Shown here: piece by piece, positions 1 to 64,000 of the stretch
Position numbering within the stretch: position 1 is the first letter of the stretch
Layout of the letters: every line of letters starts with the position of its first letter
Assembly (NCBI GenBank): GCA_019635285.1
Contig: JAHBZS010000010.1
Span: 1-64,000 of the forward strand
Direction: 5' to 3'
From: Rubrivivax sp.
GTDB lineage: Bacteria; Pseudomonadota; Gammaproteobacteria; Burkholderiales; Burkholderiaceae_C
Length of the DNA: 64,000 nt
The notes under the pieces: model-generated
Database searches by the model: none
Told to the model about the DNA's origin: nothing
Seen by the model: the letters and a program-made list of their open reading frames with translations, nothing else
Position numbers and translations under genes: made by a program

Positions 1-261
1 CGCTGCGGCACCGGGCTTGGCGGCGGTGTCGATGCGCGCGATGACCTGCTCCGCGGTGACCGTCGCGCCGTCTGCGGCGACCAGTTCCGCGAGCACGCCA
101 TCAGCCGGCGCGGGCACTTCCAGCACGACCTTGTCGGTTTCGATCTCGACGAGGATCTCGTCCATCTGCACCGCCTCACCGGGCTTCTTCTTCCACTGCA
201 GCAGGGTGGCTTCGGCCACGGATTCGGACAGCTGCGGTACCTTGACTTCGACGATTGACAT
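1..261 (-). CDS. sucB: Dihydrolipoyllysine succinyltransferase (E2o), N-terminal part
   Basis: This is the E2 component of the 2-oxoglutarate dehydrogenase complex, which transfers the succinyl group to CoA in the TCA cycle. Only the first 87 codons lie inside the window. They encode a lipoyl domain starting MSIVEVKVPQLSES, with the lipoylated lysine in the motif EIETDKVVLEV near residue 43. An Ala/Pro-rich linker begins at the window edge. The gene follows sucA on the same strand after 99 bases, the usual order. The family and start are clear; the catalytic domain is not visible here. Confidence 0.95.
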   Translation of the reverse strand, partial: MSIVEVKVPQLSESVAEATLLQWKKKPGEAVQMDEILVEIETDKVVLEVPAPADGVLAELVAADGATVTAEQVIARIDTAAKPGAAA

Positions 262-360
262 GGTCTGACTCGGGGTGTTGGGGGGTGTCGCTCGGGGACC
301 GGCGCGTGAGCGTCCGGTCCCGGCCGCGATGCGGCAACGGCGCTGCGCGCCGCCGGCCGC

Positions 361-3219
361 CTATTTCGACAGGACGAAGCCTTTCAGCTTGCCGAAGGCC
401 TGGTCGAGCAGCGCCTTCAGTTGCTCCTGGTGCAGGTGCGCATAGCCGACGGCTGGCGAGGCCGACGCCGGACGGCCGGCGTAACCCAGCTTCTGCCCGT
501 CCAGCATGTTCTCGTGCACGTAGTGCTGCACGTAGAACCAGGCACCCTGGTTCTGCGGCTCGTCCTGGCACCAGATCACCTCGGTGGCGTTCGGGTAGCG
601 CTTGAGTTCGGCACCGAAGGCCTTGTGCGGGAACGGGTACAGCTGTTCGACGCGCACGATGGCCACGTCCCAGGCCTTCTTCTCGTCGCGGCGGCGCATC
701 AGGTCGTAGGCCACCTTGCCCGAGCAGGCGATGACGCGCCGCACCTTCTCAGGCTCCACCTCCGGCCGGCTGGCGCCGATGACGGTGCGGAACTCGCCCT
801 TGGTGAACTCCGACAGCGGCGAGGTCGCGTCCTTGGCGCGCAGCAGCGACTTCGGCGTCAGGATGATCAGCGGCTTGCGGAACGGACGCACCACCTGGCG
901 GCGCAGCAGGTGGAAGATCTGGCTGGCGCTGGTCGGCTGCACCACCTGCATGTTGTTGTCGGCGGCCAGTTGCATGAAGCGCTCCAGGCGCGCCGAGGAG
1001 TGCTCGGGGCCCTGCCCTTCGTAGCCGTGCGGCAGCATCAGCGTCAGGCCGTTGACGCGGCCCCACTTGACCTCGCCCGAGGCGATGAACTGGTCGATGA
1101 CCACCTGCGCGCCGTTGACGAAGTCGCCGAACTGCGCTTCCCAGATGACCAGCGTGTTCGGCTCGGCCGAGGCGTAGCCGTACTCGAAGGCCAGCACCGC
1201 TTCCTCGGACAGCAGCGAGTCGATGACGACGAACGGCGCCTGGCTGTCGGCCACGTGCTCCAGCGGCACGTAGGTGCCGGTGTCCCACTTCTCGCGGTTC
1301 TGGTCGTGCAGCACGGCATGGCGGTGCGTAAAGGTGCCACGGCCGCTGTCCTCGCCAGACAGGCGTACGGCATAGCCGCTGGCCACCAGCGAGGCAAAGG
1401 CCAGGTGCTCGCCCATGCCCCAGTCGACGTTGATGTCGCCGCGGCCCATCGCGGCGCGGTCGGCCAGCACCTTTTCCACCAGCGGATGCACCTTGAAGTT
1501 GCTCGGCACGGTGGTGATGCGCTCGGCCAGCCGCTTGATCTCGGCCAGCGGCAACGCCGTGTCGGCGGCGTCGGTCCACTTGCGGTTGAGGAAGGGCGCC
1601 CAGTCGACCGCGTACTTGCTCTTGAAGTTGGTCAGCACCGGCTCGCCGGTGTGCTTGCCGGCGTCGAGCGCGGCGCGCTGCTCCTTGACCATGAGGTCCG
1701 GCCCGTCGGCCGCCAGCACGCCCTGCGCCACCAGCTTCTCGCCGTAGAGCTTGCGCGTGCCCGGGTGCGCGCCGATCTTCTTGTACATCAGCGGCTGCGT
1801 CAGGCTGGGCGTGTCCTGCTCGTTGTGGCCCAGCTTGCGGAAGCAGACGATGTCGACGACCACGTCCTTCTTGAACTGCTGGCGGTAGTCCATCGCCAGC
1901 TGCGTGCACAGCACCACCGCCTCCGGATCGTCGCTGTTGACGTGCAGCACCGGCGCTTCGATCATCTTGACGACGTCGGTGCAATACAGCGTGGAGCGGC
2001 TGTCGCGCGGGTCGCTGGTGGTGAAGCCGATCTGGTTGTTGATGACCAGATGCACGGTGCCGCCGGTGTAGTAGCCGCGCGTCTGCGCCAGCGCCAGGGT
2101 TTCCATGACCACGCCCTGGCCGGCGAAGGCGGCATCGCCGTGCACCAGCACCGGCAGCACCTGGTCGCCGGCCTTGTCGCCACGGCGGTCCATGCGCGCC
2201 TTGACGCTGCCTTCGACCACCGGGTTGACGATCTCCAGGTGGCTGGGGTTGAAGGCCAGGCTCAGGTGCACCGGGCCGCCCGGCGTGCTGACGTCGCTGG
2301 AGAAGCCCTGGTGGTACTTGACGTCGCCCGAGGGCAGCTCTTCGGGCGCGGTGTGGTCGAACTCGGCGAACAGGTCCTTGGGCATCTTGCCCAGGGTGTT
2401 GACGAGCACGTTCAGGCGGCCACGGTGGGCCATGCCGATGACGATCTCCTGCACGCCGCGTTCGCCGGCCCGCTGCACGACTTCGTCCATGCTGGCGATG
2501 AAGCTCTCGCCGCCTTCCAGGCTGAAGCGCTTCTGGCCGACGTACTTGGTGTGCAGGTAGCGTTCCAGGCCCTCGGCCGCCGTCAGGCGGTCGAGGATGT
2601 GCACCTTCTCTTCCGGCGTGAAGCTGGGCTTGCTGCGGATGCTCTCCAGCCGCTCCTGCCACCAGCGCTTCTCGGCCTGGTCGGTGGTGTGCATGTACTC
2701 GGCGCCGATGGTGCCGCAGTAGGTCTCACGCAACGCCTGCACGATGTCGCGCAAGGTCATCTGCTCGGCCTTGGTGAAGTAGGTGTTCGTGGCGCTGAAC
2801 GAGATGTCCATGTCGGACTCGGTCAGGTCGTAGAACGCCGGCTCCAGCTCGGGGATCTTCGGGCGCTCGGTGCGCTTCAGCGGGTCCAGATCGGCCCAGC
2901 GCGAGCCGACGTTGCGGTAGGCCGCGATCAGCGACTGCACGTGCACCTGCTTGCGCGCCACCGCCAGGTCGGCCTCGCTGGCCTTCAGCGCGAAGGCGTT
3001 GGCCTTGGCGCGCTGCGCGAAGCTCTCGATCACCGGGGCGTGGGCCACGTCGCGGGCCTCGCTGCCGTCGACCGCCGCCACGTTCTGCAGCCGGTCGAAG
3101 TAGGCCCGCCAGTTGTCGGGCACGCTGCCCGGGTTGTCGAGGTAGGCCTCGTAGAGTTCCTCGACGTACGGGGCATTGCCGCCGAACAGGTACGAGTTGG
3201 ACCTGGATTCCTGCATCAT
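361..3219 (-). CDS. sucA: 2-oxoglutarate dehydrogenase E1 component
   Basis: Thiamine-diphosphate-dependent decarboxylase that opens the 2-oxoglutarate dehydrogenase reaction, in the cytoplasm. The protein is 952 residues, the usual size. It has the E1o N-terminal segment (NSYLFGGNAPYVEELYEAY), a TPP-binding region running from GDAAFAGQG to NNQIGF at about residues 355-400, and the HRHAVLHDQ region near 630. I chose the ATG at 3219 (a second ATG follows at once) because AGGTGAG lies about ten bases upstream and homologues start there. An in-frame extension to 3291 is open but lacks family similarity. It is followed by sucB. Confidence 0.97.
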   Translation of the reverse strand: MMQESRSNSYLFGGNAPYVEELYEAYLDNPGSVPDNWRAYFDRLQNVAAVDGSEARDVAHAPVIESFAQRAKANAFALKASEADLAVARKQVHVQSLIAAYRNVGSRWADLDPLKRTERPKIPELEPAFYDLTESDMDISFSATNTYFTKAEQMTLRDIVQALRETYCGTIGAEYMHTTDQAEKRWWQERLESIRSKPSFTPEEKVHILDRLTAAEGLERYLHTKYVGQKRFSLEGGESFIASMDEVVQRAGERGVQEIVIGMAHRGRLNVLVNTLGKMPKDLFAEFDHTAPEELPSGDVKYHQGFSSDVSTPGGPVHLSLAFNPSHLEIVNPVVEGSVKARMDRRGDKAGDQVLPVLVHGDAAFAGQGVVMETLALAQTRGYYTGGTVHLVINNQIGFTTSDPRDSRSTLYCTDVVKMIEAPVLHVNSDDPEAVVLCTQLAMDYRQQFKKDVVVDIVCFRKLGHNEQDTPSLTQPLMYKKIGAHPGTRKLYGEKLVAQGVLAADGPDLMVKEQRAALDAGKHTGEPVLTNFKSKYAVDWAPFLNRKWTDAADTALPLAEIKRLAERITTVPSNFKVHPLVEKVLADRAAMGRGDINVDWGMGEHLAFASLVASGYAVRLSGEDSGRGTFTHRHAVLHDQNREKWDTGTYVPLEHVADSQAPFVVIDSLLSEEAVLAFEYGYASAEPNTLVIWEAQFGDFVNGAQVVIDQFIASGEVKWGRVNGLTLMLPHGYEGQGPEHSSARLERFMQLAADNNMQVVQPTSASQIFHLLRRQVVRPFRKPLIILTPKSLLRAKDATSPLSEFTKGEFRTVIGASRPEVEPEKVRRVIACSGKVAYDLMRRRDEKKAWDVAIVRVEQLYPFPHKAFGAELKRYPNATEVIWCQDEPQNQGAWFYVQHYVHENMLDGQKLGYAGRPASASPAVGYAHLHQEQLKALLDQAFGKLKGFVLSK

Positions 3220-3598
3220 CTTGCGCTCACCTTTCGCTCCGGTTTCCGGGGCTTCGATGGGTTGACCAACCTTCCGCGACACCGGCTTCACCGGCTGACG
3301 GATTGCGACGCGAACCGCGGCCCGCTTGGGACAGGCCCTGGCGCACTTCGAGTTCCGCCCCGCACTTTATCACCGGGCCGGCCTTCGGCCGCCGGGCGCC
3401 ATTGGAACGCGGCTGCCCTACCGCATCCTGACAGGGCCGGCGGGATCGGCCGGGCGACGCCCTGGCAAAGCTCGCTGGCCCTGGGGATATCGAAGCGAGC
3501 AGGCCGAGCCTGCCGAAGCCCGCAGACACGGGCTTTCCCCGCCGTGACCGGCGGCGGCTTTGCCCTAGCATCCGTTTTCCGAATCCCTGGAGTAGCCC
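3220..3598. other. Intergenic region between divergent sucA and ABC receptor genes
   Basis: This 379-base gap must hold the promoters of sucA (minus) and the solute receptor (plus). I see no conserved coding frame, tRNA or repeat array in it. It is GC-rich, with a few short self-complementary stretches. No -10/-35 pair stands out clearly enough to place. Confidence 0.5.
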
Positions 3599-5182
3599 AT
3601 GAAGCTCAGTTCCCTACTGGCAGCCGCGGCCATTGCCTGCGCCGCCGTCGGCACGGCGCAGGCCGAAACCCTGCGCTGGGCGGCGCAGAACGACATCCTG
3701 ACGCTGGACCCGCATTCGCAGAACCACGCCACGACGAACGCCATCCTGATGCATTCGTACGAAGGCCTGACCCGCTACAACGAGAAGTTCGAGGTGGAGC
3801 CGGCGCTGGCCACCAAGTGGACGATGATCAGCCCGACGCAGGTGCGCTTCGAATTGCGCAAGGGCGTGAAGTTCGCCGACGGCTCGCCCTTCACCGCCGA
3901 CGACGTGATCTTCTCCTTCGGCCGCATCAAGCAGCCGCAGGGCACGATGCAGATCTACGTCACCGGCATCAACGAGATCAAGAAGATCGACGACCACACC
4001 GTCGACTTCATCCTGGCCGCGCCGCAGCCGATCCTGCTGCGCAACATCATCGACTTCCGCATCATGAGCAAGGCGTGGTCGGAGAAGAACAAGACGACCA
4101 ACGTCCAGGACTACAAGGCCAAGGAAGAAAACTACGCCTCGCGCAACGTCAACGGCACCGGCCCGTACAAGATCACCGGCTGGACGCCGGACCAGCGCCT
4201 GACGATGACCATCAACAAGGAATGGTGGGGCAAGCACGGCGGCAACGTCACCGAAGTGATCTACACCCCGATCAAGAGCGACCCGACCCGCGTGGCGGCG
4301 CTGTTGTCCGGTGACGTGGACATGCTCACCGACCTGCCGGTGCAGGACGTGGCCCGGCTGCGCCAGGACCCGAAGCTGAAGATCCTCGACGGCCACGAGG
4401 TGCGCACCATCTTCATCGCGCTGGACGAGTTCAGCCCCGAGCTGAAGTACAGCGACGTCAAGGGCAAGAACCCGTTCAAGGACAAGCGCGTGCGCGAGGC
4501 GCTGTCGATCGCCATCGACCGCGAGGCGATCAAGCGCAACACGATGCGCGGGCTGTCGCTGCCGGCGTCGATCATCGTCGCGCCGGGCGTCAACGGCCAT
4601 TCGCCGGAGATCGACATCGCCATCAAGCCCGATCCCGAGCGCGCCAAGAAGCTGCTCGCCGACGCCGGCTACCCGAACGGCTTCGAGTTCCAGCTCAACT
4701 GCCCGAACAACCGCTACGTCAACGACGAGGAGATCTGCCAGAACGTCGTCGCCATGTGGGCGCGCATCGGCGTGAAGACCAAGCTGGTCGCCGAGTCGAT
4801 GGCCACCTTCATCCAGAAGGTGCAGAACTTCGATACCTCGGCCTACCTGCTGGGCTGGGGCGTGGCCACCTTCGACGCGCAGTACTCGCTGCAGTCGCTG
4901 ATCCGCACCCGCACCACCGGCGCCGACGGCAACTTCAACTTCGGCCGCATCAGCGACGCCAAGATCGACGCGCTGGTCGACGCGATGAAGACCGAGACCG
5001 ACGTGGCCAAGCGCAACGCGCAGATCAAGGAGGCGCTGGTGCTGACGCGCGACGAGGTGCACAGCATCCCGCTGCACCACCAGCTGCGGCCGTGGGCGAT
5101 GAAGAAGGGCGTGACCACCATCCACCGCGCGGACGACCGTCCGGAAGCGCGCTTCACCTCGGTGAACCCGGGCGGATCCTGA
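3599..5182 (+). CDS. ABC transporter substrate-binding protein, peptide/opine family 5
   Basis: Periplasmic receptor of a DppA/OppA-type ABC importer, 527 residues. It has a Sec signal peptide (residues 1-22, ending GTAQA before ETLRWAAQND). The SBP_bac_5 fold follows: the N-terminal ILTLDPHSQNH motif, the LRKGVKFADGSPFTADDV signature at about 85-102, and a C-terminal segment with IPLHHQLRPWAMKKG. A Shine-Dalgarno-like CTGGAG precedes the ATG. No permease or ATPase genes adjoin it, so it is an orphan receptor here and must work with components encoded elsewhere. The ligand (peptide, nickel, opine or other) cannot be told from sequence. Confidence 0.93.
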   Translation: MKLSSLLAAAAIACAAVGTAQAETLRWAAQNDILTLDPHSQNHATTNAILMHSYEGLTRYNEKFEVEPALATKWTMISPTQVRFELRKGVKFADGSPFTADDVIFSFGRIKQPQGTMQIYVTGINEIKKIDDHTVDFILAAPQPILLRNIIDFRIMSKAWSEKNKTTNVQDYKAKEENYASRNVNGTGPYKITGWTPDQRLTMTINKEWWGKHGGNVTEVIYTPIKSDPTRVAALLSGDVDMLTDLPVQDVARLRQDPKLKILDGHEVRTIFIALDEFSPELKYSDVKGKNPFKDKRVREALSIAIDREAIKRNTMRGLSLPASIIVAPGVNGHSPEIDIAIKPDPERAKKLLADAGYPNGFEFQLNCPNNRYVNDEEICQNVVAMWARIGVKTKLVAESMATFIQKVQNFDTSAYLLGWGVATFDAQYSLQSLIRTRTTGADGNFNFGRISDAKIDALVDAMKTETDVAKRNAQIKEALVLTRDEVHSIPLHHQLRPWAMKKGVTTIHRADDRPEARFTSVNPGGS

Positions 5183-5201
5183 GCGGCCCGCCCCTCATGC
5201 C

Positions 5202-5231
5202 AAGGGCCCGCGCTGCGGGCCCTTTTTCTTT
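5202..5231. terminator. Bidirectional intrinsic terminator
   Basis: Ten-base-pair stem (AAGGGCCCGC, loop GCT, GCGGGCCCTT) followed by a T-rich run on the plus strand. It lies 20 bases after the ABC receptor stop and touches the stop of the convergent amidohydrolase gene. The A's at the stem base give a shorter U-tract for the minus strand, so it can serve both genes. Confidence 0.85.
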
Positions 5232-6481
5232 CAGCCCGCCGTCAAGCGGTCGCGGCAGACACGGCCGCCCTGCAGGATCAGCCGGATGCCGCGCGCGGGT
5301 TCGGCCAGCATGGACACGTCGCGGGTGGGGTCGCCGTCGACGATCAGCAGGTCGGCATAGGCCCCGGGCACCAGCTGGCCGATCTGGCCCTCCTGGCGCA
5401 TCAGGCGCGCGGCCTCGATGGTCGCGCCCTGCAGGATCTCCACCGGCGACAACGCGGCGGCGCGGATGGTGAACTCGCTGGGCTGGCGCACGTGCATGTG
5501 CCCCAGCAGGTCGGTGCCGAAGACGATGGGCACGCCTTCGGCCTTGGCGATGCGCAGCGACTCGACGCCGTGCGCATGCACCTGGGCCAGCTTGTCGAGC
5601 ATCGCCGCCGACCAGCCCAGGCGCTGGCCCTCGTCGGCCAGCGCCGCGTAGGTGGCCAAGGTCGGCACCAGGTAGGCGCCATGGGCCTTCATCACCCGGG
5701 CCGTGGCCTCGTCGATCAGGTTGCCGTGTTCGATGGAACGCACGCCGGCCTGCACCGCGCGGGTCACCGCGCGCGGCGAGTAGGCGTGGGCCATCGCATA
5801 CAGGTTGGCGGCCTCGGCCTCTTCGCAGGCGGCGCGCAGTTCCTCCACCGAGAACTGCGTGCCCTCCAGCGGGTCGCTGGGGCTGGCGATGCCGCCGCCG
5901 GCCATGATCTTGATCTGGTTGGCGCCGTTGCGCACCTGCTCGCGCACCGCGCGCCGCACCTCGCCCACGCCGTCGGCAATGGCGCCGATCAGCCCCAGGC
6001 CGGCGCAGCTGCAGAAGAACTCGCGCTGGCGCACGCCCTTGGGCCGCATGTCGGCATGGCCGCCGGTCTGCGACACCGGGAAGCCGGCGATGAACAGCCG
6101 CGGCCCTTCGAATAAGCCGCGTGCCACCGCCTCCTGCAGGCCGAAGTCGGCGCCGGCCGCGTCGCGCACCGTGGTGAAGCCGCGCATCAGCATGTCGCGC
6201 AGGATGCTGCTGCTCTGCGCGGTGACCAGCGACGGCGGCTGCAGCGCCAGCCCGGACAGGTCGTGCGAGGACGCGACCACGTGCACGTGCGCGTCGATCA
6301 GCCCCGGCAGCACCACACGGCCCGCGGCGTCGAAGGTCTGCGCGACGTCGTCGACCTGGATCGGCTCGTCGCTCACCGCGGCGATGCGCTCGCCCTCGAT
6401 GACGATGCGGCAATGCGGCCGCAGCACGCCGGCCGCGCTGTCGAACACCGTCGCGCGGTCGATCAGCAGCCGCCTGCTCAT
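5231..6481 (-). CDS. Metal-dependent amidohydrolase family protein
   Basis: A 416-residue hydrolase of the imidazolonepropionase/prolidase-like amidohydrolase branch, predicted cytoplasmic. The metal-binding LIDAHVHV motif is near residue 60, RGFTTVRDA near 100, KIMAGGGIASPSDPLEGTQ mid-protein (probably the bridging lysine region), and the catalytic-aspartate region VFGTDLLGHMH near 325. It is the last gene of a run with a nitronate monooxygenase (ten bases upstream), an acyl-CoA dehydrogenase and etfAB. This context suggests catabolism of an amide- or lactam-containing compound, but the substrate is unknown. Confidence 0.9.
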   Translation of the reverse strand: MSRRLLIDRATVFDSAAGVLRPHCRIVIEGERIAAVSDEPIQVDDVAQTFDAAGRVVLPGLIDAHVHVVASSHDLSGLALQPPSLVTAQSSSILRDMLMRGFTTVRDAAGADFGLQEAVARGLFEGPRLFIAGFPVSQTGGHADMRPKGVRQREFFCSCAGLGLIGAIADGVGEVRRAVREQVRNGANQIKIMAGGGIASPSDPLEGTQFSVEELRAACEEAEAANLYAMAHAYSPRAVTRAVQAGVRSIEHGNLIDEATARVMKAHGAYLVPTLATYAALADEGQRLGWSAAMLDKLAQVHAHGVESLRIAKAEGVPIVFGTDLLGHMHVRQPSEFTIRAAALSPVEILQGATIEAARLMRQEGQIGQLVPGAYADLLIVDGDPTRDVSMLAEPARGIRLILQGGRVCRDRLTAG

Positions 6482-6491
6482 CGTGACGCCT

Positions 6492-7451
6492 TCAGCAGGC
6501 GCAGATGCGCCGGCGCGCCTCTTCGTACTCGCGCTTCAGCCGCGCCACCAGCTCGGCCACCGGCACCACCTTCTTCACCGCGCCGATGCCCTGCCCGCAG
6601 CCCCAGATGTCCTTCCAGGCCTTCTTCGGCCCGCCTTCGCTGCCGAAGCGCATGGTGCTGATGTCGCCTTCGGGCAGGTGGTCCGGGTCCAGCCCGGCAT
6701 TGCGGATCGACGGCGCCAGGTAATTGCCGTGCACGCCGGTGAACAGGCTGGAGTAGACAATGTCGTCGCTGTTGGAGTCGACGATCATCTGCTTGTAGCC
6801 GTCGACCGCGCGCGCCTCCTCGGTGGCCACGAAAGCCGAGCCGATGTAGGCGAAGTCCGCGCCGCAGGCCAGCGCGCCCAGCACGCCGGCACCGGTGCCG
6901 ATGGCGCCGGACAGCGCGATGGGGCCGTCGAACCATTCGCGGATCTCGGCCACCAGCGCGAACGGGCTCTTCACCCCCGCGTGGCCGCCGGCACCCGCGG
7001 CCACCGGGATCAGCCCGTCCGCGCCCTTCTCGATGGCCTTGCGCGCATGCGTGTTGTTGATGATGTCGTGCAGCACCACGCCGCCCCAGCTGTGCACCGC
7101 CTGGTTGACCTCGGGCCGCGCACCGAGCGAGCTGATGACGATCGGCACCTTGTACTTGGCGCACATGGCCATGTCGTGGTCGAGCCGGTCGTTGCTCTTG
7201 TGCACGATCTGGTTGATGGCGAAGGGCGCGGCCGGCCGGTCGGGATGCGCGCGGTTGTGCGCCGCCAGCGTCTCGGTGATCTCGGCCAACCATTCGTCCA
7301 GTTGCTCGGCGGGGCGCGCGTTCAGTGCCGGCATCGAGCCGACCACGCCGGCCTTGCACTGCTCGATGACGAGCTTGGGGTTGCTGACGATGAACAGCGG
7401 CGCACCGATGATCGGCAACGGCAGCTTGGCGAGCACGGGCGGCAGCGGCAC
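6492..7451 (-). CDS. Nitronate monooxygenase / FMN-dependent oxidoreductase family
   Basis: A 319-residue flavin TIM-barrel protein of the nitronate monooxygenase (2-nitropropane dioxygenase-like) family. Visible signatures are PIIGAPLFIVSNPKLV at the N-terminus, the glycine-rich flavin phosphate site GAGGHAG mid-protein, and GADFAYIGSAFVAT further on. The start is GTG at 7451, six bases after GGAG; no in-frame ATG fits the family N-terminus. Members oxidise propionate-3-nitronate or act as enoyl reductases, so the exact reaction is open. Its place between acyl-CoA dehydrogenase and amidohydrolase suggests a shared catabolic unit. Confidence 0.9.
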   Translation of the reverse strand: MPLPPVLAKLPLPIIGAPLFIVSNPKLVIEQCKAGVVGSMPALNARPAEQLDEWLAEITETLAAHNRAHPDRPAAPFAINQIVHKSNDRLDHDMAMCAKYKVPIVISSLGARPEVNQAVHSWGGVVLHDIINNTHARKAIEKGADGLIPVAAGAGGHAGVKSPFALVAEIREWFDGPIALSGAIGTGAGVLGALACGADFAYIGSAFVATEEARAVDGYKQMIVDSNSDDIVYSSLFTGVHGNYLAPSIRNAGLDPDHLPEGDISTMRFGSEGGPKKAWKDIWGCGQGIGAVKKVVPVAELVARLKREYEEARRRICAC

Positions 7452-7492
7452 GGCAGTCTCCTCTTCTGGCAGTGATCGACCGGCTGAAGGAC

Positions 7493-9283
7493 TCAGAGCA
7501 CGTCGAGCGGCATCGCGGCGAGCGCGGCCGAGCCTTCGACGATGCTGTGGCGGATGCCCGGCACCTTGCTGAGGATGTGGTCGCCGTAGAAGCGCGCGGT
7601 GGCGATCTTGGCGCGCATGAACTCGGCGTCCTCGCCCGCGGCCAGCCGCTGCTCGGCGATGAGCAGCGCACGCGCCATCTGCCAGCCGGCCACCACGTTG
7701 CCGGCCAGCAGCAGGTAGGGCACGCTGCCGGCGAACACCTCGTTGGGCTGCGCCTTGGTCTGGCCGGCGACGAAGTCCACCACCTCCACGAAGGCCTTGC
7801 GCGCCGCGCTCAGGCTGCGTTGCATGGCCTTGGCCGCGTCGCTGCCGCTCTTGCCCAGCTCGCCCTCGGTGGCCTCGATGCGCGCGGCGATGGCCTTGGC
7901 CACCGCGCCGCCGTCGCGCGCCGTCTTGCGGCCCACCAGGTCGTTGGCCTGGATCGCCGTCGTGCCTTCGTAGATGGGCAGGATACGTGCGTCGCGGTAG
8001 TACTGTGCCGCGCCGGTCTCCTCGATGAAGCCCATGCCGCCGTGCACCTGCACGCCCAGGCTGGTGACCTCCAGGCTCATCTCGGTGCTGAAGCCCTTGA
8101 CCAGCGGCACCAGGTATTCGTAGAAGGCCTGGTTCTGCTTGCGCGCCTCGGCGTCGGGGTGCGCATGCGCGGCGTCGTAGGCGGCCGCGGCCACCGTGGC
8201 CATCGCGCGGCAGCCTTCGGTGTAGGCGCGCATGGTCATCAGCATGCGCTGCACGTCGGGGTGGTGGATGATCGTCGCGGCGCCCGGCGTCGAACCGTCG
8301 ACCGGGCGGCTTTGCACGCGCTCGCGCGCGAAGGTCGAGGCCTTCTGGTAGGCCCGCTCGGCCACCGCCACGCCCTGCATGCCCACCGCATAGCGCGCGG
8401 CATTCATCATCACGAACATGTAGGCCAGGCCCTGGTTCTCCTGGCCCACCAGGTAGCCGGTCGCACCGCCGTGGTCGCCGAACTGCAGCACCGCGGTGGG
8501 GCTGGCCTTGATGCCCAGCTTGTGCTCGATGCTCACGCAATGCGCATCGTTGCGCGCACCCAGGCTGCCATCGGCATTGACCAGGAACTTCGGCACCACG
8601 AACAAGCTGATGCCCTTCACGCCTTCCGGCGCGCCGGCCACGCGGGCCAGCACCAGGTGCACGATGTTCTCGGCCATGTCGTGCTCGCCGTAGGTGATGA
8701 AGATCTTGGTGCCGAAGATCTTGTAGGTGCCGTCGGGCTGCGGTTCGGCGCGTGTGCGCACCGCCGCCAGATCGCTGCCGGCCTGCGGCTCGGTCAGGTT
8801 CATCGTGCCGGTCCACTTCCCGGACACCATGTTGGGAATGTAGGTCTTCTGCAGTTCCGGCGAGCCGGCGGTGAGCAGCGCCTCGATCGCGCCATCGGTG
8901 AGCAGCGGGCACAGCGCGAAGCTCATGTTGGCGCTGTTGACCATCTCGATGCAGGCCGCGCCGATGGTCTTGGGCAACCCCTGCCCGCCGAAGTCGGCCG
9001 GATGCTGCAGCCCCTGCCAGCCGCCGGCGCCGAACTCGGCGAAGGCCTGCTTGAAGCCGGGCGTGGTGGTGACCACACCGTCCTTCCACGACGACGGGTT
9101 CTTGTCGCCTTCCCAGTTGAGCGGGTCCAGCACCCCTTCGGTGAACTTGGCGGCCTCCTCCAGCACCGCGGCCGCGGTGTCGTAGCCCGCGTCCTCGAAG
9201 CCGGGCAACGCCGCCACGGCATCGATGTCCGCCAGTTCCTTGATGTCGAACAGGATGTCCTTGAGGGGCGCGCGGTAGCTCAT
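7493..9283 (-). CDS. Acyl-CoA dehydrogenase, DmdC-like long subfamily
   Basis: FAD-dependent dehydrogenase of 596 residues, the length of the subfamily that includes 3-methylmercaptopropionyl-CoA dehydrogenase (DmdC). It starts with the extra N-terminal domain (MSYRAPLKDILFDIKELADI). The acyl-CoA dehydrogenase core has MNLTEPQAGSDL near residue 165 and FGTKIFITYGEHD near 190. The C-terminal FAD and catalytic region contains QVHGGMGFIEETGAAQYYRDARILPIYEGTT-type sequence around 410-440. GGAGA precedes the ATG. It lies just after etfBA, whose product would take its electrons. Substrate unknown; many family members are general beta-oxidation enzymes. Confidence 0.93.
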   Translation of the reverse strand: MSYRAPLKDILFDIKELADIDAVAALPGFEDAGYDTAAAVLEEAAKFTEGVLDPLNWEGDKNPSSWKDGVVTTTPGFKQAFAEFGAGGWQGLQHPADFGGQGLPKTIGAACIEMVNSANMSFALCPLLTDGAIEALLTAGSPELQKTYIPNMVSGKWTGTMNLTEPQAGSDLAAVRTRAEPQPDGTYKIFGTKIFITYGEHDMAENIVHLVLARVAGAPEGVKGISLFVVPKFLVNADGSLGARNDAHCVSIEHKLGIKASPTAVLQFGDHGGATGYLVGQENQGLAYMFVMMNAARYAVGMQGVAVAERAYQKASTFARERVQSRPVDGSTPGAATIIHHPDVQRMLMTMRAYTEGCRAMATVAAAAYDAAHAHPDAEARKQNQAFYEYLVPLVKGFSTEMSLEVTSLGVQVHGGMGFIEETGAAQYYRDARILPIYEGTTAIQANDLVGRKTARDGGAVAKAIAARIEATEGELGKSGSDAAKAMQRSLSAARKAFVEVVDFVAGQTKAQPNEVFAGSVPYLLLAGNVVAGWQMARALLIAEQRLAAGEDAEFMRAKIATARFYGDHILSKVPGIRHSIVEGSAALAAMPLDVL

Positions 9284-9305
9284 GGGGTGTCTCCGGTGAC
9301 AAAGC

Positions 9306-9324
9306 GGGCTCCTCGAAGGAGCCC
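9306..9324. terminator. Hairpin between etfA and acyl-CoA dehydrogenase genes
   Basis: Eight-base-pair stem GGGCTCCT / AGGAGCCC with a three-base loop, in the 65 bases between two co-directional minus-strand genes. Only a weak T-run (GCTTTGT) follows it on the minus strand. It may be an mRNA-stabilising or attenuating hairpin that sets different levels of etfBA and dehydrogenase message. Confidence 0.45.
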
Positions 9325-9348
9325 TTGTGGGATGAAGGTCTGGCGAGC

Positions 9349-10281
9349 CTACAGGCTCTTCACCAGTTCGGGCACGGCGGTGAACAGGTCGGCTTCGAGG
9401 CCGTAGTCGGCGACGCTGAAGATCGGCGCCTCGGGGTCCTTGTTGATGGCCACGATGACCTTGCTGTCCTTCATGCCGGCCAGGTGCTGGATGGCACCGC
9501 TGATGCCGCAGGCGATGTACAGCTGCGGCGCGACGATCTTGCCGGTCTGCCCGACCTGCCAGTCGTTGGGCGCGTAGCCGGCGTCCACCGCGGCGCGGCT
9601 GGCGCCGAGCGCGGCGCCCAGCTTGTCGGCCAGCGGCGTCAGCACCTCGTTGAACTTCTCGCTGCTGCCCAGCGCGCGGCCGCCAGAGACGATGATCTTG
9701 GCGGCGGTGAGTTCGGGCCGGTCGTTCTTGGCGATCTCGGCGCCGACGAAGCTGGACAGGCCGCTGTCGGCGGCTGCGGGGATGCTTTCCACGGCGGCGC
9801 TGCCGCCGCTGGCCGCCGCGGCGTCGAAGCCGGTGCTGCGCACGGTGAGCACCTTGACGCTGTCGCCGCTCTGCACGGTGGCGATGGCGTTGCCGGCGTA
9901 GATGGGGCGCTCGAAGGTGTCGGGGCTGACCACCTTGGTGGCGTCGGAGATCTGCCCGACGTCCAGCTTGGCGGCGACGCGCGGGGCCACGTTCTTGCCG
10001 TGGGCGGTGGCCGGGAACAGGATGTGGCTGTAGTTGCCGGCGATAGCCAGCACCTGCGCGGCGACGTTCTCGGCCAGCTGCTCGGCCAGGCTGGCGCCGT
10101 CGGCGTGCAGCACCTTGGCCACGCCGGCGATCTGGCTGGCGGCCTGCGCGGCGCCGGCGGCGTTGTGGCCGGCCACCAGCACGTGCACGTCGCCGCCGCA
10201 GGCGACGGCCGCGGTGACGGTGTTGAGGGTGGCGCCCTTGAGGGTGCCGTGGTCGTGTTCGGCAATGACGAGTGCGGTCAT
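9349..10281 (-). CDS. etfA: Electron transfer flavoprotein alpha subunit
   Basis: A 310-residue FAD-binding subunit of ETF, which passes electrons from acyl-CoA dehydrogenases to ETF:quinone oxidoreductase. The N-terminal domain starts [21 protein letters not shown]. The C-terminal FAD domain contains the signature [19 protein letters not shown] (residues about 245-263) and [20 protein letters not shown]. The stop codon of etfB lies one base before this start, and the ribosome-binding AAGGTGAT lies inside the etfB end, so translation is probably coupled. Confidence 0.97.
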
Positions 10282-10282
10282 A

Positions 10283-11032
10283 TCAGATCACCTTGGAAAC
10301 GTTCTTCAGCTTGTCCACCAGCGTGGCGACATCGGGCACCTTGATGCCGGCGCCGCGCTTGGGCGGCTCGGCCACCTTCAGCGTCTTGATCTTCGAGCTC
10401 ACGTCCACGCCCAGGTCGGCCGGCTTGACGATGTCGAGCTGCTTCTTCTTGGCCTTCATGATGTTGGGCAAGGTGACGTAGCGCGGCTCGTTCAGGCGCA
10501 AATCCGTGGTGACGATGGCCGGCAGCTTGAGCTTGACGGTCTCCAGGCCGCCGTCGACCTCGCGCGTGACGCTGGCGCTGCCGTCGGCGACTTCAACCTT
10601 GCTGGCGAAGGTGCCCTGCGGGCGGTCCAGCAGCGCGGCGAGCATCTGGCCGGTCTGGTTGCAGTCGTCGTCGATGGCCTGCTTGCCCAGGATCACCAGG
10701 CCGGGCTGTTCCTTGTCGACCAGCGCCTTCAGCAGCTTGGCCACGGCCAGGGGCTGCAGGTCTTCGGCGCTTTCCACCAGGATGGCGCGGTCCGCGCCGA
10801 TGGCCATGGCGGTGCGCAGCGTCTCCTGGCACTGGGTGACGCCGCAGGACACGGCGATGACCTCGGTGGCCACGCCCTTTTCCTTCAGGCGCACGGCTTC
10901 TTCGACGGCGATTTCGTCGAAGGGGTTCATGCTCATCTTGACGTTGGCAATGTCCACCCCGCTGCCGTCGCTCTTGACGCGCACCTTGACGTTGTAGTCC
11001 ACCACCCGCTTCACCGGGACCAGAATCTTCAT
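10283..11032 (-). CDS. etfB: Electron transfer flavoprotein beta subunit
   Basis: A 249-residue AMP-binding subunit of ETF, starting [20 protein letters not shown]. It carries the family signature around [19 protein letters not shown] (residues about 36-54), [10 protein letters not shown] near 85-95, and the C-terminal recognition loop region with [17 protein letters not shown]. It is first in the run etfB-etfA-dehydrogenase-monooxygenase-amidohydrolase. The MFS gene upstream ends 49 bases away. Confidence 0.97.
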
Positions 11033-11081
11033 GGGCGCTTGCTCCTGTTCAATCTGAATCTATGTGTCGGTCGCCCGCATT

Positions 11082-12401
11082 CTAGGCAGGTTGGCCCGCA
11101 GCGCCAGCCGCCTGGGCCGCCGCGATGCCCCGCGGCACGTTGACCCGCGTCAGCACCAGCAGGCCGACGACGAAGAACAACCCGGTGGACAGGATCGCCA
11201 GGCGGTGGTTGCCCGAGGTCAGCAAGGTCACCAGCCCGTAGGTCATCGGCCCGATGATCGCGGCCAGCCGCACCGCGAAGGTCCACAGCCCGAAGAACTC
11301 GGCCAGCCGCTGCTCGGGCGCGAAGGCGCCGGCCAAGGCCCGTCCGGCCGACTGGCTGGAGCCCATGCACAGGCCGGCGACGATCGCCGCCACCCAGAAC
11401 AGCGTCGCGTCGGTGGCCGCCACCGCCAGCAGCGTCATCAGGATCCAGCCGAACAGCGTCACTGCCAGCGCCTTGCGGTGGCCGATGCGGTCCTGCCAGT
11501 AGCCGAAGGCGAAGGCGCCGACCGCCGAGGCGATGTTCACCAGGAAGATCAGCATCATCGTCTGCGTCTGCTGGAACCCCAGCACCTGCTCCGCGTACAC
11601 CGCGGCCAGCGCGATGACCACCGCGATGCCGGCCTGGTAGGCCACCGCGCAGATCAGCAGCCAGACGAAGTCCTGATAGTCCTGCGCCCGCCGCCAGGTC
11701 TGCGCCAGCCGCGCCAGCGAGGCGCGCAGCCCGTTGTCTTGCATCGCGCCGGCCTGCGGCCGGGCGCGCTCCTTGAGCAGCACGAAGGTCAGCAGCGAGG
11801 ACACGCCGTAGACACCGGCGGTGATGAGCATGGTCACCGGCACGAACTGCTGCGCCGGAATGCCCCGCCCTTGCGCCCACAGCACGTAGCCCAGCGACAG
11901 GCCCAGCGTCAGCATGCCGCCGAAGTAGCCGAAGCTCCAGCCCCAGCCGGAGACGCGGCCCAGCGCCTCGCGCCGCGCCAGCTCGGGCAGGAAGGCGGCG
12001 GTCAGCGACTCGCCGTAGCTGTAGAAGATGTTCGACACGATGATGGCCGCCATCGCCAGCCACAGGTCGCCGGGCCCGGTGAGGGCCAGCAGCGCGGTGG
12101 CCAGCACGCAGCCCACGGTGCTGAAGGCCAGCAGCCGCTTCTTCGCCGCGCGCAGGTCGGCCAGCGCGCCCAGCGAGGGCATCGTCAGCATCACCACCGC
12201 GCTGGACAGCGCCAGCGCACTGGTCCAGGCCAGCGTGGCCCACGAGGCGTTGCCGGCGATGACGCCGACGAAGTAGGCGTTGAACACCGCCGTCAGCACC
12301 ACCGTCGTGTAGCCGGAGTTGGCGAAGTCGTACATCGCCCAGCCGAACACCTCGCGCTTGCGGACGCCTTCGTTGAGCGCGGCGGAATCGAAGATCGGCA
12401 T
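11082..12401 (-). CDS. MFS transporter, UMF1/Atg22-like family
   Basis: A 439-residue integral membrane protein with about 12 predicted helices. The N-terminal KREVFGWAMYDFANSGYTTVV signature near residues 15-35 is typical of the UMF1 (unknown major facilitator 1) branch related to yeast Atg22. The substrate is unknown; vacuolar Atg22 exports amino acids. The start at 12401 follows GAGGTG. A longer in-frame reading to 12575 would run through the tRNA-Leu gene and is rejected. Only 14 bases separate it from the tRNA 3' end, so the two are probably one transcript. Confidence 0.92.
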   Translation of the reverse strand: MPIFDSAALNEGVRKREVFGWAMYDFANSGYTTVVLTAVFNAYFVGVIAGNASWATLAWTSALALSSAVVMLTMPSLGALADLRAAKKRLLAFSTVGCVLATALLALTGPGDLWLAMAAIIVSNIFYSYGESLTAAFLPELARREALGRVSGWGWSFGYFGGMLTLGLSLGYVLWAQGRGIPAQQFVPVTMLITAGVYGVSSLLTFVLLKERARPQAGAMQDNGLRASLARLAQTWRRAQDYQDFVWLLICAVAYQAGIAVVIALAAVYAEQVLGFQQTQTMMLIFLVNIASAVGAFAFGYWQDRIGHRKALAVTLFGWILMTLLAVAATDATLFWVAAIVAGLCMGSSQSAGRALAGAFAPEQRLAEFFGLWTFAVRLAAIIGPMTYGLVTLLTSGNHRLAILSTGLFFVVGLLVLTRVNVPRGIAAAQAAGAAGQPA

Positions 12402-12415
12402 GGGGCACCTCGATG

Positions 12416-12500
12416 TGGTGCGCGAGGCGGGACTCGAACCCGCATGCCTTGCGGCCGCAGATTTTAAGTCTGCTACGTCTACCGATTTCGTCACTCGCGC
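12416..12500 (-). tRNA. tRNA-Leu (anticodon UAA)
   Basis: An 85-base tRNA with a seven-pair acceptor stem GCGCGAG / CTCGCGC, discriminator A and encoded CCA. The T-loop reads GGTTCGAGTCC, and the anticodon loop CTTAAAA gives UAA. The long variable arm is typical of type II tRNA-Leu. A CATAAT -10 element lies 11 bases upstream. Confidence 0.97.
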
Positions 12501-12510
12501 GGGCGCGGCG

Positions 12511-12516
12511 ATTATG
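12511..12516 (-). promoter_or_regulatory. Probable -10 element for tRNA-Leu(UAA)
   Basis: CATAAT read on the minus strand, ending ten bases before the mature tRNA 5' end. It is a rare AT-rich hexamer in a very GC-rich stretch. No clear -35 is visible. If used, the same transcript would continue into the MFS gene. Confidence 0.4.
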
Positions 12517-12584
12517 CGCGGCGGGTCCGCGGTGCCGGCCCGCGCGACGCGCCTTGTTAGACTGCCGCGCCGCACGCCCCGACC

Positions 12585-12941
12585 ATGTTCCGCCGACGCC
12601 CTAAATCGTCACTGCAACGCCCGCTGGCCGCCTGGCTGGTGTGCGCGCTGCTGCTGGCCCAGATGCTGGGGCTGGCGCACCGCGTCGCGCATGCGGGCGG
12701 CCAGCCCACGGACACGGCGAGTGCGCCGCAGTGGCGCGTGTCGTCGCTGTTCGATGCCCACCACGACGCCGCCGACTGCCGGCTATTCGACCAGGCGAGC
12801 CATGCCGATGCGCCCGGCTTCGACCTGGCGCCCACAGCCTCGGGCACCCAGCCACCGGCCCCTGCGCCGTGGCCACCGCAGGCCGAGCCGAAGGCGGTAT
12901 TCGGCGCCTGTCTGGCGCGCGGCCCGCCCGCACAGGCCTAG
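12585..12941 (+). CDS. Small secreted hypothetical protein upstream of TonB receptor
   Basis: 118 residues. It has a basic N-terminus (MFRRRPKSSLQRP), a hydrophobic segment at 14-28, and a likely signal cleavage after RVAHAGG. The mature part has clustered His/Asp/Cys residues (FDAHHDAADCRLFDQASHAD) and a Pro-rich C-terminus ending ARGPPAQA. I recognise the pattern from Burkholderiales, where similar small proteins sit before metal-linked TonB receptors. The metal link is inference. It lies 121 bases before the receptor on the same strand. Confidence 0.7.
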   Translation: MFRRRPKSSLQRPLAAWLVCALLLAQMLGLAHRVAHAGGQPTDTASAPQWRVSSLFDAHHDAADCRLFDQASHADAPGFDLAPTASGTQPPAPAPWPPQAEPKAVFGACLARGPPAQA

Positions 12942-13062
12942 CGCCACCCGCCACCCGCCACCGGCCCCGCCGGGGCCCCGCCCTGCAGACCTGCGCGCGC
13001 GCAGGTGCTGCCCTGTGTCACGTCGCTCGGTCCCGCCTCGGGTCCGGCAAGGCTGCCCCTTC

Positions 13063-15105
13063 ATGTTCCACTCTTCCCTGCCCGCGCCGCGGCGCGCCTG
13101 GCTGGCCGCCACGGCCATGACGCTGGGCCACGGCCTGCTGCATGCCCAGTCGACGGCCGACGCGCCCGCCGCGGTGGTCGTCACCGGCAACCCGCTGCGC
13201 GCCACCGACATCGCCGCGCCCACCAGCGTGCTCAGCGGCGACGCGCTGGTGCTGCGCCGCGGCACCACCTTGGGCGAGACGCTGGACCGCCTGCCCGGCG
13301 TGTCGTCCAGCTACTTCGGCCCCAACGCCAACCGGCCGATGATCCGCGGCCAGGACGGCGACCGCATCCGCGTGCTCAGCAACTCCGGTGCGTCGCTGGA
13401 TGCGTCGGCACTCAGCGCCGACCATGCGGTGCCCATCGACCCGCTGGTGGTCGAGCGCGTCGAGGTGCTGCGCGGCCCGGCCGCGCTGCTGTACGGCGGC
13501 GCGGCCGTGGGCGGCGTGGTCAACACCATCGACAACCGCATCCCCAAGGCCGCGCTCGACGGCAGCGGCGGCAGCGCCGAGATGCGCTACGGCGGCCCGG
13601 CCGATGAGCGCGGCGCCTCGGCGCTGGTCGAAAGCGGCGGCAAGGGCATCGCGGTGCATGCCGACGGCTTCTGGCGCGCCACCGACGACCTGCGCGTGCC
13701 TTGGTTCCCGCGCCCGCTGGCCGGCGGCGGCAGCGTCATGACGGACACCATCCAGAACTCGGCCAGCCGCAGCAGCGGCGGCGCCGTGGGCGGCTCGATG
13801 GTCTGGGACCACGGCTTCCTGGGCGCGTCGATGGACACCTACCGCAGCGACTACGGCGTCGTCGCCGAACCGGACGTGAGCATCGACATGGTGCTGAACA
13901 AGCTCACGCTGGCCGGCGAGGCCCGGGACCTGGGCGGGGCGATCGACGCGGTGAGCGGCCACTGGCTGTGGTCCGACTACCAGCACCAGGAAATCGAAGG
14001 CAGCGGCCAGGTGGCCACGACCTTCAAGAACCGCGGCTCGGACCTGCGGTTGCAGGCCGAGCACACCAAGCTGGACCTCGGCGGCGGCCGCCTGGGCGGT
14101 GTGTTCGGCCTGCAGGCGGAATCGGCCGACTTCTCGGCGCTGGGCGCCGAAGCCTTCGTGCCCAGCACGTCCACGCGCCACCTGGCCGTCTTTGCGCTGG
14201 AGGAATACAGCGCGGGCGACGCCAAGCTGAGCTTCGGCGCCCGGCTGGCGCGCGCCCGGCTCGACTCCGACGGCGACGGGCCGGGCCAGGCGCAGTTCGG
14301 GCCGCCGCAGTCGCGCTCGTTCACGCCCTTCAGTGCGGCGCTGGGCGGCCTGGTCAAGCTGGCCGCGCAGTGGCAGCTCAGCGCCAACCTGGCCTATACC
14401 GAACGCGCCCCCACCTTCTACGAGCTCTATGCCAACGGCCTGCACGTGGCCACCGGCGCCTACGAGCAGGGCAACCCGGCGCTCGGCCTGGAAAAGGGCA
14501 CGAACCTGGATGTGGCGCTGGCCTGGAAGGCGAAGGACGCGGGCCATGCGCTGAAGCTTGGCGCCTTCGCCAGCGACTTCTCCAACTACATCGCGCTGCT
14601 GGCCACCGGGCAGCAGGTGCCGGCCGAGGGCGGCCCGGTGCCGGTGTATGCCTTTGCCGGCGTGCCGGCGCGCATGTTCGGCTTCGAGCTGGAGGGCCAG
14701 TGGCGCCTGCTGAGCGGCGCGCAGCAGCTCGACCTGGACGGCACGCTGGACACGATGCGCGCCACCGACGAAGCCACGCGCCAGCCGCTGCCGCGCATCC
14801 CGCCGGCGCGGCTGACCCTGGGGCTCAACTGGCGCCTGGGCGACTGGTCGGCGCGCATCGAGGGCAGCCACGCGGCGGCGCAGGACCGCGTGCCCAGCGA
14901 CGACCCCGCCACGGCCGGCTACACCCTCGTCAACTTGTCGGCGAGCTACCGGCTGCGCTTCAGCGATGTCGACGGCCTGGCCTTCGTGCGCGTCAACAAC
15001 GTCGGCAACGAGCTGGCCTACAACGCCACCTCGATGGCCACGGTGCGGCCGCTGGCGCCGCTGCCCGGCCGCGGCGTGATGATCGGGCTGCGCCTGAGCC
15101 TCTGA
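13063..15105 (+). CDS. TonB-dependent outer-membrane receptor
   Basis: A 680-residue outer-membrane beta-barrel receptor. A signal peptide ends near LLHAQ (residue 29). The plug domain follows, with AAVVVTGNPLRATDIAAPTSVLSG, LGETLDRLPGVSSSYFGP, RPMIRGQDGDRIRVLSN and VERVEVLRGPAALLYGG. The barrel ends in a terminal aromatic-free strand GRGVMIGLRLSL. The plug resembles the ZnuD zinc/heme receptor branch, but I see no His-rich loop in the barrel, so zinc specificity is only a suggestion. The ATG at 13063 is preferred because the long upstream frame overlaps the small gene before it. No TonB/ExbBD genes adjoin. Confidence 0.92.
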   Translation: MFHSSLPAPRRAWLAATAMTLGHGLLHAQSTADAPAAVVVTGNPLRATDIAAPTSVLSGDALVLRRGTTLGETLDRLPGVSSSYFGPNANRPMIRGQDGDRIRVLSNSGASLDASALSADHAVPIDPLVVERVEVLRGPAALLYGGAAVGGVVNTIDNRIPKAALDGSGGSAEMRYGGPADERGASALVESGGKGIAVHADGFWRATDDLRVPWFPRPLAGGGSVMTDTIQNSASRSSGGAVGGSMVWDHGFLGASMDTYRSDYGVVAEPDVSIDMVLNKLTLAGEARDLGGAIDAVSGHWLWSDYQHQEIEGSGQVATTFKNRGSDLRLQAEHTKLDLGGGRLGGVFGLQAESADFSALGAEAFVPSTSTRHLAVFALEEYSAGDAKLSFGARLARARLDSDGDGPGQAQFGPPQSRSFTPFSAALGGLVKLAAQWQLSANLAYTERAPTFYELYANGLHVATGAYEQGNPALGLEKGTNLDVALAWKAKDAGHALKLGAFASDFSNYIALLATGQQVPAEGGPVPVYAFAGVPARMFGFELEGQWRLLSGAQQLDLDGTLDTMRATDEATRQPLPRIPPARLTLGLNWRLGDWSARIEGSHAAAQDRVPSDDPATAGYTLVNLSASYRLRFSDVDGLAFVRVNNVGNELAYNATSMATVRPLAPLPGRGVMIGLRLSL

Positions 15106-15214
15106 CTCAGCGCGAGAGCGCGGACGCGGCGCCCGGCTCGGCGGGCAGACTCGGCGCGCTTGGGGCGCTTGGGGCGCCCGGCGTGGGTCGTACGGCTGGC
15201 CGGGCTACCGGGCC

Positions 15215-15232
15215 AGCGGGCCCGGGCCCGCT
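15215..15232. terminator. GC palindrome between convergent genes
   Basis: A perfect 18-base palindrome (AGCGGGCCC and its complement) that overlaps the FUSC stop codon, in the 126 bases between convergent TonB-receptor and FUSC genes. There is no U-tract. It could act as a transcription-slowing stem or be a by-product of GC bias. Confidence 0.3.
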
Positions 15233-15744
15233 CAGCCCTTCGGCGCCTCGCGCAGCGGCCACAGCCTGGACAACACCCAGGCGCAGACGATGCCGACCAC
15301 GCAGCCGAACAGCACTTCGCCGACGCGCACGGCGCCGCGCTCCAGCGCACCCAGCGTGTCGTGGTGCTGCATGCTGCCGGCGACCACGATGGCTGCGGTG
15401 ATCGGTGCCTGCCGCCACATCGTCGGCACGCGCACCACGTAGGACGACACCAGCACGGACAGCGCCAGCGCCGTCGGCAGCTGCCATTCGGTATGGCCGA
15501 AGACGATGAACACCAGGCCGATGGCGCTGCCGACCAGGGTGTTGATGAGCCGCCCCTTGAAGGTGGCCAGCGATTGACGCAGTTGCGGGTCGCTGGTGGC
15601 GACCATCGAGCTGATGGCCCAGATCGGGTTGGCATCGCCGTAGACCTTGACGACCATCCACAGCACGGTGGTGGCGACGAAGATGTTGACGGCGTAGTGC
15701 ACGCCGCGCAGCTCGTCCTGCTGCAGGCGCTGCCACAGGCTCAT
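15232..15744 (-). CDS. FUSC-family membrane protein, half-length
   Basis: A 170-residue membrane protein with an N-terminal amphipathic segment and about five hydrophobic helices. Sequence such as HYAVNIFVATTVLWMVVKVYGDANPIWAISSMV and TFKGRLINTLVGSAIGLVFIVFG fits the FUSC / aromatic-acid exporter module. Classical members are 600 residues or more with two modules; this one holds a single module, so it probably dimerises. Its ATG overlaps the stop of the channel-like gene upstream (ATGA), which implies translational coupling. Substrate unknown. Confidence 0.8.
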   Translation of the reverse strand: MSLWQRLQQDELRGVHYAVNIFVATTVLWMVVKVYGDANPIWAISSMVATSDPQLRQSLATFKGRLINTLVGSAIGLVFIVFGHTEWQLPTALALSVLVSSYVVRVPTMWRQAPITAAIVVAGSMQHHDTLGALERGAVRVGEVLFGCVVGIVCAWVLSRLWPLREAPKG

Positions 15745-16241
15745 GCGCCTCTGCCCCGGTGGCGTGCGGCGCGCCGCGCGTCGCGCCGTGCATGCAGGGC
15801 CGACAGCTGCGTGCTCTGGAATTCCTGCGCCAGCATGAACAGCACGCCGGTCGACCAGGCGAAGGTCATCAGCGCGGCGATGGGCAGCATGCCGTCGAGC
15901 AGCCGCCAGCGCAGCGGCAGGCTGAAGCTGCTGCCCACCGTGGTGTACTGCATCAGCGCGAAGTAGTACGAGGTGCTGGGGTCGGGCATGGCGCCCAGCC
16001 ACAGGAAGAAGACCGCCCACACCAGCACCTCGGCCAGATGCACCAGCACGATCATCCAGCTGGCCACGATGAGCATGGCCCCGCCGCGCACGAAGGACAC
16101 CGGCACGTCCTGCCCGCGCTTGAGCAGGTGGCTGGTGTACAGCGTGGCCAGCATGCCGCAGCCATGCATCGCCGTGGTGATGGCCACCAGGGTGATGCCG
16201 CACAGCACCTCCTCGAAGGACGTCACGTAGTGCGAAGGCAT
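15741..16241 (-). CDS. Potassium-channel-like membrane protein
   Basis: A 166-residue protein with about four hydrophobic segments. The pore-like stretch MQYTTVGSSFSLPLRW (residues about 94-109), followed by a helix GMLPIAALMTFAWSTGVLF, resembles the two-helix ion-channel family. The canonical selectivity filter TxGYGD is missing; TTVGSS stands in its place. A basic tail (ARRDARRAARHRGRG) follows. It overlaps the FUSC gene by four bases. Function as a K+ channel is not established. Confidence 0.75.
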   Translation of the reverse strand: MPSHYVTSFEEVLCGITLVAITTAMHGCGMLATLYTSHLLKRGQDVPVSFVRGGAMLIVASWMIVLVHLAEVLVWAVFFLWLGAMPDPSTSYYFALMQYTTVGSSFSLPLRWRLLDGMLPIAALMTFAWSTGVLFMLAQEFQSTQLSALHARRDARRAARHRGRGA

Positions 16242-16272
16242 CCGACACCCGGCTCAGGCCTGCGCGCCGCGC

Positions 16273-17202
16273 TCACTCATGCGACTGCGGCGGATTGCCG
16301 TTGAGCCGGTAGACCATGCCGGTCTTGGTGGCCCCCAGGTAGATCCAGGCGCTGCCCATCTGCTGCAGGCGGATGAAGAAGCTGGCGCAGCGCTCGCGCG
16401 CCTTGTCGTGCACGTCCTGGCGGCGCTTGAACTTCACCTGGTAGGCGAACTCGCCGACCAGCGGCAGGTGCTCGCCGCGCGTGCGCCACAGCGCGACGTT
16501 GGCGTCGGCCGTGACGCCCTTGCCGAAATCCAGCTGCCCCAGGTCCTGCAGCACCTCTTCGACGATGGTCTGGTTGACCAGCGACACGCGGTCGGTCTGG
16601 GTCTGCTGCAGTGTCTTCAGCGCCGGGAACACCTCGGCCAGCCGCTGCATCGCCATGCGGTCGCCTTCCTTGGGCGCATGGCTCAGCGGGAACTGCACGT
16701 TGTGCGAGAACAGCAGCCGGTAGCCGCCGACCCGGTCCTTCAGCGGCAGCGCTTCGGCCTTGAACTTGACGCGGTAGTCCTCGGGCAGGTTGGGCCGCAC
16801 GTCGACCTCGGCCGCCTGCTGCTGGTCGGGGTGGCGGAACTTGAAGACGATCTCGGGCTCGTCGGCCGGGAAGCCGTCTTCGAAGCGCACGCGCCGGCGC
16901 AGGATGAAGGCGTTGTTGTAGAGGCGGAAGTCCTCGCTGTCCAGGAACATCACCTCGCGAATCGCCGGGCGCGTGCCTTTGGCTGCAGCGGTGTCGAAGC
17001 CGACGCCGCATTCCTTGGCCGCGCGGGCGACGAGCTTGGCGTACTTCCTGAAGCCCGCCGGCGACGTGAACTCGTCGGTCTTCAGGATCAGCTTGCACTC
17101 CAGGTACTGCACGTCGTGCAGCGGGCTGCCGTCGGCGTACTGGCCGGGCTTCAGGTCGGCGACACGCTCGGTGCGCGGGTCACTCATCTTGGCTTTGGCC
17201 AT
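16273..17202 (-). CDS. Uncharacterised protein with CYTH-like charged-strand pattern
   Basis: A 309-residue soluble protein with no signal peptide. I do not recognise a named family. Alternating charged beta-strand motifs recall triphosphate-tunnel (CYTH) enzymes: YLECKLIL (compare ExExK) near residue 33, AFILRRRVRF near 98, EIVFKFRH near 116, AEVDVRPN near 130, YRVKFKAE near 143 and FAYQVKFKRRQD near 250. The match is by eye only. The N-terminus could also begin at the second Met (MSDPRT), and no strong ribosome site favours either. It stands alone, 15 bases after the next gene upstream. Confidence 0.8.
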   Translation of the reverse strand: MAKAKMSDPRTERVADLKPGQYADGSPLHDVQYLECKLILKTDEFTSPAGFRKYAKLVARAAKECGVGFDTAAAKGTRPAIREVMFLDSEDFRLYNNAFILRRRVRFEDGFPADEPEIVFKFRHPDQQQAAEVDVRPNLPEDYRVKFKAEALPLKDRVGGYRLLFSHNVQFPLSHAPKEGDRMAMQRLAEVFPALKTLQQTQTDRVSLVNQTIVEEVLQDLGQLDFGKGVTADANVALWRTRGEHLPLVGEFAYQVKFKRRQDVHDKARERCASFFIRLQQMGSAWIYLGATKTGMVYRLNGNPPQSHE

Positions 17203-17217
17203 GGGGACAGAGCTTTG

Positions 17218-17742
17218 CTAGGTTGCCGGCCTGCCGAAGAACATGGCCGAGAGCTTGTGCATGCCGAGCACGCGGCCCAGTTCCGCGAAGGCGAAGAACG
17301 GCACGAAGGCGACGATCAGCATCAGCGCACGGGCGCCCAGTTCGTACGCGCCCACCGAGGCGATCTGGTGCAGGCCGCTCAGCAGCCCCTGCTTGTGGAT
17401 CCAGCCATCGACCAGTTGCTCGACCACGCCGAACAGCATCACCAGCAGGCCGAACAGGATGGACTTGTAGATTACCGGCACGACCAGCGCCCGGTCCTCG
17501 AAGCGGCGGGTGAAGCCGAACATCCTGCCGATCAGCACCACCTTGGCGATGATCAGCGCCTCGATCAGCGCGATGCCGTAGTGCAGATAAGTGGCGCCGG
17601 TCTCGGCCACGACCAGCCGGCGATAGACGGTGAACAGGCCCAGGAACAGCCACAGGTACAGCGTGGTGATCCAGTAGACCTTCAGCTCTTCGAGCGCCCG
17701 CTCCTTCAGCCCACGGGTCTTGCCGGGTTGCGCTGCATCCAT
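17218..17742 (-). CDS. Four-helix membrane protein of unknown function
   Basis: A 174-residue protein with about four hydrophobic helices: YWITTLYLWLFLGLFTVY (about 23-40), IALIEALIIAKVVLIG, SILFGLLVMLFGVVEQL and ALMLIVAFVPFFAFAEL. Basic residues flank the first helix. Its ATG overlaps the stop of the CMD-family gene by one base (TGATG), so it is translationally coupled to it. No family is recognised and the role is unknown. Confidence 0.8.
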   Translation of the reverse strand: MDAAQPGKTRGLKERALEELKVYWITTLYLWLFLGLFTVYRRLVVAETGATYLHYGIALIEALIIAKVVLIGRMFGFTRRFEDRALVVPVIYKSILFGLLVMLFGVVEQLVDGWIHKQGLLSGLHQIASVGAYELGARALMLIVAFVPFFAFAELGRVLGMHKLSAMFFGRPAT

Positions 17743-18464
17743 CAGCGGGTGCCCGATGCGGCTTGCCGGGCCAGTTCCTCGGCCAGGATCGGCACGCCCA
17801 GGTTGCAGGCCTGCACGCCCTGCACCACGCACAGCTTCAGCACCTCCATGATCTCCTCCATCGTGGCGCCGGCCTGCAGCGCGTGGCGGATGTGGCGCCG
17901 CGTGCCCGGCGCGTACATGTGGGTGTAGGACACGTCGAAGGCGATGCTCAGCAGTTCGACCTCCTTGGCGGGCAGGATGCCGCTGGCGTACAGCGCCGCG
18001 CCGGTGGCCATGAATTCGTCGGTCCACTGCGGGTCGAGCTCGAAGAACGGGTCCCACGCGCTGTTCCACTGGCCGATGGCCTTCATCTGGTCGCAGGCCG
18101 GCGTGGCGACGGCCGCCTTGGGCTTGAGGCGCACGCCCGCGGCCTGCGCCTCTTCCAGCAGGATCGGCGCGCCCAGGCTGCACGAATGGATCGCCAGCAA
18201 CGACGCCATGCGCAGCACCATGGCGATCTCGGCCTGCGTGGCCCCCGCCTGCAGCGCGCCGCGGATGTGGCGGCGCGTGCCTTCGGGGTTGAGGTGGGTG
18301 CAGGCCGCGTTCATGGCCACGCCGATCAACTCGACCAGCCTGCGCGGCAGCACGCCGGAGCGCCACGGGTTGGTGGCCATGCGCTCGCAGGCGTCCGCCC
18401 AGGCGGGCTCCCACTCGCGCAGTTGGGCCAGCGCCGCCTCCCATGGTCCCGTCTGCGTTGTCAT
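17742..18464 (-). CDS. Carboxymuconolactone decarboxylase-like protein, two CMD repeats
   Basis: 240 residues with two tandem CMD (AhpD-like) units. Unit one (about 40-105) has LVELIGVAMNAACTHLNPEGTRRHIRGALQAGATQAEIAMVLRMASL. Unit two (about 165-225) has VELLSIAFDVSYTHMYAPGTRRHIRHALQAGATMEEIMEVLKL in matching pieces. The usual ExxCxxC redox pair is not visible: unit one keeps one Cys (AACTH), and unit two has Tyr at that place. It may therefore be a lyase or non-redox member. GGAGGT precedes the ATG. It lies 20 bases after the BKACE gene and likely belongs to its pathway. Confidence 0.9.
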   Translation of the reverse strand: MTTQTGPWEAALAQLREWEPAWADACERMATNPWRSGVLPRRLVELIGVAMNAACTHLNPEGTRRHIRGALQAGATQAEIAMVLRMASLLAIHSCSLGAPILLEEAQAAGVRLKPKAAVATPACDQMKAIGQWNSAWDPFFELDPQWTDEFMATGAALYASGILPAKEVELLSIAFDVSYTHMYAPGTRRHIRHALQAGATMEEIMEVLKLCVVQGVQACNLGVPILAEELARQAASGTR

Positions 18465-18484
18465 GCCGACCTCCGTCGTGGCGG

Positions 18485-19597
18485 CTACAGGATGCTGATC
18501 GGGCTGGTGCCGGCGCCGGAGGCCTTGGGCAGCTTGCCGTCGGTCTCGTAGGCCAGGAAGCCCTTGTGGCCTTCGGCGCGGTTCGGCGGCAGGCCCAGGT
18601 TGAACAGCGTCTCTTCGACGGTGTCGTATCAGACGCCGACCTTCATGATCCTGCGTGCCTCGTCGGCGGTGGCCACCTTGCGGCCGAACTGCTCGCTCTG
18701 CTTGACCGCCCACTCGATCTGCTTGACCGTCGACCAGGGCTTCTTGTGCATGTCCCAGATGTTGTCCTCGTTGCCGACACGCACGTGCTGCCCGAGGATC
18801 GTGCCCATGGTCTGGATCGCGATATTGCCGCGGAAGCTGCTCCAGAACGTGACGCTGGACGCGCCATGCGGCGTGCGGCGCAGCATCTCCATCCAGTCGA
18901 AGGGGTTGCGGCCCATCGTGCCGCCGCCGTAGCCGCACAGCGCGACGTTCAGCGGGCCCATGTAGACGCCGCTGCGGATCAGCCGCTCGATGATCTCGAG
19001 CTGGTGCACGTGCGCCGGCACGAAGTACGGCTGGATCTTGTTCTTGCGCAGCCGCTTCAGGTGCTCGACGTAGAAGGCCGGCGTCGAGTCGATGACCATG
19101 CCGGCCCAGGCAGCCGCCACCTTCGGGTCGGCCAGGTGCGTGCCGTTCGCGTCGCCCGGGATCATGGCTTGCGTGACGTCCCACAATGTCGAACCGGTGG
19201 TCACCGTCACGAAGTCCGGCTTCGGGTCCAGTTCGGTCAGCATGTGACGCGTGTCGTAGTCGAGCCACTTCGCCTTGGCATCCTCGGTGTGTGGCGCGAA
19301 CGAGATCGAGCCGCCGACCTGGATGATCATCTTCGGCACCGCCTGCCGTACGCGCGCGAGCAGCTCCTTGTAATGGTCGAAGTTGCTCGACCCTTGACCG
19401 GTCTTCGGGTCGCGCACATGAAAGTGCAGCATCGTCGCACCGGCGTTGTAGCAGTCGACCGCCGCCTGCACCTGCTGGTCGAAACTCAGCGGCAGGTCCT
19501 CGACATCGCCGGGCATCCACTCGGGGCCGTACGGCGCTGCAGTGATGATCGTCGGTTGCATGTTCTCGGGGAACAACGAGTCGTCGGTGAAGTACAT
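18485..19597 (-). pseudogene. BKACE (3-keto-5-aminohexanoate cleavage) enzyme gene with in-frame TGA
   Basis: A beta-keto-acid cleavage enzyme of the Kce family; such enzymes split a beta-keto acid with acetyl-CoA using a Zn-bound His pair, here LHFHVRDPKTG near residue 66-76. Codon 323 (18629-18631) is TGA. The same frame then continues without interruption for 47 codons (YDTVEETLFNLGLPPNR onward) to TAG at 18485. Family members usually have Trp at that spot, so TGG to TGA is the simplest change. The first 322 residues would still be made as a shortened protein, 19597 to 18629. AGGAG lies seven bases before the ATG. It could be a real nonsense mutation, a sequence error, or readthrough. Confidence 0.85.
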
Positions 19598-19759
19598 GGG
19601 TTTGCTCCTGCGGTGGGTGAGATGAGTCCCTGGATCGCAGGCAAGTTGTAGCGGGCGCGGTGCCGCCGCGTCCCCGCATTTCAGGACAGTCGCATTGACA
19701 CTTCGCGACGTCGGACTTGACCTTTCTCGACACGGGTTCGAGTTCCGCCAGAATGCCGC

Positions 19760-20836
19760 ATGACCATCAATGGGAATGCGCATCCGCGAATCGACCTGGG
19801 CGCCGACGAAGAGCTCTGGCGCCAGCGCGTCGGCGCGCTGAAAGCAGGTCCGCAGCTGATGCGCGAGCTGGGCGTCGATCCGCGCCCGGCGCTGGCCGCC
19901 GCCGGCCTCAACGAGTCGGCCTTCGACCTGCCCGAGAACACCATCCCCTATGCCGCCCTGGGCCGGTTCCTGCACGGCGGCGCACAGCACACCGGCCTCG
20001 ACCACTTCGGCCTGCTCGTCGGCGAAGCCTGGCTGTTGCAGAGCCTGGGCCTGCTGGGCCAGCTGGTGCGCAATGCGGCCACGGTGCGCGACGCACTGCG
20101 CTACGCCGTGGTCTACCACCACCTCAACAGCCAGGGGGGCGTGGTCTTCGTGCGCGAGCAAGGTGCCGCCACGGACCTGGGCTATGCCATCTACCACCGG
20201 GGCGGTGTCGGCACGCGCCAGATCTACGACGTGGTGCTGGCGATGCTGGTCAGCTTCATGCGCGAGCTGTGCGGGCTGGGCTGGGTGCCTGGGGAGGTGC
20301 GGCTGGCCCATGCCGCACCGGCCGATGCGAGCCCCTACCGCCGCCTGTTCCGCTGCCCGGTGCGCTTCAATTCCGAGCTGAGTGCCTTGCGCTTTCCCAG
20401 CGACTGGCTGGATCGGCCGGTGCCCGGCGCCGATGCCGTGCTGCTGCGCCGCCTGGAGGCACAAGCCAACGCGCAGGCCCAGCCCGACCTGATCGAGCGG
20501 CTGCGGCGCTCGCTGCGCGTGCTGCTGCTGAACCGCACGGCCTCGGGCGACGCCGTGGCCGAGATGCTGGCCATGCACCGGCGCACGCTGAACCGCCGCC
20601 TGCAGGCGCTGGACACGACCTTCCGCGATGTGCTCGAGGACGTGCGCTTCGAGGCCGCGTGCCAGCTGCTCGGCTCGAGCGAGCTGTCGCTGGACGACAT
20701 TGCCGACGCGCTGGGCTACGCCGGGGTCAGCCCGTTCACCCGCGCCTTCCGGCGACGCGCAGGCGCGCCGCCGGGACAGTGGCGGCGCGACGCCGGCGAG
20801 CACCCCGGCGAGCCCACGGCGGCGCCCTGCACCTAA
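19760..20836 (+). CDS. AraC-family transcriptional regulator
   Basis: 358 residues. An N-terminal Arabinose_bd-type domain (about 30-215) is followed by a C-terminal double helix-turn-helix (about 255-345). The latter has VAEMLAMHRRTLNRRLQALDTTF and LDDIADALGYAGVSPFTRAFRRRAG, the classical AraC/XylS second-helix signature. It is divergent from the BKACE-CMD genes across 162 bases, so it probably controls them in response to a pathway compound. The effector is unknown. Confidence 0.93.
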   Translation: MTINGNAHPRIDLGADEELWRQRVGALKAGPQLMRELGVDPRPALAAAGLNESAFDLPENTIPYAALGRFLHGGAQHTGLDHFGLLVGEAWLLQSLGLLGQLVRNAATVRDALRYAVVYHHLNSQGGVVFVREQGAATDLGYAIYHRGGVGTRQIYDVVLAMLVSFMRELCGLGWVPGEVRLAHAAPADASPYRRLFRCPVRFNSELSALRFPSDWLDRPVPGADAVLLRRLEAQANAQAQPDLIERLRRSLRVLLLNRTASGDAVAEMLAMHRRTLNRRLQALDTTFRDVLEDVRFEAACQLLGSSELSLDDIADALGYAGVSPFTRAFRRRAGAPPGQWRRDAGEHPGEPTAAPCT

Positions 20837-20927
20837 GGCACGGGACGGCCCATGACCCTCGCCGCCGAGCGCCTGCCCTTCGCGCTGGCGAGAACGCCCC
20901 GCGGCGGCGCCGGCTGAAGCCCCAAGA

Positions 20928-21031
20928 GCGCAGCGCCGGCCGGAACCTCAGGCGCGCAGCGCCAGCCGGAACCTCCCGCGCGCAGCGCCCGTGGGAACCT
21001 CATTCGGGCAGCGCCGCCCGAAGCGTCAGGC
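20928..21031. repeat. Four tandem copies of a 26-base repeat
   Basis: Units begin at 20928, 20954, 20980 and 21006, exactly 26 bases apart. Each opens with G(C/G)GCAGCGCC and continues with a C/G-rich middle and GAACCTC or a variant. Units 1-3 are closest to each other and unit 4 is more diverged. The array lies between the convergent AraC and TetR genes, and its last unit covers the TetR stop codon. Confidence 0.8.
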
Positions 21032-21718
21032 GCGCGGCTGGGGCGCTGAAAGCCCGCGGGCCACGCCGTCCAGCACGTGCGGCACCAGTTGCGCCAGCAG
21101 CTGCGGCTGCAAGCCGAGCCGATCGACGCAGTTGCCGGTCATCACGCCCACCAGGCCGTGCATCGCCGACCAGGCGAAGAGTGCGTCCAGATCCACGCGC
21201 TCGCGCTGCGCCTCGCCGCTGCCGTGAATGCGCTGCAGCACCTGCCGCAGGATGTCGAAGGCATGGGTCGAGGTGTGCAGCAACTCCGATTGCGTGGCCG
21301 CGGCGGGCCAGGGCGTGGCGAACATCAGCCGGTACTCCACCGGGTACTGCCGCGCGTAGTCCAGGTACTGGCGCCCCAGCGACTGCAGGTCCTGCAGCGG
21401 ATCGTCGGAATGCGCGCGGGCATCCAGGTGCTGCGCAAACTGCTCGAAACAGCGGCGCACCACCTCGGCCAGCAGGTGGTCGCGGCTCGGATAGTGTTTG
21501 TAGGGCGCCTGATGCGACACCCCCAGGCGGCGCGCCACCTCGCGCAGGCTCAGGCCTTCGATGCCGTCGCGGGCGATGGCTTCGCGCGCGGCGGTGATGC
21601 AGGCCTCGCGCAGTTCGGGCAGCGGCGCGCCGCCCTCCAGCGACTTGCGTCGGGAGGCGGGGGCCGCCGTCGCGGCCGGCGCCGCAGCCGGTGCCGGCAG
21701 CGCTGGGCTGGAAGGCAT
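21026..21718 (-). CDS. TetR/AcrR-family transcriptional regulator
   Basis: 230 residues. A low-complexity Ala/Pro-rich N-terminal tail (1-25) precedes a TetR helix-turn-helix: LREACITAAREAIARDGIEGLSLREVARRLGVSHQAPYKHYPSRDHLLAEV, read in pieces at about 35-88. The C-terminal ligand domain is of WHG type. It follows a small membrane protein by eight bases on the same strand. Two palindromic operator candidates upstream of that pair (21998-22044) suggest autorepression. Confidence 0.9.
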   Translation of the reverse strand: MPSSPALPAPAAAPAATAAPASRRKSLEGGAPLPELREACITAAREAIARDGIEGLSLREVARRLGVSHQAPYKHYPSRDHLLAEVVRRCFEQFAQHLDARAHSDDPLQDLQSLGRQYLDYARQYPVEYRLMFATPWPAAATQSELLHTSTHAFDILRQVLQRIHGSGEAQRERVDLDALFAWSAMHGLVGVMTGNCVDRLGLQPQLLAQLVPHVLDGVARGLSAPQPRA

Positions 21719-21726
21719 CTTGCGGC

Positions 21727-21951
21727 TCAACGTGGGCAGGCGCCACAGGCATCGGACTGCGGCCAGTCCTCCACTGCCTGCGACCTGGGCACGGCATGGC
21801 CGGCGAACAGCGCGTGCGCCTTGTGGAACCCAAGGCGCAGCAGGTCCGCAAACAGAGCGACGACCAGGCCGATGCTGCCGCCCGTGAGCAGGATCCACGC
21901 ATCCACGGGCCGGGCTTCCGAGAGCATGTCCGAACGGGCTTGGGGAATCAT
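21727..21951 (-). CDS. Small membrane protein of unknown function
   Basis: 74 residues (MIPQARSDMLSEARPVDAW...), with one clear hydrophobic helix ILLTGGSIGLVVALFADLL (about 20-38) and a Cys pair near the end (DACGACPR). GGAGG lies six bases before the ATG. It is first in a two-gene unit with the TetR regulator, so it may be that regulator's main target. No family is recognised. Confidence 0.7.
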   Translation of the reverse strand: MIPQARSDMLSEARPVDAWILLTGGSIGLVVALFADLLRLGFHKAHALFAGHAVPRSQAVEDWPQSDACGACPR

Positions 21952-21997
21952 GATGCGCCTCCACGGCAAGGGCTTGCGATCGGAGCGCCCGCCCTGA

Positions 21998-22012
21998 GTT
22001 GACAGTGTCAAC
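21998..22012. promoter_or_regulatory. TetR-type operator 1
   Basis: GTTGACAGTGTCAAC is a perfect odd palindrome with seven-base arms centred at 22005. It lies about 50 bases before the small membrane protein/TetR unit. A near copy is centred 32 bases away. Assignment to the TetR protein is inferred from position and form. Confidence 0.65.
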
Positions 22013-22029
22013 GAGCATAGGCGAATCAG

Positions 22030-22044
22030 GTAGACAGCGTCAAC
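22030..22044. promoter_or_regulatory. TetR-type operator 2
   Basis: GTAGACAGCGTCAAC matches operator 1 at 13 of 15 positions and is centred at 22037. The 32-base spacing is three helical turns, so dimers on both sites would face the same side of the DNA. Confidence 0.6.
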
Positions 22045-22110
22045 GTCAGGGTTTTGCGGCCAGAACACGCCGGACCTTGCCGCACCTTGCCGCACCCTCC
22101 CAGACTGCGC

Positions 22111-22317
22111 CTATGGCTTGGCGCCGCGGGCCGACGGCGGCTTGACCAGTTCGGCGGACGCGGCACGGGCGACCTCGATCGGGTCCAACTCGTGCGTACC
22201 GAATTGATGCCAGGCGGCCAGGCTGATGGTGGCCAGCACACGCGCCGTCAGGTGCGGGCGCAGCAGCAGCAACTGGTCCTCGAAGGAGGCCGTCCACTGG
22301 TCCTTGTTGTAGGCCAT
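22111..22317 (-). CDS. Small conserved hypothetical protein
   Basis: 68 residues, MAYNKDQWTASFEDQLLLLRPH and onward, soluble and with no signal peptide. The start and the Trp/His content resemble short hypothetical proteins I know from Burkholderiales genomes. An AAGG lies about nine bases before the ATG. It is divergent from the copper cluster and upstream of the TetR unit on the same strand. Function unknown. Confidence 0.7.
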   Translation of the reverse strand: MAYNKDQWTASFEDQLLLLRPHLTARVLATISLAAWHQFGTHELDPIEVARAASAELVKPPSARGAKP

Positions 22318-22445
22318 GCGTGCCCTTGCGCTCGGTGTGCTCGCCGCTCGGCATCAGCAGGCTTGTCAGGCCCGACGCCGCGCCGCTGTCATTGTGACCG
22401 TCGCCAGCGCCCCGCCCTGGCCAAGGTGCGGAGAACGCTGGGCGG

Positions 22446-22451
22446 TACACT
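22446..22451 (+). promoter_or_regulatory. Possible -10 element of the copper cluster
   Basis: TACACT lies seven bases before the ATG at 22459. If it is the true -10, transcription would start at or within a base or two of the start codon, giving a nearly leaderless message. No clear -35 or CueR-type dyad is visible. Confidence 0.3.
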
Positions 22452-22458
22452 GGCCGCC

Positions 22459-22878
22459 ATGGTGCGCGCTGTGCTGATCTGGTTGCTGGTGCTGGCGCTG
22501 CCCGCGCAAGGCGCGCTGGCGGCGACCATGGCCTTCTGCGGCCCGACTCACCACGAGCGAGCCGCAGTCAGCCGCGATGCCGGCGCAGCGCCCCGGGCGC
22601 ACGATGCCGCGTCCCACGAGCACCACGACAGCGCGGCGCAAGGGCATGCCACGGCCACGGCGGCAGACCAGGCCACCGCGCCCGATCTGCATGCGGCGGC
22701 GGACCTGCAGAAGTGCAGCGTCTGTGCCGCCTGCTGCTCGTCCGCGGTGATCCACGACATGGCGCCGAAGCTGCCCGCCCTGGACACGGCGAGCGCGCCC
22801 GTTGCGGCCTTGGCGCCGCCGCTTGAGCCCTTCGCGGCCGACGGCCCCGACCGCCCGCCCCGACACCCCCTCGCGTAG
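22459..22878 (+). CDS. CzcI-like secreted metal-resistance protein
   Basis: 139 residues. It has a signal peptide (MVRAVLIWLLVLALPAQGALA), a His-rich middle (HDAASHEHHDSAAQGHA), a Cys cluster KCSVCAACCSS near residue 92-101, and a Pro-rich tail. This layout matches the small periplasmic CzcI-type proteins that open cobalt/zinc/copper resistance operons. It heads a six-gene plus-strand cluster with copper proteins. Direct metal binding is likely from the Cys and His clusters but unproven. No Shine-Dalgarno is obvious before the ATG. Confidence 0.75.
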   Translation: MVRAVLIWLLVLALPAQGALAATMAFCGPTHHERAAVSRDAGAAPRAHDAASHEHHDSAAQGHATATAADQATAPDLHAAADLQKCSVCAACCSSAVIHDMAPKLPALDTASAPVAALAPPLEPFAADGPDRPPRHPLA

Positions 22879-22983
22879 CCGCCAGCCCGCGCTCTGGCGT
22901 GCCACCGGCACGCCAGCCGCGCCCGGCTCGTCTTCCCCGTGCTGTGCGCAGCCGGGGACCGTGGACTTTCTCGCGAGGACCCC

Positions 22984-23451
22984 ATGTCTCGAACACTCTT
23001 GCGCTGGCTCGTGCGAGCCGCGCTATGCACTGCCGCCGCAGCGGCACAGGCCCAAGGTGGCGGCACGCCGACCCCCGTACCGACCCCCGCACCGACCTCC
23101 GCGCGGGCCCCCGCGCCGACCCCGCATGCCGATCCCGCGGACCCCCGGGCCAGCGTGCCCGCGCTGAGCTACCGCTCGCCGTTCGCGCGCTACCGCGGCC
23201 TGGATGCCGACTCGCCGACGTCCTGGCGCGAGGCCAACGACGCGGTCGCCGGCGCCGGCGGCTGGCGCGCCTATGCGCGAGAAGCACACGCCCCCGAGGC
23301 CGCCGCATCGGGCCCTGAGGCGGGAGCCTCGCCCAAGCCCGGCGGCCACCGCATGGGCTCGCCGCAGCCGATGCCCATGCCGCCCGGGAACATCGGCCAC
23401 ACCGGTCACAGCGGGCACAGCGGCCACAAGCCTGCGGGAGGCAAGCCATGA
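22984..23451 (+). CDS. Secreted Pro/His/Met-containing protein of copper cluster
   Basis: 155 residues. A signal peptide (1-23, ending AAAQAQ) is followed by a Pro/Thr/Ala-rich stretch. The central motif YRSPFARYRGLDADSPTSWREANDAV (about 60-85, in pieces) recurs in copper clusters near multicopper oxidases. The C-terminus is rich in Met, Pro, Gly and His (MGSPQPMPMPPGN, then GHTGHSGHSGH) and suits Cu(I)/Cu(II) binding. GAGGA precedes the ATG. Its stop overlaps the next start (ATGA). The biochemical role is unknown. Confidence 0.8.
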   Translation: MSRTLLRWLVRAALCTAAAAAQAQGGGTPTPVPTPAPTSARAPAPTPHADPADPRASVPALSYRSPFARYRGLDADSPTSWREANDAVAGAGGWRAYAREAHAPEAAASGPEAGASPKPGGHRMGSPQPMPMPPGNIGHTGHSGHSGHKPAGGKP

Positions 23452-24878
23452 CCCATGCCCTGACCCCACCCGTGCCGCGACGGCCACGCAAGCGCCTGGC
23501 CGCCCTGCTGGCGTCGGCTGCGTTGCTCGGCGGCTGTGCCTCCTTCACCCCGGACGGCGGCTTTGCGCCGGTGCAGCAGACCGCCAAGGACCGCCTGGGC
23601 AAGGACCTGCACTGGGCGCGCTCCGATGCCGACCGCGAGGCCATCGACCAGCGCGTGCGCGAGCTGCTGGCCGGGCCGCTGTCGGCCGACAGCGCGGTGC
23701 AGATCGCGCTGCTCAACAACCGCGGGCTGCAGGCCGAGTACCAGGAGCTCGGCATGGCCGAGGCCGAGCTGGTGCAGGCCGGGCGGCTGCCCAACCCGGG
23801 CGTGGCCTTTGCGCGCACCAAGCAAGGCGGCGAAGTCGAGCTCGAATGGCTGCTGGCCATCAACGTGGCCCGGCTGATCGCCATCCCGCTGTTCATGGAG
23901 GTGGAATCGAGGCGCTTCGCACACACGCAGCTGCGGGTGTCGCTGCAGATGGCCACCTTGGCTGCCGACACGCGCAAGGCGTATATCCGCGCGCTAGCCG
24001 CCGAGGAGACGGTGCGCTACATGCGCCAGGTGATGCAGGCCGCCGAAGCCAGCGCCGAACTGGCGCGGCGCATGCAGCAGGTGGGCAACTTCAACAAGCT
24101 GCAGCGGGCGCGTGAACAAGGCTTCTACGCCGACGCAGCCTTGAACCTGGCCCGCGCCGAGCAGGCACAGCGCGCGACGCGCGAGCGGCTCACGCGGCTG
24201 CTGGGCCTGTGGGGCGCGCAGACGCAGTTCAGCCTGCCCGAGCGGCTGCCCGATCTGCCGAAGTCGGTGGTGGACCTGCCCGACCTGGAGCGCCTGGCGC
24301 TCGAACAGCGCCTGGACGTGCGCGCCGCGAAGCTGGCCGCCGAGCAGACGGCCAAGAACCTGGGCCTGACGCGCACCACGCGCTTCATCAACGTGCTCGA
24401 GGTCGGTGGCATCTACAACACCTACAACGACGCGCCGTCGCAGCGTGGCTACGAGATCGCCTTCGAGCTGCCGCTGTTCGACTGGGGCGATGCGCGGGTG
24501 GCCAAGGCCGAGGCCATCTACATGCAGGCGGTGGACCGTGCCGCGCAGACGGCCATCGACGCGCGCTCGCAGGTGCGCGAGGCCTATGCCGGCTACCGCT
24601 CGGCCTACGACATCGCGCGCCACCAGCGCGACGAGATCGTGCCGGTGCGCCAGCGCATCTCCGAGGAAAACCTGCTGCGCTACAACGGCATGCTCATCGG
24701 CGTGTTCGAGCTGCTGGCCGACGCGCGTGCGCAGATCGCCAGCGTCAACGGCGCCATCGAGGCGCTGCGCGACTTCTGGATCGCGCAGGCCGATCTGGAC
24801 ATGGCGCTGATCGGCGAGCCCCGCCTCGCCGTCGCCGCGGGCCCGGCCGCTACCGCCGAAGCCGGCCCGGCCCACTGA
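23448..24878 (+). CDS. TolC-family outer-membrane efflux lipoprotein
   Basis: 476 residues. A lipoprotein signal with the LLGGC lipobox (Cys30) and two outer-membrane-efflux repeats with long coiled-coil stretches, such as LAADTRKAYIRALAAEETVRYMRQVMQAAEAS, mark it as a CusC/TolC-type channel. It is translationally coupled to the preceding protein. No periplasmic adaptor or RND pump gene is present in the cluster, so the channel either partners with a distant pump or serves another role in copper export. Confidence 0.9.
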   Translation: MTHALTPPVPRRPRKRLAALLASAALLGGCASFTPDGGFAPVQQTAKDRLGKDLHWARSDADREAIDQRVRELLAGPLSADSAVQIALLNNRGLQAEYQELGMAEAELVQAGRLPNPGVAFARTKQGGEVELEWLLAINVARLIAIPLFMEVESRRFAHTQLRVSLQMATLAADTRKAYIRALAAEETVRYMRQVMQAAEASAELARRMQQVGNFNKLQRAREQGFYADAALNLARAEQAQRATRERLTRLLGLWGAQTQFSLPERLPDLPKSVVDLPDLERLALEQRLDVRAAKLAAEQTAKNLGLTRTTRFINVLEVGGIYNTYNDAPSQRGYEIAFELPLFDWGDARVAKAEAIYMQAVDRAAQTAIDARSQVREAYAGYRSAYDIARHQRDEIVPVRQRISEENLLRYNGMLIGVFELLADARAQIASVNGAIEALRDFWIAQADLDMALIGEPRLAVAAGPAATAEAGPAH

Positions 24879-24895
24879 TCCAACGAGGACCCTTC

Positions 24896-26311
24896 ATGCT
24901 TTCACGACGCAATTTCGTGGGCGGCGCCGGCGCCCTCACCGCCGCGGTCTCCGCCGCGTCGGTCAGCCAAGTGGCGATGGCCGCGCTGCCCGAGCCGGTC
25001 ATCCAGACCCGGCCCGACACCATGCCGCCGCTGGTGCCCCCCACCGGCCGGCCCTACAACGCGGTGGTCACGCTCAACGGCTGGACCCTGCCCTGGCGCA
25101 TGAACCAGGGCGTCAAGGAATTCCACCTCGTCGCCGAGCCCGTGGTGCGCGAGATGGCGCCCGGCTTCAAGGCGCACCTGTGGGGCTACAACGGCCAGAG
25201 CCCGGGGCCGACGATCGAGGTGGTGGAAGGCGACCGCGTGCGCATCTTCGTCACCAACAAGCTGGGCGAAGTACACAGCGTGCACTGGCACGGCCAGCGG
25301 CTGCCCAACGGCATGGACGGCGTGACCGGCCTGACGCAGCCGGGCATTCCTCCGGGCAAGACCTTCGTCTACGAGTTCGTCGCGCGGCGACCGGGCACCT
25401 TCATGTACCACCCGCATGCCGACGAGATGGTGCAGATGGCCATGGGCATGATGGGTTTCTGGATCACGCACCCCAAGTCCAGGCACGCGCTGATCGACGA
25501 GGTGGACCGCGACTTCGTCTTCCTGCTCAACGCCTACGACATCGACCCCGGCAGCTACACGCCGAAGATCATGACGATGCTGGACTTCAACCTGTGGAGC
25601 TGGAACAGCCGCATCTTCCCCGGCATCGACCCGCTGGTCGTCAGGAAGAACGACAAGGTGCGCATCCGCATGGGCAACCTGACGATGACCAACCACCCGA
25701 TCCACCTGCACGGCCACGAGTTTCAGGTCACCGGCACCGACGGCGGGCCGACGCCGAAGAGCGCGCGGTACCCCGAAGTCACCACCGACATCGCCGTCGG
25801 CCAGATGCGGCAGATCGAGTTCGTGGCCGACGAGGAAGGCGACTGGGCCTTCCACTGCCACAAGAGCCACCACACGATGAACGCGATGGGCCATGACGTG
25901 CCGACGATGATCGGCGTGGACCACCGCGGCGTGGCGCGGCAGATCACCCAGCTGATCCCCGACTACATGGTGATGGGCGAGCGCGGCATGAAGGACATGA
26001 CCGAGATGGAGATGCCGCTGCCCGACAACACCGTGCCGATGATGGGTGGTGAGGGGCCGTTCGGCTCGGTGGGCATGGGCGGCATGTTCAGCGTGCTCAA
26101 GGTGCGCAGCGGCCAGAAGCCCGGCGACTACAGCGACCCCGGCTGGTTCCAGCACCCGCCGGGCACGGTGGCCTACGAATGGACCGGTGCGCTGCCCGAC
26201 GCGGCGCGCTCCCACGCGGCCGGCACCGGCTCGATGCCGCCGCGGGCCCGCCCCACGACGCCCACCGAAGTCCGCGTGCGCAAGCCGGCCGGCGGGCACG
26301 CCGGCCATTGA
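24896..26311 (+). CDS. Multicopper oxidase, periplasmic
   Basis: 471 residues. A twin-arginine-like signal (SRRNFVGG, residues 3-10) indicates folded export. All four copper motifs are present: HWHG at 130-133, HPH at 172-174, HPIHLHGH at 267-274 and HCHKSHH with Met331 (type 1 site). The family oxidises Cu(I) to Cu(II) or phenolic substrates. Met/Gly-rich sequence near residues 370-400 (MEMPLPDNTVPMMGG) may bind extra copper, as in CopA/CueO. It is shorter than typical CopA. Neighbours are a cupredoxin and DUF411, which supports a copper-detoxification role. Confidence 0.93.
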   Translation: MLSRRNFVGGAGALTAAVSAASVSQVAMAALPEPVIQTRPDTMPPLVPPTGRPYNAVVTLNGWTLPWRMNQGVKEFHLVAEPVVREMAPGFKAHLWGYNGQSPGPTIEVVEGDRVRIFVTNKLGEVHSVHWHGQRLPNGMDGVTGLTQPGIPPGKTFVYEFVARRPGTFMYHPHADEMVQMAMGMMGFWITHPKSRHALIDEVDRDFVFLLNAYDIDPGSYTPKIMTMLDFNLWSWNSRIFPGIDPLVVRKNDKVRIRMGNLTMTNHPIHLHGHEFQVTGTDGGPTPKSARYPEVTTDIAVGQMRQIEFVADEEGDWAFHCHKSHHTMNAMGHDVPTMIGVDHRGVARQITQLIPDYMVMGERGMKDMTEMEMPLPDNTVPMMGGEGPFGSVGMGGMFSVLKVRSGQKPGDYSDPGWFQHPPGTVAYEWTGALPDAARSHAAGTGSMPPRARPTTPTEVRVRKPAGGHAGH

Positions 26312-26336
26312 GCGCGCAACACGCAGGAGATTGAAC

Positions 26337-26840
26337 ATGCAACGCAGCAAGAGACGACTGCTCGCCGCCACCGCAATGGCCCTGCTCGCCGCCGCCGGCC
26401 GGGTGCGGGCGCACGGCGACGAAACCCATGCGCAGACGACCGGTCCGGTGCGCAAGGAGCAGAAAGACTGGGGCATCGCCGGCGACGCCGGCCCGGCCAC
26501 GCGCCGCGTCGAGGTCGGCATGTCCGACGACATGCGCTTCAAGCCCGACCACATCGCCATCAGGCGGGGCGACACCGTGCGCTTCGTCGTGCATAACCGC
26601 GGCAAGGTGATGCACGAATTCGTCATCGGCACGCCCGCCGAGAATCAGAAGCACGCCGCGCTGATGCAAAAGTTTCCGGGCATGGAGCACGATGAGCCGT
26701 ACATGGCCCACGTGCCGCCAGGCAAGACGGGCCAGATCGTCTGGACCTTCAACCGCGCCGGGACCTTCGAGTTCGCCTGCCTGATCGCCGGGCACTACCA
26801 GGCCGGCATGGTCGGCACGCTGTCGGTGAGCGCGTCATGA
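26337..26840 (+). CDS. Cupredoxin-domain copper protein
   Basis: 167 residues. A signal peptide ends near RVRA (residue 25). The mature protein has a type 1 copper site: His93 (VMHEF), Cys148, His153 and Met158 (FACLIAGHYQAGM). It resembles plastocyanin/azurin-like copper carriers paired with multicopper oxidases. AGGAGA precedes the ATG. It lies 25 bases after the oxidase and overlaps the DUF411 gene (ATGA). The likely role is periplasmic copper or electron transfer. Confidence 0.9.
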   Translation: MQRSKRRLLAATAMALLAAAGRVRAHGDETHAQTTGPVRKEQKDWGIAGDAGPATRRVEVGMSDDMRFKPDHIAIRRGDTVRFVVHNRGKVMHEFVIGTPAENQKHAALMQKFPGMEHDEPYMAHVPPGKTGQIVWTFNRAGTFEFACLIAGHYQAGMVGTLSVSAS

Positions 26841-27292
26841 GGCCCGCCCGACGCGGGTTCATCGGCGCGGCGCTGGCGGCCCTGACCGTGCCCGCCGCGC
26901 TAGCCGCGGCCCCCACGGACGTGGATGTCTGGAAGTCGCCGACCTGCGGCTGCTGCAAGGACTGGATCCAGCATCTGGAAGCCCATGGCTTCCGCGTCAA
27001 GGTCCACGACAGCGGCAACACCGCGGCACGGGCACGCCTGGGCATCCCCATGCGCCTCGGCTCCTGCCACACCGCACAGGTCGCCGGCTATGCGCTGGAG
27101 GGCCACGTGCCGGTGCGTGAGATCCGCCGCCTGTTGGCCGAACGCCCGCAAGCGATCGGCCTGGCCGTGCCCGGCATGCCTGTGGGCTCGCCCGGCATGG
27201 ACGGCCCCGCCTATGGCGCGCGCCGGGATGCCTACGACGTGCTGCTGCTGCGTCGGGACGGCAGCACCACGCCGTACCAGCGCTACCCGTGA
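26837..27292 (+). CDS. DUF411 metal-binding protein
   Basis: 151 residues. An N-terminal RRGFIG plus hydrophobic stretch is a likely signal. The DUF411 core has SPTCGCCKDW with Cys37, Cys39 and Cys40, then GSCHTA near residue 75, and the family ending GMPVGSPGMDG. DUF411 proteins are associated with copper resistance. It is the last gene of the cluster and overlaps the cupredoxin gene. Confidence 0.92.
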   Translation: MRPARRGFIGAALAALTVPAALAAAPTDVDVWKSPTCGCCKDWIQHLEAHGFRVKVHDSGNTAARARLGIPMRLGSCHTAQVAGYALEGHVPVREIRRLLAERPQAIGLAVPGMPVGSPGMDGPAYGARRDAYDVLLLRRDGSTTPYQRYP

Positions 27293-27386
27293 AAGGCGTC
27301 GATGCGCCGCGCGCCATTGGCGATGAGGCCCATCGTTGCCGAGCAGCGGCCGCGCGCGGCCGGTCGCGAGCCACCAGGTCGTTGAC

Positions 27387-27408
27387 GCGGCCCGCGGCCG
27401 CGGGCCGC
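27387..27408. repeat. Perfect 22-base GC palindrome
   Basis: The half-site is GCGGCCCGCGG, followed at once by its reverse complement. It sits in the 173-base gap between DUF411 and mscS. It can fold with an eight-pair stem and six-base loop, but no T-run follows. It may act as a stem that ends copper-cluster transcription. Confidence 0.4.
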
Positions 27409-27465
27409 TGAATCCGGCGGGCCAGGCCGCAGAATCGGGGGGCGTCCTATTACCGGCAGAGCCCC

Positions 27466-28269
27466 TTGTTGCACGATCTCGACTTCTTGAACGCCCGGCT
27501 GTTCACCCTGGGCGGCAGCGCCATCACCTTGTGGGACATCGTCTTCGTCGTCGTGGCGGTGATGGCCCTGCTGTGGTTCGCGGCCCATGCCCAGCGCTGG
27601 CTGGACCGGCGCCTGTCGACGCACACCCGCCTGGACCCGTCGATGCGCAAGGTGGTCGACAACCTGGTGCGCATCTCCATCCTGGTGATCGGCGTGCTGG
27701 TCATCGTGCAGGCCGTCGGCATCAACCTCACCACCTTCAACGTGGTGGCCGGCGCGGTGGGCGTGGGCATCGGCGTGGGCTTGCAGAACGTCGCCAGCAA
27801 CTTCATCGGCGGCCTGATCGTGCTGTTCGAGCGGCCGGTCAATATCGGCGACCGCATCGCCGTCAGCGGCGTCGAAGGCCGCGTGCGCGCCATCGGCGCG
27901 CGCGCCACCCGCATCCAGTGCGCCGACGGCACGGTGGTCATCGTGCCCAACCAGTCGATCATCGGCAGCAACGTGACTACTTGGCCGCAGCCATCGAGCG
28001 CCTGGCAACTGGTGTTCCCGCTGAGCGTCAAGCTCGGCACCGACATCGACGCGCTGCGCCAGACGCTGCTGGCAACGGCGGCCGCCGATGCCGACGTGCT
28101 GCGTGAACCGGCCCCGTTCGTCAACCTGGTGTCGACGGCCGGCGCGCTGGCCTTCGAGTTGCGGCTGTACACCGCGCACGATGTGGTCGGCCTGCCCGAC
28201 CTGCAGAGCCGGCTGCGCCAGGCCCTGCTGGCCAAGCTGACAGCCGCAGGCATCGAGGTGCAGGGCTGA
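27466..28269 (+). CDS. Small-conductance mechanosensitive channel (MscS family)
   Basis: 267 residues. Two or three N-terminal helices precede the pore helix VGVGIGVGLQNVASNFIGGLIVLFERP (about 97-123, in pieces), the classical TM3 region. The cytoplasmic beta-domain follows with NIGDRI and VIVPNQSIIGSNVTTW. No ATG or GTG is available between the upstream stop at 27409 and the family N-terminus, so the start is TTG at 27466 (or 27469). The channel would release solutes on hypo-osmotic shock. It appears monocistronic. Confidence 0.9.
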   Translation: MLHDLDFLNARLFTLGGSAITLWDIVFVVVAVMALLWFAAHAQRWLDRRLSTHTRLDPSMRKVVDNLVRISILVIGVLVIVQAVGINLTTFNVVAGAVGVGIGVGLQNVASNFIGGLIVLFERPVNIGDRIAVSGVEGRVRAIGARATRIQCADGTVVIVPNQSIIGSNVTTWPQPSSAWQLVFPLSVKLGTDIDALRQTLLATAAADADVLREPAPFVNLVSTAGALAFELRLYTAHDVVGLPDLQSRLRQALLAKLTAAGIEVQG

Positions 28270-28279
28270 ACGTGGAGCC

Positions 28280-28298
28280 GGCCGCGCGCTGCGCGGCC
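28280..28298 (+). terminator. Hairpin after mscS
   Basis: Stem GGCCGCGC / GCGCGGCC with loop GCT, ten bases after the mscS stop. No U-run follows, so it is a weak or Rho-aided terminator at best. Confidence 0.4.
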
Positions 28299-28343
28299 GC
28301 GGGTTCAGTGCCTGGCCGTGGCGTCGCGACGGCGTGGAATCGG

Positions 28344-28417
28344 TGGAGGCGCGGAGCGGAGTCGAACCGCTCTGGACGGATTTGCAATCCGCTGCATAAC
28401 CGCTTTGCTACCGCGCC
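28344..28417 (-). tRNA. tRNA-Cys (anticodon GCA)
   Basis: A 74-base tRNA with acceptor GGCGCGG / CCGCGCC and encoded CCA. Anticodon loop TTGCAAA gives GCA; T-loop GGTTCGACTCC. It follows tRNA-Gly on the same strand, with a strong hairpin between them. Confidence 0.97.
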
Positions 28418-28440
28418 ACGTGGCCGGCCCTGGAGCCGAC

Positions 28441-28470
28441 AAAAAAGGGAAGCCTGGGCTTCCCTTTTTA
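28441..28470. terminator. Bidirectional terminator-like hairpin between two tRNA genes
   Basis: AAAAAAGGGAAGC, loop CTGG, GCTTCCCTTTTT. The stem is flanked by A-run and T-run on both strands. It stands between tRNA-Gly and tRNA-Cys, which are co-directional, so it could separate their transcripts or stop antisense reading. Confidence 0.75.
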
Positions 28471-28475
28471 TTACC

Positions 28476-28551
28476 TGGAGCGGGAGACGAGTCTCGAACT
28501 CGCGACCTCAACCTTGGCAAGGTTGCGCTCTACCAACTGAGCTACTCCCGC
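28476..28551 (-). tRNA. tRNA-Gly (anticodon GCC)
   Basis: A 76-base tRNA with acceptor GCGGGAG / CTCCCGC and encoded CCA. Anticodon loop TTGCCAA gives GCC; D-arm AGCTCAGTTGGTAGAGC; T-loop GAGTTCGAGACTC. It lies 43 bases downstream of lon. Confidence 0.97.
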
Positions 28552-28594
28552 GGGAGACCGCCATTATAGCAGCACCATCGCGGCCCTCCGGCCG

Positions 28595-31021
<2,427 letters not shown>

Positions 31022-31044
31022 AGGAACCTCACTTTCTCAGGCCG

Positions 31045-31072
31045 ATTTGGGGCCCGAGGCGGGAAATGCAAG
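31045..31072 (-). promoter_or_regulatory. Candidate sigma-32 promoter of lon
   Basis: Read on the minus strand: CTTGCAT, 13-base spacer, CCCCAAAT, against the consensus CTTGAAA / CCCCATNT (5 of 7, and 7 of 8 counting the N position). It lies in the 80-base clpX-lon gap, about 24 bases before the lon ATG. lon is a heat-shock gene in many proteobacteria, which supports the reading. Confidence 0.5.
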
Positions 31073-31101
31073 ATGCACGCCGCGCCCGGCGGCGCCCGAG
31101 C

Positions 31102-32376
<1,275 letters not shown>

Positions 32377-32511
32377 GGGTGTGTGTGTGCTGCGGGCCCG
32401 CTAGGTATTGACGGGCGCCATCATAGTGTATGCAGGGGCCCGAGTTCTCCTCTGAAATGAGGCCATCTTCCGGGCATTCCCGCGCGCTTCAGTCGGGAAT
32501 CAGGCGCCGAA

Positions 32512-33120
32512 TCAGCCGCGCCGTTCGAGCACCTTGTCGATCAGGCCATAGTCCAGCGCCTCGGCCGGGCTCATCCAGCGGTCGCGCTCCATGTCGGCGG
32601 CGATGCGCTCCAGCGGCTGGCCGGTGCGCTCGGCGTAGATGCGGTTCAGCTGCTCGCGGGTCTTCAGGATCTCGCGCGCCTGGATCTCGATGTCGGTGGC
32701 CTGCCCCTGGGCGCCGCCGGAGGGCTGGTGGATCATGACGCGGCTGTTCGGCAGCGCGAAGCGCTTGCCCTTGGCGCCGGCCATCAGCAGGAAGCTGCCC
32801 ATGCTGGCCGCCATGCCCATGCACAGCGTGGACACGTCCGGCTTGATGAACTGCATCGTGTCGAAGATCGACAGGCCGGCGCTGACGCTGCCGCCCGGCG
32901 AGTTGATGTACAGCGAGATGTCCTTGTCGGGGTTCTCGCTTTCCAGGAACAGCAGCTGCGCCACCACCAGGTTGGCCGTCTGGTCGTTGACCGGGCCGAC
33001 CAGGAAGATCACCCGCTCGCGCAGCAGGCGGCTGTAGATGTCGTAGGCACGCTCGCCGCGCCCGGACTGCTCGATGACGATGGGCACCATGCCCAGGTTC
33101 TGGATCTCTTGCACGCTCAT
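32512..33120 (-). CDS. clpP: ClpP serine protease subunit
   Basis: 202 residues. The catalytic triad is Ser106 (GMAASMGS), His131 (VMIHQPSGG) and Asp180. The start at 33120 follows AGAGG; an upstream in-frame Met at 33153 would add 11 residues without family support. It forms the double-ring peptidase used by ClpX and sits between tig and clpX, as in most proteobacteria. Confidence 0.98.
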
Positions 33121-33188
33121 GAACTGGCCTCTAGGGGATCGGGGATGGCCCATTATGGAACGCCCCCGACCGGCCCGCAGGGGCTGCT

Positions 33189-34499
33189 TCAGTTCGTCGA
33201 CATCAGTTCGTCGAAGGCCAGCTGCTTGGACGTGACCTTGGCCTTGGACAGCACGAAATCGGTGACGTTCTTCTCGATCACCAGCGCCTCGACTTCGGCC
33301 ATGCGGCTGCGGTCGCTGAGATACCAGCGCATCACCTCGGCCGGCTTCTCGTAGCTCTGGCTCATCTCCTCGATGTGCGCCTGCAGCTGCTCCGGCTTGG
33401 CCTGCAGGTTGTTGGCGCGCACCAGCTCGGCCACCACCAGGCCCAGGCGCACGCGGCGCTCGGCCTGGGCCTGGAACAGCTCCTGCGGCAGCGGCGCGCT
33501 GTCGGCGTCCTTGATGCCGCGCTTCTTCAGGTCCTCGCGCGCCGAGGCCATCAGGCGCTCCAGTTCGCTGCTCACCAGCGCGTTCGGCAGGTCCAGCGTC
33601 GAGCTCTTGATCAGCGCGTCCATGACCGCGCCCTTGTTGCGCGCCAGCACGCGCATGCGCATTTCGCGTTCCAGGTTCTTCTTCACGCTGTCACGCAGGC
33701 CGTCCACCGTGGCGCCGGCGATGCCCAGCGACTTGGCAAAGGCCTCGTCCACCTCGGGCAGCTTCTGTGCTTCGATCTTGGTGACGCTGACGCGGAAGTC
33801 GGCTTCCTTGCCGGCCACGTCCTGGCCGTGGTAGTCGGCCGGGAACTGCAGCGGGAAGGTCTTCGACTGGCCGACCGTCATGCCGCGCACGGCCTTGTCG
33901 AACTGCTCCAGCATCTGGCCTTCGCCGATGATGAACTGGAAGGCCTCGGCCTTGCCGCCGGCGAAAGGCTCGCCGTCGATCTTGCCTTCGAAGTCGATGG
34001 TCACGCGGTCGCCTTCGGCCGCACCCTCGCTGGCCGGGCGCTGGGCGAAGCTGCGGCGCTGCTTGCGCAGGATCTCGATGGTGCGGTCGATGGCTTCGTC
34101 GGTGACCTCGGCGCTGGTGGACTCGATCTCCGCGGCCGACAGGTCGCCGATCTGCACCTCCGGGTAGACCTCGAAGGTGGCGTCGAACACCATCTGGCCT
34201 TCGGGCGCATCGTCCTTCTGCGTGATGCGCGGCGCGCCGGCCACGCGCAGCTGGGCCTCGCTGGCGGCATCGTTGAAGGCGCGGCCGACGTGGTCGTTCA
34301 TGACCTCGTAGTGCACCGAATAGCCATAGCGCTGCGCGACCACCGACATCGGCACCTTGCCCGGGCGGAAGCCGGCCGCCTTGACGGTGCGCGACAGCTT
34401 CTTCAGGCGGGTCTCGACCTCGCTGCTGATCTGTTGGCTGGGCACGCTCAGCGTGATGCGACGTTCCAGCTTGTCAAGGGTTTCCACGTTCACGGCCAT
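33189..34499 (-). CDS. tig: Trigger factor chaperone
   Basis: A 436-residue ribosome-bound peptidyl-prolyl isomerase. The N-terminal ribosome-binding domain has the signature [17 protein letters not shown] (residues about 45-61). The FKBP-type isomerase domain follows (about 160-245, [23 protein letters not shown] in pieces), then the helical C-terminal chaperone domain. A tRNA-Leu ends 26 bases upstream on the same strand. Confidence 0.98.
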
Positions 34500-34525
34500 G
34501 ATGGGCTCTTTCCACTGATGATGTC

Positions 34526-34612
34526 TGGTGCGCGGGGCCGGACTCGAACCGGCACGCCCGTGAAGGCGTCAGGACCTAAACCTGGTGCGTCTACCAATTT
34601 CGCCACCCGCGC
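34526..34612 (-). tRNA. tRNA-Leu (anticodon UAG)
   Basis: An 87-base type II tRNA. Acceptor GCGCGGG / CCCGCGC, discriminator A and encoded CCA; anticodon loop TTTAGGT gives UAG; long variable arm; T-loop GGTTCGAGTCC. It directly precedes tig, an arrangement shared with related bacteria. Confidence 0.97.
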
Positions 34613-34689
34613 GGCACAAGGTTCAAAACGGCAAGGGGCCCGTTGCGGACCCCTTCAGCAACCCGGCGAAGGGCGGATTCTAACTGGCC

Positions 34690-35526
34690 GTGGACAATAG
34701 GGCGGTGGCCGTGCAGCACTACGAGAACTTTCCCGTCGCATCGCTGCTGTGCCCGGCGCCGCTGCGGCCGGCGGTGGTGGCGCTGTACCGCTTTGCGCGC
34801 ACCGCCGACGACCTGGCCGACGAGGGCGACGCCCCCGCCGAACAGCGCACGGCCCAGCTCGCCCGCTATCGCGCCGAGCTGACGGCGGTGGCCCAGGGCG
34901 CCCTGCCCGGTGGTGACTGGCCGGAAGTCTTCTACCCGCTGTCCCAGGCCATGCGGCAGCACGATCTGCCGGTGCCGCTGCTGCATGCCTTGCTCGACGC
35001 CTTCGAGCAGGACGTGCGCAACCCGCGCTATGCCGACCGCGCCGCGCTGCTGGACTACTGCGCGCGCTCGGCCGACCCGGTGGGGCGCCTGCTGCTGCAC
35101 CTGTACCGCGTCGGCGACGACCTGTCGCTGCGCCAGTCCGACGCCATCTGCAGTGCCTTGCAGCTGATCAACTTCTGGCAGGACCTGAGCGTGGACCTGC
35201 CGCGCCACCGCGTCTATCTGCCGGAGCAGGATCTGCGGCGCCATGGCCTGGACGCCGACGCGTGCCTGCGGCAGCCCGACGCCGGGGCGACACGCGCGCT
35301 GGTGCGCGAACTGGCGCAATGGGCCGGCGCGCTGATGGCCGAGGGCGCGCCGCTGGCGCTGCGCCTGCCGGGACGCATCGGCTGGGAGTTGCGGCTGGTG
35401 GTGCAGGGCGGCCTGCGGATTCTTGAGAAAATCGCCGCCATGGACTACACCACGCCGCGCTCGCGACCGACCTTGCGCCGTGCCGACGCGCCGGGGTTGT
35501 TGTGGCGCGCGCTGCGCATGAGGTGA
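34690..35526 (+). CDS. hpnC: Squalene synthase HpnC (hydroxysqualene-forming step)
   Basis: 278 residues from a GTG start, of the squalene/phytoene synthase fold. It converts presqualene diphosphate to hydroxysqualene in the bacterial HpnCDE route to hopanoids. The first Asp motif is RFARTADDLADEGD (about 35-48) and the second is INFWQDLSVDLPRHRVYLP (about 160-178). The family N-terminus HYENFPVAS begins shortly after, so GTG at 34705 or 34711 are alternative starts. The stop overlaps hpnD. Confidence 0.92.
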   Translation: MDNRAVAVQHYENFPVASLLCPAPLRPAVVALYRFARTADDLADEGDAPAEQRTAQLARYRAELTAVAQGALPGGDWPEVFYPLSQAMRQHDLPVPLLHALLDAFEQDVRNPRYADRAALLDYCARSADPVGRLLLHLYRVGDDLSLRQSDAICSALQLINFWQDLSVDLPRHRVYLPEQDLRRHGLDADACLRQPDAGATRALVRELAQWAGALMAEGAPLALRLPGRIGWELRLVVQGGLRILEKIAAMDYTTPRSRPTLRRADAPGLLWRALRMR

Positions 35527-35531
35527 TGGGC

Positions 35532-36401
35532 ATGCCGGCCAGTCCCGCGGCGATCAGCCCGCAACAGTACGTGCAGGACAAGGCCGCCGCCAGCGGCTCG
35601 TCCTTCTACTACGCCTTTCTCTTCCTGCCGCCGCCACGACGCGCGGCGATCACCGCCTTCTACGCCTTCTGCCGCGAGGTGGACGACGTGGTCGACGAGA
35701 CCAGCGATGCCGGCGTCGCCGCCACCAAGCTGGCCTGGTGGCGCCAGGAAGTCCAGGCCGCCTTCGCCGGCCGGCCCAGCCATCCGGTGATGAAGGCGCT
35801 GATGCCGCTGGCCGCCGAGTTCGGCATCGAGCCCGCGCACCTGTCCGCGGTCATCGACGGCTGCCAGATCGACCTGCAGCAGACGCGCTTCCTCGACTAC
35901 CCCAGCCTGCAACGCTATTGCCATCTGGTGGCGGGCGTGGTGGGCGAGGTCGCCGCGAACATCTTCGGCCGTACCGAGGCCGCGACGGTGCAGTATGCGC
36001 ACGGCCTCGGGCTGGCCATGCAGCTGACCAACATCATCCGCGACGTCGGCGACGACGCGCGGCGCGGGCGCATCTATCTGCCGATGGCCGAGCTGCAGCG
36101 CTTCGGCGTCACTGCGCAGGAACTGCTCAAGCGCGACGCCCCCTGGGGCTACAGCGAGCGCTTCGACGCGCTGATGCGCTTCCAGGCCGAACGCGCCCAC
36201 CGCCAGTACGACGAGGCGCTGGCGCTGCTGCCCGAGGCCGACCGGCGCGCCCAGACGCCCGGGCTGATGATGGCCAACATCTACCGCACCCTGCTGCGCG
36301 AGATCGAAGCCGACGGCTTTCGCGTGCTGCACCAGCGCACCTCGCTGACGCCGCTGCGCAAGCTGTGGATCGCGTGGCGCACGCACCGGCGCGGCCGTTG
36401 A
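35532..36401 (+). CDS. hpnD: Presqualene diphosphate synthase HpnD
   Basis: 289 residues. It joins two farnesyl diphosphates to presqualene diphosphate, the first step of HpnCDE squalene synthesis. Motifs: YAFCREVDDVVDETSD (first Asp-rich, about 42-57) and LTNIIRDVGDDARRGRIYLP (second, about 165-184). I chose the ATG at 35532 because GAGGTG lies six bases upstream. The ATG at 35526, which overlaps the hpnC stop as TGATG, adds only two residues. Confidence 0.94.
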   Translation: MPASPAAISPQQYVQDKAAASGSSFYYAFLFLPPPRRAAITAFYAFCREVDDVVDETSDAGVAATKLAWWRQEVQAAFAGRPSHPVMKALMPLAAEFGIEPAHLSAVIDGCQIDLQQTRFLDYPSLQRYCHLVAGVVGEVAANIFGRTEAATVQYAHGLGLAMQLTNIIRDVGDDARRGRIYLPMAELQRFGVTAQELLKRDAPWGYSERFDALMRFQAERAHRQYDEALALLPEADRRAQTPGLMMANIYRTLLREIEADGFRVLHQRTSLTPLRKLWIAWRTHRRGR

Positions 36402-37690
36402 TCCCGCGGCGCATCGCCGTGGTCGGCGCCGGCTGGGCGGGCATCGCCGCCGCCGTGCATGCGCGCCGCGCCGGGCATGAGGTGCAGGTCTTCGAGATGG
36501 CACCGCAGCCCGGCGGCCGCGCGCGCAGCGTGCCGGTCGACGGCTTCGTGCTGGACAACGGCCAGCACATCCTGATCGGCGCCTACGCGGCCACGCTGGA
36601 ACTGATGCACGAGGTCGGCGCCGACCCGGCGCGGGTGCTGAAGCGCCTGCCGCTGGCGCTGAAGTACCCCGACGGCCAGGGCCTGCAGTTGCGCGGCGGC
36701 GCGCCGATGCCGGACTTCGTGCGCGCCGTGCTCGGCCGCGCCGGCTGGGGCTGGCGGCCGCGGCTGGCGCTGCTGGCCCATGCCGCGCGCTGGGCGGCCG
36801 GCGGCTTTGCCTGCGCACCGACGCTCAGCGTGGCCGAGCTGTGCCGCGGGCTGCCGCGCGTCGTGCAGACGCAGCTGGTGGAGCCGCTGTGCGTCGCCGC
36901 GCTGAACACGCCCGCCGCGCAGGCCAGCGCGCAGGTCTTCCTGCGCGTGCTGCACGACGCGCTGTTCGGCGGGCGCGGGGCGTCGGACCTGCTGCTGCCG
37001 GCCGCGCCGCTGGGCGCCCTGCTGCCCGAGCCGGCCATGGACTGGTTCGACGCGCACGGCGTGCGCCTGCGCGCCGGCGCGCGGGTATTGCAGTTGCAGT
37101 CTCATGCCGCAGGCTGGCAGGTGGACGGCGAGGCCTTCGATGCCGTGGTGCTGGCCTGCAGCGCCGTCGAGGCCGCCCGCCTGTGCCGGGACATCGCCCC
37201 CGGCTGGGCGCAGCAGGCCGCAGCGTTGCGCTACGAGCCCATCGTCACCGTCTACCTGCAAAGCCCGGGCACGCGCCTGCGGCTGCCGATGACGCTGCTG
37301 GACGCGAGCGCCGACGCGCCGGCGCAGTTCGTCTTCGACCTCGGCGCGCTCGGCAGCGCCGAGGGTGTCTTCGCCTTCGTCATCAGCGGCGCGCGCGACT
37401 GGGTTGAACGCGGCCTGCAGGCCACCGCACAAGCCACGCAGGCCCAGGCGCTGGCGGCCTTCGCGCCCGGCACCTGGCCGGTGCCGCCCACGGTGCTGCA
37501 CGTCGGCGCGGAAAAGCGCGCCACCTTCCAATGCACGCCCGGCCTGCAGCGCCCACCGGCGCGCATCGCCGCCAATCTGTGGGCCGCCGGCGACTATGTG
37601 GCCGGGCCCTACCCCGCCACGCTGGAAGGCGCGGTGCGCTCGGGCCGGCAGGCCGCGCAGGATGCCGGTATGCAATTCGCGGTTCCGTAA
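36398..37690 (+). CDS. hpnE: Hydroxysqualene dehydroxylase HpnE
   Basis: A 430-residue flavin amine-oxidase-like enzyme that reduces hydroxysqualene to squalene. The FAD dinucleotide motif is IAVVGAGWAGIAAAVHARRAG (in pieces, residues about 5-25), followed by FEMAPQPGGRARS. The C-terminal FAD contact is NLWAAGDYVAGPYPATLEGAVRSG in pieces near 395-418. The start is TTG at 36398, overlapping the hpnD stop by four bases (TTGA). No ATG or GTG would preserve the nucleotide-binding motif with its normal lead. Confidence 0.93.
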   Translation: MIPRRIAVVGAGWAGIAAAVHARRAGHEVQVFEMAPQPGGRARSVPVDGFVLDNGQHILIGAYAATLELMHEVGADPARVLKRLPLALKYPDGQGLQLRGGAPMPDFVRAVLGRAGWGWRPRLALLAHAARWAAGGFACAPTLSVAELCRGLPRVVQTQLVEPLCVAALNTPAAQASAQVFLRVLHDALFGGRGASDLLLPAAPLGALLPEPAMDWFDAHGVRLRAGARVLQLQSHAAGWQVDGEAFDAVVLACSAVEAARLCRDIAPGWAQQAAALRYEPIVTVYLQSPGTRLRLPMTLLDASADAPAQFVFDLGALGSAEGVFAFVISGARDWVERGLQATAQATQAQALAAFAPGTWPVPPTVLHVGAEKRATFQCTPGLQRPPARIAANLWAAGDYVAGPYPATLEGAVRSGRQAAQDAGMQFAVP

Positions 37691-37724
37691 TGCAGAAAAC
37701 GTCGAAGCGCGCCACAATGTCCGC

Positions 37725-38492
37725 ATGAAGGATCCCGCGAGTTCGAAACCGGCCATCCAGGTGCTCGAACGCAGTTTCATGCTGTTCGACGTGCTGGCCG
37801 CGCACCAGGACCCGGTGTCGCTGAAGCAGATCAGCGCGCAGACCGGCCTGCATCCGTCGACGGCGCACCGCATCCTCAACGACCTGGCGCTGGGCGGCTT
37901 CGTCGAGCGGCCGCATGCCGGCAGCTACCGGCTGGGCATGCGCCTGCTGGAACTCGGCAACCTGGTCAAGGCGCGCCTGGACGTGCGCGAGGCCGCGCTG
38001 GGGCCGATGCGCGACCTGCACAAGCTGACCCACCAGCCGGTGAACCTGTCGATGCGCCAGGGCGACGAGATCGTCTACATCGAACGCGCCTACAGCGAAC
38101 ATTCAGGCATGCAGGTGGTGCGCGCCATCGGCGGCCGCGCACCGCTGCACCTGACGTCGGTGGGCAAGCTGTTCCTGGCGATGGACGACGCGCAGAAGGT
38201 GCGTGCCTATGCCACGCGCAGCGGCCTGGCCGGCCAGACGCGCAACAGCATCACCGCGCTGCCGGCGCTGGAGCGTGAACTGGCCAATGTGCGCCGGCTG
38301 GGCAGCGCGCGCGACGACGAGGAACTGGAACTCGGCGTGCGCTGCATGGCCGCCGGCATCTACGACGACCAGAACAAGCTGGTGGCCGGCCTGTCGATCT
38401 CGGCGCCGGCCGATCGGCTGGAAGAAGGCTGGCTGGAACGCGTCAAGGCGACGGCCGCGCAGATCTCCGCGTCGTTGGGCCACCGCGGCTGA
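37725..38492 (+). CDS. IclR-family transcriptional regulator
   Basis: 255 residues. The N-terminal winged helix (about 10-70) contains SLKQISAQTGLHPSTAHRILNDLALGGFVER in pieces. The C-terminal IclR ligand domain (about 85-250) contains GRAPLHLTSVGKLFLA and LGVRCMAAGIYDDQNKLVAGLSISAP. It follows hpnE by 34 bases, but nothing visible ties it to hopanoid synthesis. Its targets are unknown. Confidence 0.93.
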   Translation: MKDPASSKPAIQVLERSFMLFDVLAAHQDPVSLKQISAQTGLHPSTAHRILNDLALGGFVERPHAGSYRLGMRLLELGNLVKARLDVREAALGPMRDLHKLTHQPVNLSMRQGDEIVYIERAYSEHSGMQVVRAIGGRAPLHLTSVGKLFLAMDDAQKVRAYATRSGLAGQTRNSITALPALERELANVRRLGSARDDEELELGVRCMAAGIYDDQNKLVAGLSISAPADRLEEGWLERVKATAAQISASLGHRG

Positions 38493-38517
38493 GCCGCCGG
38501 CCCGGGCCGATCGGGCT

Positions 38518-39537
38518 TCAGTAGCGCGCGCGCGCGGTCGCCGTGGCGGACGGCACCGCCTGGTCCAGCCACTTGCGGATGCGCTCGGCATCGCCGATGC
38601 GCGAGTAGCGGCCGGCCGAATCGAGCAGCACCATGATCAGCTTGCGCCCGGCGAGCTGCGCCTGCATCACCAGGCAGCGCCCGGCTTCGGAGATGTAACC
38701 GGTCTTCTGCAGGCCGATGTCCCAATCGGGGCTACGCACCAGCCCGTTGGTGCTGCGGAACTGCAGCTGGCGCTTGCCGACGTCGACCTGCGCCTCGCGC
38801 GAGGTGGACAGGTCGCGGATGATCTGGTGCGCATAGGCCGCGTTCACCAGCCGCGCCAGGTCGTTGGCGCTGGAGCGGTTCTGGCTCGACAGCCCGGTCG
38901 GCTCGACATAGCGGGTGTCGTGCATGCCCAGCAGCTGGGCCTTGGCGTTCATCGCGGCGACGAAGGCATCCAGGCCCCCCGGATAGTGGCGGCCCAGCGC
39001 ATGCGCGGCGCGGTTTTCGGAGGACATCAGCGCCAGCAGCAGCATCTCGCCGCGGCTCAGCTGGGTGCCCACGGTCAGCCTGGAACGGCTGCCCTTCTCG
39101 GTGTCGACGTCGTCCTGCGAGATGGTCAGCACCTCATCCAGCGGCAGCGCGGCCTCTGTGACGATCAGCGCGGTCATCAGCTTGGTGATGGACGCGATCG
39201 GCAACACCGCTTGCGGATTCTTGCTGAACAGCACCTGCTGCGTGTCCTGGTCGATGACCAGAGCCACGCTCGATTTCAGGTCCAGCGGATCGTCGGTGGC
39301 ATGCAAGCCGGTAAGTTGCCCTACGGACTGCCGCTCGGGCGCGGCCTGCACCGCGGTGCGACGGGCCTTCGTCGCCGCCGCCTTGCGCGTGCTGCTGACC
39401 TGGGGCGACTTGCTGGACGCCTTGGCGTCGCGCGACGAACTCGGGGCCGCCTGCAGAGGCGAGGCGCTCAACGCCAGCATGAGACCGCACGCCAAGAACG
39501 GGTGCTTCAGCCAATCCAGATTCAACCAATGCCGCAC
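38518..39537 (-). CDS. pbpG: D-alanyl-D-alanine endopeptidase (PBP7/8 type)
   Basis: 339 residues. A signal peptide ends near SPLQA (residue 30), followed by a basic Ser/Ala/Lys-rich linker (31-70). The penicillin-binding peptidase S11 domain has SITK at 116-119, SEN at 173-175 and KTG near 278. It cleaves D-Ala-DAP crosslinks in peptidoglycan, in the periplasm. It is convergent with the IclR gene, 25 bases apart. Confidence 0.93.
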   Translation of the reverse strand: MRHWLNLDWLKHPFLACGLMLALSASPLQAAPSSSRDAKASSKSPQVSSTRKAAATKARRTAVQAAPERQSVGQLTGLHATDDPLDLKSSVALVIDQDTQQVLFSKNPQAVLPIASITKLMTALIVTEAALPLDEVLTISQDDVDTEKGSRSRLTVGTQLSRGEMLLLALMSSENRAAHALGRHYPGGLDAFVAAMNAKAQLLGMHDTRYVEPTGLSSQNRSSANDLARLVNAAYAHQIIRDLSTSREAQVDVGKRQLQFRSTNGLVRSPDWDIGLQKTGYISEAGRCLVMQAQLAGRKLIMVLLDSAGRYSRIGDAERIRKWLDQAVPSATATARARY

Positions 39538-39584
39538 GTGCGCTCTCCCAAGGACACCCGCAGTTTATGAGAAAGGAAAATGAC

Positions 39585-39606
39585 TAGCAAGATCAAATGC
39601 TTGCTA
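39585..39606. repeat. Inverted repeat between pbpG and leuA
   Basis: TAGCAAG and CTTGCTA with an eight-base spacer, in an unusually AT-rich stretch 50-70 bases before pbpG and 109 bases after leuA. On the minus strand ATTTTCC follows. It could be an operator for pbpG or a weak leuA terminator. Confidence 0.35.
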
Positions 39607-39714
39607 ATCGTTCCTCAAGTCACGTCTGGGGTCCGCTGCACTGGAGTTGCTTCAGCGCAACAGAGCCCGCGACCTGGCTCTCCCTGCGAATGATCGGCGG
39701 CTGGGTCCCTGCCT

Positions 39715-41256
39715 TTAGCCCTGGGCTGCGACCTTCTCGCCCTTGCTGCGCAACTTGTTGAGCGCGGCCAGATAGGCCTTGGCCGATGCCACGATGATGT
39801 CGGGGTCGGCACCGACCCCGTTCACCACCCGCCCGCCCAGCTGCAGCCGCACGGTCACCTCGCCCTGGGATTCTGTGCTGCCCGAGGTGATGGCATTCAC
39901 CGAATACAGCAGCAGTTCGGCGCCACTTCCCACCATGGATTCGATGGCCTTCAGACTGGCGTCGACGGGGCCGTTGCCGTCGCTCTCGGCATGCAGTTCC
40001 TGCTCGCCGGAGGCGAACGCCACACGCGCCCGCGGCCGCTCCCCGGTCTCGGAATGCTGCGACAGCGACAGCAGCCGGAAGTGCTCCTGCTCGTGGGTCA
40101 CGCTTTCGTCGCCCATCAGCGCGATGATGTCCTCGTCGAAGATGTCGCTCTTGCGGTCGGCCAGGTCCTTGAAGCGCGCGAAGGCGGCGTTGATGTCGGC
40201 CTCGGAGTCGCTTTCGATGCCCAGCTCCTGAAGGCGCTGCTTGAAGGCATTGCGGCCCGACAGCTTGCCCAGCACGATCTTGTTGGCCGACCAGCCCACG
40301 TCCTCGGCACGCATGATCTCGTAGGTGTCGCGCGCCTTGAGCACGCCGTCCTGGTGGATGCCCGAGGCATGCGCGAAGGCGTTCGCGCCGACCACCGCCT
40401 TGTTGGGCTGCACGACGAAGCCGGTGGTCTGCGCCACCATGCGCGAGGCCGGCACGATCTGCGAGGTGTCCACGCGCACGTCCAGGCCGAAATAGTCGCG
40501 GCGCGTCTTCACCGCCATCACCACTTCTTCGAGCGAGCAGTTGCCGGCACGCTCACCCAGCCCGTTGATGGTGCATTCGACCTGCCGCGCGCCGCCGATC
40601 ATCACGCCGGCCAGCGAGTTGGCCACGGCCATGCCCAGGTCGTTATGGCAGTGCACCGACCACACGGCCTTGTCGGAGTTGGGAATACGCTCGCGCAGCG
40701 TGCGGATGAACTGGCCGTACAGCTCGGGGATCGCGTAGCCCACGGTGTCCGGGATGTTGAGCGTGGTCGCGCCTTCGTGGATCGCGGCCTCGAGCACGCG
40801 GCACAGGAAGTCGGGGTCGGAGCGGTAGCCGTCCTCCGGCGAGAACTCGACGTCGGGGCAGAGGTTGCGCGCGAAGCGCACCGCCAGCCTGGCCTGCTCG
40901 AAGACCTCGTCGCGCGACATGCGCAGCTTCTTCTGCATGTGCAGTTCGCTGGTGGCGATGAAGGTATGGATGCGCGCCCGTGCGGCGGGCTGCAGCGCCT
41001 CGGCGGCGCGGGCGATGTCGCGGTCGTTGGCGCGCGCCAGCGAGCACACCGTCGATTCCTTGATGTGCGAGGCGATGGCGCGCACGCACTCGAAGTCGCC
41101 ATTGCTGGACGCCGCGAAGCCGGCTTCGATGACATCGACGCGCAGGCGCTCGAGCTGGCGCGCGATGCGCAGCTTCTCGTCCTTGGTCATCGATGCGCCG
41201 GGGGACTGCTCGCCGTCGCGCAGGGTGGTGTCGAAGATGATCAGTTGCTGGCTCAT
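39715..41256 (-). CDS. leuA: 2-isopropylmalate synthase, class I (short form)
   Basis: A 513-residue enzyme that condenses acetyl-CoA and 2-oxoisovalerate in the first step of leucine synthesis. It begins with [23 protein letters not shown], the HMGL-like catalytic motif, and has the metal-binding HCHNDLGMA region near 200 and [17 protein letters not shown] near 230. The C-terminal LeuA regulatory domain (about 390-510) gives leucine feedback. GAGGAG precedes the ATG. It lies 11 bases after a second, different leuA gene. Confidence 0.95.
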
Positions 41257-41267
41257 GTCGGGTCTCC

Positions 41268-42950
41268 TCATTTCGCCATCGGTGCCACCGCCACGCGCAA
41301 CGCCTGCGCGCGCGCCATGCCGGACAACAGCGCCCTGAAGGACGCGGCCACGATGTCGGCATCGATGCCCACGCCGTAGAGCACGCGGCTGCCGACGCGC
41401 ATCTCGATGTAGGCGGCGGCACGTGCGTGGGCACCGGTGCCGATGGCGTGCTCATGGTAGTCCAGCACCTGAAGTTCGCCGCCGAAGGCCGCGCGCAGCG
41501 CCGCCGCGAACGCATCGACCGGGCCGTTGCCCTGCCCGCGCAGCGCCACCGTTTCGCCGTCGACACGCAGCTGGGCGCTCAGGCGCACGCGGCCGTCGCC
41601 TTCGTCGAGGTGGTAGTTGTCCAGCAGCTTGCCGTCGAGGCGGTATTCGCGCTCGAACACCTGCCACAGGTCGGCCGCGCTCATCTCGCGGCCCTGCACG
41701 TCCATCACCGCCTGCACCACCTGGCTGAACTCGATCTGCAGCCGGCGCGGCAGGTCGATGCCGTGTTCCGTCTCCAGCAGGTAGGAGATGCCGCCCTTGC
41801 CCGACTGGCTGTTGACGCGGATCACCGCCTCGTAGCTGCGGCCCAGGTCCTTCGGGTCGATCGGCAGATAGGGCATCTCCCAGACGTCGCCGTCGCGCCG
41901 CGCGGCGAAGGCCTTCTTGATCGCATCTTGGTGCGAGCCCGAGAACGAGGTGTAGACCAGGTCGCCGGCATAAGGATGACGCGGATGCACCGGCAGCTGG
42001 TTGCAGTGCTCGACGCAGCGGCGGATCTCGTCGATGTTCGAGAAGTCCAGTCCGGGCGCGACGCCTTGCGTGTACAGGTTCAGCGCGATGTTGACGACGT
42101 CGACGTTGCCGGTGCGCTCGCCGTTGCCGAACAGGCAGCCTTCGACGCGGTCGGCGCCGGCCATCAGCGCGAATTCGCCGGCCGTGGTGCCGGTGCCGCG
42201 GTCGTTGTGCGGGTGCACCGACAGCACGATCGAGTCACGCCGGTCCAGATGCCGATGCATCCATTCGATCATGTCGGCAAAGATGTTCGGCGTGCTGTGC
42301 TCCACCGTCGACGGCAGATTGATGATGCACTTGGCCTGCGGCGTGGGCTGCCACACCGCCGTGACGGCGTCGACCACACGCTTGCTGAAGGCGAGTTCGG
42401 TGCCGGAGAACATCTCCGGCGAATACTGGAAGGTCCAGCGCGTCGCCGGCTGGGCCGCGGCCAGCTGCTGCAGCAGCCGCGCATGGCGCACCGCCAGGTC
42501 GACGATGCCATCCTCGTCCAGCCCCAGCACCACGCGCCGCATCACCGGCGCGACCGCGTTGTACAGGTGCACGATGGCGCGCGGGGCGCCGACCAGCGAC
42601 TCGAAGGTGCGGCGGATCAATTCCTCGCGTGCCTGCGTCAGCACCTGGATGGTCACGTCCTCGGGGATCAGGTTCTGCTCGATGAGCAGGCGCACGAAAT
42701 CGAAGTCCGCCTGCGAGGCCGAGGGAAAGCCGACCTCGATCTCCTTGAAGCCGATACGCACCAGCATCTGGAACATGCGCAGCTTGCGCGCCGGGTCCAT
42801 CGGCTCGATCAGCGCCTGGTTGCCGTCGCGCAGATCGACGCTGCACCACACCGGCGGGCGGTTCAGCACCGCATCGGGCCAGGTCCGGTCAGCCAGGCGC
42901 ACCGGCGCGAAGGCACGGTACTTCTGTTCGGGGCGGGAGAGCATCGTCAT
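41268..42950 (-). CDS. leuA2: 2-isopropylmalate synthase, class II (long form)
   Basis: 560 residues, the alpha-isopropylmalate synthase type shared with actinobacteria and yeast. Catalytic start [19 protein letters not shown] (about 35-52), metal-site [40 protein letters not shown] in pieces near 240-280, and a C-terminal regulatory domain with [25 protein letters not shown] lies seven bases before the ATG at 42950. It is directly downstream of a leucine attenuator, which would control it and the following leuA. Confidence 0.94.
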
Positions 42951-42990
42951 GGTCGAACCTCGTGGTTTTGTGGGGTGCCCGCGCAAGCTG

Positions 42991-43031
42991 GAAAAAGAAA
43001 AACGGCCCGTTGCGTGAGCTGACGGGCCGTT
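42991..43031 (-). terminator. Leucine attenuator terminator
   Basis: Ten-pair stem AACGGCCCGT / ACGGGCCGTT with an 11-base loop. On the minus strand it is followed by TTTTTCTTTTT. It begins 27 bases after the stop of a Leu-rich leader peptide and ends about 40 bases before the leuA2 start. This is the arrangement of a transcription attenuator. Confidence 0.85.
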
Positions 43032-43058
43032 GATCCAGGAATGTACAGATGTGGCTGA

Positions 43059-43115
43059 TCAGCGCGCCCGAAGCACTCCTAGAAGCAGTAGCGAAATGGC
43101 GGGACGGCTGAACAT
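43059..43115 (-). CDS. leuL: Leucine operon leader peptide
   Basis: An 18-residue peptide, MFSRPAISLLLLGVLRAR, with four consecutive leucine codons (CTA CTG CTT CTA). CTA and CTT are rarely used in the high-GC genes around it. It is followed after 27 bases by a terminator hairpin and then leuA2. Ribosome stalling at the Leu codons under leucine shortage would allow read-through into leuA2-leuA. No clear Shine-Dalgarno precedes the ATG. Confidence 0.8.
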   Translation of the reverse strand: MFSRPAISLLLLGVLRAR

Positions 43116-43125
43116 CTTGGGGCGC

Positions 43126-43131
43126 AATATA
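43126..43131 (-). promoter_or_regulatory. Probable -10 of the leu operon
   Basis: TATATT on the minus strand, ten bases before the leader-peptide ATG and just past the pssA stop codon. The rare AT-rich hexamer in this context supports an internal promoter. A -35 near CCTTCA, 16 bases upstream, is weak. The message would then begin only a few bases before the leader ATG. Confidence 0.45.
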
Positions 43132-43143
43132 GCACGAGCCTCT

Positions 43144-43974
43144 TTAGTGAAGGCCACGCTCGTCGGGTTCGTCGGTGGAGATGGCGATCACGCTGACCGG
43201 CTTGCCCTTGGTCTTGCGCCACACATAGACCGCATAGCCGGACAGCCCATAGACACAGAAGGCGCCGAACAGCACCAGCGGCGGATGCAGGTTGACGGCG
43301 GCGATGCCCAGCGCCACCAGCACCAGCACGATGAAGGGCACCGAACGCCGCTGGCCGATGTCCTTGAAGCTGTAGAAGGGCACGTTGGTGACCATCGTCA
43401 GGCCGGCGTACAGCGTCACGCCCATCGCCCCCCAGGCCAGCCAGTCGATGCGCCCGGCGCCCTTGAAGCCGGCGTCGTCCATCACCCAGATGAAGCCGAC
43501 CACCAGCGCCGCCGCCGCCGGGCTGGGCAGCCCCTGGAAGTAGCGCTTGTCGACGACGCCGATGTTGGTGTTGAAGCGCGCCAGGCGCAGCGCGGCCGAC
43601 GCGCAGTAGACGAAAGCCGCCACCCAGCCGAACTTGCCCAGACCCTTGAGCGCCCATTCGTAGACGATCAACGCCGGCGCGGCGCCGAAGCTGACCATGT
43701 CGGACAGGCTGTCCATCTGCTCGCCGAAGGCGCTCTGCGTGTGCGTCATGCGCGCCACGCGCCCGTCCAGGCTGTCGAGCACCATGGCGCAGAACACGCC
43801 CAGCACCGCGTTCTCGAAGCGGCCGTTCATCGCCATCACGATGGCGTAGAAGCCGCCGAACAGCGCTGCCAGGGTGATCATGTTGGGCAACACGTAGATG
43901 CCCCGGCGGCGCTTGCGCGGCAGATCTCCCGGCTCGCCTGGGTCCTCCAGCGTCGACGGCGCGGGATCGTTCAT
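43144..43974 (-). CDS. pssA: CDP-diacylglycerol-serine O-phosphatidyltransferase
   Basis: A 276-residue inner-membrane enzyme that makes phosphatidylserine, the precursor of phosphatidylethanolamine. It has the CDP-alcohol phosphotransferase motif DSLDGRVARMTHTQSAFGEQMDSLSD (in pieces, about 67-92) and about six to eight helices. It lies ten bases after ilvC, a gene order common in betaproteobacteria. Its end carries the promoter of the leu operon. Confidence 0.95.
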   Translation of the reverse strand: MNDPAPSTLEDPGEPGDLPRKRRRGIYVLPNMITLAALFGGFYAIVMAMNGRFENAVLGVFCAMVLDSLDGRVARMTHTQSAFGEQMDSLSDMVSFGAAPALIVYEWALKGLGKFGWVAAFVYCASAALRLARFNTNIGVVDKRYFQGLPSPAAAALVVGFIWVMDDAGFKGAGRIDWLAWGAMGVTLYAGLTMVTNVPFYSFKDIGQRRSVPFIVLVLVALGIAAVNLHPPLVLFGAFCVYGLSGYAVYVWRKTKGKPVSVIAISTDEPDERGLH

Positions 43975-43984
43975 CGGGCGAAGG

Positions 43985-45013
<1,029 letters not shown>

Positions 45014-45058
45014 TCAATCCGTTGAAACAACCTTCAAGGGCTCCGCCAGGAGCCCGCC

Positions 45059-45550
45059 CTAGACTCTCAAAATCCTTTCGCCGCGGCCGATGCCGCTGGC
45101 GCCGGTGCGCACCGTCTCCAGGATCGCGGCACGATCGATCGCCTCCAGAAAGGCGTCGAGCTTGCCCGAGTCCCCGGTCAACTCCAGCGTATAGCTCTTC
45201 TCGGTGACGTCGACCACACGGCCGCGGAAGATGTCGGCCATGCGCTTCATCTCGTCGCGCTCCTTGCCCACGGCGCGCACCTTGATGAGCATCAGCTCGC
45301 GCTCGGTGAACTGGCCTTCGGTCAGGTCCACCACCTTGACCACCTCGATCAGCCGGTTCAGATGCTTGGTGATCTGCTCGATGACCTCGTCGGAGCCGGT
45401 GGTGACGATGGTCATGCGCGACAGCGAAGGGTCTTCGGTCGGCGCGACCGTCAGGCTCTCGATGTTGTAGCCGCGCGCCGAGAACAGCGCCACGACGCGG
45501 GAAAGTGCGCCGGGCTCGTTTTCCAGCAGCACTGCAATGATGTGTTTCAT
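45059..45550 (-). CDS. ilvN: Acetolactate synthase small (regulatory) subunit
   Basis: 163 residues. The N-terminal ACT domain begins MKHIIAVLLENEPGALSRVV with SARGYNIESLTVAPTEDPSLSRMT (residues about 24-47, in pieces). A C-terminal ALS_ss_C domain follows. It confers valine feedback on the large subunit. AGGA precedes the ATG. The small-subunit type is of the IlvH/IlvN 160-residue class. Confidence 0.97.
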   Translation of the reverse strand: MKHIIAVLLENEPGALSRVVALFSARGYNIESLTVAPTEDPSLSRMTIVTTGSDEVIEQITKHLNRLIEVVKVVDLTEGQFTERELMLIKVRAVGKERDEMKRMADIFRGRVVDVTEKSYTLELTGDSGKLDAFLEAIDRAAILETVRTGASGIGRGERILRV

Positions 45551-45713
45551 GTCGTTCGTCCTGCGCGCTCTTCACGTCCGGCGGCTTGTGGGCCGCCGGC
45601 GCTTGGCCACGCGTTGCGAGTTGAGTCGTCTTGTCCGGGGTGCATCGCGGTGAGCTGCCAGCCCGCATCGCCGGCGCGGTAACGCCGGGTCGCGAACGGG
45701 CGGCCCGCCCGGT
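45551..45713. other. Intergenic spacer between ilvB and ilvN
   Basis: 163 bases between co-directional genes, long for this operon. Short stems such as CGGCGG / CCGCCG are visible near 45575-45600, with no T-run. I see no coding frame with family support. Confidence 0.4.
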
Positions 45714-47489
45714 CTACAGGTCCTCGGACCCCAGCAGCATCTCGGTGATGCCCTTGCCTGCCTGCACCATCGGCCACACGTTTTCGGTCGGGTCGGTGCG
45801 GATGTCGAGGAACACGGTGCGGTCCTTCATGCGCATCGCCTCGCGCAGCGCCGGCTCCACATCGGCCGGTTTCTCGACCAGCAGGCCCACGTGGCCGTAG
45901 GCCTCGGCCAGCTTGACGAAGTCGGGCAGCGCGTCCATGTAGCTGTGCGAATAGCGGCCGCCATAGTCCAGCTGCTGCCACTGGCGCACCATGCCCAGGT
46001 AGCGGTTGTTCAGCGAGATCACCTTCACCGGCGTGTCGTACTGCTTGCAGGTGGACAGCTCCTGCAGGCACATCTGGATCGAGCCTTCGCCGGTGATGCA
46101 GAACACGTCCGACTCGGGCTTGGCCAGCTTGATGCCCATGGCATACGGCAGGCCCACGCCCATCGTGCCCAGGCCACCGGAGTTGATCCAGCGCCGGGGC
46201 TCGTCGAAGCCGTAGTACTGCGCCGCCCACATCTGGTGCTGGCCGACGTCGGAGGTGATGTAGGTGTCGCGGTCCCGGGTCAGTTCCCAGAGCTTCTTCA
46301 CCACGAACTGCGGCTTGATGACTTCGCTGCTGTTCTTGAAGGCCAGACAGTCGCGCTTGCGCCATTCGGCGATCTGCTTCCACCAGTCGGCCAGCGCGGC
46401 GGCATCGGGACGGGTCTGCGCCTCGCCCAGCTGGCTGAGCAGTTCCTGCAGCACGTCCTTGACGTCACCGACGATCGGAATGTCCACGCGCACGCGCTTG
46501 GAGATCGACGACGGGTCGATGTCGACGTGGATGATCTTGCGCTCGACCGACGCGAAGTGCTTCGGGTTGCCGATGACGCGGTCGTCGAAGCGCGCGCCCA
46601 CGGCCAGCAGCACGTCGCAGTGCTGCATGGTCATGTTGGCTTCGTAGGTGCCGTGCATGCCCAGCATGCCCAGGAAGCGCGGGTCGCTGGCCGGCATGGC
46701 CCCCAGCCCCATCAGCGTGTTGGTGCAGGGGACGCCCAGCAGGTCGACCAGCTGGCGCAGTTCGTTCGACGCGTTGCCCAGGATCACGCCGCCGCCGGTG
46801 TAGATGTACGGGCGCTTGGCGCCCAGCAGCAACTGCACGGCCTTGCGGATCTGCCCGCCATGGCCCTTCTTCACCGGGTTGTAAGAGCGCATCTCGACAC
46901 GCTCGGGGTACTGGAAGAGCGCGGTCTTCAGCGACACGTCCTTGGGGATGTCCACCACCACCGGCCCGGGGCGGCCGGTGCGCGCCAGGTGGAAGGCCTT
47001 CTTCATGGTCATCGCCAGGTCGCGCACGTCCTTGACCAGGAAGTTGTGCTTGACGATCGGCCGCGTGATGCCGACGGTGTCGCACTCCTGGAAGGCGTCC
47101 AGCCCGATCGCCGGCGTCGGCACCTGGCCGGTGACGATGACCATCGGAATGGAGTCCATGTACGCCGTGGCGATGCCGGTCACCGCATTGGTGACGCCAG
47201 GGCCGGAGGTGACCAGTGCCACGCCGACCTCGCCGGTGGCGCGCGCATAGCCGTCTGCGGCGTGTACCGCGGCCTGCTCGTGGCGCACCAGGATGTGCTG
47301 GATCGAATCCTGCTTGTACAGCGCGTCGTAGATGTACAACACCGCGCCGCCAGGGTAGCCCCAGAGGTACTTGACCTGTTCGGCCTGCAGGCAGCGGACC
47401 AGGATGTCCGAGCCGTTCAGCTCTTGCGGGGTGGTGGGGGAGGCTTGCGCCGACGCGGCGCGTTTGACTTCCGCGGGGGAAATGTCCAT
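45714..47489 (-). CDS. ilvB: Acetolactate synthase large (catalytic) subunit
   Basis: A 591-residue TPP- and FAD-dependent enzyme that condenses pyruvate in branched-chain amino-acid synthesis. The N-terminal TPP domain has WGYPGGAVLYIYDAL and HEQAAVHAADGYARATG with the catalytic Glu near 75. The C-terminal TPP motif runs from ITGEGSIQMCLQEL to LNNRYLGMVRQWQQ (about 465-500). The first 20 residues (SPAEVKRAASAQASPTTPQ) are a variable tail. An 11-codon frame with a strong ribosome site ends one base before the start. Confidence 0.97.
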   Translation of the reverse strand: MDISPAEVKRAASAQASPTTPQELNGSDILVRCLQAEQVKYLWGYPGGAVLYIYDALYKQDSIQHILVRHEQAAVHAADGYARATGEVGVALVTSGPGVTNAVTGIATAYMDSIPMVIVTGQVPTPAIGLDAFQECDTVGITRPIVKHNFLVKDVRDLAMTMKKAFHLARTGRPGPVVVDIPKDVSLKTALFQYPERVEMRSYNPVKKGHGGQIRKAVQLLLGAKRPYIYTGGGVILGNASNELRQLVDLLGVPCTNTLMGLGAMPASDPRFLGMLGMHGTYEANMTMQHCDVLLAVGARFDDRVIGNPKHFASVERKIIHVDIDPSSISKRVRVDIPIVGDVKDVLQELLSQLGEAQTRPDAAALADWWKQIAEWRKRDCLAFKNSSEVIKPQFVVKKLWELTRDRDTYITSDVGQHQMWAAQYYGFDEPRRWINSGGLGTMGVGLPYAMGIKLAKPESDVFCITGEGSIQMCLQELSTCKQYDTPVKVISLNNRYLGMVRQWQQLDYGGRYSHSYMDALPDFVKLAEAYGHVGLLVEKPADVEPALREAMRMKDRTVFLDIRTDPTENVWPMVQAGKGITEMLLGSEDL

Positions 47490-47490
47490 G

Positions 47491-47526
47491 TCAGACCCTT
47501 TGCGAATTTCGTGGACGAAAAACCAT
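47491..47526 (-). CDS. Upstream short ORF ahead of ilvB
   Basis: An 11-residue frame, MVFRPRNSQRV, preceded by GAGGAGG at good spacing. Its TGA ends one base before the ilvB ATG. This would let ribosomes that finish the short frame restart on ilvB. It has no run of Ile, Val or Leu codons, so classical attenuation is unlikely. An in-frame ATG at 47628 would give a 45-residue version. Confidence 0.45.
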   Translation of the reverse strand: MVFRPRNSQRV

Positions 47527-47641
47527 TGGTGCCCCTCCTCGCGCCCTCGTGAGGCGGAATCGGACAGCTTCGGAGCCGGATCTCCGATGCCCGGGTCGGG
47601 CCATCGGGCTCCCGGCTGTGGAGCTCATTGTGCGAAGCGGC

Positions 47642-47647
47642 ATTATG
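47642..47647 (-). promoter_or_regulatory. Probable -10 of the ilvBNC operon
   Basis: CATAAT on the minus strand, about 150 bases before ilvB. It would give a long leader that contains the short upstream frame. No firm -35 is visible. The divergent sigma-factor gene has GATAAT at 47698-47703 on the plus strand. Confidence 0.4.
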
Positions 47648-47744
47648 CCATCGGGCGGCGGTGCGCCCCCGCACCGCTCGTACGCAGAGCCCGATGCGAT
47701 AATTTCCGCGGTCCACATTGGGGCGCAGCAGCACGCGCAAGCCC

Positions 47745-48311
47745 TTGGCCACCGACAAAGAACTGTCCGACTTTCTCAAGAGCGCCGAAAAACGGGCCTT
47801 CAAGCGCACCGCCTACGCCGTGCGTGACGAGGATGCCGCGCTCGATGTCGTGCAGGACGCCATGATCCGCCTCGCCGAGAAGTACGCCGACCGGCCGCTG
47901 TCGGAACTGCCGCTGATCTTCGCGCGCATCCTGTCCAACGCCACGATGGACTGGTTCCGGCGCCAGAAGGTGCGGCAGGCCGCGGTGCAGCACGTCTACG
48001 AACTCGATGCCGCCGGCGACGACGGCGAGTTCGACCTGCTCGATGTGTTGCAGGCGGCAGACGCCAGCTGGACCTCGCACGAGCCGGCCGAACGGCTGTC
48101 GCGCGAGCAGACCCTGGCCCTGATCGAGCAAGAAATCACGGCGCTGCCGGCACGTCAACGCGAGGCCTTCCTGCTGCGTTACTGGGAGGAACTGGATACT
48201 GCCGAAACCGCGTCAGTCATGGGCTGCTCTGAAGGCAGTGTGAAAACACATTGCTCCAGGGCAGTGCATGCATTGGCGGCGGCGCTGACTGCCAAGGGAC
48301 TGAAGCCATGA
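47745..48311 (+). CDS. ECF-like sigma-70 family RNA polymerase sigma factor
   Basis: About 188 residues. The region-2 core has YAVRDEDAALDVVQDAMIRLAEKY and ARILSNATMDWFRRQKVR; region 4 has LPARQREAFLLRYWEELDTAETASVMGCSEGSVKTHCSRAVHAL. The start is TTG at 47745 (LATDKELSDFLKS matches the family N-terminus); TTG at 47718 is an in-frame alternative. It heads a four-gene unit with overlapping starts and stops (DUF3619, DUF3106, RDD), which suggests an envelope-linked regulon. The signal is unknown. Confidence 0.9.
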   Translation: MATDKELSDFLKSAEKRAFKRTAYAVRDEDAALDVVQDAMIRLAEKYADRPLSELPLIFARILSNATMDWFRRQKVRQAAVQHVYELDAAGDDGEFDLLDVLQAADASWTSHEPAERLSREQTLALIEQEITALPARQREAFLLRYWEELDTAETASVMGCSEGSVKTHCSRAVHALAAALTAKGLKP

Positions 48312-48748
48312 TCGAAACGCCTGGAAATCGCCGTATCGACCTGGATGCCCTGCAGGCCCGCTTCGCGTTGCGCGTCGCCTCGCGCCTGACCGAACGCGCC
48401 GACGCCCTGCCCCACGACCTGTCCGAGCGGCTGCGCGTGGCGCGCGAGCAGGCGACGGCCCGCGCGCGGCAGGTGCAACGCGCCGAGGCGGTGGCCGCCG
48501 GGGCGGTGCAGGTGTCGCCGGGGGGGGGCGTCGCGCTCGGGCGCGGCCCGTCGGGCTGGGTTCGGCTGGCGTCGGTGCTGCCGCTGATGATGCTGGTCTT
48601 CGGCTTGCTGCTGATCCAGCATCTGCACGACCAGGCGGAGATCCACGCCGCCGCCGATGTCGATGCGGCGTTGCTGGCCGACGACCTGCCGCCCGAGGCC
48701 TACGGTGACCCGGGTTTCGTGGAATTCCTCCGACAGCCCGAACCGTGA
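48308..48748 (+). CDS. DUF3619 single-pass membrane protein, possible anti-sigma factor
   Basis: 146 residues. The N-terminal 90 residues are soluble and Arg/Ala-rich (ALQARFALRVASRLTERADALPHDLSERLRVAREQA in pieces). One transmembrane helix follows, LASVLPLMMLVFGLLLIQ (about 86-103), then an acidic tail of about 40 residues. This topology, with coupling to a sigma gene (ATGA overlap), is typical of anti-sigma factors. That role is inferred; DUF3619 has no assigned function known to me. Confidence 0.85.
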   Translation: MIETPGNRRIDLDALQARFALRVASRLTERADALPHDLSERLRVAREQATARARQVQRAEAVAAGAVQVSPGGGVALGRGPSGWVRLASVLPLMMLVFGLLLIQHLHDQAEIHAAADVDAALLADDLPPEAYGDPGFVEFLRQPEP

Positions 48749-49473
48749 CCGAGCCAGCGCCGGGCGACCGCCTTCCCCTCGTCCGTGCCGTCGTCGCGGC
48801 GCTTCTGGTGCTCGGTCTGTGCGCAGGTAGTTGCGGTGTCTGGGCGCAGGCCGGCAATGCCAAGGCCGGCGGCCCGGCCTGGTCGTCGCTGACCCCGGCC
48901 CAGCAGTCCGCCTTGCAGCCACTGAAGCGCGACTGGCAAGACATCGACGCGCCGCGCAAGCAGAAGTGGCTGGAAATTGCCGCGCGCATGCCATCGATGT
49001 CACCCGACGACCGCCAGCGCGTGCAGGAGCGCATGCAGGAATGGGCGCGGCTGAGCCCCGACGAGCGCGGGCGCGCGCGCCTGCAGTTCCAGGAGACGCG
49101 CCAGATCAGCCCGCAGCAGCGCCTGTCGCGCTGGGACGCGTACATGGCTCTTCCCGAGGAAGAACGGCGCGCACTGGCAGAAAGTGCCAGGACGGTGCCG
49201 CCGGCCGGCAAGACGGCCGGCCGCGATGCGGGCACCAGCGACGCGGCGCGCAAGGGCGCGCCCGCCGTGCCGACGCTGAAGGCCGTGGCGCCGACGCTGG
49301 TGCAGGCCAAACCCGGTGCCAGCACGACGCTGATCTCCAGCCCCGTCGCCCCGCCGTCCCATGCGCAGCCGAAGATCGCCACCAGCCAAGAGGTGGTGAA
49401 CCGGCGCACCTTGCTGCCCAAGGCGGGGCCCCAGGTGGACCCGCCTGCCACCACCGCTTCGTCCAGCCAATGA
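48745..49473 (+). CDS. DUF3106 secreted protein
   Basis: 242 residues from a GTG that overlaps the previous stop (GTGA). A signal peptide (about 1-35, ending SCGVWAQAG) leads to a DUF3106 region with WSSLTPAQQSALQPLKRDWQDID and repeated units such as WLEIAARMPSMSPDDRQRVQERMQEWARLSPDER. The helical repeats recall CpxP/Spy-like periplasmic sensors of misfolding; that comparison is mine. A Pro/Ala/Thr-rich tail follows. Confidence 0.88.
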   Translation: MTEPAPGDRLPLVRAVVAALLVLGLCAGSCGVWAQAGNAKAGGPAWSSLTPAQQSALQPLKRDWQDIDAPRKQKWLEIAARMPSMSPDDRQRVQERMQEWARLSPDERGRARLQFQETRQISPQQRLSRWDAYMALPEEERRALAESARTVPPAGKTAGRDAGTSDAARKGAPAVPTLKAVAPTLVQAKPGASTTLISSPVAPPSHAQPKIATSQEVVNRRTLLPKAGPQVDPPATTASSSQ

Positions 49474-49997
49474 CGCCGGCTGCGCAAGGCGGCCCGGCGC
49501 TGCCGGCGCCGGGCCTGCGGCGCCGCATGGCGGCCTTTGTCTACGAGGGCGTGCTGCTGTTCGGCGTGCTGATGGTCACCGGCCTGGTCTACGGGCTGGC
49601 CACGCAGCAGCGCCACGCCATGGTGGGGCTGCACGGCCTGCAAGCCTTTGTGTTTGTCGTGCTGGGCCTGTACTTCACCTGGTTCTGGTCGCACGGCGGC
49701 CAGACCATCGCCATGAAGACCTGGCACATCCGCCTGCTGACCGAGGATGGTCGGCCGGTCGGCGCCGCGCGCGCCTGGCTGCGCTATCTGCTGAGCTGGT
49801 TATGGTTCATGCCGGCGCTGGTCTGGGCCTGGCTCAACGGCCTGCACAGTGGCCTGCAACTGGGCGTGGCGCTGCTCGTCGGCGTGGTGGCCTACGCGGC
49901 GCTGGCCCGTTGCAACCGCCACCGCCAGTTCCTGCATGATCTGCTGGCGCGCACGCGACTGGTGCAGACGCCACCGCCGCCGCGCCGTCAGCCCTGA
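49470..49997 (+). CDS. RDD-family membrane protein
   Basis: 175 residues with about three to four helices. It opens the RDD domain with [20 protein letters not shown] and contains [31 protein letters not shown], the family middle motif. The start overlaps the DUF3106 stop (ATGA). RDD proteins are poorly understood membrane proteins; some act in ion or solute transport. Confidence 0.9.
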
Positions 49998-50032
49998 TCG
50001 CGCCAGCACCCCACCACCCCTGCCTCACTGCC

Positions 50033-50626
50033 ATGCCCAGTTCGCCCCCTCTGTCGGTCTGTGTGTTCTGCGGCTCGCGCGTCGGCGCGTCGCCGGCCTT
50101 CGAGGCGGCGGCACGCGCCACCGGCACGCTGATCGGCCGCAACGGCTGGCAGCTGGTCTATGGCGGCGGGCGGGCGGGCCTGATGGGCGCGGTCGCCGAC
50201 GCCGCGCTGGCGGCCGGTGGCCGCGTCGTCGGCGTTATTCCGCAGACGCTGATGGACCGCGAGCATGGCCATACCGGCTTGAGCGAACTGCACGTGGTGC
50301 AGACCATGCACGAGCGCAAGCGCCTGATGGCCGAGCGCAGCGACGCCTTCGTCGCCCTGCCCGGCGGCATCGGCACGCTGGAGGAACTGTTCGAGGTGTG
50401 GACCTGGCGCCAGCTGGGCTACCACGACAAGCCCGTCGGCCTGCTCAACGTGGAGGGCTACTACGACCGGCTGCTGGCCTTCGTCGACGACATGGTCGGC
50501 GCCGGCTTCGTCATGCCGCCGCAGCGCGAGCTGCTGCAGATGGATGCGTCGCCGCCGGCGCTGCTGCAGCGGCTGGGCCGCCTGGCGCAGACGGCCACCG
50601 CGCCGGACGACTACTCGCGCACCTGA
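50033..50626 (+). CDS. LOG-family protein (cytokinin riboside 5'-phosphate phosphoribohydrolase-like)
   Basis: 197 residues. It starts with [19 protein letters not shown] and has the conserved [20 protein letters not shown] motif (about 105-124, catalytic Glu and nucleotide binding) with [16 protein letters not shown] upstream. Bacterial members hydrolyse nucleoside 5'-monophosphates such as AMP. It follows the RDD gene by 35 bases. Its stop codon adjoins the stop of convergent glnB with no gap. Confidence 0.93.
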
Positions 50627-52282
<1,656 letters not shown>

Positions 52283-52319
52283 CGGCCGGCTGCGCCGGCT
52301 TCTACGCCTATTTCAGCGC

Positions 52320-52856
52320 CTACTTCTGCGACTTCTGCCAGCTCTCCATGCCGGTCCTGACTTCGGCGCGGGCGGCGTCCGGGCCTTCCCAGCCCTTGAT
52401 CTTGACCCACTTGCCGGGCTCCAGGTCCTTGTAGTGCTCGAAGAAGTGCTGGATGGTCTTCAGCCGCAACGGGTTCAGGTCCTCGGGCTTCTTCCACTGC
52501 GAATAGATCGACAGGATGCGGTCGATGGGCACCGCCAGCAGCTTGGCATCGCCGCCGGCCTCGTCGTCCATCATCAGCACGCCCAGCGGCCTGCAGGTCA
52601 CGACCACGCCGGGAATCAGCGGCACCGGCGTGACCACCAGCACGTCCACCGGGTCGCCATCGTCGGCCAAGGTGTTGGGGATGTAGCCGTAGTTGCACGG
52701 GTAGTGCATCGACGTGCTCATGAAGCGGTCGACGAACAGCGCCCCCGAGTCGTGGTCGACCTCGTATTTGATGGGGTCGGCGTTCATCGGGATCTCGATG
52801 ATCACGTTGAACTCGTCCGGCGCGTTCGCGCCTGGGGTGACGTTGTGCAGGCTCAT
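52320..52856 (-). CDS. ppa: Inorganic pyrophosphatase, soluble family I
   Basis: 178 residues. It hydrolyses cytosolic pyrophosphate. Active-site features include [14 protein letters not shown] (about 21-34), the signature [10 protein letters not shown] (about 65-74, metal-binding Asp) and [25 protein letters not shown]. The start at 52856 fits the family; the frame stays open to 52961. It is divergent from a membrane pyrophosphatase across 241 bases. Confidence 0.97.
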
Positions 52857-53097
52857 CGCGGCTCTTTCGTTGCTGTGGGCTCGAACTATGGGCCCGAATT
52901 CTACGAATCGCGCTTGCGAGGCCCTGACGCCGCAGCGTCCGCGGGCACCGCAGGAAAACACTCAGCCGGGCGCTTCGCGTTTTCCCGTAGTATGCGCGCC
53001 GCGATCCGCCCCCTGCCCCGGCTGAGCCCGGCCGCCTCGGCAGGACAATCCAAGGGGACGCGACATCCACGACAAGCTGAACGCGGAAGGAAGCATC

Positions 53098-55554
53098 TTG
53101 ATCTCCACCTCCATGGCGCTGAACATAGCGCTGCTTTGCGGCCTGGCGGCCGTGCTCTACGGCTTCATCCAGCGCAGCTGGATCCTGAAGCAGGACGCGG
53201 GCAACGCCCGCATGCAGGAGATCGCCGGCGCGATCCAGCAGGGCGCCGCGGCCTACCTGGCGCGTCAGTACAAGACCATCGCCATCGTCGGCGTGGTCCT
53301 GGCCATCCTCATCGCGGTCTTCCTGGACGTGACCAGCGCCATCGGCTTCGTGCTCGGCGCGGTGCTGTCCGGCGCTTGCGGCTTCATCGGCATGAACGTG
53401 TCGGTGCGCGCCAACGTGCGCACCGCGCAGGCCGCCACCAAGGGCATCGGCCCGGCGCTGGACGTGGCCTTCAAGGGCGGCGCCATCACCGGCATGCTGG
53501 TGGTGGGCCTGGGCCTGCTGGGCGTGGGCATCTTCTTCTGGTGGCTGGTCGGCGGCGCGCCGGCCGACGCCAAGTTCTCGGCCGTACTCAAGCCGCTGCT
53601 GGGCTTCGCCTTCGGCTCGAGCCTGATCTCGATCTTCGCGCGCCTGGGCGGCGGCATCTTCACCAAGGGCGCCGACGTCGGTGCCGACCTGGTGGGCAAG
53701 GTCGAGGCCGGCATCCCCGAGGATGACCCGCGCAATCCGGCGGTCATCGCCGACAACGTGGGCGACAACGTCGGCGACTGCGCCGGCATGGCGGCCGACC
53801 TGTTCGAGACCTACGCGGTGACGATCATCGCCACCATGTCGCTGGGCGCGCTGGTGGTCAGCGGCGCCGCGGTGCAGGCCGCGGTCTACCCGCTGCTGCT
53901 GGGCGGCGTGTCGATCATCGCGTCGATCATCGGCTGCTACTTCGTCAAGGCCAGCCCGGGCATGAAGAACGTGATGCCGGCGCTGTACAAGGGCCTGGCC
54001 GTCGCCGGCGTGCTGTCGCTGATCGCCTTCTACTTCGTGACCACGATGGTCATGCCGGCCGACGCGCTGGGCGCGGGCACGCACATGCGGCTGTTCGGCG
54101 CCTGCGCCGTCGGCCTGGTGCTGACCGCCGCGCTGGTGTGGATCACCGAGTACTACACCGGCACGCAGTACAAGCCGGTGCAGCACATCGCGCAGGCCTC
54201 GACCACCGGCCACGGCACCAACATCATCGCCGGCCTGGGCGTGTCGATGCGTTCCACCGCCTGGCCGGTGATCTTCGTGTGCATCGCCATCATGGTGTCC
54301 TACGGCCTGGCCGGGCTGTTCGGCATCGCCGTGGCCGCCACCTCGATGCTGAGCATGGCCGGCATCGTCGTCGCGCTCGACGCTTACGGCCCGGTCACCG
54401 ACAACGCCGGCGGCATCGCCGAGATGTCGGAGCTGCCCGACAGCGTGCGCGACATCACCGACCCGCTGGACGCGGTGGGCAACACCACCAAGGCGGTGAC
54501 CAAGGGCTACGCCATCGGCTCGGCCGGCCTGGCCGCGCTGGTGCTGTTCGCCGACTACACGCACTCGCTCGAAGCGCGCGGCATGACCTTGAGCTTCGAC
54601 CTGAGCGACCCGAAGGTCATCGTCGGCCTGTTCATCGGCGGCCTGATCCCCTACCTCTTCGGCGCGATGGCCATGGAAGCCGTCGGCCGCGCCGCCGGCT
54701 CGGTAGTGGTCGAGGTGCGGCGCCAGTTCCGCGAGATCAAGGGCATCATGGAAGGCAAGGCCAAGCCCGAATACGGCACGGCCGTCGACATGCTGACCAA
54801 GGCGGCGATCAAGGAAATGATGATCCCGTCGCTGCTGCCGGTGATCGTGCCCATCGTCGTCGGCCTGTTGCTCGGCCCGGCGGCGCTGGGCGGCCTGCTG
54901 ATGGGCACCATCGTCACCGGCCTGTTCGTGGCCATCTCCATGTGCACCGGCGGCGGTGCCTGGGACAACGCCAAGAAGTACATCGAAGACGGCCACCACG
55001 GCGGCAAGGGCAGCGAGACGCACAAGGCCGCCGTCACCGGCGACACCGTCGGCGACCCCTACAAGGACACCGCCGGCCCGGCCGTCAACCCGCTGATCAA
55101 GATCATCAACATCGTGGCGCTGCTGATCGTGCCGCTGCTGCCGGTGGTGTCCAACACCACGGCCGCGCACGCCAGCGCCGCGCCGGCGGTGGCCGTGGTG
55201 GCGGTGCCGGTGATCGTCGAAGTGGCGCGCATCCAGGTCGTCGAACCCGGCCTGGTGAAGTTCTACTTCGAGTCCGGCAAGGCCGACCTGGCCGGCGGCG
55301 CCGCCGAGGCGCTGGTCGACGTGGGCAAGGGCGTGGCCGCGGGCAAGAAGGCCGTCATCAGCGGCTTCCACGATGCCACCGGCGACCCGGCCATCAATGC
55401 CGAACTGGCCAAGCAGCGCGCGCTGAATGTCGCCGCCACGCTCAAGCAGATCGGCGTGCCCGACGACAAGATCGAGCTGAAGAAGCCCGAGCAGCTGACC
55501 GGCAGCGGCCCGAACGCCGAGGCGCGCCGCGTCGAGGTCCGGCTGGTGGAATAG
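53098..55554 (+). CDS. hppA: H+-translocating membrane pyrophosphatase with C-terminal OmpA-like domain
   Basis: 818 residues from TTG, with GGAAGG about eight bases upstream (ATG at 53113 is the alternative). Residues 1 to about 690 are a 16-helix M-PPase with [25 protein letters not shown] in pieces, [20 protein letters not shown] and a second metal site ending [18 protein letters not shown]. Lys465 in [10 protein letters not shown] marks the K+-independent, proton-pumping class. Residues about 710-818 resemble an OmpA_C domain: [39 protein letters not shown] and ARRVEVRL. Typical enzymes stop near 690. M-PPase C-termini face the periplasm, so the extra domain could contact peptidoglycan. 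Confidence 0.93.
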
Positions 55555-55579
55555 TCAGCTCACCCTCGCCTGGTCCTGC

Positions 55580-55617
55580 AAGGCCCGCCTCCGCAAGGAC
55601 GCGGGCCTTGTTGTTTG
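55580..55617 (+). terminator. Terminator after hppA
   Basis: Stem AAGGCCCGC / GCGGGCCTT with a 12-base loop, followed by GTTGTTT. It lies 26 bases after the hppA stop and 60 bases before the convergent metallophosphoesterase stop. Confidence 0.75.
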
Positions 55618-55672
55618 GCTTCGGCCTTCACGGCACGTCGCGGCCACAGCCTGCGCCGCGGCGCCAGCGTCC

Positions 55673-56797
55673 TCAGACCGGCACCAGCCGCAGGTGCGTG
55701 ATCTCCGACGGCGCGCCCAGCCGCTTGGGCGGGCCCCAGTAGCCGGTGCCGCGGCTGGTGTAGACCCATAGCTGCTGCCAGCGGTTCAGCCCCGCGGTGA
55801 AGGGCTGCTGCAGCCGCACGAAGAAGTTCCAGGGCAGGAACTGCCCGCCGTGCGTGTGGCCGGAGAGCTGCAAGTGAAAGCCCGCCGCCGCCGCCGCGGG
55901 CGCGCTGCGCGGCTGGTGCGCCAGCAGCACGCGCACCGCCGCCGTGTCCGCCACGCCGGCGATGGCCGCGTGCGGGTCGCTGCGGTGGCTTTCGTCGAAA
56001 TGGTGGGCGCTGTAGTCGGCCACGCCGGCCAGCGCCAGCGCCGCGTCGCCGTGGCGCAGCAGCACGTGCTCGTTCATCAGCACGCGCAGGCCCAGCCGGC
56101 GCAGTTCGTCCACCCAGGCATGCGCGCCGCTGTAGTACTCGTGGTTGCCGGTGACGAAATAGGTGCCGTGCCGCGACGCCAGCTGCGCCAGCGGCGCCAC
56201 GTGCGCGCCCAGTTCCTGCACGCTGCCGTCCACCAGGTCGCCGGTCACCGCCACCATGTCGGGCTGCAGCGCGTTGGTGCGCGCGACGATCGCCTGCAGG
56301 TAGCCGCGCTTGATGGTCGGGCCGACGTGCACGTCGCTGATCTGCGCAATGCTGAAACCGTGCAGCGCCTCGGGCAGGCCGGCGATCGGCACGTCCACCT
56401 GCACCACCCGCGCGACGCGCCGTGCATTGACGTAGCCCCACAGCGTCAGCAGCACGGCCAGCAGCGGCACCGCCAGCGCCGACGCCGGGGCCAGCCACGC
56501 CGGCAGCGACCACACGAAAGACGCCAGCCAAGCCAGGCCACCCAGCAGGTCGCGCGCCAGGGTCAGCACGAAGAGCGACGAAAACAGCCCCATCAGCAGC
56601 ACACCGGTCCAGGCCAGCCGGTCGGACAACGGCTGGCGGCGGATGCGCCGCGCCACCAGCGCCATCGGCATCAGCAGCCAGGAGGCGACCAGCAGGCCGC
56701 CCAGCGCCCACTGCAGCGCCGGCCAGGCCGCCAGCGCGGGAATCAGCCGCCAGCCGATGTAGGCATGCAGCAGCAACAGGATCAGCATCAGCGGCAT
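55673..56797 (-). CDS. Membrane-anchored metallophosphoesterase
   Basis: 374 residues. About four N-terminal helices (to about 125) precede a calcineurin-like domain: QISDVHVGPTIKRG (about 158-171), VAVTGDLVDGS (about 188-198), VTGNHEYYSG (about 221-230) and SGHTHGGQFLPW (about 312-323). This layout matches YkuE/YaeI-type membrane phosphoesterases. Substrate unknown; relatives act on UDP-linked or lipid-linked diphosphates. It stands alone. Confidence 0.92.
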   Translation of the reverse strand: MPLMLILLLLHAYIGWRLIPALAAWPALQWALGGLLVASWLLMPMALVARRIRRQPLSDRLAWTGVLLMGLFSSLFVLTLARDLLGGLAWLASFVWSLPAWLAPASALAVPLLAVLLTLWGYVNARRVARVVQVDVPIAGLPEALHGFSIAQISDVHVGPTIKRGYLQAIVARTNALQPDMVAVTGDLVDGSVQELGAHVAPLAQLASRHGTYFVTGNHEYYSGAHAWVDELRRLGLRVLMNEHVLLRHGDAALALAGVADYSAHHFDESHRSDPHAAIAGVADTAAVRVLLAHQPRSAPAAAAAGFHLQLSGHTHGGQFLPWNFFVRLQQPFTAGLNRWQQLWVYTSRGTGYWGPPKRLGAPSEITHLRLVPV

Positions 56798-56902
56798 CGG
56801 GGGCCCTTGCGTGGCACGAGGCCTGGAAGATGGGTGCGCGGGCGGCTGCTTCAAGCGCGTCCCCCGCGCCACTGTACGCACATCCAGCCTAGACTCACGC
56901 CC

Positions 56903-58993
56903 ATGCTCGCCGCTCCCCTGCCCACGCGCCCGCTCGCCGACCCGTTCAGCCAGCTCAACGACGAGCAGCGCGCGGCCGTGTTCCATGGCCGCGACGATGC
57001 GGCCGGCGCGCCGCCGCCGCTGCTGATCATCGCCGGCGCGGGCTCGGGCAAGACGGCGACGCTGGCGGCGCGGGTCGCCCGGCTGGTGCGCGACGGCGCC
57101 GACCCGCAGCGCATCCTGCTGCTGAGCTTCTCGCGGCGTGCCGCGGCGTCGCTGCAGCGCCGCGTCGGCGCCCTGCTGCACCAGGCCCTGGGGCTGCGCG
57201 CCACGCAGCCGGCGCCGCTGCTGCCATGGTCCGGCACCTTCCACAGCGTGGCGGCACGGCTGCTGCGCGAGCAGGCGCCACGCATCGGCCTGCATCCGGA
57301 CTTCACCATCGCCGACCGCGGCGACAGCGAAGACCTGATGGGCTGGGTGCGCCAGGAGCAAGGCCTGGCCGCGAGCCACCGGCGCTTCCCGCTGAAGGGC
57401 ACCTGCATGGCGATCTATTCGCGCGTGCTCAACAGCCAGGACGGCCTGGACCAGGTGCTGCAGCAGCAGTTCCCGTGGTGCCAGGGCCTGGACGCGGAGC
57501 TGAAGCGGCTGTTCGGCGCCTATGCCGTGGAGAAGCAGCGCCAGTGCGTGCTCGACTACGACGACCTGCTGCTGTACTGGCGCCACATGCTGGACGATGC
57601 CGCGCTGGCGCGCGAACTCGGCGCGCGCTTCCAGCACGTGCTGGTGGACGAATACCAGGACACCAACCGCCTGCAGGCGCACATCCTGCACGCGCTCAAG
57701 CCCGACGGCCGCGGGCTGGCCGTGGTCGGCGACGATGCGCAGTCGATCTATTCGTTCCGCGCGGCCGAGGTGCGCAACATCCTCGACTTCCCGGCGCAGT
57801 TCCAGCCGGCCGCCAGCGTGCTGACCTTGCAGCGCAACTACCGCTCGACGCAGCCGATCCTGCGCGCCTGCAACGCGGTCATCGCGCAGGCCACCGAGCG
57901 CTTCGCCAAGACGCTGTGGAGCGATCGCGACGACGGGCCGCTGCCGCAGCTGGTCAGCGTGGCCGACGATGCCGCGCAGGCCCGCTGGGTGGCCGACCAG
58001 GTGCTGGCGCAGCGCGAAGGCGGCGTGCGGCTCAAGCGCCAGGCGGTGCTGTTCCGCACCAGCCACCACAGCGCGGCGCTGGAGCTGGAACTGCTACGGC
58101 GCAACATTCCGTACCTGAAGTACGGCGGGTTGAAGTTCCTGGAGGCCGCGCACGTCAAGGACCTGCTGTCGCTGCTGCGCTGGCAGCAGAACCCGCGCCA
58201 CCGGCTGGCCGGCTTTCGCGTCGCGCAACTGGTGCAGGGCATGGGGCCGGCCAGCACGCGCCGGCTGCTCGAGGCGATGGAAGCTGCCGACGACCCGGCC
58301 GCCGTGCGCCAGGGCTTCAAGCCGCCCGCCGGCGCGGCCGCCCCCTGGCGCGCCCTGCTGGACTGCGTGCAGGCCATGCAGTCCGCCGCGTGGCCGGAGC
58401 TGCTGCAGCCGGCGCTGCACTGGTACCTGCCGCAGCTGCAGCGCCTGCACGAAGACGCGGCGGTGCGCCGCACCGACCTGGAGCAGCTGCAGCGTCTGGC
58501 GGCGGGCTTCCCGTCGCGCGAGAACTTCCTGGCCGAACTGACCCTCGACCCGCCGGCAGCGACCAGCGAAGTGGTCGAGCCCGAGCTCGACGAGGACTAC
58601 CTGATTCTGTCGACCATCCATTCCGCCAAGGGCCAGGAATGGTCGTCGGTCTACCTGCTCAACGCCGTTGACGGCTGCATTCCGTCGGAAATGTCGGCCG
58701 GCAGCCGCGCCGAGTTGGAGGAGGAGCGCCGCCTGTTGTACGTGGCCATGACCCGCGCGCAGCACCAGCTGCAGTTGCTGGTGCCGCAGCGCTTCTACGT
58801 CACGCAGCAGGCGGCGCGCGGCGACCGCCATGTGTGGGGCAGCCTGACGCGCTTCATTCCGCCCGAGGTGGAGGCCTGCTTCGAGCGCATCACGCCAGCA
58901 GCCGATGCGGCCGCCGCGCAGGCGCCAGGCCCCACGCCGGCCGGCGCGGCGGCCTTCGACATCGCGGCGCGCGTGCGTTCAGTCTGGCAGTGA
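56903..58993 (+). CDS. UvrD/Rep-family ATP-dependent DNA helicase
   Basis: A 696-residue superfamily 1A helicase. Q-motif QLNDEQRAAVFHG, Walker A IIAGAGSGKTATLAARV (about 42-58), motif Ia LLSFSRRAA, motif II VDEYQDTNRLQ (about 249-259), motif III VGDDAQSIYSFRAA, motif IV LQRNYRST, motif V STIHSAKGQEW (about 570-580) and motif VI EEERRLLYVAMTRAQH. It is shorter than UvrD and has a low-complexity end. It overlaps the convergent MATE gene by 15 bases. Confidence 0.95.
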   Translation: MLAAPLPTRPLADPFSQLNDEQRAAVFHGRDDAAGAPPPLLIIAGAGSGKTATLAARVARLVRDGADPQRILLLSFSRRAAASLQRRVGALLHQALGLRATQPAPLLPWSGTFHSVAARLLREQAPRIGLHPDFTIADRGDSEDLMGWVRQEQGLAASHRRFPLKGTCMAIYSRVLNSQDGLDQVLQQQFPWCQGLDAELKRLFGAYAVEKQRQCVLDYDDLLLYWRHMLDDAALARELGARFQHVLVDEYQDTNRLQAHILHALKPDGRGLAVVGDDAQSIYSFRAAEVRNILDFPAQFQPAASVLTLQRNYRSTQPILRACNAVIAQATERFAKTLWSDRDDGPLPQLVSVADDAAQARWVADQVLAQREGGVRLKRQAVLFRTSHHSAALELELLRRNIPYLKYGGLKFLEAAHVKDLLSLLRWQQNPRHRLAGFRVAQLVQGMGPASTRRLLEAMEAADDPAAVRQGFKPPAGAAAPWRALLDCVQAMQSAAWPELLQPALHWYLPQLQRLHEDAAVRRTDLEQLQRLAAGFPSRENFLAELTLDPPAATSEVVEPELDEDYLILSTIHSAKGQEWSSVYLLNAVDGCIPSEMSAGSRAELEEERRLLYVAMTRAQHQLQLLVPQRFYVTQQAARGDRHVWGSLTRFIPPEVEACFERITPAADAAAAQAPGPTPAGAAAFDIAARVRSVWQ

Positions 58994-60364
58994 CGCGGCC
59001 ACCAGCCGCCGCGGCCAGCGCAGCGGGCCGAACCAGGCGCCTCCGGCAATCGCCGCCGCGTTGGTCAGGCCGTACAGCAGCAGCGCCAGCGCCTGGGCCA
59101 CGAACACGGCGGCCAGGCCACCGCTCCAGCGCAGCGCCAGCCAGCCGCCCAGGCCGGCGATCGCCAGCCGCACCAGGTTGCCGATGACCGGCCACTTCAG
59201 CTTGCCGGCACCCTGCGACGCGAAGTACAGCACCAGCCCCAGGCCGAAGAAGCCGTAGAACGGGCCGACACTGCGCAGGTACAGCGTGCCGGACTCGAGC
59301 ATCTGCGGGTCGTTGCTGAACAGCCGCAGCCAGGTGTGCGGGAACAGCGCGGCCCACACGCCGACCGCCGAGGTCATCGCAAAGGCCATCGCGGCGCCGA
59401 CGGCGGTGGCGCGCAGCGCGCGCTCGCGCTGGCCCGCGCCGATGCAGGTGCCGACCATGGCCACCAGCGGCGCGCCCAGGCCGAAGACCAGCGGCACCAT
59501 CAGGTACTCCAGCCGCGACGCGGTGCCGTAGCCGGCGATCGCCGCCGCGCCGAAGGCGCCGACCAGCGCGGTGCTGATGGCGATGGTCAGGTTGGTGGCC
59601 ACGGTGGAGATCGAGCCCGTCAGGCCGACCACCAGGATGTCCTTGAACAGGGTCCAGCGCAGGCGCACGCCACGCAGCGACGGCCGCAGCCCGCTGTGGC
59701 GCGACCCCAGGTACAGCGCCAGCGCGATGCTGCCCAGCGCGTAGTAGCTCAACAACGCCATCGCACCGCCGGCGATGCCGAGTGCCGGCAGCGGGCCGCC
59801 GCCGAAGATGAACCATGCCGACAGCGGCACCAGCCCGACCGCACCGACCACGGTGACAAGCGCCGGATAGGCCATGTTGCCGGTGCCGCGGATCACCGCC
59901 GACAACGAGTTGAACAGCCACACCAGCACGGCGCCGGCGAACACCCAGTTCGAATAGACCAGCGCCGCGTCCAGCGCACCGCCACTGCCGCCCATGCGCG
60001 CATACAGCCAGCGCCCGCCGCCCAGCACCGCCACGCTGAACAGCAGGCCGAAGCCCAGCGCGATGGTGATGGCATGCAGCACCAGCGCATCGGCATCGTC
60101 GCGGCGCTGCGCGCCCAGGGCCCGCGCGATGGCCGAGGCGATGCCGCCGCCCATCGCGCCGGCCGAGGTCATCTGCATCAGCATGACCACCGGGAAGACC
60201 AGCGCCATGCCGGCCAAGGCGTCGGTGCCGAGCTGGCCGATGAAGTAGGTCTCGACCAGCCCGGTGCCGGCCTGCGCCAGCATCACCAGCACGTTGGGCG
60301 CACCCAGGCGCAGCAGCGTGGGCAGGATCGGCGCTTCCAGCAGCGCTGCGGTCCTCGGGTTCAT
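58979..60364 (-). CDS. MATE-family efflux transporter
   Basis: 461 residues with 12 predicted helices. The N-terminal half begins MNPRTAALLEAPILPTLLRLGAPNVLVMLAQAGTGLVETYFIGQLGTDALAGMAL (in pieces), the MatE signature, and a second MatE repeat follows with GLGAPLVAMVGTCIGAGQRERALR. It exports drugs or cationic compounds using H+ or Na+. It overlaps the MFS stop by four bases, so the two exporters are co-translated in the MarR-led unit. Confidence 0.93.
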   Translation of the reverse strand: MNPRTAALLEAPILPTLLRLGAPNVLVMLAQAGTGLVETYFIGQLGTDALAGMALVFPVVMLMQMTSAGAMGGGIASAIARALGAQRRDDADALVLHAITIALGFGLLFSVAVLGGGRWLYARMGGSGGALDAALVYSNWVFAGAVLVWLFNSLSAVIRGTGNMAYPALVTVVGAVGLVPLSAWFIFGGGPLPALGIAGGAMALLSYYALGSIALALYLGSRHSGLRPSLRGVRLRWTLFKDILVVGLTGSISTVATNLTIAISTALVGAFGAAAIAGYGTASRLEYLMVPLVFGLGAPLVAMVGTCIGAGQRERALRATAVGAAMAFAMTSAVGVWAALFPHTWLRLFSNDPQMLESGTLYLRSVGPFYGFFGLGLVLYFASQGAGKLKWPVIGNLVRLAIAGLGGWLALRWSGGLAAVFVAQALALLLYGLTNAAAIAGGAWFGPLRWPRRLVAASLPD

Positions 60365-61602
60365 GCCACGGCTCGGGCGGTGGCGCGCACGACACGCGCT
60401 TCACGGATCGGCAGATTCACCAGCGCCGCACCCACGGCCAGCACGATGTCCACGTACCAGACCCAGTCGTAGCTGCCGGTGGCTTCGAACACCCGGCCGC
60501 CCAGCCAGGCACCGAGGAAGCCTCCGACCTGGTGCGAGAGCATGACGATGCCGAACAGCGTGGCCATGTTGCCCAGGCCGAAGAACTTGGCCACCAGCCC
60601 GGCGGTGGGCGGCACGGTGGACAGGAAGGTCAACCCCATCACCGCGGCGAACACCAGCACCGTGGTGCCGCTCTTCGGCGCCAGCAGAAACACCAGCACG
60701 GCGAGCGCCCGCGACGCATACACCAGCGACAGCAGCGACTTCATGCGCCAGCGGCCGATGGCCCAGCCCATGGCCACGCTGCCGACGATGTTGAACAGGC
60801 CGATCAGCGCCAACGACCAGGCGCCGAACTGCACCGGCAGCCCGCACAGCGCGATCACGCCCGGCAGGTGCGTGCCCAGGAAGGCGACGTGAAAGCCGCA
60901 GACGAAGAAGCCCGCGCCCAGCAGCAGGAAGTTGCGGTCGCCCAGCGCCTCGCCGATGGCCGCGCGCGTACCCACCGGCTTGGCACCGGCCGGCGCAGCC
61001 TGCAGCGCATTGCCCTTGAGCACCAACGCGGCCGGCAAGGCCAGCAGCACGATCAGCCCGAGGATCTGCATCGCGCCGGCCCAGCCGAAGCCGAGCATCA
61101 GCGCGCCGGCGATCGGCGCCATCACGAACTGGCCGAAGGAGCCGCCGGCGTTGACGATGCCGGTGGCGATGCCGCGCTTGTCGGCGGCGATCAGCCGCGA
61201 CGTCGCCGACATCAGCACCGCCGGCCCGGCCATGCCCGCGCCGCCGGCGGCCAGCACGCCGATGGCGAAGATCAGCCCGCCCGTGCTGGTCATCAGCGGC
61301 GTGATGAAGGTGCCCACCGCCACCAGCACGATGCCCGCCAGCAGCACCCGGCCGGTGCCCACCTTGTCGGCCATCGCGCCGGCGAAAGGCTGCGTCAGCC
61401 CCCACCACAGCTGGCCGAAGGCGAAGGCCAGGCTGATGCTGCCGAGGCCCAAGCCGGTGGCGGTGTTCAGCGAGCCGAGAAACAGGCCCATCGTCTGGCG
61501 CGTGCCCATGGTCAGCGCAAACACGCCGGCCGCGGCCAGCAACACCACCCACAGCGACCAGCGCAGTGCCGGCGCCTGCGCGGGTTGCACGGAACTATTC
61601 AT
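60361..61602 (-). CDS. MFS transporter
   Basis: 413 residues with 12 helices. TMGTRQTMGLFLGSLNTATGLGLGSISLAFAFGQLWWGLTQPFAGAMADKVG (in pieces, about 30-80) resembles the oxalate/formate- or nitrate-like MFS-1 subgroup. AGGAG lies eight bases before the ATG. It overlaps the end of the marR gene by eight bases and the start of the MATE gene by four. The substrate is unknown; the MarR/MATE context suggests export. Confidence 0.92.
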   Translation of the reverse strand: MNSSVQPAQAPALRWSLWVVLLAAAGVFALTMGTRQTMGLFLGSLNTATGLGLGSISLAFAFGQLWWGLTQPFAGAMADKVGTGRVLLAGIVLVAVGTFITPLMTSTGGLIFAIGVLAAGGAGMAGPAVLMSATSRLIAADKRGIATGIVNAGGSFGQFVMAPIAGALMLGFGWAGAMQILGLIVLLALPAALVLKGNALQAAPAGAKPVGTRAAIGEALGDRNFLLLGAGFFVCGFHVAFLGTHLPGVIALCGLPVQFGAWSLALIGLFNIVGSVAMGWAIGRWRMKSLLSLVYASRALAVLVFLLAPKSGTTVLVFAAVMGLTFLSTVPPTAGLVAKFFGLGNMATLFGIVMLSHQVGGFLGAWLGGRVFEATGSYDWVWYVDIVLAVGAALVNLPIREARVVRATARAVA

Positions 61603-62053
61603 CACCCTCTCCTTCGGTCCATGGGGCCAGGCGCTCCAGCGACTGGTCGACCAGGTCATGCAGCGCCAATACGTTGTCGACGCCGAGTTGTCGATTCAGC
61701 AATTCCTGCGCGGCCCTCCAGTGGGCCTGGGCCTCGGCGCGCTTGTCGCGGCCCGCCGGCGTGAGGTGCACGCTGCGGCTGCGGCCGTCGTCGCCCGGCG
61801 CCAGCTGCAGCCAGCCGGCGGCCACCAGTGGCTTGAGGTTGCGCGTCAGCGTCGACGCGTCCATGGTCATCGCCGCCGCCAGATCGCCGGGGCGGATGGG
61901 CCCGAGCTTGAGCACGTGCGACAGCAGCGAGTACTGGGTGGTCTTGAGCCCGGCCTTGGCCAGCTCCTGGTCGTACAGCTGCGACACGCGCCGCACCAGC
62001 TGGCGCAACTTGAAGTTGGTGCAGCCCTGGGGCTTGACCGGCGTCTTGTTCAT
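61595..62053 (-). CDS. MarR-family transcriptional regulator
   Basis: 152 residues with the winged-helix core LSHVLKLGPIRPGDLAAAMTMDASTLTRNLKPLVAAGWL (in pieces, about 43-80) and the wing GDDGRSRSVHLTPAGRDK. The start at 62053 matches the family; the open frame to 62122 runs through the operator. It is divergent from a thioesterase gene, and its own operon continues with MFS and MATE exporters. It probably represses both directions from the operator at 62066-62084. Confidence 0.93.
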   Translation of the reverse strand: MNKTPVKPQGCTNFKLRQLVRRVSQLYDQELAKAGLKTTQYSLLSHVLKLGPIRPGDLAAAMTMDASTLTRNLKPLVAAGWLQLAPGDDGRSRSVHLTPAGRDKRAEAQAHWRAAQELLNRQLGVDNVLALHDLVDQSLERLAPWTEGEGDE

Positions 62054-62065
62054 GCCGATGATTGT

Positions 62066-62084
62066 ATCTACAATTGTTGTAGAT
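62066..62084. promoter_or_regulatory. MarR-type operator
   Basis: ATCTACAATTGTTGTAGAT has eight-base perfect arms with a three-base centre. It stands out as AT-rich in a GC-rich region. It lies 12 bases from the marR start and 19 bases from the preferred thioesterase start, so one bound dimer could block both. Confidence 0.75.
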
Positions 62085-62103
62085 GCAACTTTTTGCAAAG
62101 AGC

Positions 62104-62637
62104 ATGAACGCCGAAGCCACACTCGCCGCCTGGAACGAAGAACTCGACGCCGTGCGCCGCCGTGCCGCCCATGCCCAGCCGGGCGTGTCGCGGCCCGAGC
62201 AGGTGCAGGGCAAGAGCGGGCTGCAGATCATGCAGGCCATGCTGGCCGGCGAACTGCCCTACCCGCACATCATGGAAACGCTGGACTACGACCTGGTGCA
62301 GGTGGACCAGGGCAAGGCGGTGTTCCAGGGCGTGCCGCAGCTGAAGCACTACAACCCGCTGGGCAGCGTGCACGGCGGCTGGTATGCGACGCTGCTGGAT
62401 TCGGCGCTGGGCTGCGCGGTGCACACCGCGCTGGAGGCCGGCCAGGGCTACACCACGGCCGAACTGGGCATCCACATCGTGCGCGCCGCATCGCTGAAGA
62501 GCGGTCCGCTGCGTGCCATCGGCCAGACGGTGCACGTGGGCCGGCAGCTGGCCACCGCCGAGGCGCGCATCGTCGGCGCCGACGGCAAGCTCTACGCGCA
62601 CGGCAGCACCACCTGCCTGGTGTTCGAGGCGCGCTGA
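62104..62637 (+). CDS. PaaI-family (hotdog-fold) thioesterase
   Basis: 177 residues. The hotdog domain (about 55-175) contains LKHYNPLGSVHGGWYATLLDSALGCAVHTAL, with the HGGW motif and the catalytic Asp (LLDSALG), and IHIVRAASLKSGPLRAIG. The ATG at 62083 would sit inside the MarR operator, so 62104 is preferred. The enzyme probably hydrolyses an aryl- or acyl-CoA. It is divergent from the MarR exporter operon. Confidence 0.92.
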   Translation: MNAEATLAAWNEELDAVRRRAAHAQPGVSRPEQVQGKSGLQIMQAMLAGELPYPHIMETLDYDLVQVDQGKAVFQGVPQLKHYNPLGSVHGGWYATLLDSALGCAVHTALEAGQGYTTAELGIHIVRAASLKSGPLRAIGQTVHVGRQLATAEARIVGADGKLYAHGSTTCLVFEAR

Positions 62638-62659
62638 AGGCAGGCGCTACAGTCGCCGC

Positions 62660-63067
62660 ATGAGCGACAACTCGCCGATCCACAGCTACCACGCCCACGT
62701 CTACTACGAGCCCGCGACGCGCGGCACGGCGCAGGCGCTGCGCCAGCGCATCGGCGAGCGCTTCAGCGTGCAGCTCGGCCGCTGGCACGACGTGCCGGTC
62801 GGGCCGCACAGCGCGGCGATGTACCAGGTGGCCTTCGCCAGCGAGGCTTTCGCCGCCTTCGTGCCCTGGCTGATGCTGCACCGCGCGGGCCTGACGGTGC
62901 TGGTGCACCCCAACACGCTGGCCCCGCGCGACGACCATCTGCTGCATGCGCTGTGGCTCGGCCCGCCGCTGGCCTTGAAGCCGGACGTGCTGCCGCTGCG
63001 CATCGACCTCGCAGACGAATCGCCGATCGTTCCCAACACCACGCCGCACCTCGCCCCCTGGTCATGA
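62660..63067 (+). CDS. DOPA 4,5-dioxygenase family protein
   Basis: 135 residues. It starts IHSYHAHVYYEPATRGTAQALRQRI, with the conserved HAHVYY motif, then GRWHDVPVGPHSAAMYQVAF and LTVLVHPNTLAPRDDHLLHALWLG (in pieces); the His residues fit the extradiol-type iron site. Fungal and plant relatives open DOPA rings, but bacterial members are little studied. It overlaps nudC by four bases. Confidence 0.9.
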   Translation: MSDNSPIHSYHAHVYYEPATRGTAQALRQRIGERFSVQLGRWHDVPVGPHSAAMYQVAFASEAFAAFVPWLMLHRAGLTVLVHPNTLAPRDDHLLHALWLGPPLALKPDVLPLRIDLADESPIVPNTTPHLAPWS

Positions 63068-63879
63068 ACTTCGAACCTGCCATTCAAGCGCCCGCCTCCG
63101 CCAGCCCGCTGGCCTGGTGCCTGGCCTTCGTCGAAGGCCAGTTGCTGCTGCCCGACGCCGACCGGGCGCAACTGCAGCCGCAGCCGACGCGGGCCTTCGA
63201 GGCGGTGGCGCGCGCTCGCCACTACCTGGGCCGGCTGGACGCGCTGGACTGCTGGGCCTACGCGCTGCCCGAGGCGCCGCCGGGCTGGCGCGCGGTGGGC
63301 CTGCGGGCGGCGATGCTGCAGTTTCCGGCGGCGCTGATGGGCGTGGCCAGCCGCGCCGCGCAGGTGCTGGAATGGGACCGCGCACACCGCTTCTGCGGCG
63401 TCTGCGGCACGCCCACTGAAGCGCAGGCGCACGAGCGCTCGCGCAAGTGCCCGGCCTGCGGCCACGCCGCCTACCCCCGCCTGAGCCCGGCGATGATGGT
63501 GCTGATCTGGCGCGATCGCGAACTCTTGCTGGCGCGGTCGCCGCACTACGCGCCGGGCATGTTCAGCGCGCTGGCCGGCTTCGTCGAGCCGGGCGAATCG
63601 CTGGAAGAGTGCGTGCACCGCGAGGTCGCCGAAGAAGTCGGCGTCACGGTGCGCGGCTTGCGCTACTACGGCAGCCAGAGCTGGCCCTTCCCGCACAGCC
63701 TGATGGTCGCCTACACGGCCGAATGGCAGGCCGGCGAGGTGGTGCCGCAGGAAGACGAGATCGAAGCCGCCGGCTGGTTCGACATCGACGCGCTGCCGGG
63801 CATTCCACCGCGCTTTTCCATCGCCGGGCACCTGATCCGCGACACCGTCGACGCGCTGCGCGAAGGCCGGCCCGTCTGA
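63064..63879 (+). CDS. nudC: NAD(+) diphosphatase / NADH pyrophosphatase
   Basis: 271 residues. A zinc ribbon (CGVC and CPAC, about 117-142) precedes the Nudix box GFVEPGESLEECVHREVAEEVGV (in pieces, about 176-198) and the NADH-family SQSWPFPHSLM signature (about 207-217). NudC hydrolyses NAD(H) and can remove NAD caps from RNA. It is translationally coupled to the dioxygenase-like gene. Confidence 0.95.
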   Translation: MNFEPAIQAPASASPLAWCLAFVEGQLLLPDADRAQLQPQPTRAFEAVARARHYLGRLDALDCWAYALPEAPPGWRAVGLRAAMLQFPAALMGVASRAAQVLEWDRAHRFCGVCGTPTEAQAHERSRKCPACGHAAYPRLSPAMMVLIWRDRELLLARSPHYAPGMFSALAGFVEPGESLEECVHREVAEEVGVTVRGLRYYGSQSWPFPHSLMVAYTAEWQAGEVVPQEDEIEAAGWFDIDALPGIPPRFSIAGHLIRDTVDALREGRPV

Positions 63880-63886
63880 GGCGCGC

Positions 63887-64000
63887 CTACTCGGGCAGGA
63901 CGCCGATCTCCTTGGTGATCGCCGCCCAGCGCGCGCTCTCGCCGCGCAGGAACGCGCCCACCTGCTCGACGTTCATGCTGCCATCGACGATCGGCCCGAT
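63887..64000 (-). CDS. Tripartite tricarboxylate transporter (Bug) receptor, C-terminal end
   Basis: The last 37 codons of a gene that continues beyond the window. The translated end IGPIVDGSMNVEQVGAFLRG, then ESARWAAITKEIGVLPE and TAG, matches the C-terminus of Bug-type periplasmic receptors (ARW...I...G). Bug families are strongly expanded in Burkholderiales. Substrate unknown. Confidence 0.75.
   Translation of the reverse strand: MGPIVDGSMNVEQVGAFLRGESARWAAITKEIGVLPE

Follow-up and report, generated by a model that had tools for sequence, protein, structure and literature searches.

A membrane pyrophosphatase with an OmpA-like tail in Rubrivivax, and relatives of the tail on other energy-converting membrane proteins

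The fusion gene and its OmpA-like tail

The DNA analysed here is a stretch of 64,000 nucleotides from a contig of Rubrivivax sp., referred to below as the window. It contains a gene that joins a membrane pyrophosphatase (M-PPase, hppA) to an OmpA-like C-terminal module, with a gene for a soluble pyrophosphatase next to it (Table 1). A GGAAGG stretch lies 5' of the TTG at position 53098 taken as translation start, and the homologues in the alignment begin at about the same point as the window protein. The H_PPase domain is full length by Pfam, covering profile positions 2–645 of 645. Residues K465 and T468, in GNTTKAVT, are invariant in 23 aligned fusions and match the Lys and Thr at the K+ site, which we take to be the mark of K+-independent H+-PPases; the best solved relative, 8b37, is named a K(+)-insensitive proton pump. 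Judged by its sequence, the gene product is probably a K+-independent proton-pumping pyrophosphatase. The NCBIfam name "sodium-translocating" given to it is a family label and no evidence for Na+ transport.

A sequence-only reading of the gene had described a complete M-PPase followed by an OmpA_C-like tail, and the open reading frame, the pump and the three landmarks of the tail were all found. The fusion recurs in genomes of the same genus and in other families, which rules out an assembly accident. The soluble pyrophosphatase gene lies upstream of hppA in 81 of 121 loci, and in all 81 the two genes are on opposite strands; hppA carries an OmpA-type end in 53 of these loci and lacks one in 28.

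Table 1. Features of the fusion locus, in window positions
Feature	Position	Strand	Description
Soluble family I pyrophosphatase gene	52320..52856	-	PF00719, E 4.7e-57; head-to-head with hppA
hppA-OmpA fusion gene	53098..55554	+	818 aa open reading frame, TTG start
Membrane pyrophosphatase domain	53146..55128	+	residues 17-677; PF03030, E 1.9e-277
Linker after the last helix	55144..55254	+	about 37 residues, Ala/Val/Pro-rich; predicted disordered
OmpA-like module	55255..55551	+	residues 720-818; Pfam match, fold order, purifying selection
Asp759 codon	55372..55374	+	matches Asp of the diaminopimelate-binding pair; aligns with YiaD Asp
Arg774 codon	55417..55419	+	partner of Asp759; aligns with YiaD Arg

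The OmpA-like character of the tail was borne out both by comparison with PF00691 and by structure prediction. The Pfam match spans residues 723–794 (55264–55479) with E 8.3e-9 and 36.1 bits, above the curated cut-off of 27.2. A profile built from 39 fused tails, here called the tail profile, recovered 54 distinct solved sequences at E ≤ 0.001 with YiaD at the top (E 1.9e-12), and the NCBIfam equivalog cut-off (YiaD/Pal/OmpA) was not reached by the tail, the best model being YiaD with 33.5 against 175 bits. An AlphaFold2 model made with 23 sequences has a whole-model mean pLDDT of 66.5 and a pTM of 0.66, the pump region being partly poor; within residues 711–818 the block means of pLDDT are 65–89. 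Strands are modelled at 712–716, 719–723, 751–758, 792–794 and 811–817, and helices at 735–747, 764–784 and, a short one, 806–810. The predicted order of the tail, strand-helix-strand-helix-strand-(short helix)-strand, fits the beta-alpha-beta-alpha-beta-beta fold of OmpA. The tail resembles the OmpA C-terminal/Pal/YiaD family (PF00691) in this order, in its pattern of Asp, Arg and Asn residues and in its RRVEV-type end, but it lacks a barrel or lipoprotein part, has G-[FY]-[HT]-D in place of G-H-T-D and has, by eye, a shorter last loop.

In the same model the linker (685–710) has pLDDT below 50 and no helix. Among 75 distinct fused linkers the median length is 36 residues (range 18–73) and the median content of Ala and Pro is 50%; we estimate that a linker of median length, if fully extended, could reach roughly 100 angstroms. 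Ten close pairs of fusion genes yielded dN/dS values of 0.014–0.40 for the module, well below 1 in all ten, and 0.09–0.45 for the linker; the pump body gave 0.010–0.174 in nine pairs, the tenth being not computable. Together with the AlphaFold2 model, these values indicate that the tail folds as a domain under selection and hangs on a loose linker.

Distribution and descent of the module

The pump was detected in 225 of 299 genomes of the family sample (E ≤ 1e-60), and the module was present somewhere in 155 of the 299. Among the matches listed, about 53 genomes of this sample have the module in an open frame of 810–955 residues and one more has it at a contig end, where the figure of about 53 is an approximate hand count with frames taken by length and ten of them inspected for long or odd linkers. 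Eight of these ten proved to be plain pump fusions. Of the other two, L273 in genome G080 contains an assembly gap, and L271 was labelled a pump in one assignment although the short test motif is missing from it. Module-bearing pumps occur in Variovorax, Rhodoferax, Polaromonas, Piscinibacter and Pseudorhodoferax, and further in Xenophilus, Candidatus Accumulibacter, Lysobacter and Pseudoxanthomonas. A match at E 1e-14 was present in 19 of 370 class-sample genomes and 34 of 397 phylum-sample genomes. Beyond the order, scores are mostly below 100 bits, with one short fragment reaching 121 (G1066); strong matches come from two genomes of family f61, one of 141 bits in a frame of 897 residues and one of 162 bits in a frame of 868.

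A set of 156 hppA rows, enriched for tails and with some genomes counted twice, divides into 102 with the module, 31 with an Ala/Pro-rich linker only, 17 without a tail and 6 unclassed. Rows of the linker-only and tail-less kinds are common, so the tail is dispensable; it is best explained as an optional accessory outside the pumping cycle. A quick tree of 116 pump bodies calls for 21 changes of the module label, gains and losses counted together, at least 17 of them forced by well-supported branches. A profile search for relics 3' of hppA, taken as far as E 1, came up empty for the 31 linker-only and 17 tail-less genes and likewise for the 100 module-bearing genes of a comparison set; the relic search therefore does not separate gain from loss. 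One linker-only pump (L277 in G129) ends in a stretch similar to the beginning of the module, followed by a stop codon, and the profile search downstream of it found nothing convincing (best E 0.25). Its sequence suggests a tail cut short by module loss. A trade-off between fused and free modules was considered and rejected: by hand count among the matches listed, 40 of 54 pump-fusion genomes have a further match, and 101 of the 245 others have the module.

The module is not confined to pumps. The tail profile marked 91 places in 63 of 399 order-sample genomes (a hand count among the matches listed), and 69 of the 91 were inspected for the fusion partner, which was called by signature motifs and then confirmed by Pfam on representatives. 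Besides pumps and one-helix proteins, the 69 comprised 10 COX2-cytochrome c proteins, 7 PufC, 4 CcoP, 5 DUF937 proteins, 2 RND adaptors and 1 ammonium transporter (Amt). With 10 COX2, 7 PufC and 4 CcoP, 21 of these 29 partners are, as a raw count, electron-transport subunits. Pfam confirmed COX2 for L093 and L257; CcoP for L090, L092, L244 and L248; PufC for L097, L099 and L104; Amt for L095; an RND adaptor for L101; and DUF937 for L089, L198 and L031. The family sample adds CcoO (L249) and a membrane cytochrome c (L239), again by Pfam. The COX2 partner belongs to the aa3 oxidase and CcoP and CcoO to the cbb3 oxidase, and PufC is the photosynthetic reaction-centre cytochrome.

The module also occurs free-standing, with one membrane helix in front. 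The window's own genome has a second copy of this kind on contig 45 (L102; 4561–5118, minus strand), in a one-helix protein of 185 aa whose neighbours resemble gyrB and queC as named by eye. Two one-helix proteins (L252, L254) contain two tandem module-like stretches, the first apparently degenerate; in L252 Pfam recognises the second only. In genus g54 a free module gene (L258/L259) lies near a module-bearing pump gene on the opposite strand, at a distance of about 1 kb in G260 and about 4 kb in G186.

The genome of the window has 11 PF00691 matches, two of which are the module copies. A tree of 120 domains sets 113 module rows off (support 100/99) from 7 other OmpA-type domains of this genome, 2 of its 9 other matches having been left out; the separation is partly built in, because it was the tail profile that selected the module rows. 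The pump label requires 10 changes on this tree, at least 4 of them forced, and a single clade of pump-borne modules was rejected by the AU test (p = 0.0215), even though a pump-labelled module that groups with PufC modules (L141) was left out of the clade, a choice that favoured one clade. This evidence is moderate because the domain offers only 100 kept columns, and the tree is only partly resolved. In family f45 the modules of CcoP and DUF937 proteins are joined at 100/100.

We compared 34 within-genome pairs of modules on different partners. In five of them (G045, G312, G584, G607 and G675) the two modules resembled each other more than they resembled modules borne by the same kind of partner in another genus; in the other 29 they were not closer than both same-partner comparisons. 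The CcoP and pump modules of G312 are 77% identical, against 64 and 68% in the same-partner comparisons. The corresponding values are 64% against 56 and 44% for the pump and PufC modules of G675, and 84% against 81% for the pump and cytochrome c modules of G045. Sequence comparison in these five pairs fits within-genome copying on a few occasions.

Side of the membrane, candidate ligand site and possible roles

The C-terminus of M-PPase is periplasmic by established topology, as are the C-termini of COX2, CcoP, CcoO and PufC and the N-terminus of Amt. The module is C-terminal on the first five of these partners, whereas on Amt it follows a signal-like start at the N-terminus. Amt is the instructive case, since there the module sits at the other terminus and again at the periplasmic end. 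This argument covers M-PPase, COX2, CcoP, CcoO, PufC and Amt, with DUF937 proteins and RND adaptors standing outside it. No linker was more hydrophobic than that of the window protein (KD19 2.15; 12 of 85 linker rows have KD19 ≥ 1.6, and 3 of these are copies of the window gene), so that an extra membrane pass, and hence a cytoplasmic domain, is conceivable. Against such a pass stand the prolines and a Glu in the linker, the AlphaFold2 model and the less hydrophobic linkers of relatives. We infer that the tail is periplasmic, provided that the linker is no membrane helix.

In A. baumannii OmpA, D271 and R286 bind diaminopimelate, according to a passage of PMC6572160. The spacing of Asp759 and Arg774 is 15, the same as in this pair. 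We gathered 195 distinct domain sequences at a tail-profile E ≤ 1e-12, of which 14 are class-survey rows with ordinary OmpA-type proteins among them. Arg774 is kept in 195, Asn767 in 194 and Asp759 in 188; without the 14 class-survey rows the counts are 181/181, 180/181 and 174/181. Pump-borne modules keep the Asp in 100 of 102 cases, and of the seven domains in which it is missing, two sit on pumps and three on PufC. The PufC modules L099, L106 and L107, close relatives of one another, have Ser in place of the Asp and retain the Arg; their ligand may have been lost or changed. Two positions before the Asp, F or Y replaces the usual His in 190 of the 195 domains (181 of 181 without the class-survey rows), and the next position is H in 114 of the 195. 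The sequence-only reading had taken the change from GHTD to GFHD as a peculiarity that might alter binding. With F or Y as the rule and the known Asp/Arg pair retained, GFHD is a habit of the family, and we reject it as a special ligand site.

These observations lead us to favour, as the probable explanation, a portable periplasmic tether to peptidoglycan, formed by the OmpA-like module on a linker at the C-terminus of the pump. In this mechanism the periplasmic C-terminus would carry, on a flexible linker, an OmpA-like domain from a portable subfamily, and the domain would most likely bind the diaminopimelate stem peptides of peptidoglycan via Asp759 and Arg774. Such putative binding would tether the pump to the wall, limit its diffusion and perhaps fix how far the inner membrane lies from the wall. 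Modules closely related to this domain appear to have been grafted onto the periplasmic ends of terminal oxidases, a photosynthetic cytochrome and a transporter, and they also exist as one-helix membrane proteins. Our preferred guess for the purpose of tethering a pyrophosphatase is restricted diffusion or clustering of pumps. The wall anchoring proposed in the sequence-only reading keeps its footing in the sequence, the predicted fold and the conserved Asp/Arg pair, with binding still putative.

It is also possible, if unlikely, that the module docks a protein rather than the wall, and that a shared periplasmic or outer-membrane partner, or dimerisation between modules, gathers pumps, oxidases and cytochromes. 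Some genomes do have closely similar modules on different energy-converting proteins, up to 84% identical, and the seven domains without the wall-binding Asp have nevertheless been kept. Dimerisation of OmpA through its C-terminus is also reported in a passage of PMC6572160. The near-universal Arg774, Asn767 and Asp759, in contrast, fit a classical ligand site. A further reading, which we regard as rather improbable, makes the tail a near-neutral addition that spread by domain shuffling and does little for the pump. The tail's patchy distribution with at least 17 forced changes, the apparently cut-down module start of L277 and the many linker-only tails would agree with such an origin, but the low dN/dS of the module in every pair and the conserved binding-pair residues speak against it, and repeated grafting onto periplasmic ends would be unexpected by chance. 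Regulation of the pump by a domain that senses wall strain or the periplasmic state is very improbable: it would draw on analogy with stator proteins such as MotB only, no evidence emerged for the sensing of wall or PPi state that the sequence-only reading had suggested, a predicted disordered linker of such variable length would make a poor signal rod, and an allosteric rule shared among partners with unrelated mechanisms is unlikely.

The tether reading has relatives among known systems. In the stators MotB/PomB and in TssL of the T6SS, an OmpA-like domain ties an inner-membrane protein to the wall. The proposed pump tether would share this combination of an inner-membrane protein and an OmpA-like domain; in those systems, unlike M-PPase, the tether supplies mechanical counterforce, and we know of nothing in M-PPase chemistry that requires one. 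The tail profile also matches residues 756–831 of 872, at the C-terminus of PsaB, in the photosystem I structure 7f4v, presumably that of Gloeobacter. This is a precedent for an OmpA-like end on another energy-converting membrane protein, with a different partner. Wall binding has reportedly been proposed for this end of PsaB; we found no paper with this proposal in the open-licence literature.

An M-PPase with an OmpA-like C-terminal extension has already been reported from Paucibacter sp. KCTC 42545 in a PeerJ 2024 review (PMC11210485), which in the passage concerned states that the role of the extension "remains to be elucidated". Table 2 of the review also has an 818-aa betaproteobacterial protein, and the legend of its Fig. 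S4 touches on the extension. As described there, the Paucibacter protein has the same architecture as the window protein, and those passages mention no binding residues, gain/loss tree or other fusion partners. In search results from the open-licence literature we recognised no description of the pump-OmpA fusion beyond this review and none of the module on oxidases or PufC; some papers among those results name both OmpA and PufC. The bare fusion is known in print; the wider family of partners did not appear in those search results.

On a broader scale, and more tentatively, we speculate that Burkholderiales and some Lysobacteraceae may share a mobile wall tether that has been copied within genomes between inner-membrane energy machines and that would organise the bioenergetic membrane. 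These machines would be the proton-pumping pyrophosphatase, the aa3 and cbb3 oxidases, the photosynthetic cytochrome, cytochrome c and the ammonium channel, and what fixes the complexes under the wall would be their attachment to peptidoglycan, in place of supercomplexes or membrane curvature. The tether idea is directly testable, since natural tail-less relatives and single-residue changes provide the controls. If the module binds the wall, one interchangeable part would fix respiratory, photosynthetic and PPi-driven pumps under the peptidoglycan, which, if true, would be an unusual organisation of energy conversion in the Gram-negative envelope.
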